A DNA stretch of 38,050 nt, taken from positions 1 through 38,050 of IMG/VR virus record IMGVR_UViG_3300043773_000195. The stretch is one strand, 5' to 3'. Below the pieces are notes generated by a model. That model saw only the letters and a program-made list of their open reading frames with translations. It made no database searches and was not told the DNA's origin. The translations under genes and the position numbers were made by a program. Shown in pieces: positions 1 through 38,050 of this stretch. Each line of letters begins with the position of its first letter. The first letter of the stretch is position 1. Source of the stretch: a virus.

Positions 1-402
1 TTTGTCCCGCGCCGCCTCTTCACGTTCGTGATAAGACTCTAGCATTGCACGTTGCTGGCTGTCCTTTTCACGGCGTGCCAGCAGTTCTTCGGCTTTACGT
101 TCGGCCAAAACCTCTGCGTAATCCTCGTAAGTCTCAAATTGTTCAGGGGTTATGTCGTGGATCGGCTGCTGCCGGGCCTGCACTTCCTCTGCTCTTTGAG
201 CCTGTTCGCGTTCCCATTTACGCTGCTCTCTTGCGAGTCGTTTGCCTACGATGGCGTCCAAGTCTTCTTGAGAGAAGGTCTTAGGTGCTTCCTGTTCAGC
301 AGACTGCTCTTCCGGCGTCGTGTTTTCTACAGGCTCGATTGCTGCCGTGGCTTCGAGTTCTGGCGCGGAGGCATCCGCTTCGGTAAAGACATTATCGTCC
401 AT
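1..402 (-). CDS. Scaffolding protein, N-terminal part (duplicate of the gene at 37217-38005)
   Basis: This is the first 134 codons of the scaffolding gene, cut by the left edge of the contig. It is identical to the start of the full copy at 37217-38005 because it lies inside the terminal repeat. The ATG at 402 is preceded by an AAGGG ribosome binding site. It is not a second gene; on the circular map both copies collapse into one. The full copy carries the annotation. Confidence 0.9.
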   Translation of the reverse strand, partial: MDDNVFTEADASAPELEATAAIEPVENTTPEEQSAEQEAPKTFSQEDLDAIVGKRLAREQRKWEREQAQRAEEVQARQQPIHDITPEQFETYEDYAEVLAERKAEELLARREKDSQQRAMLESYHEREEAARDK

Positions 403-447
403 GTTTAACCCTTAAAGAGTTCCTGATGAGCCGCATCAGTACGGTTG
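2..447. repeat. Terminal direct repeat, left copy (446 bp)
   Basis: Bases 2-447 are repeated at 37605-38050 with a constant offset of 37603. Base 1 (T) already differs from its counterpart at 37604 (C). The repeat covers the 5' end of the scaffolding gene and part of the gap upstream of it. It shows that the contig closes on itself and that the unique genome length is about 37,603 bp. Whether it reflects physical terminal redundancy or only an assembly overlap cannot be decided from sequence. Confidence 0.95.
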
Positions 448-490
448 TAGGCTAGACTACATCATTTGATGCAGTCTGGCAATCTTATCG
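403..490. other. Gap between spike 2 and scaffold with two hairpins
   Basis: This short gap sits between the end of the second spike gene and the scaffolding start. It holds two inverted repeats. One is at 423-439 (CTGATG, 5-nt loop, CATCAG). The other is at 454-477 (AGACT and CATCA arms with one internal A/C mismatch and a 2-nt loop). Neither is followed by a T-run in the leftward direction, so a classic terminator is not supported. RNA processing, pausing or separate control of scaffold and coat expression are possible. Confidence 0.5.
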
Positions 491-1912
491 TTAGTCTGGT
501 GTTTTACCATCAGCCGCTGTTCGCACATTCCAAACTTTACAGGCTGCTCCCACACCCGTGCCAACTAACGTAATAGATATTACGGGGTTTACTATTGGGT
601 TAACTCCATAATCAAATTGCGCCGCTAACACCCTACGCAGCCCGGGCGAAGGCCAAGTACTTGCACCTGCTGAACCCGCACCCAAAGAAATTAACGGCTG
701 GCCGCCAGCGTTCTGTGGCTCTGTGGTTAAAAGCATCCGCAATCCAGAATATGTTCCCGTAAGCGTATAGCTTATGGATGCAGTGCCGCCCGTACCGACA
801 ATCTCATATTCTTCACCAGTATTTGTAACTGTGCAGTTTGTTGCAGTCCATGTAGTTAAATCTGCGGGGGCAAGAACATCTTGAAGCGTTTCGACGATAG
901 CCCCTGTAGTATTAGACTGCAACGATCCAAAGGTTGCGATAACATTTCCGTTATCAGGGCCAGTTACAGGAATTGAAGTATCGGCAACCATAGCTAGTAC
1001 AGGCCCAATCTGAATTTGATTGTTAGACGCTGTGGATTGATATTCAACAAATTGTGCTGCGCTAGTGCCTTTAATAAAAATTTTGTTGTTTTTGCCGACA
1101 AGATTAACAGCGGGTAACGCCTGCCTACCCCCATCTGAATGGCAATCAAATTCAATATCGCAGTCGCTTAGAACGCGAATTATTTCGCCTTGCACGTTCC
1201 GTTCAAAGCGTGTGTTTTGCACGCTGCAATTTGAAGCGATAAGCACAGGGTTGGCATTGTCGGGTTCAAAGTCGCCGCCGATAATTTGGTTTCCACCAGT
1301 GTTGGTAAAATCAACCGCTGTACCGCCGTGATAGCGCCATTGGCAATTTAAGAACACGTTAGCGTTGGCAATCCCGTCTGCGCTGAGCCAGCCATTTATA
1401 TTTGAACGCCACATACAAGTGTCAAACGTATTAAGATTGCTGTCATCGGTCATATTAACAGCTACATCCAAATAGTTAAATTCGCATTGCGTAAATTTAC
1501 TGCCAAGCACGCGCCTTGTGCGGATACCGTTTCTGGTTGCTGCTGCTGTAATATCCGACAACGCAATCCCGGTCATATTGAATGTAGGGAAGTTAGCAGT
1601 AGCGCCTGTCGAATAATCCACTTCAATGCCATATGTGCCAGCGGTTGTCTGTACGTTAATGGTTGCCTTGGTGTCAGAATAGAGCGTTAGCGATGATGTA
1701 TTGGTCAAATCGACCGTAAGAGAAGTTAAAATTTTGTATATGCCAGCGGGGAAAAAAATTCCAGTCGCTCCGCTGTAACTGTTGGGTAGGGAGTCAATAG
1801 CCGCTTGGATGGCAGCAGCAGAGTCAGCAGCGCCAGTAGGATCAGCGCCAAAATCCAGCACGTTGGCCGAAATGCCGTTGATCATTGCGTATGTGGCTTT
1901 AGTCAGCGCCAT
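491..1912 (-). CDS. Second tailspike-like protein with pectate-lyase-type beta-helix
   Basis: This 473-aa protein starts with a short N-terminal segment and then (residues about 18-60) the typical beginning of a pectate-lyase-3 type right-handed beta-helix: [20 protein letters not shown] and FFPAGIYKI. Such folds in phage spikes bind or cleave surface polysaccharide and form trimers. The first 17 residues are too short for a P22-type head-binding domain, so it probably docks onto another tail protein. It is the last gene of a three-gene receptor-binding cassette, 2 bp after the S74 protein. The C-terminal half (about 330-473) is a beta-rich region I do not recognise. Lyase, hydrolase or pure binding activity cannot be assigned from sequence. 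Confidence 0.75.
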   Translation of the reverse strand: MALTKATYAMINGISANVLDFGADPTGAADSAAAIQAAIDSLPNSYSGATGIFFPAGIYKILTSLTVDLTNTSSLTLYSDTKATINVQTTAGTYGIEVDYSTGATANFPTFNMTGIALSDITAAATRNGIRTRRVLGSKFTQCEFNYLDVAVNMTDDSNLNTFDTCMWRSNINGWLSADGIANANVFLNCQWRYHGGTAVDFTNTGGNQIIGGDFEPDNANPVLIASNCSVQNTRFERNVQGEIIRVLSDCDIEFDCHSDGGRQALPAVNLVGKNNKIFIKGTSAAQFVEYQSTASNNQIQIGPVLAMVADTSIPVTGPDNGNVIATFGSLQSNTTGAIVETLQDVLAPADLTTWTATNCTVTNTGEEYEIVGTGGTASISYTLTGTYSGLRMLLTTEPQNAGGQPLISLGAGSAGASTWPSPGLRRVLAAQFDYGVNPIVNPVISITLVGTGVGAACKVWNVRTAADGKTPD

Positions 1913-1914
1913 TG

Positions 1915-2976
1915 TTATTTTCCTTCAAGCTGCGCTACCCGGGCGCGGAGACTTTGAACTTCCTTGACAAGCATTGGAACCAGTTTTGAATGGTCAACAC
2001 CCATCATTTTATCGTTGTCTTCTGGTACGCTGACAGCTTCTGGCGCAACTTCAAGTAGTTCTTGCGCGATAAAGCCGTAGCGTTGTGCGGTATCATCCAC
2101 TTTCCACTTAAAGCTACGAACTTGAAGAGCATCAATTAGATTGGCTGCGTCTGGCGCGTCAACAATATTGTGCTTGAGGCGTTCATCGGAGACAGTGTTG
2201 AAAGACGTTGCGCCGCCAGCCACTATGGTTATGGAACCGCCCAAATCTTGTGCGTTTCTAAACTCCATAACGGTGGCGCTAATTTGTTGCACTCTTATAA
2301 ATTGACCTACGCCGCTGCCGGTGAACACTGACAATCTGCCGCCAAGGTTTGTTGACCCAATTACCAGATTGCCACTAGTATCAAGCGTCATATCAGCGAC
2401 AGAGTTGTTTACGCCGAAGCCCAGCGGAATTGCGCTGCCTGTGGTGATGCCTTTGGCAGTAGTGCCGATTACGAGGTTGCCAACAGCCGCTGTAATGTCG
2501 CCAGCAGTTGAAATACGCATTTTTTCAGTGCCGTTGGTAGCAAATAAAAGCGGAAGATAAGTCCCCGCACCTCTGATAGCAGAACTAATTTGAGCCGAAA
2601 CACCCCCGTTTATGTCCATCGTAAGAACCGAACCGCTTGTAAAAGTAGGGTCAGTTTCCGCCTTGAACCCTGCGGTAGTTGAAGTACCATTAGGAACGAT
2701 GTGGATGTTAGTGTTGCCATTAACTGTAGTAGTTTGAAAAACAAGTCTATTGGCTATTGTTCCGTTTGACATATCGCCAAGAATACGTTGTCCAGTGCCG
2801 CTAAAGGTTAAATTGCCTGTAGATGCCGTAACACTACTAGCACTAACTGCGCGTCCCGCAGTCAGATCGGACACAGCAACTTTTACAGTGCTTCCACTTT
2901 GTACAATCGGCAGTACCTCAGTACCCGCAAGCGGGGTGGTTGAGGCGGTAAGTTGCGAAATCTTTTTGTCGGCCAT
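1915..2976 (-). CDS. Tail fibre/appendage protein with C-terminal S74 chaperone domain
   Basis: This is a 353-aa protein. Residues 1-60 (MADKKISQLTAST and following) form a start often seen in phage appendage proteins. The middle (about 60-255) is a Gly/Thr/Ser-rich beta repeat region. The C-terminus (about 262-353) is a Peptidase_S74 intramolecular chaperone: SDERLKHNI, FKWK, YGFIAQE and VAPEAV. In this family the chaperone drives trimer folding of fibres and spikes and then often cleaves itself off at the Ser of the SDxxLK motif, which is present here. A predicted coiled coil (SLRARVAQLEGK) closes the protein. It lies between the two beta-helix spikes and is probably part of the same adsorption apparatus. 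Confidence 0.85.
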   Translation of the reverse strand: MADKKISQLTASTTPLAGTEVLPIVQSGSTVKVAVSDLTAGRAVSASSVTASTGNLTFSGTGQRILGDMSNGTIANRLVFQTTTVNGNTNIHIVPNGTSTTAGFKAETDPTFTSGSVLTMDINGGVSAQISSAIRGAGTYLPLLFATNGTEKMRISTAGDITAAVGNLVIGTTAKGITTGSAIPLGFGVNNSVADMTLDTSGNLVIGSTNLGGRLSVFTGSGVGQFIRVQQISATVMEFRNAQDLGGSITIVAGGATSFNTVSDERLKHNIVDAPDAANLIDALQVRSFKWKVDDTAQRYGFIAQELLEVAPEAVSVPEDNDKMMGVDHSKLVPMLVKEVQSLRARVAQLEGK

Positions 2977-2987
2977 ATCTAAAACTC

Positions 2988-4973
2988 CTATTCAGGCGAC
3001 ACAGAGTTAGCGGCATTTGAGGCCACAAAACTAGCTTGTGTAGTCATAACTGTATTACCACCCTGTCCAAAATATACTACGCCAGCGTTATCTATACCAA
3101 TGTATCCCGGTACGTTGTTAACCCCGTTGTTAGCAAACGAAGATGAATATATATCCGCACTAGGGCGAAAACCGGTAGGCAGCGTAAATAGTGTCGTACC
3201 AAATACAGCCGTACCGTTTTTGATAGCGCCATTTATAAACACAACACCCGACAAATCTTTGTAGAATGTAGGTGTCAACCCTGCGCTGTTAACTACCCAA
3301 CTGTTTTGCAACGTGGGTGTTTTTACTACGCCCATAGTTCCTGCGCCAAGATCGTTAATTTTTGTAGCTACAGTTGCGTTGTACGAATTAGCGCCGACCC
3401 GTATATCTGAACAAGTCGTGTCTACGTACACACCCGTAATACCGCCAACGCCAGCCAAAAACGTATTGTCTTGTATCAGCGTGCCTCTAGCCTCGCGGAT
3501 GTGGATTAGTTTGGTTGCATCGGTAGCGCCAAAAGCGGACACCAAATTTTGTTGAATGACGCCAGCTACATAAGTGCCACCCGAAGACACAATGTCGATA
3601 ACAGCGTTGCTGTTGGAACCAACAGTAGAATGCTCAATGTTGTTTCTTAAAATGTTAACCCTTATACCGCTGAGAACAATAATAGCAGAAGCAGTTGTGG
3701 TTATATTGTTGTCTAAAATTGATAGCAACGATGCGCCAGAAACAAGAGCCGCATAAACACCAGTGCCTGTTCCGCTCATAATGTTGTTGCTGACAACAAT
3801 ACTGTCGCCACTATTCTCTAGCTTAATGCCGCCTTTTAATGTGTTGTTGTTAATGTATGCAGCGTACATACCACCGTTAACATTATCAACAGCGTCATTT
3901 AAATGGTAAATGGCATAACCACCGCCTTGCTGAATCGCACAATTCTCAACGGTAAATTTAGGTAAGTTTTGCCCCACGTTAAGCGTCAAACAATAGATGC
4001 CGTGATTTCCAGCTCTTGTACCTGTGCTAAGATTTCCCAGCGACAAGTTTTTAAAGCTCATCAATGTTTGATCGTAGCTTGCACTTGGGTTTACAAGAAT
4101 GGTATTTACTGTTCCAGCTACAGATGCCGCTGGCTGAATAGATGTGTAAAATGCGCCTGCGCCAAGAAATTGAATGGGGGCCGTAACAATTAAGCAAGCA
4201 TTGTCCGTGTTAGCATCGCTGACAATGTATGATCCTTGGGGGAAATAGAGTGTACCGCCCAAAGGAGACAAAGCATCAATAGCAGCCTGAATAGCAGCCG
4301 TATCATCTGTCACGCCATCGCCAACTGCACCAAAGTCCTTGACCGAAACATACTGGGCCAGCTTGTCTTCGACGTTAGTAATGACGCCGCCAGTGAACGG
4401 CGGATCGTATGTTACAATGGACGCGTCCACAGAACCCGTAGTTGTTTGGATTGCTGTGGTAAACTTTACTTCGCCGCCGACGTGTACGCCGGTCGTAAAT
4501 GTCACGGTGTCGCTGTCTGTTTCTATATAGCTGTCGCCAACATACTGGTTCACGCCGTCGATGTAGACCGTCAGCGAATTAGTAGCAGGCGTATAGTTCA
4601 TCGTTGTAAGGTTGAACACAGTCTGGTTTGCTGTGGCCGTGATGACTTCCTCTTGCACCGTGTAGTTGACAAAGTTCGAGTTAATACCCGTAATGTTGTC
4701 GTAAGTGCCAATCAAAATAGCTGTCGCTGTTTCGATGACAAACTTATAGACCAGACCGTCAGTCAGCCAAATCTCACCGCCCGGTACGCGTCCTGCGCTA
4801 TCCAGAATGATAGGGTTCGCGTGCGGCGTAGCGCCAGACGCGCTGGTGTAAACCGCCTGCGGTGTAGTTGTGCCGGCTGCATAGGTATAAATCTTGCCGC
4901 CCGATAGGATAACGCCGTTGTTATCAAAAAACTGTGCTGCAAAGCCGCCGATGGGTGAGGGGGTTACTGACAT
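2988..4973 (-). CDS. Tailspike with P22-type head-binding domain and beta-helix
   Basis: This is a 661-aa protein. Residues 1 to about 95 resemble the P22 tailspike head-binding domain: a small beta domain with [36 protein letters not shown] and YKFVI. A linker follows, then about residue 210 starts a pectate-lyase-3 beta-helix ([19 protein letters not shown]). Many Asn-rich beta-helix coils run to about 560, followed by a C-terminal beta domain. The known role of this family is host surface polysaccharide recognition and often degradation. It opens the receptor-binding cassette, directly after a 53-aa gene. In P22 the spike gene lies at the far end of the late genes; here it lies between portal and scaffold. 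Confidence 0.88.
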
Positions 4974-4977
4974 CTAA

Positions 4978-5139
4978 TTACTCCAGTAGCAACAATCCGC
5001 CGTCCTCTTGGACGAGGTTGTCTCCAATTTCAGTCAGCAGATTGTTTTGCACAGTTGCGTCTGCATACCCAGATATAAAGCTAATAATGCTTCCTAAGCC
5101 CAAAGCAATACCGTTACGAAGAGCGCCGCCAAAGCCCAT
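4978..5139 (-). CDS. Small 53-aa protein upstream of the tailspike
   Basis: This 53-codon ORF fills exactly the gap between the 101-aa gene (ends 5143) and the tailspike (starts 4973). It has an N-terminal Gly-rich hydrophobic stretch (GALRNGIALGLGSIISFISG), which could be a membrane or amphipathic segment. The acidic C-terminus ends in GGLLLLE. That ending resembles the beta-strand-like tails (repeats of the type LLLEDGG) seen in small phage structural proteins. The tight fit between neighbours and the leftward coding direction support it as a real gene. Function unknown. Confidence 0.7.
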   Translation of the reverse strand: MGFGGALRNGIALGLGSIISFISGYADATVQNNLLTEIGDNLVQEDGGLLLLE

Positions 5140-5142
5140 GTA

Positions 5143-5448
5143 TCAATTCCGATTAATCGGTTTGCAGTACACCGTACCGCCTGTGGACACCTGAACCGCG
5201 CTTACGCGCCAAGGAGCGCCTGACGTATTTACGGCTAACACAAAAGGGATTGGTGTAAAAGGTGGGATTGGTGTGCTGGCAGTTGTAGCTACAGCACTAA
5301 CGCCGACTTCGATATAACAAGCCTGATCCGACCAGACAACAACGCCCTGCGCGCCGGCAGGCCATTCGGACGTATTGCCAGCAGTGCCGGTATAAGCCAC
5401 ATTGTACGAAGGGTAATCAGCTTTGCTTAAAGGGTTTAAGAGTTCCAT
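5143..5448 (-). CDS. Small virion-associated protein, 101 aa
   Basis: This 101-aa beta-rich protein is without cysteine-based motifs but with the segment SEWPAGAQGVVVWSDQACYI and a Pro-rich turn (TPIPPFTPIPF). Proteins of this look, with one jelly-roll-like domain, are common among small structural or decoration proteins of podoviruses near the portal. I cannot name a family with certainty. It is preceded by the 120-aa gene (9-bp gap) and followed by the 53-aa gene, all leftward. A role in the head-tail interface or as an accessory tail protein is inference from location only. Confidence 0.65.
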   Translation of the reverse strand: MELLNPLSKADYPSYNVAYTGTAGNTSEWPAGAQGVVVWSDQACYIEVGVSAVATTASTPIPPFTPIPFVLAVNTSGAPWRVSAVQVSTGGTVYCKPINRN

Positions 5449-5457
5449 AGCGCGTCC

Positions 5458-5820
5458 TTATGCGAGAAATTTAAGTTTATACAGCGTGCTGTAATACAGG
5501 CCAAAAATCTCGTCGATAATGTTTTGTAAAGGGGTACAATCCTTATCGACAACTTTATACCGCATTTCCTCAAGTTCGTCTACCTGACCTTCAAGAAACT
5601 CGACAATGTTGTTAGTCTTCTTAGCTGACATAAGCGAAATAGGGCCAATTAGGCCGTATTTTCCCTGATAAGCCTCTGCAAATTTGTCCGCCAGTTCGAT
5701 GACTTCATCGTAAAACGTGTTCAAAGCAGAGTGCTTGGAGAAGCTGCGCGTGTTCAGGTGCGTCGAGTGAGCCACATCGCGCGCGAGAAACAGAGTACCT
5801 ATAAAATCAGCGCAACTCAT
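5458..5820 (-). CDS. DUF5856-like helical protein (Dps-like helix pattern)
   Basis: This 120-aa all-alpha protein has HTRSFSKHSALNTFYDEVIELADKFAE split over residues about 20-50. That pattern resembles the first helices of Dps/ferritin-like four-helix bundles (His and Asp/Glu spaced along helices, LADxxAExxQG). Small phage proteins of this type are grouped in DUF5856 as far as I recall. Its ATG overlaps the portal stop codon (TAATG), so it is translationally coupled to the portal. In podoviruses such a gene commonly sits between portal and the following structural genes. Metal binding or DNA protection is not shown; only the helical pattern is visible. Confidence 0.6.
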   Translation of the reverse strand: MSCADFIGTLFLARDVAHSTHLNTRSFSKHSALNTFYDEVIELADKFAEAYQGKYGLIGPISLMSAKKTNNIVEFLEGQVDELEEMRYKVVDKDCTPLQNIIDEIFGLYYSTLYKLKFLA

Positions 5821-8054
5821 TACATCATTCCTTCAGGGGCTTGTTCTGGCATTTCCATTGGCATCTCAGGCTGCTCACCCATTTCAGGGGCTTGCTGCAT
5901 CTGTTCGTCCATCTGCGGTACTTCGCGCATTTCAGGTGAACCGCCGATCAAGTCGCCTGTATCCAGCGCGCCTGCAATCGTACCCATGACAATATCCTGA
6001 ATTTGTTCAGGTGTCATGCTGTTTTGTACAGCAGAGATGCGCTTGGTTTCAGCTTCGTAAGCCTGCACTTCAGCCTTGTACTTGTCGATAGAGATTTTCT
6101 GCTGTTCCGCGCTGTCTTGAATGTTCTCCATGATGTCAGAAACACGGTTGAGTTCTTGCGACAAGGCTTCAATCTGTTGCTTGGCAGCCATGATTTCAGG
6201 CGACTGATCGCCTTCCTCCAAGACTTTTGGATCAAGGATTTTCTTGAACCGCTTCGCCATTTCCTGCGCTCCGGGCCAATCCATGTTCTTGATGAACAAA
6301 TCGCCGGCCACAGTCCAAAGCTGCGGGTTGGATTGCAAGATCATCGACATGGCGTCGAGCGCCTCTTGACGCTTGGTCATGTAGCCGGGGCCAGTAGTGA
6401 CCATAACGTCATACGTACCGATTGACGGGTTGTAGATTTTTTCGATTAGACCGCCATTTTGGTCACGAATTTCCTTGACAGGTTCTTGCTGCATTGGGTC
6501 CATTTTGACCATGCTGACTTCGCCATCAACGCCGATGATGCGTGCAATGCGCTGCGTGTCGTAAATCTTAGGGATAATATCGACAAGCTGGCGGGTAATG
6601 TGACGGATCGCACGGGCTAGGTTATCTACATAGTGGTACGTGCCGACATCGCCCTGCTTTTCGCGTGCGGTAATGGCTTTTGCAGACCGTTCGTTGCCTT
6701 GCGCGCCCAAAGATGCGTCATACTGGCCGGTGGTGGACTTGATGTCCTCACCAGCGCCCATTTTAGCCTGTATCAGCCCTGTTTGCGGCAGCGGGGGTGC
6801 TGCACGCTGCGGAAGCGGCAATACGTTCCCAGCGCCGTCTGTAACGTCTGGATTGACTTCCAAATACGGCCAGTTGGTCGTGTTGGCAGTCTTCCATTGG
6901 TTTTCGTAGCCCTCGAACTGACCGCCATAGGCAATAAAGGGTGCTTTTGGCGCCAGCGCCAGCATTTCTGCTTCTTGGCTGGTCCAGTAGTTGTACATAC
7001 GCTGCGCGTCTTTTGCGTTCCGCACCAGACCAGATACGTAAATCTGGCCTTGCACTTCAAATTCGTTGCCTACGACGCGCACGACAGGTATCCAGCTACC
7101 GGGCCATTCGCGTTCGTCAAGCACATCATAGCCATTGGTCTTCATCCACATGACTTTTTTGCGGTCTACTTCGCGTGTGCGGACAGGTTTGCCGTACATG
7201 GCGCGCAATTGCTTATCCATGTCGGTGTTTTTGAACGCAGATACATTATCGGGGTACAGGTTCAGCGTTTCACGCTTGCGTTTGTAGTAAAAATACTCCG
7301 CAATGCGGACAGTGTCCTCGTCAAGCCATGCGGACAGGCTTTCATCGCCAACAGCGGTGGACATGATTGACGAGATAGGTGACGCGTCTGGGAACGTGCG
7401 TTCGTACTCGTCTTTAGTCATGTCTTGCGTGACAAAGCACCATTCAGCGTCAGAGCCGCATGGGTCTTGGATCGTTGGGTCCATGTAGACGCTAAACGAG
7501 TTGCGGACGCGCATGATGCGAACGTCTTGGTCAAAGGTTTCTTCGTTACAATACTCTGTAATTAGACGAATGTAACCTTCACCATACGTTACTTGGTTGT
7601 CGCAGGCGGTGTCGTAAGCGACATCAGCGTCGGACATATATTCGATGTGCCGCACAACGCCGTCAAAGATTGCTGCCACTTCAATGTCAGCAGTGTCATC
7701 AACGGGTATTACCTTACCGGCTGGGCGGTTCTGGCGCTGCTCGTTCGTGACCTGACGGACGTGCTGCGGCAGCTTGTTGATTGTGAGGCATGGCCGTGCG
7801 TTGATTGTCTGGCCCTGCACCGCGCCGCGGGTCGCCAATACGTCGGCTGGCCACTGCCACTGGTTATCAGGGCTACCGGCCATAAACCGCAGATCGTCTA
7901 GTTCATCTTCACGGCTGTCCGACAGCGCCGCCATACCCATCTGCATACGATGGCGCATAGTTGCCATTGTATCTGGATCGCCCCGCGTGTTCGCTGGATC
8001 GCTACCGATGTCAGCTACGTCGCCTACTTTGTTAATACCTGTCGGATCAGCCAT
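5820..8054 (-). CDS. Portal protein, P22 gp1-like
   Basis: This is a 744-aa protein, close in size to P22 gp1 (725 aa). Family-typical features include DELDDLRFMAGSPDNQWQW near residue 50, INKLPQHVRQVTNEQRQNRP near 95-115, VTYGEGYIRL, and a long C-terminal helical region with coiled-coil character (about 630-700). Portal proteins form a dodecameric ring at one capsid vertex, through which DNA is packaged and ejected. The extreme C-terminus is Met/Glu/Pro/Gln-rich and low in complexity (PEMPMEMPEQAPEGMM). It follows the terminase and small basic genes, as expected for the packaging module. Confidence 0.92.
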   Translation of the reverse strand: MADPTGINKVGDVADIGSDPANTRGDPDTMATMRHRMQMGMAALSDSREDELDDLRFMAGSPDNQWQWPADVLATRGAVQGQTINARPCLTINKLPQHVRQVTNEQRQNRPAGKVIPVDDTADIEVAAIFDGVVRHIEYMSDADVAYDTACDNQVTYGEGYIRLITEYCNEETFDQDVRIMRVRNSFSVYMDPTIQDPCGSDAEWCFVTQDMTKDEYERTFPDASPISSIMSTAVGDESLSAWLDEDTVRIAEYFYYKRKRETLNLYPDNVSAFKNTDMDKQLRAMYGKPVRTREVDRKKVMWMKTNGYDVLDEREWPGSWIPVVRVVGNEFEVQGQIYVSGLVRNAKDAQRMYNYWTSQEAEMLALAPKAPFIAYGGQFEGYENQWKTANTTNWPYLEVNPDVTDGAGNVLPLPQRAAPPLPQTGLIQAKMGAGEDIKSTTGQYDASLGAQGNERSAKAITAREKQGDVGTYHYVDNLARAIRHITRQLVDIIPKIYDTQRIARIIGVDGEVSMVKMDPMQQEPVKEIRDQNGGLIEKIYNPSIGTYDVMVTTGPGYMTKRQEALDAMSMILQSNPQLWTVAGDLFIKNMDWPGAQEMAKRFKKILDPKVLEEGDQSPEIMAAKQQIEALSQELNRVSDIMENIQDSAEQQKISIDKYKAEVQAYEAETKRISAVQNSMTPEQIQDIVMGTIAGALDTGDLIGGSPEMREVPQMDEQMQQAPEMGEQPEMPMEMPEQAPEGMM

Positions 8055-8059
8055 TGTGG

Positions 8060-8200
8060 TTACTTTTTACCTTTTTTAGCGGATTCACGCTTTACGCTGT
8101 ACGCGATTGCGACCGCCTGTTTGACAGGTTTTCCGGCGTTTACCTCTGCCTTAATGTTCTTGCGGAACGCGGCTTTGCTGGGTGACTTGACCAGAGGCAC
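8060..8200 (-). CDS. Small basic protein, 46 aa, GTG start
   Basis: This 46-aa ORF reads MPLVKSPSKAAF at the start and then has GKPVKQAVAIAYSVKRE, ending in a Lys-rich tail. This pattern (a KxAF start, a NAGKPxKQAVAIAYSVKR core) is familiar from tiny proteins in many podovirus and siphovirus genomes next to the portal; their function is unknown. No ATG is available; the GTG at 8200 lies 1 nt after the stop of the 77-aa gene, which favours translational coupling. It ends 5 bp before the portal start. The strong positive charge suggests contact with nucleic acid, but this is inference. Confidence 0.75.
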   Translation of the reverse strand: MPLVKSPSKAAFRKNIKAEVNAGKPVKQAVAIAYSVKRESAKKGKK

Positions 8201-8201
8201 T

Positions 8202-8435
8202 TTAGCGTTTCTTTGCCGTTGGCGTTGGCTTCATGTTCACCGTTGTGCGGATGACCTGTACAGGTTTCGGCATTTTAACTGCCGAACGACCGCCGGCTGC
8301 GCTTGTCGTACCTTCGCGTGCCATGATCTTCATGGCTGCTGCCTTGCGGGCTGGATCGCTGTTAGCCATTGCGGCCTTTTCAGCCTTCACAGTACCAGAC
8401 TTGTACAGGCTGCGTGTGTATTTATTGGCTGGCAT
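8202..8435 (-). CDS. Small basic protein, 77 aa
   Basis: This is a 77-aa, Lys/Arg/Ala-rich protein. It has a NKYTRSLYKSGTVKAEKAA start, a short alpha-helical basic middle and a Pro/Lys-rich tail ending TPTAKKR. No cysteine cluster or catalytic motif is visible. It is the third of four tandem small basic genes between large terminase and portal. Its start follows the stop of the 54-aa gene with no gap. Function unknown; a DNA-binding, packaging-associated or minor virion role is possible. Confidence 0.75.
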   Translation of the reverse strand: MPANKYTRSLYKSGTVKAEKAAMANSDPARKAAAMKIMAREGTTSAAGGRSAVKMPKPVQVIRTTVNMKPTPTAKKR

Positions 8436-8600
8436 TTACTTACCCTTCTTAGCTGGCTTGGCCGTCTTGGCGCTGTCTTTAAACGCCTTGGCAGTGGGGG
8501 CGCCTTTAGCGCCGGGTTTACGCATTTTCTCGCCAGAGCCAGCGGCTATGCGGGCTTTCTTGGCGTGGATGTTGGCATATAGTCCAGGTTTCATGGGCAT
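8436..8600 (-). CDS. Small basic protein, 54 aa
   Basis: This 54-aa ORF has the segment KPGLYANIHAKKARIAAGSG followed by EKMRKPGAKGAPTAKAF and a Lys/Ala tail. This motif set recurs in tiny phage proteins next to terminase and portal genes, so it is very likely real. Two in-frame ATGs (8600 and 8594) are available; the first overlaps the end of the 88-aa gene by 10 bp. Function unknown. With its neighbours it forms a cluster of highly basic proteins. Confidence 0.75.
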   Translation of the reverse strand: MPMKPGLYANIHAKKARIAAGSGEKMRKPGAKGAPTAKAFKDSAKTAKPAKKGK

Positions 8601-8857
8601 TTCCACCTTCTCAAACTTGCTTTGGCACGTTCGCCATCTTTAGCCTTGGCAGCCACTGCACCCATACGCGCGCAGAATGACGCTTTGCGTCCTGCGTCAG
8701 CCTTTGTCTTCGGGCTGGGCGCAGGCGCCTTTAGTTTGCTGCCTGTTGCAGCGTTATACTTGGCTCTACCCGCGGCTGTCAGCCCTGCACCCTTAGATAC
8801 AGGCAACTTCTCACCCCGGCCTACGGACAACGACACAGATTTTTTCTTGTCTGCCAT
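8591..8857 (-). CDS. DUF6321-like small basic protein, 88 aa
   Basis: This 88-aa protein shows the pattern VGRGEKLPVSKGAGLTAAGR, AKYNAATGSKLKAPAP and SFCARMGAVAAKAKDGERAK, ending in SLRRWKC. This matches my memory of the DUF6321 family, small basic phage proteins with conserved 'SFCARM' and 'LRRW.C' segments, whose function is not known. The ATG overlaps the stop codon of the large terminase (TAATG), so it is coupled to packaging gene expression. Two cysteines (in SFCARM and near the C-terminus) are conserved in relatives and could bind metal. Confidence 0.8.
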   Translation of the reverse strand: MADKKKSVSLSVGRGEKLPVSKGAGLTAAGRAKYNAATGSKLKAPAPSPKTKADAGRKASFCARMGAVAAKAKDGERAKASLRRWKCP

Positions 8858-10392
8858 TAACTGCCCATCCAGCTTGTAGAAACTCCAGCGGGAGAATACC
8901 CGCTTGTCGTGCGTCTGTCAACGCGTCCTTGTCGAAAATCCCGTGACGCGACAGGAAAGGCAAACGTGACCGCTATGGCGTCCGCTGCGTCAGGTGACGC
9001 CAGCCCGCGTGACTTCATATCTTTCTTGCTTTCAAGGAACAGTGTCCCCTTGCTGTCAGGCTTGGTGCGCGGGCTAATAAGGTCTGTTTTCAGGAACCTG
9101 TCGTTAGGCACATGGCCTGTGCGTAGCCAATCTCGCATGGCGCCCCACATCTCTGCGCGCTTGTTGCCCCACATGATCTGGTTCTTGGCTTTGTTGCCGA
9201 AGTTTACGCCGCGTATTTTGTACCGCTGCTCTTTCAGCCTGTCCACGACGCCTGCGCCTAGCCCGCCTTCGTCGATGCAGACCAGTGCAGGCTTGAACTG
9301 CTCTATGGCGTCGATGACGTAGCCGGCCACTTCCATTGTGTCAGCGCCGCGGTGTCTCCGCAACTCTAGAATGTCACGGCCCTGCCGTATGGCGATGACG
9401 GTGGCGTCGGCGCCAAAGCGTGCAGGGTCTACACCTATGACGATGGGCGCGCTGTCATCTTTGACAGGTGGCCGCTTCATGGCGTCATCAACCAGATTGC
9501 TGCCGATGAACTGATCGTCACCTTCTGATGGGAAGTTACCGTAGACTTCGACACTGGCTTGGTAGCTGTCTGGCCCGTACTCGTCGATGATGCGCTGGTA
9601 CAGGTTTTTGTCTGTACCCTCGACATCACGGGCGTCAATCACCCGCGTTGACCAGAACGCCCGCTTGCTGTGGAAGGTTTCGTAGAAATACCCTGTATTG
9701 CGCCGCGGGTTGGAGAAAGCCAGATGGAACCGATGTGGTGTATTCTCTGTAAAGAAACCATCCGATACGGACCATATGCTGTCGGGTATACCGCTGGCTT
9801 CGTCAAAGATCAGCATCACACCGTCGAAGTTGTGGACACCAGCGTAGGCGTCAGGGTTCTCTTCTGACCACAGCCGGCCCTCGACTGACCAGTAGCGCGT
9901 GCCTTTCTTCAGGTCGCGCTCGACCAGTTCGGTCAGCCACTTGGCTGGCATGATCCGTGTGGCGGCTATCTCGAACCAGTGACTGTTCAACGACATCGCC
10001 AACCACTTGGTAATTTCTGCCCATGTGACTGACCGCAATTGCGCTTCGGAGTTTGCCGACACGATGGTAGTGCTGCCGATCCTGCTGGAGAGCATCCATA
10101 TCGTCAGCCATGACACCAGCGCAGACTTGCCAATACCGCGCCCTGACGCAATCGCCATCCGCGCTGTGCTGAAGTCTATCTTACCGTTGTTCTCTTTGAT
10201 GTGGTCACGCAAGTCGGCAAGTATCTGCCGCTGCCATTTACGCGGGCCGGGGAAATGCTCCAGCGGCGTGCCTGCTTGGCCCCACGGGAATGTGTACAGC
10301 ACAAAGGCTAGTGGGTCATCCTTTAGAGATGGACTCCACAACCTTGCCATCAATTCCATTTCTTCCGATGCGCTGTATATCGGTGTTTGCAT
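8857..10392 (-). CDS. terL: Terminase large subunit (packaging ATPase-nuclease)
   Basis: This is a 511-aa protein with both TerL domains. ATPase: a Walker-A-like ASGRGIGKSA at about 82-91 and Walker B MLIFDEAS at about 192-199, with the catalytic Glu. RNase-H-like nuclease: GVDPARFGAD at about 318-327, VCIDEGGLG, and SPDAADAIAVT near the C-terminus supplying the acidic residues. The enzyme translocates DNA into the prohead and cuts concatemers. The ATG at 10392 has an AGAGGA ribosome binding site and lies 77 nt inside the small terminase gene in another frame. Which packaging strategy it uses (headful or fixed ends) cannot be read from the protein alone. Confidence 0.95.
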   Translation of the reverse strand: MQTPIYSASEEMELMARLWSPSLKDDPLAFVLYTFPWGQAGTPLEHFPGPRKWQRQILADLRDHIKENNGKIDFSTARMAIASGRGIGKSALVSWLTIWMLSSRIGSTTIVSANSEAQLRSVTWAEITKWLAMSLNSHWFEIAATRIMPAKWLTELVERDLKKGTRYWSVEGRLWSEENPDAYAGVHNFDGVMLIFDEASGIPDSIWSVSDGFFTENTPHRFHLAFSNPRRNTGYFYETFHSKRAFWSTRVIDARDVEGTDKNLYQRIIDEYGPDSYQASVEVYGNFPSEGDDQFIGSNLVDDAMKRPPVKDDSAPIVIGVDPARFGADATVIAIRQGRDILELRRHRGADTMEVAGYVIDAIEQFKPALVCIDEGGLGAGVVDRLKEQRYKIRGVNFGNKAKNQIMWGNKRAEMWGAMRDWLRTGHVPNDRFLKTDLISPRTKPDSKGTLFLESKKDMKSRGLASPDAADAIAVTFAFPVASRDFRQGRVDRRTTSGYSPAGVSTSWMGS

Positions 10393-10813
10393 TGGAGTTA
10401 TCCTCTAGCTGGGGTATCTCTAGATACGTCCCTTCGATGACGCGCTGCTGGGCTTTCTCCAGCGCGCCTGTAATGCTTATCTGTTGGTCGATGTTCACGT
10501 CGATCTGCTGCTTGGCTACCCAGCCGTGCTGATGCTTGAGTATCTCCAGCGCAGCCTTAGCATCGCCATCGCGCGCAGCTTCGTACATGGTCTTGCCGGC
10601 GGTGTACTCGCCGTCGGTGCGCCCCTTGATCTCAGCCATCTCGACCAGCGGGTCGGATTCCGCCAGCACACGAAATTGCCGCGGGGTCATGCCAGCCGCC
10701 ATAGCGAGGCTATCACCTTTTAGCCCGTAGCGGGCAGCTTCATAGATTGCCTCCAGCCGCGACTCGGTGGCCTGCGTCCGTTCTGGTGTAAATGGCAGTG
10801 AGTAAAATGTCAT
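10316..10813 (-). CDS. terS: Terminase small subunit
   Basis: This protein has 165 aa from the ATG at 10813; an in-frame GTG at 10822 would add three residues, and neither start has a strong ribosome binding site. The N-terminal half is helical with a helix-turn-helix-like segment (LKGDSLAMAAGMTPRQFRVL), then YEAARDGDAKAALEILKHQH GW, the typical TerS arrangement of a DNA-binding domain and an oligomerisation domain. A C-terminal tail would contact TerL. It lies directly upstream of TerL with a 77-nt overlap and is the first gene leftward from the large intergenic region. Known role: recognises the packaging site on phage DNA. Confidence 0.82.
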   Translation of the reverse strand: MTFYSLPFTPERTQATESRLEAIYEAARYGLKGDSLAMAAGMTPRQFRVLAESDPLVEMAEIKGRTDGEYTAGKTMYEAARDGDAKAALEILKHQHGWVAKQQIDVNIDQQISITGALEKAQQRVIEGTYLEIPQLEDNSNANTDIQRIGRNGIDGKVVESISKG

Positions 10814-11030
10814 TAGCTGCACAATAATCTACTGGGAACAAATACGCAACAGGCTTTGGTGCAGTGACATTTTAAAAAAAATAAATTGCTCTTACATTCT
10901 ACAAATAAAAAAAATTGTCTGCGACCCGTGACCGTGTCAGCCACGCGGCGCTCGGCCCTGCCACCCCCCACCCCCTGCTCGACGCGTTCTGCTTTTGTTC
11001 TATAGCGTAGATTCTGGGTTGGCCTTTCCC

Positions 11031-11046
11031 TTTACGTCAACGTCAA
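11031..11046 (+). repeat. Short direct repeat, copy 1 (TTTACGTCAACGTCAA)
   Basis: This 16-bp sequence recurs at 11152-11167 with one difference (C to T at the eighth base). It contains the tandem ACGTCA/ACGTCA, giving it an iteron character. Each copy lies 50-70 bp upstream or just upstream of a copy of the 17-bp TAGGCGATC motif. Confidence 0.7.
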
Positions 11047-11097
11047 CGTAGCGAAAAACATATTGGCTGGCTGGCTAGCTTATTGCGAACCGTTATT

Positions 11098-11117
11098 AGT
11101 TAGGCGATCTAGGCTAT
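11098..11117 (+). repeat. 20-bp repeat, copy A
   Basis: AGTTAGGCGATCTAGGCTAT. The full 20 bp recur in inverted orientation at 11284-11303, and the last 17 bp recur directly at 11171-11187. Likely a protein-binding site of an initiator or regulator. Confidence 0.8.
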
Positions 11118-11151
11118 GAGATAACAAGTCGCCGATGAACCGAGTGCTAGC

Positions 11152-11167
11152 TTTACGTTAACGTCAA
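11152..11167 (+). repeat. Short direct repeat, copy 2 (TTTACGTTAACGTCAA)
   Basis: Second copy of the 16-bp motif at 11031-11046, one mismatch. It lies 3 bp before repeat copy B. Confidence 0.7.
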
Positions 11168-11170
11168 GTC

Positions 11171-11196
11171 TAGGCGATCTAGGCTATCTAGGCTAT
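11171..11196 (+). repeat. 17-bp repeat, copy B, plus an extra CTAGGCTAT unit
   Basis: TAGGCGATCTAGGCTAT (11171-11187) is identical to copy A's core and is followed at once by a further CTAGGCTAT (11188-11196). Downstream, CAAGTCGCCG (11204-11213) repeats the same 10 bp found after copy A (11125-11134), so a larger block has been duplicated with divergence between the repeats. Confidence 0.8.
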
Positions 11197-11283
11197 GCGT
11201 TTTCAAGTCGCCGTGAAGTGCGGGAAACCTATATGGTTATATTGTATATAATTTTATTATTTTCATCAGTGACTATATATTCA

Positions 11284-11303
11284 ATAGCCTAGATCGCCTA
11301 ACT
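11284..11303 (-). repeat. 20-bp repeat, inverted copy C
   Basis: ATAGCCTAGATCGCCTAACT is the exact reverse complement of copy A (11098-11117). Together with B it flanks the AT-rich core. A further partial inverted copy (CGCATAGCCTA, 11356-11366) matches the end of copy B and its flank (TAGGCTATGCG). Confidence 0.8.
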
Positions 11304-11484
11304 GGCTTCGAGACGCGCGGGATTCCGCCATTTAAAAATAGTCATTTCACGCGATCGCATAGCCTAACTTTTGACTATTTTATTTTTCTTTGCATTTTAC
11401 GCTTGCAAGTGCCCTCTTATTCTGCGACGGACGTATTGCAACACAATGTGTAGCGATATCGACACAACATAGGAGTGAGACAAT

Positions 11485-12321
11485 ATGTTAATGCAAACTA
11501 AATCCGAATTGGCGCTGGCTTATGATATATCCGCGCTATCGTTAGATATCCAATTGCAGATTTTAGGCAACGATCATAACCGCTCGTTATTTAGCCGCTT
11601 CCCCGATAAATTGCTTGGCATTGATACAAACGCCAAAACGATCAAGGGCGAAAAATACGGTATAAAAACGGCTATACTATATCTAATGCCAGCAATGGGA
11701 AGCGGCGTGCAAATGTGTGCTATGGCGTCAACCGCCGGCTGTGAAGGGCCTTGCCTATTTATAGCCGGTCGCGGCGCAATGAATAGCGTCATGCTTTCAC
11801 GTTTACGTAAAACGCTATATTTCAATCAATACCGCGATCAATTCATGCTGCAATTGCAAAACGAGCTTATCCGCGAGCGGGCTAAGGCAAAACGCCGCGG
11901 CTATAAGCTTATCGTACGTCTAAACGGTACTAGCGATATTCGTTGGGAAAATGTCGGCATTGGCTATGCATATGCAAATATCATGCAAGCTTTACCAGAT
12001 ATCCAGTTTTACGATTATACAAAGCTTGCCAACCGTAAACATATCCCGGCTAATTACGATCTAACATTTAGCTATAGCGGCGTTGAAGCTTATCAACCGT
12101 TTGTCGCTAAGGCCGTCGCTAATGGCGAGCGTATCGCGGTAGTTTTCCGCAATCGCGCTATCGTTGAAGCAATGCTAGCCAATGGCGATACGTTTTTAGG
12201 CCTACCCGTCGTTGACGGTGACGATACGGATATCCGCCATTTGGATCCGCGCGGCGCTATCGTTGCGCTATACGCTAAAGGCCCGGCGCGCCGCGATCAA
12301 TCCGGCTTTGTTGTCGGCTAA
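11485..12321 (+). CDS. Gp88-family protein, first gene of the early operon
   Basis: This 278-aa protein matches my memory of the phage 'Gene product 88' family (first named in a mycobacteriophage). It has a Cys cluster at C78, C86 and C90 (MCAMASTAGCEGPC) followed by GRG, then RLNGTSDIRWE at about 145-155, FYDYTK at 175-180, KHIPANYDLTFSYSG, and a C-terminal VVDGDDTDIRHLDP. The function of the family is unknown. The conserved Cys, Asp and Arg residues suggest metal binding and an enzymatic or nucleic-acid role, but this is inference. It has an AGGAG ribosome binding site 9 nt before the ATG. A second in-frame ATG lies two codons downstream. It heads the rightward operon after the repeat region and is therefore probably expressed early. 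Confidence 0.85.
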   Translation: MLMQTKSELALAYDISALSLDIQLQILGNDHNRSLFSRFPDKLLGIDTNAKTIKGEKYGIKTAILYLMPAMGSGVQMCAMASTAGCEGPCLFIAGRGAMNSVMLSRLRKTLYFNQYRDQFMLQLQNELIRERAKAKRRGYKLIVRLNGTSDIRWENVGIGYAYANIMQALPDIQFYDYTKLANRKHIPANYDLTFSYSGVEAYQPFVAKAVANGERIAVVFRNRAIVEAMLANGDTFLGLPVVDGDDTDIRHLDPRGAIVALYAKGPARRDQSGFVVG

Positions 12322-12349
12322 ACCTAACCTAACTTGAAAGGCTAATATC

Positions 12350-12514
12350 ATGATTAACAATTGGACGGCTTGGGCGATCTTAACAGACGGTCAAAAGATT
12401 GCTTGGCCTAAGCTTAGGCAAGGGCAAGCCAAATGGCGCTTTGATTTTCTTAAACGCGGTATGTTGTACCGCGGCGTTGAAATCAAAAAGTGCGGCTATC
12501 TGCAAAACGATTAG
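12350..12514 (+). CDS. Small early protein, 54 aa
   Basis: This 54-aa ORF is rich in Trp, Lys and Arg (NNWTAWAILTDGQKIAW and WRFDFLKRGMLYRG). It has a GAAAGG ribosome binding site. It follows the Gp88-family gene by 28 bp and uses the same codon style (TTA, CTA, CGC). A 14-bp perfect palindrome (12406-12419) lies inside it. No family is recognised; the basic, aromatic composition would suit a small binding protein. An overlapping +1-frame ORF (12399-12599) is rejected. Confidence 0.65.
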   Translation: MINNWTAWAILTDGQKIAWPKLRQGQAKWRFDFLKRGMLYRGVEIKKCGYLQND

Positions 12515-12595
12515 CGCCATATTAGCCGCGCGACCGTTACCGCGCGGCGTTTATGGCGCTAATGCCAGCAACAGTACAGTAAAGGATAATACACT

Positions 12596-12832
12596 ATGAA
12601 CCGTACACTAAACGTAATTGCGCGCGATATTAGCCGCGACTGGACCAAGCCTTATTTTGGCGCGGCGCCCTATCTGGACGCTATGCATAGCCTACAGACT
12701 ATCCGCGATAAGTACTATTACGACGACGCCGAATCCGTCGTACGCTATTTTCTGGCTAACGCTACAACATGGAAGGGTGAGACTGCCCGCGCGATCAAAG
12801 CCGAGCTTAAAACGCTATTGAAGGGCGCCTAG
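12596..12832 (+). CDS. Small early protein, 78 aa
   Basis: This 78-aa, probably alpha-helical protein begins MNRTLNVIARDISRDW and later reads YYYDDAESVVRYFLANATTW with a basic C-terminal helix. An AAAGGA ribosome binding site precedes it. I have a weak memory of similar proteins in other phage and plasmid early regions, without a function. It follows the 54-aa gene by 81 bp and is immediately followed by the 29-aa micro-ORF. The alternative frame at 12618-12821 has no independent support. Confidence 0.75.
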   Translation: MNRTLNVIARDISRDWTKPYFGAAPYLDAMHSLQTIRDKYYYDDAESVVRYFLANATTWKGETARAIKAELKTLLKGA

Positions 12833-12835
12833 GCT

Positions 12836-12925
12836 ATGGTCGCGCACCTTATTGCCACCGTCGGCTTTGGCGCCGTTCTGGCGCTATCGATAACCGCCAT
12901 AATCATTACGTTAAAAGGACAATAA
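12836..12925 (+). CDS. Micro-ORF, 29-aa single-span membrane peptide
   Basis: This ORF starts 3 nt after the stop of the 78-aa gene and ends 3 nt before the start of the 76-aa gene. The peptide has a short polar start (MVAH) and then about 22 uninterrupted hydrophobic residues (LIATVGFGAVLALSITAIII) ending in TLKGQ. This looks like a single transmembrane helix with a short basic tail facing the cytoplasm. The perfect packing between neighbours is the main argument that it is translated. A GAAGGGCG sequence lies upstream of its ATG. Function unknown. Confidence 0.6.
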   Translation: MVAHLIATVGFGAVLALSITAIIITLKGQ

Positions 12926-12928
12926 ACT

Positions 12929-13159
12929 ATGACACAGGACAGAAATTATTTGCGTATGCTATCGGATAGCGAATTAGTCCGTACGGCATTAGACCGTAAC
13001 CATGAGCTAGCGGTAGTGCTAGCCGAACGGCTTAGCGAATTGCTAAACGTCGAAACGGAATTAGACGATGCGAAAAAGCTAATCGACGAATTAAGCCACC
13101 GTTGCAATACTTGGCTTGCTGAAACGGTATCCTTGCAAGCGCAATTAGCCGCTAAATGA
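12929..13159 (+). CDS. Small early coiled-coil protein, 76 aa
   Basis: This 76-aa acidic protein is predicted to be nearly all helix. It has heptad-like spacing in LAVVLAERLSELLNVETELD and DAKKLIDELSHR, suggesting a coiled-coil dimer. An AAAGGA ribosome binding site lies just ahead, inside the end of the preceding micro-ORF. Its stop overlaps the ATG of a 19-codon ORF (ATGA). No family recognised. Such small coiled-coil proteins are typical of early phage regions, where they may bind host proteins; that is inference. Confidence 0.75.
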   Translation: MTQDRNYLRMLSDSELVRTALDRNHELAVVLAERLSELLNVETELDDAKKLIDELSHRCNTWLAETVSLQAQLAAK

Positions 13160-13215
13160 CGGCGCTAATCGCCGGCGCCGCTTTATTCTTATTAACCTTA
13201 ATATTGGACGATTGA
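13156..13215 (+). CDS. Micro-ORF, 19-aa hydrophobic peptide
   Basis: Nineteen codons begin with an ATGA overlap on the preceding stop and end 2 nt before the next ATG. The peptide is MTALIAGAALFLLTLILDD, almost entirely hydrophobic, and long enough for a single short membrane span. It is too short to judge by codon statistics; the tight spacing on both sides and the neighbouring micro membrane proteins are the only support. It could also be a non-coding spacer. Confidence 0.4.
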   Translation: MTALIAGAALFLLTLILDD

Positions 13216-13217
13216 TT

Positions 13218-13373
13218 ATGACACCCGAAAAATATGCGATTGTTGCCTTGCTATCCTTGCAAGCAACGACCTTGCTAATCCTATGGCGCACAAATGCCGA
13301 ACGGCATTGGTTCCGCATGGCATGGATTCGCGAAAGCCGTGAATTGCTCACCTTCAAGAAAGGGCAAGACTAA
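13218..13373 (+). CDS. Small early membrane-anchored protein, 51 aa
   Basis: This 51-aa ORF has an N-terminal hydrophobic helix at about residues 6-23 (YAIVALLSLQATTLLILW) and a basic, Arg-rich cytoplasmic tail (RTNAERHWFRMAW IRESRE). The topology N-out/C-in would follow from the charge distribution. Its stop overlaps the next ATG (TAATG), indicating coupling. Third membrane-type ORF in 540 bp. Function unknown; membrane proteins of this size in early operons are often involved in host takeover or superinfection exclusion, but nothing here proves that. Confidence 0.65.
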   Translation: MTPEKYAIVALLSLQATTLLILWRTNAERHWFRMAWIRESRELLTFKKGQD

Positions 13374-13711
13374 TGGAATATTCACTGCGAAAACAAATCC
13401 AACACTTAGCTAGTTATATAAGCGATAGGAGCGTGATTGCTGCCTATATCAATAATGAGCACGGCTTAAATCTGACACTGCGCGACATTATCGAAGTGAC
13501 GGCGGATAACCGCCGGCGCTTCTATAGTGCAGACCATAAACCCATGATGCCCTCGCCGCTGATCGTGACGCACAAGCGAAAAGGATACGACGATTTGGCT
13601 ATGGCGCTATTCAAATATCATGCCTCCCGGTCATTCGGGCCAGAACAAAAATATTGGCTTGAACGGCTAAACGACAAGCGCGCCAAACCTATAACAACAG
13701 TGGAGCTATAA
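13373..13711 (+). CDS. Early protein of unknown function, 112 aa
   Basis: This 112-aa protein's N-terminal part (LRKQIQHLASYISDRSVIAAYINNEHGLNLTLRDIIEV) looks like a helix-turn-helix-type segment: a helix, a short turn, then VIAAYI and LTLRDI, as in small DNA-binding domains that read 'not yet active / next' patterns. The C-terminal part is basic and helical (WLERLNDKRAK). Its ATG overlaps the preceding stop. A DNA-binding regulator is possible but weakly supported. Confidence 0.7.
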   Translation: MEYSLRKQIQHLASYISDRSVIAAYINNEHGLNLTLRDIIEVTADNRRRFYSADHKPMMPSPLIVTHKRKGYDDLAMALFKYHASRSFGPEQKYWLERLNDKRAKPITTVEL

Positions 13712-13712
13712 A

Positions 13713-13844
13713 ATGATTAAGACACCCCAAGCCGCCCCATTAGGGCGCAAATATCGCGTATCGTCCGAAAGCGCATGGCCCCTGCGCGGCCTAGACGGAA
13801 AGACGTTTGCAGAACGCCGCAAGGAACGGGAGCAAGGCAAGTGA
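13713..13844 (+). CDS. Small early protein, 43 aa
   Basis: This 43-aa basic ORF has a good ribosome binding site (GGAG 8 nt upstream), starting 1 nt after the preceding stop. The sequence (MIKTPQAAPLGRKYRV and then PLRGLDGKTFAERRKEREQG) is polar, ends in a charged helix, and has no recognised family. Its stop overlaps the GTG start of the next gene. Confidence 0.6.
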   Translation: MIKTPQAAPLGRKYRVSSESAWPLRGLDGKTFAERRKEREQGK

Positions 13845-14026
13845 GCCGCCCCATGTTCTACCCAATGGGGACACTAGCCGTAGGCGAAGTTGGTAGTATG
13901 CCAGCCGCTAACAAGGGCGATGCCAAGCGCACCAGCCGCAACGTCAGTCAATACGGCATCCGTAACGGCAAAGCCTTCAAGTGCCGCACTGTGGGCGGCG
14001 TAACCTTCATAACTAGATGGATGTGA
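13841..14026 (+). CDS. Small basic early protein, 61 aa, GTG start
   Basis: This is a 61-aa protein if translation begins at the GTG at 13841 (GTGA overlap with the preceding stop and a GGGAG ribosome binding site); an internal ATG at 13853 is the alternative. The C-terminal half reads VSQYGIRNGKAFKCRTVGGV followed by TFITRWM. This resembles a small beta-hairpin domain seen at the end of several phage and plasmid basic proteins (pattern 'A.+.G+.....++..g.+V.R.'), which are suspected nucleic-acid binders. The minus-strand ORF on top of it (13874-14110) is a shadow. Confidence 0.65.
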   Translation: MSRPMFYPMGTLAVGEVGSMPAANKGDAKRTSRNVSQYGIRNGKAFKCRTVGGVTFITRWM

Positions 14027-14030
14027 GACA

Positions 14031-14210
14031 ATGACAGACCAAAACGGATATATGAAACTGACACGCATTCCAGCAGTGCGTTCAGCTAAAGACCCCAACA
14101 CTTTCACCAATCACTTGACCACCGAAAGCGGCGGGATAGGCGATAGGGTAACAGATGAAACCGCCACGCATTACATGATGCACCACTTTTGGATCGAGGA
14201 AAAGAAATGA
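14031..14210 (+). CDS. Small early protein, 59 aa
   Basis: This 59-aa ORF begins 4 nt after the preceding stop. Composition is polar, with a histidine-rich C-terminal part (THYMMHHFWIEEKK). The stop codon overlaps the next ATG (ATGA). No recognised family. Support comes from contiguity and same-strand packing rather than from homology. Confidence 0.6.
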   Translation: MTDQNGYMKLTRIPAVRSAKDPNTFTNHLTTESGGIGDRVTDETATHYMMHHFWIEEKK

Positions 14211-14473
14211 CGGACAAAATACCAGTCTACGTTCACGCCGCACGACCAGTATGGCGGGATGACCCTTGGCCGGATAACGGGTTCATAGACCCCGCCGACA
14301 TACGCTACCGCATCGACCCCAAGACAGGAAAGCCGCTACATATTTATGGCGACCTAGCCGTTTTGCTGAATGATGACGGAACTACCATAACCGAACACTG
14401 GGGCAAAGATGGCAGACTTCACATGACCAGCTATCGAACAGTGCCCTATCCTAAAGATTGGAAACCAGCATGA
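14207..14473 (+). CDS. Early protein of unknown function, 88 aa
   Basis: This protein has 88 aa from the ATG at 14207, which has a GAGGAAAAG ribosome binding site and overlaps the previous stop; an upstream in-frame start at 14189 lies inside the previous gene and is less likely. The protein is rich in Asp, Pro and Trp (PVWRDDPWPDNGFIDPADI and RYRIDPKTGKPLHIYG) and looks like a small beta domain. No family recognised. It is coupled to the next gene by an ATGA overlap. Confidence 0.7.
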   Translation: MTDKIPVYVHAARPVWRDDPWPDNGFIDPADIRYRIDPKTGKPLHIYGDLAVLLNDDGTTITEHWGKDGRLHMTSYRTVPYPKDWKPA

Positions 14474-14622
14474 CCAACATTGAACAAAGAGCGCTGGTGG
14501 ACGCCATTAAAGAATGCGACGATGGCGCATATTGCGAAACTGTGGTTGAATACGCAGACAAACTCCGCGCCGCACTGGAAGCTCGTGGACTGGAGATAAG
14601 GAGTAAGAACGATGACCGATGA
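14470..14622 (+). CDS. Small early protein, 50 aa
   Basis: This 50-aa, mainly helical and acidic ORF overlaps the stop of the 88-aa gene (ATGA). It reads TNIEQRALVDAIKECDDGAY and ends in a basic tail. Its last 11 nt overlap the start of the next gene. Two cysteines (C16 and C22) are present, with no recognised motif. Function unknown. Confidence 0.6.
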   Translation: MTNIEQRALVDAIKECDDGAYCETVVEYADKLRAALEARGLEIRSKNDDR

Positions 14623-14791
14623 AGAAGCAGAAGCCTTTGAGGACTACGACAAGCGCGCAGAAGCTACCTTAGCCTATCGCCTGTTGGAGCATCTCGCCTT
14701 TAGGGGTGTGTTGACTGATGACGAAGTCTGTCATCTGCGCTACCCACCCTGCGAATTGATCCTAGACGCAGAAGCAGTGTGGGAGGAATAA
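14612..14791 (+). CDS. Small acidic early protein, 59 aa
   Basis: This is a 59-aa, strongly acidic protein (MTDEEAEAFEDYDKRAEATL, ending AEAVWEE). An AAGGAG ribosome binding site lies within the end of the preceding gene. Small acidic proteins in early phage operons sometimes act as DNA mimics or inhibitors of host enzymes; there is no direct evidence here. It is the last gene before the sigma70 promoter at 14861. Confidence 0.65.
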   Translation: MTDEEAEAFEDYDKRAEATLAYRLLEHLAFRGVLTDDEVCHLRYPPCELILDAEAVWEE

Positions 14792-14860
14792 CTAATTGAA
14801 AACAAAAGACAATAAAAATAATTATTTCATAAGTCTTTGAAAACAAAGGAAAGAAAGTTA

Positions 14861-14888
14861 TTGACATACCCTCAAACTCTGATATAAT
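14861..14888 (+). promoter_or_regulatory. Near-perfect sigma70 promoter
   Basis: TTGACA (14861-14866), a 16-bp spacer, and TATAAT (14883-14888) match the sigma70 consensus at all twelve positions. An A/T-rich stretch upstream (14806-14860) could act as an UP element; it contains two copies of TGAAAACAAA. The start of transcription is expected near 14895. It would drive the 99-aa gene at 14951. It implies that the host RNA polymerase is used. Confidence 0.9.
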
Positions 14889-14891
14889 GAG

Positions 14892-14919
14892 CCATCAAGA
14901 CGGGAAACCGCCTTGATGG
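14892..14919 (+). promoter_or_regulatory. Inverted repeat at the transcription start (operator or 5' hairpin)
   Basis: CCATCAAG (14892-14899) pairs with CTTGATGG (14912-14919). Inside, CGG and CCG enclose a GAAA tetraloop, with an A/C mismatch between the two stem parts. It starts 4 bp after the -10 box and covers the expected +1. It may be an operator for a dimeric repressor, or an mRNA hairpin shielding the 5' end of the transcript. Confidence 0.65.
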
Positions 14920-14950
14920 TTCTTTGACATTGATAAAAGGAAAGTGGAGC

Positions 14951-15250
14951 ATGACACTAAAAGACTTACGCGCGCGCGCTGAAGCCATCGGCATCCAGAT
15001 TAAAGCGGAACGCTTCAGCGTCCCGATTGAAGGTAGCCTCTGGGGTTACTGGCTGGTTGACGAAGCGACAGGTAAAGGCCCGTGGGACGATGACAACTAC
15101 TGTGCCGATAAAGATGAGATATCGGATGGGCTGGCTGCATTGGAGATAGAGCGGGCAGCCGCCATACCAAAGTGGACGGCGCAACACAAAGCTGACTTGG
15201 CCGCATTAGCTGCGGGGAAAAGCGTTCCCGTCAGGTGGCGCGTTTTCTAA
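14951..15250 (+). CDS. Protein of unknown function behind the strong promoter, 99 aa
   Basis: This protein has 99 aa from the ATG at 14951, preceded by an AAAGGAAAGTGGAG ribosome-binding region; the TTG-initiated extension to 14924 is rejected. The N-terminal helix (LRARAEAIGIQIKAERF) is followed by a beta segment (PIEGSLWGYWLVDEATGKGPW) with conserved-looking aromatic and Asp residues, then a helical C-terminus. No family recognised with certainty. It has its own consensus promoter and is followed by a terminator-like hairpin, so it is probably a highly expressed, separately controlled unit. Confidence 0.75.
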   Translation: MTLKDLRARAEAIGIQIKAERFSVPIEGSLWGYWLVDEATGKGPWDDDNYCADKDEISDGLAALEIERAAAIPKWTAQHKADLAALAAGKSVPVRWRVF

Positions 15251-15255
15251 AATAA

Positions 15256-15287
15256 AAGCCCCCGGCGGAGTGAGACGCCGGGGGCTT
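15256..15287 (-). terminator. Strong rho-independent terminator of the leftward replication operon
   Basis: A perfect 12-bp stem (AAGCCCCCGGCG and CGCCGGGGGCTT, loop GAGTGAGA) lies between convergent genes. In the leftward direction it is followed by TTTTATTTTAG, a good U-tract. In the rightward direction the hairpin is followed by A's, so it terminates mainly the leftward transcript coming from the primase-helicase gene, though it may slow rightward transcription after the 99-aa gene. Confidence 0.85.
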
Positions 15288-15345
15288 AAAAAGGTCAGCG
15301 GAGCATCACCGACCTTATCAGTATATCATCGCACGATATCAGATG

Positions 15346-17694
15346 TCAATTCCTACCGATGTTTGGCATGATGCTATTCTTAGGCAACTCTTCAGCCATG
15401 CGGCGCAACTCTGACTTGCTGTAATTCTTAACAAGATCAGGCGCGACAAAGATATGTTTTTTGGTAGGCAATTCGGTCGATCCGATTCGGCCCATGTCAA
15501 TCCAGCCCGCTTCCTTCAACGCATGAAGCAACGCAGCCTGTGGGACTTTGACACCAGCGGGCACGTTAATCGCCAGCGCGTCACAAATACGATGGAACGG
15601 CCCACCGATGACACCATCAGAAAACACGCCCGACCTTGCACGCATCAGGTCTACCAGATAGCTTTCCGCTACGCTCATGCCATGCTCGACCATGTTTAGC
15701 TTCCATTCGGTCACTGGTGGTGCAGCAGCAGGGTTAAACGCCGAAACGTCGCGCTGATGCAGCCAAGCGGCGCATTTTTCATAGCCGCCCTTCTCATACC
15801 AGCCCCATAGCGTTTTGGCTGCGCCTGTTGTCATGCGCGGTGCGCGTGTCCAGACGCAGAGCCACCGACGATCCTGCGTAGGCAATGTGATCGGCAGCGG
15901 ATCGTTCGTATACGCAACCACCATCAAGCGGTTGATCAATTCATAGGGGTGCATACCCTTACGATTGACGGACAACGTCTCAGGCGGCGCAGCGATGAGC
16001 GGCTTTAGCTTGTTAGCCATAGCGCGACGCTCTCTTGCCTCTGGTTCCTTTAACTCGTTCAGGATAACCACTTCAGCCTCAAGCGCATAACCCCATTGGC
16101 TATCCAACCCGCCAGCCTCAATGACTGACCTGTTGCGCCAGTGCTTGCCGCCAAGCGCCCAAAGGAACGGCTGGAACATACTGTCCTTGCCCGCGCCTTC
16201 ATCGCCGCCGATAAGGATTGCATGGTTTATCTTGATGTTTGGGTTCTGTATCTTGAACGCCATAGCGTCAAGGATGTGATCCAACTCTGCGTCATCTGCT
16301 ACCAGATTGCGGCAATGGCCAAGCCACGGCTCGACATCGTGATCCGCGATTGTGTCGCTAAGGGCTACATCAGGGCGGGCGTTTGTCCACCTGTTGCCGT
16401 AGACCAACCCGTCGCGCGTCACCAGAACGTCATCGCCAGCGGCAAACGTCACCGCTGCCAGTGCAGGCGCGCCACGATCTTGGCGGCGCTCGTCAAAATA
16501 GATGGATGACTGCACGCGCTGCGTCTTCTTATGGATAGAGCGGCAGTCAACGTGACGGAACAGGGCGTTGAACACGTTGCGGGCTATCTCTTGACGTGTC
16601 ACCATGTCGAAGTAGCAATCATCAGACTGTATATAAGCGAAACGCTCGAACCACTCGCTTTGTTCCAGCCGTCCTGCTTCTTTCTTTTCGACCTCACGCA
16701 CGCGCGCTGCGGCTTCGTCAGGAAAGGCTTCCGTTGGCGCTATCTTGTCATACATTGACGCCATACGTTCAGCGATTAGTTCGTCACGCAAGCCCGGCGT
16801 TACCTTTGGCCCGCCGTTAGCAGCCACCCAATCAAGGAACGTGCGGCTGTCTAAGTCTTGGCAGTGTCCATGATAGCAACAGAACGAACGATCAAGCGGC
16901 TTGTAGCGCGCCTCTATCATGCCATCGCTGTGGTCTGCATGGTTAGGACAGACGATAGCACACCAGCCGTCATTGTTCAGCGTGCTAAGGACTAGGCTCT
17001 TTTCGTTTAGCCATGTCAGGACGTTGTCCAACCCGCTGTCGCGCAACTGCACAGCCTTAAACTCTGCGGTGTCGCCTTCGGCTGGTGTAACGTCTAGCGC
17101 GCTACAAATCTGCTCTAAAGTGTATTCGCGCTCTGGGTGAAACTCGACCAGCCGCGCAGGAAAGCCACCACGCCCGCGCTTCATGTTGACGCTGCCGGGG
17201 ATACGACAGTTACGGACAGCGTTAGTCGCGCCCGGATCAGTGTAGCCAGCATCTGCAATAGCTTTGACGGCAGCGCAGAAGTCGCCCTTGTTTGGCTGTT
17301 CGCTGAACGCATAGCCCCACTGGAACGAACCTTCGCTTGTTTCCAGTATCCATGTCGGGTCAAGCGGGGGTGTCTTTGACTTAGTGCCGATGTCATCCAG
17401 CATCATGAACAACACAAACTCGACGTTGCTCGACTTGGCAGCGGGCTTGCCGTCTACAAAGCGGTCAACGATGAACGATCCTGTGTTGACATACCAAGCC
17501 TCGCCTTCTTTCATGCGCGCCTTCTCTGGCAGGAACGCAGGAAAGGTTGCCTTCGGTGCGCCGTCTGCGTGGTATATCAGGTTGCCATCGCTGTCATGCG
17601 TGGGCTTCTGACGAACGACTAAAGCTGTCTCGCCCACTGTATCAGCGGCTAATCCAGTTATGTAGTCGATGAACTTCTTGCGATCCTCACTCAT
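15346..17694 (-). CDS. Primase-helicase (RepB/AEP-type primase fused to SF3/VapE-like ATPase)
   Basis: This is a 782-aa protein. The start at 17694 has a perfect AAGGAG 6 nt upstream, whereas the ATG at 17715 lies inside the polymerase gene. Residues about 90-200 resemble the archaeo-eukaryotic-type primases of plasmid RepB and NrS-1 polymerase families: MMLDDIG with acidic pair D100-D101, WILETSEGSFQWGY, and NCRIPGSVNMK. A zinc-finger-like Cys/His cluster follows at about 249-278 (CPNH, CCYHGHC). The C-terminal ATPase has Walker A GGDEGAGKDS at about 494-503 and a Walker B-like VVILNELKE, as in VapE/DUF5906 helicases. Expected role: priming and unwinding at the phage fork, with the polymerase encoded directly upstream. 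Confidence 0.88.
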   Translation of the reverse strand: MSEDRKKFIDYITGLAADTVGETALVVRQKPTHDSDGNLIYHADGAPKATFPAFLPEKARMKEGEAWYVNTGSFIVDRFVDGKPAAKSSNVEFVLFMMLDDIGTKSKTPPLDPTWILETSEGSFQWGYAFSEQPNKGDFCAAVKAIADAGYTDPGATNAVRNCRIPGSVNMKRGRGGFPARLVEFHPEREYTLEQICSALDVTPAEGDTAEFKAVQLRDSGLDNVLTWLNEKSLVLSTLNNDGWCAIVCPNHADHSDGMIEARYKPLDRSFCCYHGHCQDLDSRTFLDWVAANGGPKVTPGLRDELIAERMASMYDKIAPTEAFPDEAAARVREVEKKEAGRLEQSEWFERFAYIQSDDCYFDMVTRQEIARNVFNALFRHVDCRSIHKKTQRVQSSIYFDERRQDRGAPALAAVTFAAGDDVLVTRDGLVYGNRWTNARPDVALSDTIADHDVEPWLGHCRNLVADDAELDHILDAMAFKIQNPNIKINHAILIGGDEGAGKDSMFQPFLWALGGKHWRNRSVIEAGGLDSQWGYALEAEVVILNELKEPEARERRAMANKLKPLIAAPPETLSVNRKGMHPYELINRLMVVAYTNDPLPITLPTQDRRWLCVWTRAPRMTTGAAKTLWGWYEKGGYEKCAAWLHQRDVSAFNPAAAPPVTEWKLNMVEHGMSVAESYLVDLMRARSGVFSDGVIGGPFHRICDALAINVPAGVKVPQAALLHALKEAGWIDMGRIGSTELPTKKHIFVAPDLVKNYSKSELRRMAEELPKNSIMPNIGRN

Positions 17695-17704
17695 CGCTTG
17701 CTCC

Positions 17705-19660
17705 TTATTTTCCATAACGATCCATGATAGCCACTTCAGCGTTCAGGGGAAGCCCTGATGCCCAAGGTGGCGGCGTACACATTATCTGCACCAGCCGCGC
17801 TGCGGCAGCCTCTGCATCTTCTTCTGGCACTTCCAAAACGATTTCATCGTGGATGTGCAAAACTACATCGTCCAACTGCCGCAAGGCGTAGCGCAGCAAG
17901 TCGTTGGCGACAGCCTGTGTGATGTTTTCACACGCTAAACCGCGCCATAGCCGCGCCCTTGGCCACTCCTTAGCGTCGGCTGCGGGCTTCCAAGAAGCCT
18001 TCGCGTAGGTCAGGTCACCTTTCTCATCGAAACGGGCGAAAGGATAACATAACACACGGCCAGACGGAAGGGCATACCAAAGATGCAATCCGTCAAATAA
18101 ATATGTAACGCGCCCCGTTGTAAACTCACGATTCTTATTCCGCATGGCACGCATATAGGTGTCTTCAAGGCCAGACCAGTACGGCACGGCCCACTTGTTA
18201 GCCCTGCGCCATGCGTCCACCATGCGCTTTGCATCGCTCTCTGACATCAGCAGGCCGTAGATGCGGCCCATGCTGGCGAACGCACCGACGCCGCCGGCAA
18301 AGCCGCACGCCAACTCTTGAACCTTACCGATCTGGCGCTGGTCTGTGTTGACATCGCCGTAACCGACATGGAAGGTTGCCATAGCGTTGTGCTTGTACAC
18401 GTCTTCGCCCTTGGCAAATATGTCCAGCTTGTTCGCGCCGAAGCTGCTGTTGGACGCCCACGGCGTCACACGCGCTTCAATGGCTGCCCAATCGGCAACC
18501 ACAAGCCGCTTGCCTTTGCCCGCCATCAGCGATGGGCGCAGCATACCTTTTAGAACGTCAGTTACGCGGCGGCCATGATCGGGAACAATCTGATGCCCGC
18601 GCACCATAGCCTGCCGTACTAATGCCGGGTTTCCGGCACACTTGCGTGGGAAGTTATGGACTTGAAGCCCAAATGATGAAGCACGGCCAGTAGCACTTCC
18701 TCCTGAAAATACGAACGCTCCTCTAACCTTATGATCCTCCTCGTCAGCAAGCGCCGCCGCACGTTGGAATTTAGCAACGGACGATGCCCACAGATCGTCC
18801 GCGCACTGGATGACTTCCGCAACTTCCGATGGTACTTCATCTGGGTTTTCCTCCGCTAGTATTAGCAGCTTTGCACGTACACTCTTGTCGATAGATAGCT
18901 TGGCTACCCCATCCTTGTAAATGGTCGCCAGTTCAAGCGCCTGCGGCCCTACCTTGTCCAGCACCCACTTCTTCATCTTGGGGCTGCGGACGGACTTTAT
19001 CTCGCCGTTGGTTATCTCTGCGACAATGTCTTGTATCTCAGCCAACTCAGCTTCAGCATAGCGCACGGCAGCCAGCGCCAATGGCCGGTCAAGCAACACG
19101 CCGCGGTCGTTGATGCGTTCGTTGACATGATAGTCTGCCAACTCTTCGTCGGACAGCGGACGCTGCGCCTGCGCTATGGCACGCATGGCCCGCACGTCCT
19201 GTTCGCAATAGTCAACCATCTCTTGCATCAGCTTGGCGTCTTCGCGGAATGTGCCGTCGCCTTGCGGAATGGATAGCGCGCGGATCAGTTGTCCGCCGCG
19301 ATGGTCTTTCTTCATGGTGGCGCCAGCGAAGCGGCCCACATCCTCAAGGCTGCCCGGCGCGCAGTTGCCGCGCGCTTGTGCTGCGGTGCAATAAAACTGC
19401 TCCAGCTTGAACTCGACCTGTAGGACATACCAGAATATCAGGCGCTCGAACGCTGCATTGTGCGCGTACACCAACCCCTTATGATCTTTGACGGCTTGCG
19501 GGAAAGGCTCACTGGGTAGCCACGTCCGCACGTCTTCGTCATCAAATGCGTATGACATACACAGCACGTCGGTGCTGGCGTCCTGCGCGTAGTTGTACAC
19601 GCCGCGGCTGCGAAGGTCGCACCGGCTGCGCGTTTCAAAGTCAATCCATAATTTAGACAT
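17705..19660 (-). CDS. DNA polymerase I family, phage type
   Basis: This protein has 651 aa from the ATG at 19660; the upstream in-frame start at 19702 is disregarded since MSKLWIDFET is the typical family start. The 3'-5' exonuclease domain carries D7 and E9 (DFET), HNAAFE and a later YCEQDVRAM. The polymerase domain has motif A VVADWAAIEAR at about 390, motif B GKVQELACGFAGG at about 445, and motif C LHIHDEIVLEV at about 603. No 5'-3' exonuclease domain is present. It is the replicative polymerase of the phage. It is followed by the primase-helicase, whose ribosome binding site overlaps the polymerase stop codon. Confidence 0.95.
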   Translation of the reverse strand: MSKLWIDFETRSRCDLRSRGVYNYAQDASTDVLCMSYAFDDEDVRTWLPSEPFPQAVKDHKGLVYAHNAAFERLIFWYVLQVEFKLEQFYCTAAQARGNCAPGSLEDVGRFAGATMKKDHRGGQLIRALSIPQGDGTFREDAKLMQEMVDYCEQDVRAMRAIAQAQRPLSDEELADYHVNERINDRGVLLDRPLALAAVRYAEAELAEIQDIVAEITNGEIKSVRSPKMKKWVLDKVGPQALELATIYKDGVAKLSIDKSVRAKLLILAEENPDEVPSEVAEVIQCADDLWASSVAKFQRAAALADEEDHKVRGAFVFSGGSATGRASSFGLQVHNFPRKCAGNPALVRQAMVRGHQIVPDHGRRVTDVLKGMLRPSLMAGKGKRLVVADWAAIEARVTPWASNSSFGANKLDIFAKGEDVYKHNAMATFHVGYGDVNTDQRQIGKVQELACGFAGGVGAFASMGRIYGLLMSESDAKRMVDAWRRANKWAVPYWSGLEDTYMRAMRNKNREFTTGRVTYLFDGLHLWYALPSGRVLCYPFARFDEKGDLTYAKASWKPAADAKEWPRARLWRGLACENITQAVANDLLRYALRQLDDVVLHIHDEIVLEVPEEDAEAAAARLVQIMCTPPPWASGLPLNAEVAIMDRYGK

Positions 19661-19721
19661 AGAAGTTCTCACTCTTCCGCTACTCGCCGGAGCGCCCAAC
19701 ACGCCCCGGCTTTCACGCCCC

Positions 19722-20384
19722 TTAAACTACGCGACGCCGGCGACGCGCACCTTCAGCGGCTTCAGGTTCAGCGGCGACTTCCAATTCCGCATCCTCTGTC
19801 TCTTCAACCGTATTTGCATCCATAGACACCCAATCGGCAATATCAAAAATAGGCGTAAGCACCTTGCCATACTTCTTGTGCATATAATGCTCGACCTTCA
19901 GTTCGATCAGCGGCACAGGCTTGGTCTGGTCTTTCTCGACCTGATCCGCAACGGCGACTGCCAAGGCTTGCACTGCACGTTTGCCGCCAACTGATGTAGC
20001 GGTGAAGCGTGCCTGCATACCCTTGTCTTCGCCGTTGGTGCAAACAAGCATCATGCCAACTTGCATTTCCCAGCCGCGTTCTGCGCCTGACGGTGCTGGC
20101 TCCAACTCTGGCAGCGGCTCTGACACCGGCACTAGCTTTTCAGCCAACACTTCGCCAGTACCCCAAGCAATGTAGCCGTGGACGAACGAAAACGGGTTAG
20201 CGGCCCAGAGGCTGCCTTCTTCGATTTCGGTCTGGTCTGCACCGAAAACCCAATGGCCTGTCTTGTCCATCTTGAGGATGACTGTGCCTGTTGGCCCAAC
20301 TTCCGTCTGGATGGAGCGCAGCGCGCCAGAGAGTGATTGAACGGACGGCAAGTTAGCGCCGCCAAATGTAGTGATATTCGACAT
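19722..20384 (-). CDS. Conserved replication-module protein of unknown function, 220 aa
   Basis: This 220-aa protein has segments such as WVFGADQTEIEEGSLWAANP, GWEMQVGMMLVCTNGEDKGM, GGKRAVQALAVAVADQV and YMHKKYGKVLTPIFDIADWV. I recall similar proteins beside DUF2800 and PolA genes in proteobacterial phages. The C-terminus is acidic (about 190-210) and then ends in RRRRRVV. Its position between nuclease and polymerase would suit a single-stranded-DNA-binding protein. That is inference; no OB-fold signature can be claimed, and the acidic tail is interrupted by the terminal Arg run. Ribosome binding site AAAAGG upstream. Confidence 0.75.
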   Translation of the reverse strand: MSNITTFGGANLPSVQSLSGALRSIQTEVGPTGTVILKMDKTGHWVFGADQTEIEEGSLWAANPFSFVHGYIAWGTGEVLAEKLVPVSEPLPELEPAPSGAERGWEMQVGMMLVCTNGEDKGMQARFTATSVGGKRAVQALAVAVADQVEKDQTKPVPLIELKVEHYMHKKYGKVLTPIFDIADWVSMDANTVEETEDAELEVAAEPEAAEGARRRRRVV

Positions 20385-20402
20385 TATATTGTACCTTTTC
20401 TG

Positions 20403-21524
20403 TTACTGGATTTTGGCCATAGCTTTGGTAAGCATCTGACCGATTTGTAAAACCGCTGGCCGGGAATCATTTTCCGGCGCAAGGGTTGAACCACTGGAGA
20501 CAGCGACAATTAAGTCCGCTGGCAATTCTATCTTGGCTTTCTTCAAAGCCTTTTCCGCTTGTGCAGGCGACAGCGGCTTGGGATCAGCCCATGCCTCTAC
20601 GCCAGCAGCCGACATGAAGGCTACAGCTTTATCCTCGTTTGTCCACTGCCTTGTTGCACGTTTGTTGACCAGCTTCCAGCCGGGGACTTTCTGTCCCGCT
20701 TCCAGAAGCCCATGCGCCAACTGCTGCAAATCCTTAATGAACGCCTCTATCATGGGTGCCTGCTCCAGATAGTGCGCTATCTGATCGACAGGCAGTGCTT
20801 CCATCTGGACTTTCAGCGCACGGTCTACAGCGCCGGTCATGACAGGGCAGACAGGCTTGGCCGCGCACCACTTGCAATGGTCGCCCGATGCCAACGGCGC
20901 GTCTGGCTTCATGGCTATCTTAACGGCAGCGACAAGTTCTTTCTCAAACTCATCAACGCGGTCTAGCGTTGTCACCCACCGCTTAACAAACGGTGGTTGT
21001 ACAATGATCAGCTCTACTTCTTTGGCTCCGTCGAAGGCCCACGCCGTTTCCGCCGTTCGCCTAGCTGCCGCAGCGTAGAAGAGTAGCTGGCTGTTTTCCT
21101 CGACTTCGACAGCCACGCCATCGCCAAACTTCCAATCCAGAACGACCGCTCTATCACCAATGCGACCAAGAAGATCGGTAGAACCAAAAACGTCAGGCAG
21201 AAAATCACCAAAACCAACCCGGCTCTCAACAGCATAAGTCATCTCCCCCTTTGGGTCTATCTCGTCCAGCGCACGCAGCGCGGGAACCAGCTTGTCATCC
21301 ACCAACGCTTCGGTCAGTACGCTATCAGCGTATGTTGTGCCGACCATGCTATACGGATCAACGTCACGCTCTAATATGGATGCAATGGTGTCATGCAGGA
21401 GCGTGCCTTCGTCGGCGTAGCTGCTGCTGGGCTTTGGCGGCATGGTATCCACCAGCGCCACGCTGCCGGGGCAGTTGATGACGCGCTTGGCGGTCGAACC
21501 GCCGACTATCTTACTATGTTGCAT
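20403..21524 (-). CDS. DUF2800 RecB-like nuclease
   Basis: This protein has 373 aa from the ATG at 21524, chosen because it has a GTGAGG ribosome binding site and the family-typical start HSKIVGGSTAKRVINCPGSV. The PD-(D/E)XK core shows EGTLLHDTI, then VVLDWKFG (D about 128, K about 130), then QLLFYAAA. A Cys-rich DHCKWCAAKPVCP at about 216-228 may form the iron-sulfur site known in Cas4/AddB-type relatives. Expected role: DNA end processing or recombination in replication. It is the first gene of the leftward replication operon and has a good promoter in the divergent gap. Confidence 0.88.
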   Translation of the reverse strand: MQHSKIVGGSTAKRVINCPGSVALVDTMPPKPSSSYADEGTLLHDTIASILERDVDPYSMVGTTYADSVLTEALVDDKLVPALRALDEIDPKGEMTYAVESRVGFGDFLPDVFGSTDLLGRIGDRAVVLDWKFGDGVAVEVEENSQLLFYAAAARRTAETAWAFDGAKEVELIIVQPPFVKRWVTTLDRVDEFEKELVAAVKIAMKPDAPLASGDHCKWCAAKPVCPVMTGAVDRALKVQMEALPVDQIAHYLEQAPMIEAFIKDLQQLAHGLLEAGQKVPGWKLVNKRATRQWTNEDKAVAFMSAAGVEAWADPKPLSPAQAEKALKKAKIELPADLIVAVSSGSTLAPENDSRPAVLQIGQMLTKAMAKIQ

Positions 21525-21554
21525 ACTGTACCTCACTTTACTGTTTGAGTGGTC

Positions 21555-21583
21555 GGTATAGACTGCAACATTTTTTAATGCAA
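21555..21583 (-). promoter_or_regulatory. Candidate leftward sigma70 promoter of the replication operon
   Basis: Read leftward: TTGCAT (-35, at 21583-21578), a 17-bp spacer, then TATACC (-10, at 21560-21555). Transcription would begin near 21548, about 25 nt before the DUF2800 start. The match is moderate (4 of 6 in each box) but the spacing is ideal. The rightward gene at 21622 has only a weak candidate (TTGAAA at 21587-21592) and no clear ribosome binding site. Confidence 0.6.
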
Positions 21584-21621
21584 GCCTTGAAAAGCAAAAA
21601 ATTTTGTAGTAGCCTTTTGGC

Positions 21622-21897
21622 ATGACTGAGAAAGAAATAGAGCGGTATTTCTGCAAACGTGTGCGGGCATTGGGCGGCTTTGCCTACAAGTTCCGCAGCG
21701 TTACGCAGATAGGCGTTGCCGACCGCATAGCTTGTATGCCCAACGGCGAGGCTTGGTTCGTAGAGATCAAGCAGCCTAACGGACGGCTGTCTGCATTGCA
21801 GCGTATATTTTCAGACGAGATGGCGCACACCAAGCAGCATTACGCGTGCCTGTGGTCGATAGAGGACATAGACGCATGGCTCAAACGCTTCAGCTAA
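21622..21897 (+). CDS. VRR-NUC domain nuclease
   Basis: This 91-aa stand-alone VRR-NUC protein shows KEIERYFCKRVRALGGFAYK, then GVADRIACMPNGEAWFVEIK with the catalytic D, E and K of the PD-(D/E)XK fold, and LSALQRIFSDEM. Phage VRR-NUC enzymes of this size are often found next to SNF2-type helicases and are thought to be Holliday-junction or flap nucleases. It begins a rightward operon divergent from the replication operon. No clear Shine-Dalgarno is seen (AGCCTTTTGGC precedes the ATG), so translation may be leaderless or weak. It overlaps the helicase gene by 22 bp. Confidence 0.92.
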   Translation: MTEKEIERYFCKRVRALGGFAYKFRSVTQIGVADRIACMPNGEAWFVEIKQPNGRLSALQRIFSDEMAHTKQHYACLWSIEDIDAWLKRFS

Positions 21898-23189
21898 GGC
21901 CGTACCAGCAACAGGCGGCGACGTTCCTGTACGAACGTGACCGCGCCATGATCCTTGCGCCTGTGGGCGCTGGCAAGACCGCTATCACATTGACGGCGAT
22001 GGATGAGATGCTGCGCGACGGCATCGTCAACCGCTGGCTGGTGGTAGCGCCCAAGCGTGTCTGCACTGATGTCTGGCCGGTGGAAGCACCCAAGTGGTCT
22101 AGCATTGTTCCCGCGTTGGCTGTCGGGCCGCCGGCGCAGCGCGCAGCAGCAATCGCAAGCGGCGCCAGTGTGGTGGTCATCAACTACGACAATCTGGACA
22201 AGCTAAAGGATTTATCAAGTTTTGATGGGGTGGTGTTTGACGAACTGACGCGGCTGAAGAACCCGTCAGGTAAACGCTATAAGGCGATGGAGAAAATTAT
22301 GTCTACGATGAGGATAAGGTGGGGACTGACAGGATCGTTTACGTCGAACGGGCTTGAGGATGTCTTCGGCCAATGCAAGATAATCAACCAAGAGTTGTTG
22401 GGCCGTGCCAAGGGTGCGTTCCTGCAACAGTATTTCATCTGCACCAACCGCGACTTCGGTCAATGGGTTCCAGCAGCCGGCGCGCTTGAACAGGTCATGA
22501 AGCGCATCCGCCCTGCGACATTCGTGCTGGAGCCGGGCGAGTACAAGGACAAGCTGCCGCCGTGCCATGTCACAGAGGTACGCGTCCCACTGGATGACCG
22601 CGCGCCATACGAAAGAATGAAGCGGGACTATGTCGTGCGCTTTGGCGAAGACCAGATCGTAGCGCAGAACGCCGCAGCGGTAACGACCAAGCTGCAACAG
22701 ATGGCGTCTGGCTTTGTCTACAACCGCGACGCTGGCCCCGGTTCGATATGGTTCAGCAGCCACAAGTTTGACAGGCTAGAAGAGTTGCTGGCGGAGAACC
22801 AGCGGGCAAACACCATCGTCGCCTACACCTATCAGGAAGAGTTGGCAGAACTGAAGCGCCGCTTCCCGCACGCCAAGACGATGGATGATCCTAACATCAT
22901 TGAACACTGGAACGCCGGTCAGGTCGAGTTGCTGTTGGCCCACCCTAAGTCGGCAGGGCACGGGCTGAACCTACAACATGGCGGATGCCACATGGTCTTC
23001 CTGTCGCTGCCGTGGTCGCTGGAGTTGTACGAACAGACGGTCGGGCGCCTGCACCGCAGCGGCCAGACAAAGGATGTCTGGGTCTATGTGATGCTAACCG
23101 AAAAGAGTATTGATGAACGCATATGGGCAGCGTTGCACGACAAACGTGCGGTGTCTGACATAGCACTAGAGGAATTAAAAAATGAGTAA
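21876..23189 (+). CDS. SNF2-type SF2 helicase
   Basis: This protein has 437 aa from the ATG at 21876 (AGAGGA ribosome binding site); the earlier in-frame start at 21846 is less likely. Motifs: Q-like LRPYQQQAA, motif I LAPVGAGKTA (about 28-37), motif II VVFDELTRLK (about 119-128), motif III-like WGLTGSF, and C-terminal SAGHGLNLQHGG and QTVGRLHRSGQT (motifs V and VI). Motif II is DELT rather than DEAH/DEGH, as in several phage SNF2-like proteins. These helicases are paired with VRR-NUC nucleases in many phages; a role in DNA repair, recombination or fork remodelling is expected. Confidence 0.9.
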   Translation: MAQTLQLRPYQQQAATFLYERDRAMILAPVGAGKTAITLTAMDEMLRDGIVNRWLVVAPKRVCTDVWPVEAPKWSSIVPALAVGPPAQRAAAIASGASVVVINYDNLDKLKDLSSFDGVVFDELTRLKNPSGKRYKAMEKIMSTMRIRWGLTGSFTSNGLEDVFGQCKIINQELLGRAKGAFLQQYFICTNRDFGQWVPAAGALEQVMKRIRPATFVLEPGEYKDKLPPCHVTEVRVPLDDRAPYERMKRDYVVRFGEDQIVAQNAAAVTTKLQQMASGFVYNRDAGPGSIWFSSHKFDRLEELLAENQRANTIVAYTYQEELAELKRRFPHAKTMDDPNIIEHWNAGQVELLLAHPKSAGHGLNLQHGGCHMVFLSLPWSLELYEQTVGRLHRSGQTKDVWVYVMLTEKSIDERIWAALHDKRAVSDIALEELKNE

Positions 23190-23373
23190 ACTAAACTGGC
23201 GGTCGATGATTGCCGTGCTGTCTGACCTTACGGAAGACGAACTAAAGCAGGCGCTGGACGCTGAACTGAAGACACACAAGCGCCCTGCCATCGCCCGGCG
23301 GTTACATCAGCGCTACTCTGCTATGCGGACGGCGCGGGAGCGCGTTCAGATTATGAAAGGACTAAAGAAATGA
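23182..23373 (+). CDS. Small helical protein, 63 aa
   Basis: This 63-aa, Arg/Lys-rich all-helix protein reads LSDLTEDELKQALDAELKTH and RPAIARRLHQRYSAMRTARE. It overlaps the helicase end by 8 bp and the DUF3310 start by 4 bp (ATGA), so it is firmly inside the operon. No family recognised; its basic, helical character would fit a nucleic-acid or protein-binding accessory. Confidence 0.7.
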   Translation: MSKLNWRSMIAVLSDLTEDELKQALDAELKTHKRPAIARRLHQRYSAMRTARERVQIMKGLKK

Positions 23374-23630
23374 TTGATGACAAGAGCGACGCTGGATCGT
23401 GGGCAGAGGCTATGCAGTTCAAAGCCGCTGTCGAGCCTGACCATTACAAGGCGGGCGGCATAGAAGCCATCGACTACATTCAGGCGAAGCTATCGCCGGA
23501 AGAGTTTGCCGGTTACTGTCGCGGCAACGCCCTGAAATATATCAGCCGCGCTGGACGCAAGGACGCTGTCGGGCAAGAGATACGCAAGGCTATCTGGTAT
23601 CTTGAGCGCTGGTGCAGCAACGTTAAGTAG
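23370..23630 (+). CDS. DUF3310 (SaV-like) protein
   Basis: This 86-aa protein carries the DUF3310 pattern: PDHYKAGGIEAIDYIQAKLS, then YCRGNALKYISRAGRKD and IRKAIWYLERW. The family is widespread in phages; members have been annotated as nucleotide-kinase-like or as inhibitors of unknown targets, and the biochemical role is not settled. It follows the 63-aa gene with an ATGA overlap and ends 11 nt before the next small gene. Confidence 0.9.
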   Translation: MIDDKSDAGSWAEAMQFKAAVEPDHYKAGGIEAIDYIQAKLSPEEFAGYCRGNALKYISRAGRKDAVGQEIRKAIWYLERWCSNVK

Positions 23631-23641
23631 GAGCAAAGCAA

Positions 23642-23821
23642 ATGATGATTGAAGTAGACCCAAACCAGTTAGACGGCATAGTCCGCGCATGGTTGAAGGA
23701 AACACTGGAGTCAGTGCAGCACAACGCAGCCTCACTTTACGTTCACCCAGAAGACGCCAAAACGTACAAGAAAGACGTTAAGGCGCTGAAGTGGTTGCTT
23801 TATTATATTGGTGAAGATTGA
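23642..23821 (+). CDS. Small protein, 59 aa, end of the rightward operon
   Basis: This 59-aa ORF has two consecutive ATGs at its start and a TAGGAG ribosome binding site overlapping the preceding stop. It reads PNQLDGIVRAWLKETLESVQ and KDVKALKWLLYYIGED, a probable two-helix protein. Similar tiny proteins are known in phage DUF3310 neighbourhoods, to my recollection. A 100-bp convergent gap follows (23822-23921), without an obvious terminator hairpin. Confidence 0.7.
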   Translation: MMIEVDPNQLDGIVRAWLKETLESVQHNAASLYVHPEDAKTYKKDVKALKWLLYYIGED

Positions 23822-23921
23822 TCTATAAACCGTCAATTATCAATCATGTCGATTTTCTAACAAGAATATTTCGCAAACAGGCGCACAGCTTGGGTTTACG
23901 GGATATGCACTTCAAACAACA

Positions 23922-25100
23922 TTAAGCTACCTCGAGCATTTCGGTGGTAATCATTACCCTGCCAACGGCGCCGTACTTTTTATGGTACGTGATGGCCCAA
24001 GCTGCACGGTCTGCAATCCAGCCACCGCGTGCAGCGTAGGCGTCACGCGCAGCCAGTGTCGGGTGCTGCACCACAGTGACGCCGTTGTATTCTTTTTCGT
24101 CGCGGTGGTGGCGATGGCCGCAGTGTATCTCACGGCGGGTAGTGCGGCCCCACTCTTGCGGAAACTGCGCGGCGAACAACAGCGGCAGTGATTCGTTCTT
24201 GACCTTGTGACCGTGGTGGACGCCCAGCATGGTAGCGCCCCACTCGAATACATAGAACGGCAGGACGCTGTCGTTGACGGTGACGCGCGGCTCTTCTTCG
24301 TAATGCACCGCGAACAGGTCAGCCAGCCAGCCGCTGCTTTCTACGTCGTGATTGCCTTCAGCTATAATCAGATAGACTTCCTGATGGCGCTGCAAACAGA
24401 TCGCCATCAGTGAGCGGATGATCCGTATGGCTGCCCGGCGTATCTTAGGGAACCGGCTGTCCGCGTCCAGAACGTGTTTACCTGTCGGTGTTACGGGTGT
24501 CTTGCCGTCAGTGTGCAGGAAGTCACCTTGGATATTGAGCACTGCTGTGTGTGCAGTTGGGCTTTGATTGACCATCTGTATCAGCGCAGCAATGATAGTT
24601 TGCTCTGCTTTGGATACATTCCAATCAGCCCCGCCCTCCTGATGCCATGCCAGCATACCAAGGTGGTAGTCGGTGAAGGTATACAGATTGCACAGATGCT
24701 CCTGAGAAGCCTCTGGAGCAACGACAGCAGTTGCTGGCTGTATCTGGTCCTTGAAGCCTGCGACTGTCTCACGCATGGCGTCAATCAGCGCCTCATGCGT
24801 CAGCGATGCTTTGACCCATTGGCCTGATGGCTTGCCTTCGGAGTTATAGTAGGTTGACACGCCCTTGGTGACATAGCCTTCTGGGACGGGACGGGTAAAA
24901 TTATGGGTAGGAGAGTAACCCCGCAACTCCGCCTTCTTTTTGACTGCGATATAAGCATCGCTTGCCGCACCGACATTGATACCTAAAGCAAGTGACGCAG
25001 CTTTGGCGCTCCCATGTAAATTGACTGCTTCAAGCACCTCGCGCTGGCGAGGCGTAGCGTATGCAAACAACGCTTCGTCTATTTTTAATGGGAAAGCCAT
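23922..25100 (-). CDS. Metallophosphoesterase with N-terminal helix-turn-helix-like region
   Basis: This is a 392-aa protein. Residues about 15-55 (TPRQREVLEAVNLHGSAKAA followed by ALGINVGAASDAY) look like a helix-turn-helix domain. The calcineurin-like phosphoesterase fold has the metal ligands: DYH (D144, H146), GDF (D193), GNHD (249-252), HHGHK (295-299) and CGHRHH (327-332). Phage proteins of this architecture are common and may hydrolyse nucleic acid or nucleotide phosphoesters. It lies at the end of the late leftward block, after the lysis genes and convergent with the VRR-NUC operon, an odd place for a DNA metabolism gene. Confidence 0.88.
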   Translation of the reverse strand: MAFPLKIDEALFAYATPRQREVLEAVNLHGSAKAASLALGINVGAASDAYIAVKKKAELRGYSPTHNFTRPVPEGYVTKGVSTYYNSEGKPSGQWVKASLTHEALIDAMRETVAGFKDQIQPATAVVAPEASQEHLCNLYTFTDYHLGMLAWHQEGGADWNVSKAEQTIIAALIQMVNQSPTAHTAVLNIQGDFLHTDGKTPVTPTGKHVLDADSRFPKIRRAAIRIIRSLMAICLQRHQEVYLIIAEGNHDVESSGWLADLFAVHYEEEPRVTVNDSVLPFYVFEWGATMLGVHHGHKVKNESLPLLFAAQFPQEWGRTTRREIHCGHRHHRDEKEYNGVTVVQHPTLAARDAYAARGGWIADRAAWAITYHKKYGAVGRVMITTEMLEVA

Positions 25101-25334
25101 TTATTTGCCTTTCGGGCAATCAGCCTCACAGATACAAATAAAGGCGCTGTTATGCGCCTCTATTTCTCTGACAGTTTCTGATGTGTCTTGCGTCGCGTCG
25201 TAAGTGATAGGCTTCGCAATAGCACAATAGCTATTTACGGGAACGGTCGAAACGGTCGCGCAGCCGTTCGTCACGCTCAATGTCAGGGACGCTAATAGCA
25301 GCAGCGCCAAGTTCGATTTGCCGATTGATCTCAT
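25101..25334 (-). CDS. Outer-membrane spanin (Rz1-like lipoprotein)
   Basis: This protein has 77 aa from the ATG at 25334, which has AAGGAAG 6 nt upstream; the longer ORF from 25412 is rejected. Signal peptide: MRSIGK and then LALLLLASLTLSVTNGC, with C24 as probable lipidated cysteine. The residues ahead of it (TNG-C) are not a perfect lipobox. The mature part has CAIAKPITYD and DTSETVREIEAHN, typical of Rz1-like proteins, with more cysteines at the end. Known role: joins the inner-membrane spanin to fuse the membranes at lysis. It starts inside the other spanin gene in a different frame. Confidence 0.8.
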   Translation of the reverse strand: MRSIGKSNLALLLLASLTLSVTNGCATVSTVPVNSYCAIAKPITYDATQDTSETVREIEAHNSAFICICEADCPKGK

Positions 25335-25446
25335 CGTTCGCTTCCTTGATAGCTTGCTGACGCCCTTGCTGCCGCAACTTGTTCTCACTCCACGCCGCCC
25401 AGAGGCGGTCAAGCAGCGACAGCAAAGACGAAAGTAGCTTTATCAT
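25231..25446 (-). CDS. Inner-membrane spanin candidate (Rz-like)
   Basis: This is a 71-aa protein. Residues 1-19 (MIKLLSSLLSLLDRLWAAW) could be a short membrane anchor. The rest (SENKLRQQGRQQAIKEANDE and IERDERLRDRFDRSRK) is charged and helical, typical for the periplasmic coiled-coil part of an Rz-like spanin. It overlaps the holin stop (ATGA) and shares 104 bp with the lipoprotein gene in another frame, the classic nested Rz/Rz1 pattern. It is shorter than lambda Rz (153 aa), and its anchor is weak, so the assignment depends mostly on context. Confidence 0.7.
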   Translation of the reverse strand: MIKLLSSLLSLLDRLWAAWSENKLRQQGRQQAIKEANDEINRQIELGAAAISVPDIERDERLRDRFDRSRK

Positions 25447-25625
25447 GCGGCTGGTGGCGGCGACTCAACTAAAAACATAGCTGCAACGCCGGCAAGACCA
25501 GCAAGAGCGGTAGCAATGACTGACCATTCTTCACTGGACAAACCAAAAGCCAAAGCAACTCCGGCAAAGCCAGCGTAGGTGCTAGGTTCTTTCAGACGGC
25601 TAACTAACCAAGATACGATTTTCAT
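25443..25625 (-). CDS. Holin candidate, 60 aa, two hydrophobic segments
   Basis: This protein has 60 aa from the ATG at 25625 (GAAGGG ribosome binding site); an upstream extension to 25724 lies inside the endolysin gene and is rejected. The hydrophobic stretches STYAGFAGVALAFGL and SVIATALAGLAGVAAMFLV are separated by a short acidic turn (SSEEW), giving a hairpin-like two-helix membrane protein, as in class II-like small holins. It begins 1 nt after the endolysin stop and ends in the i-spanin start. Role: membrane hole formation that times lysis. Confidence 0.8.
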   Translation of the reverse strand: MKIVSWLVSRLKEPSTYAGFAGVALAFGLSSEEWSVIATALAGLAGVAAMFLVESPPPAA

Positions 25626-25626
25626 G

Positions 25627-26019
25627 TTATTTTCCCTTCGGATAAAACTTCCAAGGCAGTTCCCAATGTGGGCCGTCCTTGAACGAACGCCAATCACCGC
25701 CCCATTGAAGCGGGACTTTCTCATCCGCCGCAGCGGACTTTACTATCTTAGCCAGCTTATGATACAGCGGCCAATCCCAACGTACTTCACCGGCAATCAT
25801 CGGCGCCAGATCGACAGCGTGTCCAGTGATGTGACGTGAGTTCATTGTCTTCGATGCGCCTTGGGCAACTAACTGCTTCTGCCGTTCGACGCTACGTATG
25901 CCTTCTAATACAGTAAAGTCAAGGTCTGACAGTGCAGCCGCCTTCTTGACTACGCGCACTAGGTCAGGGTGGACACCTTCCAACCGTGACAAACTGCGCT
26001 GCCCTAAGACTATGCTCAC
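25627..26019 (-). CDS. Endolysin, M15-type L-alanyl-D-glutamate peptidase
   Basis: This 130-aa endolysin has the VanY/M15 metallopeptidase pattern: FTVLEGIRSVERQ at about 35-47, MNSRHITGHAVDLAP with zinc ligands H63 and D70, and a GPHWEL near the end with H118 as third ligand. Enzymes of this family cut peptidoglycan cross-links in Gram-negative bacteria. No signal peptide is visible, so the holin would release it. It overlaps the upstream 60-aa membrane protein by 4 bp. Confidence 0.92.
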   Translation of the reverse strand: MSIVLGQRSLSRLEGVHPDLVRVVKKAAALSDLDFTVLEGIRSVERQKQLVAQGASKTMNSRHITGHAVDLAPMIAGEVRWDWPLYHKLAKIVKSAAADEKVPLQWGGDWRSFKDGPHWELPWKFYPKGK

Positions 26020-26198
26020 ACAGCACCTTTCTGAACTAGGTTTAGCAATATGCCGATCAGTAGCACAATGATTGTACCCGCCGCAGTCATGCCAACGCTT
26101 TCCAGACGCTTCATCCGCGCGCAGATACTCTCGTACCGAAATGCACAGACCTGTTCGTGCGTATTAAGCTGTGCTTGTGTTTCGTCGATAGTGGCCAT
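26016..26198 (-). CDS. Small membrane protein upstream of the endolysin (XhlA-like)
   Basis: This 60-aa protein has a polar, coiled-coil-like N-terminal half (ETQAQLNTHEQVCAFRYESI and CARMKRLES) followed by one C-terminal membrane span (TIIVLLIGILLNLV) and a basic end. This architecture resembles XhlA-type holin-associated proteins. It overlaps the endolysin start (ATGA). Together with the two-span holin it suggests a two-component lysis timing system. Its role is inference from architecture. Confidence 0.7.
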   Translation of the reverse strand: MATIDETQAQLNTHEQVCAFRYESICARMKRLESVGMTAAGTIIVLLIGILLNLVQKGAV

Positions 26199-26223
26199 GA
26201 TGTTACCTTTTACGGGTTAAAAA

Positions 26224-28068
26224 TTAAAATTCTACTAAGGTAGGATAGTTGGATTCGTTCATGGCGTTTTGCGCGCGTTCCGCTGCCAGAGCAGCCGGCG
26301 AACGCAAAACTTTTCCTGCGGCACGCGCCGTAGCGCCGCCGGCCTCACCGATCTTTGCTGCCCGCGTTTGGCCAGCTAGAGATTTTGCTAACATATTTGC
26401 CGCTACTTGCGGGTTTAACATTTCATTAGCAATTTCAATCGCCAATTTAGTGTCGATCTTACCTTGTAAACGTGACCAAATATCGTTTGCCAAGGTTGTG
26501 ATACGGTTTAACATTTGCGGCGGGCGCGCACTTCTTTGGGCAGCCGTCGCCATGTCCGTTACCTTAGGTCCTGCGGCGGCGCCTTTGCGTGCTTGGATAT
26601 TTGTTTTGGCAGCGCGGGCAAGATCATCACGTATATCCGTAACAATCTTTGCCTGCTCTGGCGTCAGCACATCAGTAAGTTCTTTGAACCGCGCTTCGTT
26701 TGTGGTGGCGCGCTTCAACGTCCCCGGCGCATCTTTAACTGCCGCCGCAAATACGTTGGCGCGTTCGCCGCCGGCTTCTAACGATGTTTTCAACTTATTT
26801 TCTAGATACTGACCAACTTCCATTTGGTTAATGGGTTTGGACATCTCCGCAAAAGTTGTTCGAGCAGCGCCGTATTCAGGAACTTTACCTTCCAACCAGC
26901 CAAGCAGACGCTTACGAACGTCCATGACTTGAGAACGTGCGCCGCGCACCAACGCAGTGTCGCCAGTTTTGGACAGCATATCATCCAAAGAGATTTTTAC
27001 GTTGTGAAGGAACAGCGTTGGGTTGCTCTCAAAGGTTGCGCCCTGCGATTTAGACAAACGCAAAGCCTCTGGTAACGCTTGCTTAATGTAAGGGTCATCC
27101 GCCAACTGCATAAGTTTCGGGTCGGCAAGAAATTTCTTTGCTTCAGCAGCAGCGTATAGTGGGTCTGTAGCCGCGGTGCGGGCCGTAATCGCCGCCGTGA
27201 TGTCTTCGGGTGTCTTAGCCACACCGCTCATGGCTTCAAGGCGCGCAGCTTCTTGTTCAGCGCCGCGGACGTAGTAAGGTGTTGGCGCTGCTTTTTCTGC
27301 TGACGCACCCAATGCTGAAAATTGAGTAAGGTTCAGCGGCGATGCAGCTTGCGCCGCAGTTGGTTTGCTGCCCGGCACAATCTCACTAGGCGCGCGAAGT
27401 TGGGCGATAAGTTCAGGCGCGCGACCTTCCGCGGCTTCCAAATATGCGGATTGTTTTGGCGAGATAATCTGTTGCACGGCTGCTGGCGCGCGCTCAAGCG
27501 CCTTTGGTATAACACGGGCAGGAGCGGCCAAAGCGTTTATTGGGTTGGTAAGTTCGGCTGCACGCGTCATGGCGTTAGATACGCGCGCGGTTGTTTTTCC
27601 GCCAAGACGAGCAACGCCAGCGCCGCCCGATAAAATGGTAGATAGATCGGCGGCAGCGCCGACAGGATCGGTGGCGATAGTACGCTTTAGTGCTTCAACC
27701 GATCCGTAACGCTGACGATATACGCCGCCCACTTGCTGTGCGGTTTGCACGGCACGCTTGGTTGAAGCCGGGTCGGTGTCAAAACGGTTAATAAAGTCAC
27801 GCACTTGCGCCGGCACAGCACGGTTAAGCGCGCCTGCCCCAAGGTCTAAAGCCGTACCAACAGTTTTAACCAGTGCTTCAGGTGTCTCTACGGCGCTTAC
27901 CATACTTTTTAGAAAATTAAGGCCGCTGCTAGGAATGTTTTGTACGGCTTCCGCCGCGGTATCCATCAAAGAGCGTTCGCTCTTAATCTTAGGCGCGGTT
28001 TTCCAAGAACTGCTTTTTGGCGTTTGTTGCCGCGTTGGCGTTACCTTAGGCGCGTCTTGCCAACTCAT
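26224..28068 (-). CDS. Ejection/internal virion protein, 614 aa (P22 gp16 position)
   Basis: This 614-aa, Ala-rich, mainly helical protein begins SWQDAPKVTPTRQQ, with Pro/Lys-rich repeats (WQDAPK, WKTAPK) in the first 30 residues. It then has long stretches such as DTAAEAVQNIPSSGLNF and DPVGAAADLSTILSGGAGV. It stands at the position and has about the length of P22 gp16 (609 aa), a pilot protein ejected with DNA. Sequence similarity to gp16 is not claimed; I assign it by synteny and composition. The stop of the preceding gene (28065) overlaps its start by 4 bp. Confidence 0.75.
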   Translation of the reverse strand: MSWQDAPKVTPTRQQTPKSSSWKTAPKIKSERSLMDTAAEAVQNIPSSGLNFLKSMVSAVETPEALVKTVGTALDLGAGALNRAVPAQVRDFINRFDTDPASTKRAVQTAQQVGGVYRQRYGSVEALKRTIATDPVGAAADLSTILSGGAGVARLGGKTTARVSNAMTRAAELTNPINALAAPARVIPKALERAPAAVQQIISPKQSAYLEAAEGRAPELIAQLRAPSEIVPGSKPTAAQAASPLNLTQFSALGASAEKAAPTPYYVRGAEQEAARLEAMSGVAKTPEDITAAITARTAATDPLYAAAEAKKFLADPKLMQLADDPYIKQALPEALRLSKSQGATFESNPTLFLHNVKISLDDMLSKTGDTALVRGARSQVMDVRKRLLGWLEGKVPEYGAARTTFAEMSKPINQMEVGQYLENKLKTSLEAGGERANVFAAAVKDAPGTLKRATTNEARFKELTDVLTPEQAKIVTDIRDDLARAAKTNIQARKGAAAGPKVTDMATAAQRSARPPQMLNRITTLANDIWSRLQGKIDTKLAIEIANEMLNPQVAANMLAKSLAGQTRAAKIGEAGGATARAAGKVLRSPAALAAERAQNAMNESNYPTLVEF

Positions 28069-29846
28069 TTTGGTTTTCTCCGCTTTTCGCCGTTAGGGTC
28101 TATAAACATGGCGCCGGGTTTCAGCTTGTTATAATCGGCATTGTTACGCACCCGCGGCATTTGCGACTCCGCCGTTGGCGTTTTAGCTGCTGCGCCTGTA
28201 GACGAAGGCAACTGAAAGCGTCCGGGATAGCGGGCAAACTCTTCGACATATTGATTTTCGTATGCGTCGCGGGTAACTTCCGCGGCCCTACGGGCTTGCG
28301 CTTCAATGATGTCTAGCTGGTTATCCAAGTCAGCGGGTTCCATACCTTCGATGTCAAGCGATGCAATCATGTCGCTAACGATGCGCCATTCTTGAACAGC
28401 CATCTGACCGATAGCGCCGGTAAGCGCGGCGGTGGACTTACCCATCTCCGTAACTTTACCACGCAAGTTTTTAATCGCCGTATCCGCTGAACGCGATCCG
28501 GGCGTTAACGACGGCAAGTATCCGCTCAAACCTGTAATGGCTTCTTTCTGTGAAGGGCTTAACTTGCGTACTTTATCAACCGTTGCCACAACGCCCGCCA
28601 CAGGGTCTAACATCATAGAGATTGTTGACCGTGCCGACTTGTAGTCTTTGGTGATATTTTCGCGCAACTTTGATTCTTGAACGGATGTCAAGGGTTTAGG
28701 GCCAGCTTCGTTAGCCGCTATTCGAGCAGCGCGAGCGCGCGCCAATTCTTTGTTGTATACTTCGCCTTCTGTTTCACGGGCAAGACGCGCTCTGCGCCCA
28801 GCCTGTTCAGGTGTCTCTGCTGGCGCCGTTGATACGTTAGGGTTACGGCCTTTAACTTGCTGACCAATTTGGTATTGCGCCAGTGTCTGTTCCATTGGCG
28901 GGGCGCCCCGAAGGCCAGCGGTCTGCGATTGCAGTGCTGGACCACGCAAGTCAGCAAACTGAGACTGCGGTGTGCGGCCATCATACGCCATTGGCGTAGT
29001 ACGCATTTCACCAGCTAAATCTGCTGGCGCGCCACGCATTTGGTTGTCCACCAACGCAGGCGTGTTGGGCGCAACATTTATGCCGTTCTGGCGAACCCAA
29101 TTCATAATCTTGGGGCGGCTTTCAGGCTGTACCTTTGATAGCATTTGGTCAAGATCGGCTTGCGCCATGATGCCAGTTTCCAAAGCAGACGCAATTACTA
29201 AGCCAAGCGAACCCGGTTCAGTCGCCGCCGTGTTTGGCGCGGGCGCGTTCGCCGACATGGGGTTAGTTGGCGTTGCGGCAGCCGGTGCGGCGGCTGGCGG
29301 CGCAGAGGGCTGTCCGGGGAGATTGGTTATAACCGCAGGTTCTACTCTTGGTCCGCCAAAGCCGCCTGACTGTATAAGGATTAAGTTTCCGTCGGCATCG
29401 ACTTCAACATTAGCTACACGCGCGGCAATGTTTTTAGCGATAAAATCGTCAGCGGTGGCGACTATCTGTTGCATCGCTTCCCGACTCCACACAGGTACAT
29501 TCTTCCTGTATGCGTTGGCTATGTTTGGGTTAGCTTGTTCGACCAAACCTAGCCATTCTTCGTAGCCTTGTTGCGACGATACATCCTTACCTATATTGCG
29601 TAAGTTTACAAATTCTTTGTCGCGGTAGGCTTGGTCTTTTTCCCGCATAGTGGATGTTTGTGTTTCCGCTGCGCGTGCTTCCTGCGCGGCTTTATACGTC
29701 ATTTCTTGCTGTGCTTGTTCTGCTTGACGCTGCGCCGCTTCCTGCTGGCGCGCCATGTTCATCATGTTCGCGTACTGCGCGCCAATACGCGCTGGATCGG
29801 GAAGCTGTGGGCTGCGCGCTTGAAGGGCTATCATTTGGTTTGGCAT
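28065..29846 (-). CDS. Ejection/internal virion protein, 593 aa (P22 gp20 position)
   Basis: This 593-aa protein has an N-terminal Gln/Ala/Glu-rich coiled coil (about 30-75), an Ala/Pro-rich linker (about 180-225, PAAAPAAATPTNP), a long helical middle, and a C-terminal beta segment (YNKLKPGAMFIDPNGEKRRK). That ending is common in phage ejection proteins. It lies between the gp7-like and gp16-position genes, as P22 gp20 does, and is likely packed in the capsid and delivered into the cell envelope. Assignment by synteny and composition. Confidence 0.75.
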   Translation of the reverse strand: MPNQMIALQARSPQLPDPARIGAQYANMMNMARQQEAAQRQAEQAQQEMTYKAAQEARAAETQTSTMREKDQAYRDKEFVNLRNIGKDVSSQQGYEEWLGLVEQANPNIANAYRKNVPVWSREAMQQIVATADDFIAKNIAARVANVEVDADGNLILIQSGGFGGPRVEPAVITNLPGQPSAPPAAAPAAATPTNPMSANAPAPNTAATEPGSLGLVIASALETGIMAQADLDQMLSKVQPESRPKIMNWVRQNGINVAPNTPALVDNQMRGAPADLAGEMRTTPMAYDGRTPQSQFADLRGPALQSQTAGLRGAPPMEQTLAQYQIGQQVKGRNPNVSTAPAETPEQAGRRARLARETEGEVYNKELARARAARIAANEAGPKPLTSVQESKLRENITKDYKSARSTISMMLDPVAGVVATVDKVRKLSPSQKEAITGLSGYLPSLTPGSRSADTAIKNLRGKVTEMGKSTAALTGAIGQMAVQEWRIVSDMIASLDIEGMEPADLDNQLDIIEAQARRAAEVTRDAYENQYVEEFARYPGRFQLPSSTGAAAKTPTAESQMPRVRNNADYNKLKPGAMFIDPNGEKRRKPK

Positions 29847-29850
29847 AGTA

Positions 29851-30582
29851 TTAACCTTTTGGAATGCCGCCGGGGGCGCCCTTGTTATAGTAGTTCATCA
29901 TAGCGTTGTTCATAGGCGCGTTTGACGCAAAAGAACCTATCTGGCCTAGTGCGGTATTAAGCGCATTGGCTGAACCGATGTAACCCGATGCGCGGGCTTG
30001 GCCTGCGTTGTACAGGTTCGACGCTTCGTTCTGACCCATCTGCCCTGCCGCGCCCGTAAGCACGTTCGTGGCAGACTGACCTGAACCCATTAGCGATTGC
30101 AACGGATTTAGTTTGGCGGTCCGCTCAACCTGATAGCGGTTAAATGCGTTCTGATATTCTTGGCTTGCCAAGTCCTGACCGAAACGCTGCACACCCTTCA
30201 ATGTAGAGCCTGACAGCAGATTGCCACGTGCGGCTGCTGACCGCTCTAGCGCCTTCATTCCTTCTGCTTGACGGAAACCATAGCCGGGGTCTTGCTGGAA
30301 TTGCTCAGTGCCAAAAGATTTACCGAGGCTGCCATAGCCCGCAGCGGCTTTGTCACCGCCGATGCCCAGAAGCTGCATAATCTCATTTTGCGCGGTAAGC
30401 CCACCTTGGCGGAATGGCTCTTGCAGTTCTGTCTGCCGCTGAAACATACGCTCCTGTGCAGCGTTAGCATCCTGCGACGCTTGGACTTGCGCCCTAGATG
30501 CTTTCTTAGCCGCACTACTTGAAATTGCGGCGCCGCCGATTGCGGCTGTAGCTGTTATAGCTGCTGCTGCTGCCAAACCCAT
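29851..30582 (-). CDS. DNA transfer/ejection protein, P22 gp7-like
   Basis: This is a 243-aa protein. The N-terminus (GLAAAAAITATAAIGGAAIS) is hydrophobic; a Gln-rich helix follows (about 25-65, with QERMFQRQTELQEPFRQGG). A middle section has YGSLGKSFGTEQFQQDPGYG, FRQAEGMKALERSAAARGNL and LLSGSTLKGVQRFGQDLASQ, well-known pieces of the gp7-like DNA transfer proteins found in many podoviruses. It would be ejected with DNA and help it cross the envelope. It lies directly behind the sulfotransferase-like/GNAT-like gene. Confidence 0.85.
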   Translation of the reverse strand: MGLAAAAAITATAAIGGAAISSSAAKKASRAQVQASQDANAAQERMFQRQTELQEPFRQGGLTAQNEIMQLLGIGGDKAAAGYGSLGKSFGTEQFQQDPGYGFRQAEGMKALERSAAARGNLLSGSTLKGVQRFGQDLASQEYQNAFNRYQVERTAKLNPLQSLMGSGQSATNVLTGAAGQMGQNEASNLYNAGQARASGYIGSANALNTALGQIGSFASNAPMNNAMMNYYNKGAPGGIPKG

Positions 30583-30583
30583 T

Positions 30584-31651
30584 TTACGCTTCCTTCAGTT
30601 GCAGACGGTATGAACTACCGTGGTCTTGCGCGCCTAGACGCTTATATAGCATAGAAATACGGGGACCAGAACCCCTTTTACCCGCATCAAAAAACACTTC
30701 GTCAACACCTTTATTTTTTAACTCTTTAATTGCTTCGCGTTGCAGCTTCAAGCCTAAACCGGGGAATTCTGGCGACGCAAAGAATGTTGTGTTTGTGGCA
30801 GATAAAATGTCCGGCGAAGTCAACGACGGCGATATTAGCGTCATCAGATAACCAAACATTCTGCCGTTGCACCGTGCGGTCATTATCTGCATGGCGCCAA
30901 CGCCGTCCAGCGCGCGCATCAGCGGCAAGTTTTTATTCTGCCAGTTGCCCGGTGTCTCGCCCACTTGGACAAGATGCTCGTCAAACAGTTTATCGGCGTC
31001 TTGCATCCAGCTATCAAAGCCTTCTGTCTGGAAGGTGATGCCTTCGGGCGGCTCATCTACTTTCGGCGCCAGCGCCGCTATCGTCTGGTGCTTGGCAATC
31101 GACGCCAGCTTTTCCATCGCAGGAGCGTATGCTGCATAGTGACGCATCATGGCGGGCATACTGATCTGGATGTTGACAGGGGCCAACTGCGCCCAGTGCG
31201 CCGGATCATGCGGCTGTTGCAGGCAATGCTCGAATACAGCAGCGCAAGTGTCTTCTTCGTTCAGGCTGTCAAACGACGCTGACAAGACGTTGGGCAGTCG
31301 CGCCTCAATCTGGTCTAAGCTGCGGTCCAGCTTCAGCAGTATCGCGTCGAGTGCTGCGCGGTCAAACTGCGTACCGGGTATGCTCATCAGACTTTCGGCA
31401 ACTTCGTCGCGGGGCCGGCGTACAACTAGAACGCGGGCGTCAGGCGCAAACCGCTCTAGCAGCCGCCACCAAGGCGCGCCGGCTGTCTCCGCAGTGCCAA
31501 TGTTGGGCTGCGAAAACCATGCCTGCACATCGTCAAGGCTACGCATATGCCGTAACTCTTCGTGGCCGCACATCCATTCACCATAAGTCAGAAAGCGGGA
31601 CAGCCAAGCTGACCGCGATCTTGGTAATGAAAATACGACAAAGGGGGGCAT
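30584..31651 (-). CDS. Sulfotransferase-like and GNAT-like two-domain protein
   Basis: This is a 355-aa protein with two recognisable halves. Residues 1 to about 190 look like a sulfotransferase: FSLPRSRSAWLSRFL (8-21) matches the PAPS 5'-phosphosulfate loop, and VLVVRRPRDEVAESL (74-88) the 3'-phosphate segment (VxRxPRD). Residues about 210-355 look like a GNAT acetyltransferase: QIMTARCNGRMFGYLM (255-270), the acetyl-CoA loop EFPGLGLKLQREA (296-308), and a C-terminal MLYKRLGA. It lies in the gp14 position of a P22-type order. Single-domain GNATs are known at such virion positions; the fusion is unusual. Either half could have lost activity. Its ATG overlaps the preceding stop. Confidence 0.75.
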   Translation of the reverse strand: MPPFVVFSLPRSRSAWLSRFLTYGEWMCGHEELRHMRSLDDVQAWFSQPNIGTAETAGAPWWRLLERFAPDARVLVVRRPRDEVAESLMSIPGTQFDRAALDAILLKLDRSLDQIEARLPNVLSASFDSLNEEDTCAAVFEHCLQQPHDPAHWAQLAPVNIQISMPAMMRHYAAYAPAMEKLASIAKHQTIAALAPKVDEPPEGITFQTEGFDSWMQDADKLFDEHLVQVGETPGNWQNKNLPLMRALDGVGAMQIMTARCNGRMFGYLMTLISPSLTSPDILSATNTTFFASPEFPGLGLKLQREAIKELKNKGVDEVFFDAGKRGSGPRISMLYKRLGAQDHGSSYRLQLKEA

Positions 31652-31986
31652 TAGCTGACTAGCCGACCTGACGCACGAATGTTAATTGCCGACGCCGTGC
31701 CAGCGATTGTGCTGATAAAGCCATTGTTAGGTAGCACATGACCGACCAATTCAGGAAACGTATATGTCTCGCTGGCCTGAAGCGTCTTGGTCTTGACGAT
31801 CAAGTTGTCGTTACTGGCGGAGCCAGCAGCCGTAATCAGGTTGACGCTGATCGTTGCGGCGGTCGCGCTGTAGTTAGTCGCGGTAAACTTGTCGATGATC
31901 GTCTGCACGCCAGTTGACGTGTACTGTGTTGTCTGGGATGCTTCCGCTGTCTTAGCGGGGATGATGTTACTGATAGATACGGCCAT
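31651..31986 (-). CDS. Small virion-associated protein, 111 aa
   Basis: This is a 111-aa, Thr/Ser/Ala-rich beta protein (YTSTGVQTIIDKFTATNYSA and LVGHVLPNNGFISTIAGTAS). It lacks Trp and Cys. Proteins with this look are widespread in marine and freshwater phages near the ejection genes, without a known function, and may be minor structural components. Its ribosome binding site (AAGGA) is good. Confidence 0.7.
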   Translation of the reverse strand: MAVSISNIIPAKTAEASQTTQYTSTGVQTIIDKFTATNYSATAATISVNLITAAGSASNDNLIVKTKTLQASETYTFPELVGHVLPNNGFISTIAGTASAINIRASGRLVS

Positions 31987-31996
31987 ATCTGGTTCC

Positions 31997-32710
31997 TTAA
32001 TATAGCAAAGTGTTAAACGAAGCGGCTTGCATTATAACCCAATTTGTGCCGTTTGACACTAGGGTAGCCCAGTTACCAGACACATCAGTTAAAATTGCTG
32101 TTCCGGCTGCGCCGCCGCCTTGCGGCACAACGTCGCTGGATGCAGACACAAGGGTCTGGGCTTGGTTGTTCTGGAACGTAAGATACCGACCAGAGTACGT
32201 TGCAGCGGACGGCAGCGTGACGGTGCAAGTTGATCCAGACTTGTTGTTGATGATCCATGTCTCGGTGGGGGCGACCGTAAAGTCGGCGGTCTTAGTGACA
32301 GGCGCGGTTGAGGATGGGCTTAACGCTCGTATAGCTAACTCGTCTAGTGGCGGTGGCGACAAGGCTAATGCTTGGACTTCGCTTTGCACAGCCGCTAAGG
32401 CAGACACTGTTGCGCCAAGCGGTGTACTTGCTAACCCTTGAATATCGCTTGCCAAGACGGCTTCACCAGACACGCAGCAGTCAGGGGCGCTTTCGGTAGC
32501 CTGTGCTAGTTCTGCCAACATGGCGTCATATGTAGCCAGCAGCGATATGGCGTCAGGCCCCAGCGTGACTTCTTCTTGGTTGGTCTGCGTAGCTGTCAGC
32601 AGCGACAGAAAGAACCGATACCATTCACGGCTAATCGCCCCCGACCGTTCGTCAATAAAGGCGACGCGTGGCGGCGTTAACTGGGTAGGGTTGATCGGCG
32701 CTAACGCCAT
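31997..32710 (-). CDS. Tail needle candidate, 237 aa (P22 gp26 position)
   Basis: This is a 237-aa protein; P22 gp26 has 233 aa and the same place behind gp10. The N-terminus carries PPRVAFIDERSGAISREWYR followed by FFLSLL, a recurrent N-terminal anchor of phage structural proteins. The middle is helical with possible coiled-coil stretches. The C-terminal half (about 140-237) is a beta-rich knob-like domain (TETWIINNKSGSTCTVTLPS and TLVSASSDVVPQGGGAAGTA). A needle with an altered tip would fit. Direct similarity to gp26 is not visible, so this stays a candidate. The start overlaps the gp10-like stop by 1 nt. Confidence 0.6.
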   Translation of the reverse strand: MALAPINPTQLTPPRVAFIDERSGAISREWYRFFLSLLTATQTNQEEVTLGPDAISLLATYDAMLAELAQATESAPDCCVSGEAVLASDIQGLASTPLGATVSALAAVQSEVQALALSPPPLDELAIRALSPSSTAPVTKTADFTVAPTETWIINNKSGSTCTVTLPSAATYSGRYLTFQNNQAQTLVSASSDVVPQGGGAAGTAILTDVSGNWATLVSNGTNWVIMQAASFNTLLY

Positions 32711-34140
32711 CAGGCGCTCGTCCCGCTAATGGCTAGTTCAGCGCCCATAATGTAAATCCGTACAGGGTCTGTTCCAGACACTTCGTAGACGCGGTCGCGT
32801 ATCTTCATCGTCGCGCCAAGGCGGCGCCAGATGGTACGCTTTCCGTATTTGCCGATAGCACCCATCGACTTCCAATGTTCGTTAGAAAATGTATGGCCGC
32901 CATCATCTGACCAGCGCAGCATCACTTGCGGATCGCTGCCTTGGCCGCTGTTCAGGCCCACGCCTGTCTCGCAATCAAGTTGCAGCGCGTGCTGGATCGT
33001 GCGTGTGAGGTTGTTAGCGCCTGTCGGCAGCGCACGCCATGACCGTAGCCATTTCTGCGCCGCACCATCGTCAGCGTACACTTCTAGATCAAACGCATAA
33101 ATCTTGCCGGTCTGGTAGTCGCCAACAACTGTGGTGTCGTTAAAGAACATCTGGTTGTTAGCGCGGTGACGGTTAAACTCGCCGTTATTAAGCGAAGCGC
33201 GCTCATGCCATGCGCCGGTAGCGACATCGTACACCCATGTGGTGTCTGCGCTAGGGAAGTTCAGGACGTAGAAGCTGTGGCCGTCCTGCTGGTACGTGTA
33301 TCCAACAGCGTCTGTCAGGTCAGCATACTCTTGCATCTGCCATTCGATAGCGTGCGTAGACACGCGCTGACCGATGTAGCCAGCGGCCTTGTAGACGATG
33401 CCTTGGCCGCGTGCGTCCTTGCCTAGCCAGTAGACTTGGTTGTCCATCTTGGCGATGCTGTACGGGGCAGCGCAGCCTAGTTCGTTGAACGCGCCTTGGA
33501 TACGGGTCAGCGGAAAGTCAAGAAGTCCTGCGTCATACCAGACTTCGGTTGAGTTTGTGCCAAACACCCAGACTTCGCGGTGGTCTACAAAGACCGCAAC
33601 GACATTGTCTGGATTGCCTTCGGCGCTGGCAAACTCCAGCGGGTCAACACTGGTTCCGTCGAGCAGCGACGTAACCCAGATTTTCTGGCTGTCAGGTTCG
33701 TTGAACGTAAAATAGCCGTCGATGTAACCGACAGTGCCGGCGCCGGGGAAGTCAGGGTCGGTGATCTGCTGGAACACGTCAGTGCTGGCGTTGTAGATGT
33801 AACCTTGCGGGTTAGCCGCAATGAATAGCTGCGTGCCGTTGTCAGCCATGCTGACAGGGCCAGTGCCGCCAACAGTGCCTTTAGCGGTTGCGTTCCAGCT
33901 ACTGTCAAGCTGAAACAGCGTTGGGCCTGACACGACATAGCCGTAGATGCCATACGTCCACAGCCCGCGGATAGGGCCAATGCCAATGGTAGCAAGAGCA
34001 GTCAGCCCCGGCGCGCGCTGAAGGAACGCTGGTTCCTTGCCGCCTTCAGGGACAATCTCAGGAAACAAGTTAACCATGCGGTTGTCGGCGGCGTTGACGC
34101 TTCTAGCGACATACGCCGACCCAAGGATCGGCGTCTTCAT
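32710..34140 (-). CDS. Packaged-DNA stabilisation / tail hub protein, P22 gp10-like
   Basis: This 476-aa protein (P22 gp10: 472 aa) begins MKTPILGSAYVARSVNAADNR and MVNLFPEIVPEGGKEPAF, the typical gp10 start. It continues with regularly spaced beta-propeller-like segments (GLWTYGIYGYVVSGPTLFQL, FIAANPQGYIYN, VWVFGTNSTEVWY, HSFYVLNFP). In P22 the protein forms the lower tail ring that closes the capsid after packaging and carries the tailspikes. The start overlaps the gp4-like stop by 1 nt. Confidence 0.9.
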   Translation of the reverse strand: MKTPILGSAYVARSVNAADNRMVNLFPEIVPEGGKEPAFLQRAPGLTALATIGIGPIRGLWTYGIYGYVVSGPTLFQLDSSWNATAKGTVGGTGPVSMADNGTQLFIAANPQGYIYNASTDVFQQITDPDFPGAGTVGYIDGYFTFNEPDSQKIWVTSLLDGTSVDPLEFASAEGNPDNVVAVFVDHREVWVFGTNSTEVWYDAGLLDFPLTRIQGAFNELGCAAPYSIAKMDNQVYWLGKDARGQGIVYKAAGYIGQRVSTHAIEWQMQEYADLTDAVGYTYQQDGHSFYVLNFPSADTTWVYDVATGAWHERASLNNGEFNRHRANNQMFFNDTTVVGDYQTGKIYAFDLEVYADDGAAQKWLRSWRALPTGANNLTRTIQHALQLDCETGVGLNSGQGSDPQVMLRWSDDGGHTFSNEHWKSMGAIGKYGKRTIWRRLGATMKIRDRVYEVSGTDPVRIYIMGAELAISGTSA

Positions 34141-34850
34141 TAATAGTTCCCAGCGTAGATGTTAAACCGCTGACGTGAAGCAATGAGGCTGTACGGTATC
34201 GACATGATGTCATCAGGGTTGTTGATGCGCTTGATGTTACGCTTCGAGGACATAGCAATGCGGCGAACCTGTGCCGATGGCTCTTCACCAAACTCAGGCG
34301 CCATTTCGCACGCCAAGTTATAGCGGAACGCACGCAGATAGCCGGGCGGGAAATGCAGTGTAGTCGCCAGCGTTGCAGGCTGGCTGAGTTCCTCAACCGA
34401 AATAAAATGCCATTCCAGATCGCGCGTAGGCCGCGGATAGATGTACATCTCAATGTCAGGAAACGTCATGTTGACAAAGATGACTTGCGGGTATGTCGAT
34501 GTGACGGTCTTGACCGCGATGCCGTTATACTGCTGCTGGTTGATGAATTTGATGCCGTAGCTGACGCCAGTGCCGGGGTCGCGGAAATAGGTGCTGTCAT
34601 CCAGCAGCACTGGACGGTTGCCAACAAAGTCGCCGCTTGGCCCCATTGTGCGTGAAAGCAAACCTGACGGCCATGTGAACACTTGGTCTTGCGTTGAGAA
34701 GACGGACAGGCGCTCTGTGTTCCAGCTATCAATCATCTGGTTCATGGCGCGCAGTGCGTCCTGCGACGTTTCAGCTGATGGAACTTCGCCTTCTGCCAGA
34801 ACACCTAGCAGTCTAAGCGAACCGTTAATTATGTCGCCGGCAGTTTCCAT
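34140..34850 (-). CDS. Head-tail adaptor, P22 gp4-like
   Basis: This is a 236-aa protein; P22 gp4 is 166 aa, so this one is longer. The start reads TAGDIINGSLRLLGVLAEGE, then PSAETSQDALRAMNQMIDSW, which is the gp4-type helical domain that attaches to the portal ring. The rest contains TYPQVIFVNMTFPDIEMYIY and a basic helix. P22 gp4 also has peptidoglycan-hydrolase activity; I cannot recognise such a site here. It is preceded by the 58-aa gene (3-bp gap). Confidence 0.85.
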   Translation of the reverse strand: METAGDIINGSLRLLGVLAEGEVPSAETSQDALRAMNQMIDSWNTERLSVFSTQDQVFTWPSGLLSRTMGPSGDFVGNRPVLLDDSTYFRDPGTGVSYGIKFINQQQYNGIAVKTVTSTYPQVIFVNMTFPDIEMYIYPRPTRDLEWHFISVEELSQPATLATTLHFPPGYLRAFRYNLACEMAPEFGEEPSAQVRRIAMSSKRNIKRINNPDDIMSIPYSLIASRQRFNIYAGNY

Positions 34851-34853
34851 TGG

Positions 34854-35030
34854 TTAAACCTTCTGCGTTGTGCGGCGGCTTTTGGCTACCGGCATTTCGT
34901 TTACTAGCGCCTCTACAGGCGCGTTAGGATTATGGCGTTCCCAGCCGAAATCTTCATCACAAATCGCTTCTTCTTCTGAAATAGCGACTTTTGCGCCGTG
35001 GACTTCGTGAATAAGATAGATGACAGCCAT
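34854..35030 (-). CDS. Small acidic protein, 58 aa
   Basis: This 58-aa ORF fills the space between a terminator-like hairpin (35048-35067) and the gp4-like gene. It begins MAVIYLIHEVHGAKVAISEE and has an acidic middle (EEEAICDEDFGWERH) and a basic end (KSRRTTQKV). Ribosome binding site AAAGG. The start (YLIHEVHG-KVA) resembles tiny proteins that I recall near portal/adaptor genes of other phages. Function unknown. Confidence 0.7.
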   Translation of the reverse strand: MAVIYLIHEVHGAKVAISEEEAICDEDFGWERHNPNAPVEALVNEMPVAKSRRTTQKV

Positions 35031-35047
35031 ATAAAACCTTTAAAAAT

Positions 35048-35067
35048 GGACGGCCCGAAAGCCGCCC
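35048..35067 (-). terminator. Hairpin with T-tract between head genes
   Basis: Read leftward, GGGCGGC and GCCGTCC form a 7-bp stem (one G/T pair) with loop TTTCGG, directly followed by ATTTTT. It lies after the 137-aa gene and before the 58-aa gene. A partial terminator that lowers expression of downstream tail genes relative to head genes would fit. Confidence 0.7.
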
Positions 35068-35074
35068 AAATTAG

Positions 35075-35488
35075 TTAAGCGCAGTGGATGATTGCAAAGT
35101 TAATCACTACTGCTTCTGACAGCGTACCGCCAGAAATGTTGCGTAGGCTGATGCTGACAGAGCCAGCAGCCAGCGAGTTAGCAAACACGTTGTATGATCC
35201 AGCGGTCGCTTGACCACCAGAGATAGTAAGAACAACAGTGTCATTTGCAGAAATGAAGCTGTTGTTCAACGTGAACGTAGCGTTAGTTGCAGTGGTTAAA
35301 GACGCGGCGTCCATTGTGATGCGGCCAGATGGTTTGTTCAGCGTGACAGCAGTTGACTTGCTGGTAGCCTGCGTAACCGTACCTTGAGCAGCGGCGGTGT
35401 AGCCGATTTGCTCGTCAGCCAAAATATATTGTGCGCCAATAATATCTTGGTCGAGGAAGGCAACGCCAATAGATTTTGTATTAGACAT
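35075..35488 (-). CDS. Capsid-associated protein, 137 aa (decoration candidate)
   Basis: This protein has 137 aa from the ATG at 35488, which has a CAGGAG ribosome binding site; the longer ORF from 35536 is rejected. The second half (SGRITMDAASLTTATNATFTL, NNSFISANDTVVLTIS, SVSISLRNISGGTLSEAVVI) is a regular beta domain of the kind found in phage capsid decoration or adhesion proteins. I recall similar domains behind coat genes in many environmental phages. It follows the 133-aa gene and lies behind a stable hairpin. Confidence 0.75.
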   Translation of the reverse strand: MSNTKSIGVAFLDQDIIGAQYILADEQIGYTAAAQGTVTQATSKSTAVTLNKPSGRITMDAASLTTATNATFTLNNSFISANDTVVLTISGGQATAGSYNVFANSLAAGSVSISLRNISGGTLSEAVVINFAIIHCA

Positions 35489-35507
35489 TGGTTTTCTCCT
35501 GAAAAGG

Positions 35508-35531
35508 TTGCCCCGACCGTAGCCGGGGCAA
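35508..35531 (-). promoter_or_regulatory. Stable intercistronic hairpin (TACG loop)
   Basis: Read leftward, TTGCCCCGGC pairs with GTCGGGGCAA (10 bp, one G/T pair) around a UACG loop of the UNCG type, which is exceptionally stable in RNA. A short T-run (TTTT) follows 2 nt later. It stands between the 133-aa and 137-aa genes, and might partly terminate transcription or protect the upstream mRNA from 3' decay. Confidence 0.7.
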
Positions 35532-35536
35532 ACCAA

Positions 35537-35938
35537 TTAACCTGCGATGCGGTACAGCGAATACGCCGCGTCGCCGGTCTTGACGGCGCGGAATAGAACG
35601 CTCTTGGACGCAACGCCAGCACCAGAAGTGCTTGCAAGCGACCAACCCGTACCAACCACAATGGTAGGTACGCCAGTGCTAGTAGCAACAAGCGCAAGGT
35701 CAAACGAGCTACCTACTTTGGCGCTGCTAAATGCGGCGTCAGTAAGAGTCGCAGTAGGAAGCGTCAGGTTGCCCGTGCTGGATGAAGTGTAGATAACCAC
35801 GCCTGCGGCGAGATCATTTACAGTAAGCGTTGCGGTAGCTGTGTAAGCTGCTGGAACAGTAAAGTTAGTGAAAGATATTTCGGTAAGGTTACCATCACCG
35901 ACTTGATAGCCGCCGGCGCCATTAGGTAGAATAGCCAT
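35537..35938 (-). CDS. Capsid-associated protein, 133 aa
   Basis: This is a 133-aa, Gly/Thr/Ala-rich beta protein. It begins MAILPNGAGGYQVGDGNLTE, and includes SSTGNLTLPTATLTDAAFSS and FDLALVATSTGVPTIVVGTG. The motif 'GNLTLPTA' followed by a hydrophobic strand recurs in many small virion proteins of environmental phages. It is the first gene after the coat protein, separated by a UUCG hairpin, and is likely made in amounts similar to the coat. A capsid decoration role is inference. Confidence 0.75.
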   Translation of the reverse strand: MAILPNGAGGYQVGDGNLTEISFTNFTVPAAYTATATLTVNDLAAGVVIYTSSSTGNLTLPTATLTDAAFSSAKVGSSFDLALVATSTGVPTIVVGTGWSLASTSGAGVASKSVLFRAVKTGDAAYSLYRIAG

Positions 35939-35961
35939 TGTAAAAATCCTTTAGAATGTTT

Positions 35962-35983
35962 GGCCCCCGGCGAACCGAGGGCC
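35962..35983 (-). promoter_or_regulatory. Stable hairpin behind the coat gene (TTCG loop)
   Basis: Read leftward, GGCCCTCGG pairs with CCGGGGGCC (9 bp, one G/T pair) around a UUCG tetraloop. It lies about 10 bp after the coat stop codon. No T-tract follows (AAACATTC), so it is better explained as an mRNA-stabilising 3' structure or processing site than as a full terminator. Confidence 0.75.
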
Positions 35984-35992
35984 GGTATTAGA

Positions 35993-37201
35993 TTAACCCC
36001 AAAGACGGCAAGCCATCTGCGGACGGATCGTGCTGAAGCCATACAGAACGTCAATACGGCAAGGCATACGGTCGTTGTTGATGTCGTACTGACGAACAAC
36101 GCGCAAGCTGATGCCGTTATGCACCTGACGCGAAGCCATATCTACGCCCTGTGGGAGCAGAAGGTCGGCGGTTGCGAAGGTGATAGCGTCCTTATGGTAT
36201 ACAAGGTTCTGAGCGTACTCTGTAGATGCCGCGCCAACAAATATAATTGCTTTGCTGGTGGCAGGCAAAGTCTTGACAGTAGCAAGCGCATTTGTTGCCG
36301 AGTAGATCGGAGCAACAGTGATGTTACCAGCGCCTGAACCATCCAGCGTAGTTGCTGCTAGAGCAACGAACTGGAACAACGAACCTGTGCTTTCACGGGT
36401 TTGTGGGTTAACAGCAAAGCAAGCATCTACAGTGAACACGTCACCAGCCTTAACTACGGCGGATGCACCCGCACCAGTGATGGCGATGGTGGTTGCACCT
36501 TCAGTAGTAACAGCAGCCGAAGTCGTTCCGCCAGTTGCAGTACGCGAACCAGTGGTGAACTGCTTGATGGACTGCGACATATTGATTTCTTCAAAACCAA
36601 GTACGCCTGTGCCCATCATGCCGTTCTTGAACTGCTTGCTGACAGTGTCGGTTGGGTTGAAAAGACCCTTCATGCCTTCGACCAAACCAGCGTTTGCGGC
36701 TGGGTTGACAGTGGCATAACGTGGCGACATCACGGCAGCATTTTCGTTCAGCTTCTGCTGTGCAGCAAGAAGAACAGCCGAAGTAGCTGGCGTAGTGCCG
36801 GGCGTGCCGACAGTGTTACCGATGGTCAAGAACGCATTTGCAACGTCAGCGTCGATGCTGGAAGCAAGCTGCGAGATACGTGGCTTGAGAACGCGGTCAG
36901 CGAAATCGTCAAGCTGCATGGTCAATTCAGCAGTCGTGAAGTTAACGCCGATGTGCTTCTGGTTGGCAACGGTCAGAGTTGTGAACTGCTCGTTGTCATC
37001 CTGTACCTGAAGGGCTGCGCCATCAGTTACAAGTGCGCGGTCTGGAAGACGGATACGCAGGGTTGAACCAATCTTAGCACCTTCAACAGCAAAGCTGTCA
37101 TCGTACTGACGGTTTACGTTACGGGTAAGAACCAAGTTGTTTTCGAGAATCTCAAGCGCTTTGCGCGTGATCATGTCGATGGTTAAAATCGAGTTAGACA
37201 T
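35993..37201 (-). CDS. Major coat protein, P22 gp5-like
   Basis: This is a 402-aa protein (P22 gp5: 430 aa). The start SNSILTIDMITRKALEILEN and the segments VLTRNVNRQYDDSFAVEGAK, IGSTLRIRLP and HIGVNFTTAELTMQLDDFAD are typical of P22-type coat proteins with the HK97 fold. The C-terminal part has LLLPQGVDMASRQVHNGISL and VVRQYDINNDRMPCRIDVLYG. The middle (about 225-310), corresponding to the inserted domain of P22 gp5, is Thr/Ala/Gly-rich. It follows the scaffolding gene by 15 bp. Confidence 0.95.
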   Translation of the reverse strand: MSNSILTIDMITRKALEILENNLVLTRNVNRQYDDSFAVEGAKIGSTLRIRLPDRALVTDGAALQVQDDNEQFTTLTVANQKHIGVNFTTAELTMQLDDFADRVLKPRISQLASSIDADVANAFLTIGNTVGTPGTTPATSAVLLAAQQKLNENAAVMSPRYATVNPAANAGLVEGMKGLFNPTDTVSKQFKNGMMGTGVLGFEEINMSQSIKQFTTGSRTATGGTTSAAVTTEGATTIAITGAGASAVVKAGDVFTVDACFAVNPQTRESTGSLFQFVALAATTLDGSGAGNITVAPIYSATNALATVKTLPATSKAIIFVGAASTEYAQNLVYHKDAITFATADLLLPQGVDMASRQVHNGISLRVVRQYDINNDRMPCRIDVLYGFSTIRPQMACRLWG

Positions 37202-37216
37202 GGAAATAATCCTAAA

Positions 37217-38005
37217 TTATCGGTTGCGTTGTGCCTCGTACTTCTTGATCTGCCGTAGCCTTTCTGCCTCAATCCAATCTGACGTACTCATGGACTTTAC
37301 TGACCGTGGGTCTGTCGTATCAAATGTTGGCGCACCAGCGGTGCGGGCTGTGACAGGTGCAATCGGTGCCGGGGCGTTGGAGGTTTTTTTGAATGTAGGT
37401 TCGGCTGAAAGCCGCGCCTCAATCATACCAATTTCCCTAGCTTGCAAAATGGGGTCTAAACGCGAAATACGTTGGGCATCTTTAGTGTTGATACCTAAGT
37501 GATAAATCACATCGGGGCCAATGTCGGACGCTTGTATTGCCATCGCCATCGCGTCGGTGATCGGAAGGTTGGGGTTGTATGCGACTTGTTCAAAGTCATC
37601 ATACTTGTCCCGCGCCGCCTCTTCACGTTCGTGATAAGACTCTAGCATTGCACGTTGCTGGCTGTCCTTTTCACGGCGTGCCAGCAGTTCTTCGGCTTTA
37701 CGTTCGGCCAAAACCTCTGCGTAATCCTCGTAAGTCTCAAATTGTTCAGGGGTTATGTCGTGGATCGGCTGCTGCCGGGCCTGCACTTCCTCTGCTCTTT
37801 GAGCCTGTTCGCGTTCCCATTTACGCTGCTCTCTTGCGAGTCGTTTGCCTACGATGGCGTCCAAGTCTTCTTGAGAGAAGGTCTTAGGTGCTTCCTGTTC
37901 AGCAGACTGCTCTTCCGGCGTCGTGTTTTCTACAGGCTCGATTGCTGCCGTGGCTTCGAGTTCTGGCGCGGAGGCATCCGCTTCGGTAAAGACATTATCG
38001 TCCAT
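37217..38005 (-). CDS. Scaffolding protein
   Basis: This is a 262-aa, highly charged, mostly helical protein. The N-terminus is acidic (ASAPELEATAAIEPVENTTP), then FSQEDLDAIVGKRLAREQRK WEREQAQ, the typical phage scaffold helix start. It has a long coiled-coil region to about residue 150, and a short basic helical end (WIEAERLRQIKKYEAQR), which in P22 gp8 binds the coat protein. It lies just upstream of the coat gene, as in P22. The first 134 codons are duplicated at the other contig end. Ribosome binding site AAGGG. Confidence 0.92.
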   Translation of the reverse strand: MDDNVFTEADASAPELEATAAIEPVENTTPEEQSAEQEAPKTFSQEDLDAIVGKRLAREQRKWEREQAQRAEEVQARQQPIHDITPEQFETYEDYAEVLAERKAEELLARREKDSQQRAMLESYHEREEAARDKYDDFEQVAYNPNLPITDAMAMAIQASDIGPDVIYHLGINTKDAQRISRLDPILQAREIGMIEARLSAEPTFKKTSNAPAPIAPVTARTAGAPTFDTTDPRSVKSMSTSDWIEAERLRQIKKYEAQRNR

Positions 38006-38050
38006 GTTTAACCCTTAAAGAGTTCCTGATGAGCCGCATCAGTACGGTTG
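37605..38050. repeat. Terminal direct repeat, right copy (446 bp)
   Basis: Second copy of the repeat at 2-447. It contains the 5' half of the scaffolding gene and the first hairpin (CTGATG/CATCAG) of the gap behind the second spike. See the left copy. Confidence 0.95.

Follow-up and report, generated by a model that had tools for sequence, protein, structure and literature searches.

A predicted sulfotransferase-GNAT fusion encoded directly before an ejection protein with a Met-Gly start in uncultured phages

What is the role of the phage gene that immediately precedes the first ejection gene? The function of the genes that hold this slot, T7 gp13 and P22 gp14, is poorly understood, with T7 gp13 labeled in Pfam as a probable scaffold protein and P22 gp14 assigned to head morphogenesis. 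In the viral DNA analyzed here (the 38,050 nucleotides of IMG/VR record IMGVR_UViG_3300043773_000195, hereafter the window), the original prediction, made from the letters of the DNA, placed in this slot a sulfotransferase-like domain fused to a GNAT-like domain. Its coordinates, 30584–31651, held, and we add that the gene lies on the minus strand. The features of the module are as follows.

34140–34850, minus strand: gp4-like head-tail adaptor (phrog_637, 2e-10; weak match to Pfam P22_Tail-4)
32710–34140, minus strand: gp10-like head closure Hc3 (phrog_578, E 1.6e-132)
31997–32710, minus strand: 237-aa gene at the tail-needle position (by position only, no confident family)
31651–31986, minus strand: 111-aa gene directly upstream of the fusion (same place in locus L268, 58% identity)
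30584–31651, minus strand: sulfotransferase-GNAT fusion gene (355 aa, ATG start)
31142–31651, minus strand: predicted sulfotransferase-fold domain, residues 1–170 (AF2, Foldseek, VIA, Pfam)
31601–31630, minus strand: putative 5'-phosphosulfate loop SLPRSRSAWL, residues 8–17 (P10–R13 and W16 invariant in 43/43)
31388–31426, minus strand: putative 3'-phosphate-type motif VVRRPRDEVAESL, residues 76–88 (R79 and S87 invariant)
30587–31027, minus strand: predicted GNAT-fold domain, residues 209–355 (AF2 pLDDT 89.4; Foldseek, VIA)
30740–30766, minus strand: putative acetyl-CoA loop FPGLGLKLQ, residues 296–304 (conserved Gly; beta4-alpha3 turn of the model)
29851–30582, minus strand: gp7-like DNA ejection gene (phrog_598, 5.3e-38; starts ATG-GGT, Met-Gly)
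28065–29846, minus strand: gene at the gp20 place (by position only, no family match)
26224–28068, minus strand: gene at the gp16 place (by position only, no family match)

The fusion is carried by many uncultured phages, which answers the proposal to look for it elsewhere: a first IMG/VR scan gave 72 loci, a scan with a divergent alignment gave 388 stretches encoding relatives, and 84 full-length fused proteins, all distinct, were examined. Comparison of these sequences indicates that 30584–31651 is a real gene, since all 84 homologues, reaching down to about 48% identity, keep a single open frame with little or no variation at the motif residues. The motifs named in the original prediction lie in this frame as SLPRSRSAWL (residues 8–17), VVRRPRDEV (residues 76–84) and FPGLGLKLQ (residues 296–304), and their preservation across homologues at 48–100% identity rules out a chance motif. 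An artefactual join of two genes is likewise ruled out, as both halves are present in every complete locus ORF, the ORFs without both being contig-end fragments and solo genes that were fetched deliberately. Judged on this comparison, the sulfotransferase-GNAT fusion is genuine. The whole fusion also occurs in two bacterial assemblies, Azospirillum rugosum and a Nevskia MAG, with a fragment in a Rhizobiales MAG. No fused gene was found in 50,697 phage records, in which the halves match apart only, and a scan with the Vibrio solo GNAT alone as query gave no matches.

The proposed sulfotransferase-like character of the N-terminal half is borne out by the AF2 model, fold searches, Pfam matches among relatives and invariant motifs; as modeled, this half is a PAPS-sulfotransferase fold, for which PAPS binding and sulfate transfer are predicted. 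In the full-length AF2 model, residues 1–160 are fair to good (block means 52–91) and the remainder is poor. Foldseek against the PDB with residues 1–168 of this moderate-confidence model placed tyrosylprotein sulfotransferases at the top (E 5e-4, probability 1.00), and VIA gave the Olefin Synthase sulfotransferase domain at Z 10.9 and tyrosylprotein sulfotransferases at Z 10.2–10.6, each over about 160 residues. P-loop kinases start at Z 9.5 in the same search and so stay compatible with the fold alone (9.5 against 10.9), which means that the motifs carry the sulfotransferase assignment. Across the 43 representatives of the fused proteins over which motif conservation was scored, P10-R11-S12-R13, W16, H30, R79 and S87 are invariant, and the loop pattern PRSR[ST]xW is invariant or nearly so. 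The R79-x7-S87 spacing is that of the 3'-phosphate motif in PAPS enzymes. Pfam Sulfotransfer_3 (PF13469) matches 13 of 15 relatives (best E 2.8e-7), with the window protein itself, at 19.7 bits against the Pfam sulfotransferase model, missing the curated cut-off of 27. A PDB sequence search returned chance matches only, the top one a de novo designed repeat, and an NCBIfam search gave no relevant match.

The PAPS sulfotransferases in question (Sulfotransfer_3, tyrosylprotein sulfotransferases, and the Olefin Synthase and curacin-pathway domains) have a fold of about 160 residues in common, and share the PRSR loop and the R-x7-S motif with the window domain, which is, however, shorter, GNAT-fused and phage-encoded. 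Closer to hand are the solo phage sulfotransferase-like proteins of phrog_10855 and phrog_38824 (Pseudomonas phage Ab18 ORF36; Stenotrophomonas phage Suzuki), which retain the motif residues, including the R79/S87 pair, at about 28% identity to the N-terminal half of the fusion. Unlike the fusion, these proteins lack a GNAT domain, and their genes lie apart from the virion module, with MazG-, ligase- or kinase-type genes nearby.

The C-terminal half, being poor in the full-length model, was remodeled separately on 46 sequences (residues 195–355 alone), giving a pLDDT of 89.4 and a pTM of 0.84. With this model Foldseek returned 635 PDB chains at E ≤1e-3, the matches listed being GNAT-kind acetyltransferases, and VIA gave Z scores reaching 15.9, where many rows tie, those of the N-terminal acetyltransferases RimI and NatC included; given these ties, the fold identifies a GNAT but not its substrate. 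The expected GNAT-like domain is thus upheld by the separate model and by both fold searches, and this half is, as modeled, a GNAT fold. A direct scan of the window also matches phrog_1249 here, a match missed by a fast genome search, whose first-look stage passed no candidate. In the putative CoA loop, G298 is kept in 40 of the 43 representatives and G300 in all 43, whereas, relative to the motif A consensus R/Q-x-x-G-x-G/A, the first position is mostly Pro and the last mostly Lys. With both glycines kept and the loop ends off consensus, catalysis by the GNAT half is likely but not assured. Neither half has a fold unrelated to those proposed, and no homology of the whole protein to a non-enzyme structural protein was seen, two outcomes that the original prediction had named as contrary to it.

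The genomic position of the fusion is equally distinctive. Its ATG shares one nucleotide with the stop of the 111-aa gene (a TAATG junction), and one nucleotide separates its own stop from the ATG of the gp7-like gene. Against the P22 order of gp4, gp10, gp26, gp14, gp7, gp20 and gp16, the original prediction set the gene at the gp14 place, next to the needle-position gene; the slot stands, but the direct contact does not, as the 111-aa gene intervenes. The 237-aa needle-position protein has N-terminal relatives in two further loci (L266, L267). In a redundant set of 256 fused ORFs, a gp7-like gene detected by HMM lies directly 3' of the fusion in 199, and in many of the rest the contig is cut or the next protein is a more distantly related one of ejection type; the spacing to the next gene is 1 nt in most of 80 distinct cases. 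An ejection-type gene directly follows the fusion in both P22-type and T7-type modules. In locus L272, the gene next to the fusion on its 3' side encodes a phrog_418 internal virion protein; in the Azospirillum prophage, a phrog_376 tail protein gene precedes the fusion; and in L272 (5557–5991) and L288 (4597–5130), a separate gp13-like gene (phrog_308) precedes it. With these neighbors the linkage persists from one tail type to another, and the fusion is not simply gp13. T7 gp13 and P22 gp14, while holding the same slot directly before the first ejection gene, are single-domain proteins of other sequence families (phrog_308 and phrog_651), and the fusion matches phrog_10855, phrog_38824 and phrog_1249 but neither of these.

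The remark that GNATs near ejection genes are known also proved sound, as solo GNATs hold the slot in Zobellviridae and in Pseudomonas phage PfAn1. These solo virion-module proteins (phrog_1249; Zobellviridae Vibrio phages, PfAn1, a cobavirus) are homologous to the C-terminal half and, like the fusion, are encoded before the first ejection gene, but they lack the sulfotransferase, and the protein that follows them lacks the Met-Gly start. In cobaviruses, the GNAT at this place has been likened to T7 gp13 (PMC6775973). In PfAn1, the partner of the GNAT is a separate gene for an Asp/Asn beta-hydroxylase homologue, which lies directly before the solo GNAT there and in L266, L267, L268 and L270/L271 (PF05118 at E 1e-15 and 2e-17 for the two homologues scanned). 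Limnohabitans phage DC33 (L295) likewise has a hydroxylase/GNAT pair, in L296 a hydroxylase gene lies directly before the DNA-ejection gene, and in L062 a hydroxylase gene (PF05118, 7.7e-7) lies directly before the fusion, giving a row of three modifying folds ahead of the ejection gene. The Asp/Asn beta-hydroxylase genes (PF05118), each next to a solo GNAT of the virion slot and directly before it except in L062, are located as follows.

L268: 4426–5004
L262: 4377–4973
L266: 2081–2677
L267: 4400–4996
L270: 4441–5004
L295: 5986–6612
L062: 5408–5995 (before the fusion)

We note separately that the taxonomy line of DC33 gives Inoviridae, yet this is a 39 kb genome with a short-tailed-phage hydroxylase/GNAT pair, and it looks misclassified.

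The protein encoded directly after the fusion begins with Met-Gly in 80 of 80 distinct cases; in the window the start is ATG-GGT at 30577–30582. These proteins have 56 distinct N-termini with variable positions 3–12, and fall into eight groups unjoined by BLAST, which are possibly distant relatives and of which one is a mis-called ORF of L067 alone. All four Gly codons are used at position 2, making a purely codon-level cause unlikely. As controls, Met-Gly starts occur in 3 of 76 proteins of the same gp7 family, taken from contigs that lack the fusion, and in 6 of 284 long ORFs elsewhere in the loci; the value from Fisher's test, about 1e-41, is not valid as a probability because the sequences are related. 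Position 2 is Val after the solo GNAT in most of the hydroxylase/GNAT clade, Ala in Zobellviridae and Gly in DC33, while in the protein after the slot gene it is Cys in T7 and Leu in P22. A tblastn search with two divergent downstream proteins matched no phage record. The strict invariance at position 2 alone, across diverse proteins, leads us to favor a reading of Gly2 as a putative substrate mark for an N-terminal acyltransferase over co-inheritance, although, the sequences being related, the 5' end of the ejection gene may have been inherited together with its upstream neighbor. Both this Met-Gly association and the pairing of the hydroxylase with the solo GNAT (with the fusion in L062) are new here.

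Taking these observations together, we tentatively put forward, at somewhat less than even confidence, that the fusion is an assembly-time enzyme modifying the neighboring ejection protein, probably at its N-terminal glycine; the folds, the conserved motifs, the fusion, its slot, its linkage to the next gene and the Met-Gly association are shown, and we infer that it is catalytic, what its substrate is, when it acts and which half recognizes the glycine. The fusion would be a late-expressed, two-headed modifying enzyme, translated beside the ejection-protein gene and active while particles are assembled in the producing cell. Acylation of the gp7/gp14-like ejection protein would fall to the GNAT half, probably at the N-terminal Gly exposed by Met removal, and the sulfotransferase half would draw on host PAPS to sulfate that protein or a different virion protein, modifications that would tune storage of the ejection protein or its insertion into the envelope of the next host. 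Consistent with such an enzyme are both folds, the invariant motifs, the retention of both halves, the linkage to the slot, the universal Gly2, and the presence of another protein-modifying fold, the hydroxylase, beside the solo GNAT and the fusion in L062; against it stand the Pro and Lys in the CoA loop, where R/Q and G/A are usual, and the possibility that Gly2 was inherited with the upstream gene. Because solo GNAT clades are followed by proteins whose second residue is Val, Ala, Cys or Leu, the glycine rule would be special to the fusion clade. A more specific version, which we consider rather unlikely as a whole, is that of a dedicated enzyme placing an acetyl or longer acyl group on the ejection-protein glycine in the manner of an N-myristoyltransferase, and sulfating the same apparatus, a chemical priming of the injection channel within the producing cell. 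N-myristoyltransferase itself has a GNAT fold.

The alternative that best survives, although we judge it unlikely, is a non-enzymatic assembly chaperone, in which enzyme-derived folds, with no catalysis, help in loading or protecting the ejection protein, as supposed for T7 gp13 and P22 gp14. The slot shared with a probable scaffold and a head morphogenesis protein fits this, as does the off-consensus CoA loop. However, a mere scaffold would have no need for the invariance that the sulfotransferase half keeps at its cofactor site across deeply diverged sequences, and L272 and L288 have their gp13-like gene as well. Modification of a virion protein during assembly is also favored over an injected effector, the second option of the original prediction, in which the packaged protein would be ejected and modify a host envelope or cytoplasmic target. 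That the gene adjoins ejection genes in the virion module, and that modifying domains including GNATs have been described in proteins thought to be packaged (PMC5512222), speaks for such an effector. Nevertheless, the virion proteins listed as detected in the T7-like phage phiPsa17, which is of another family than the window phage, include gp14, gp15 and gp16 but not gp13 (PMC4517105), and this absence, together with a linkage to the ejection gene that spans tail types and a Met-Gly mark that points to its product, makes the effector improbable.

An accessory late-operon gene modifying a small molecule, surface glycan or other component of the host in the producing cell is a still more doubtful reading: both superfamilies include small-molecule and glycan enzymes and the closest folds are mixed in substrate, but accessory genes usually change position, and the fusion keeps to a single conserved slot, at 1-nt spacing in most cases. 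Finally, that the N-terminal half is instead a P-loop kinase-like or other nucleotide-binding domain, as its nearness to such kinases in the fold list and the hydrolase label of phrog_10855 might suggest, is highly improbable given the absence of a Walker A sequence, the fit of R79-x7-S87 to the PAPS 3'-phosphate motif and the recurrence of sulfotransferase models among the Pfam matches of the members.

In the literature searched, sulfated or acylated phage ejection proteins are not described, phage tail proteins myristoylated at an N-terminal glycine did not turn up, and no report of a sulfotransferase fusion at the virion-module slot or, by exact phrases, of a phage sulfotransferase was found. 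For this poorly understood slot, a two-enzyme fusion clade with a strict Met-Gly mark offers a concrete substrate and site that mass spectrometry can address. If the dedicated acylating and sulfating enzyme is real, then, taken with the hydroxylase/GNAT pairs in the same slot, short-tailed phages would generally modify their ejection proteins after translation, a theme so far overlooked.

Where gp7 relatives occur without the fusion, a PHA00672-type, cupin-looking gene is the usual occupant of the slot (L297, 2420–2893; L299, 2426–2920; L300, 2327–2887; L261, 7381–7839). In Xanthomonas phage PBR31 (L301), the gene at 1735–2106 is annotated as an acetyltransferase but by eye resembles the 111-aa gene of the window, and the likelier GNAT-like gene is that at 2445–2816.
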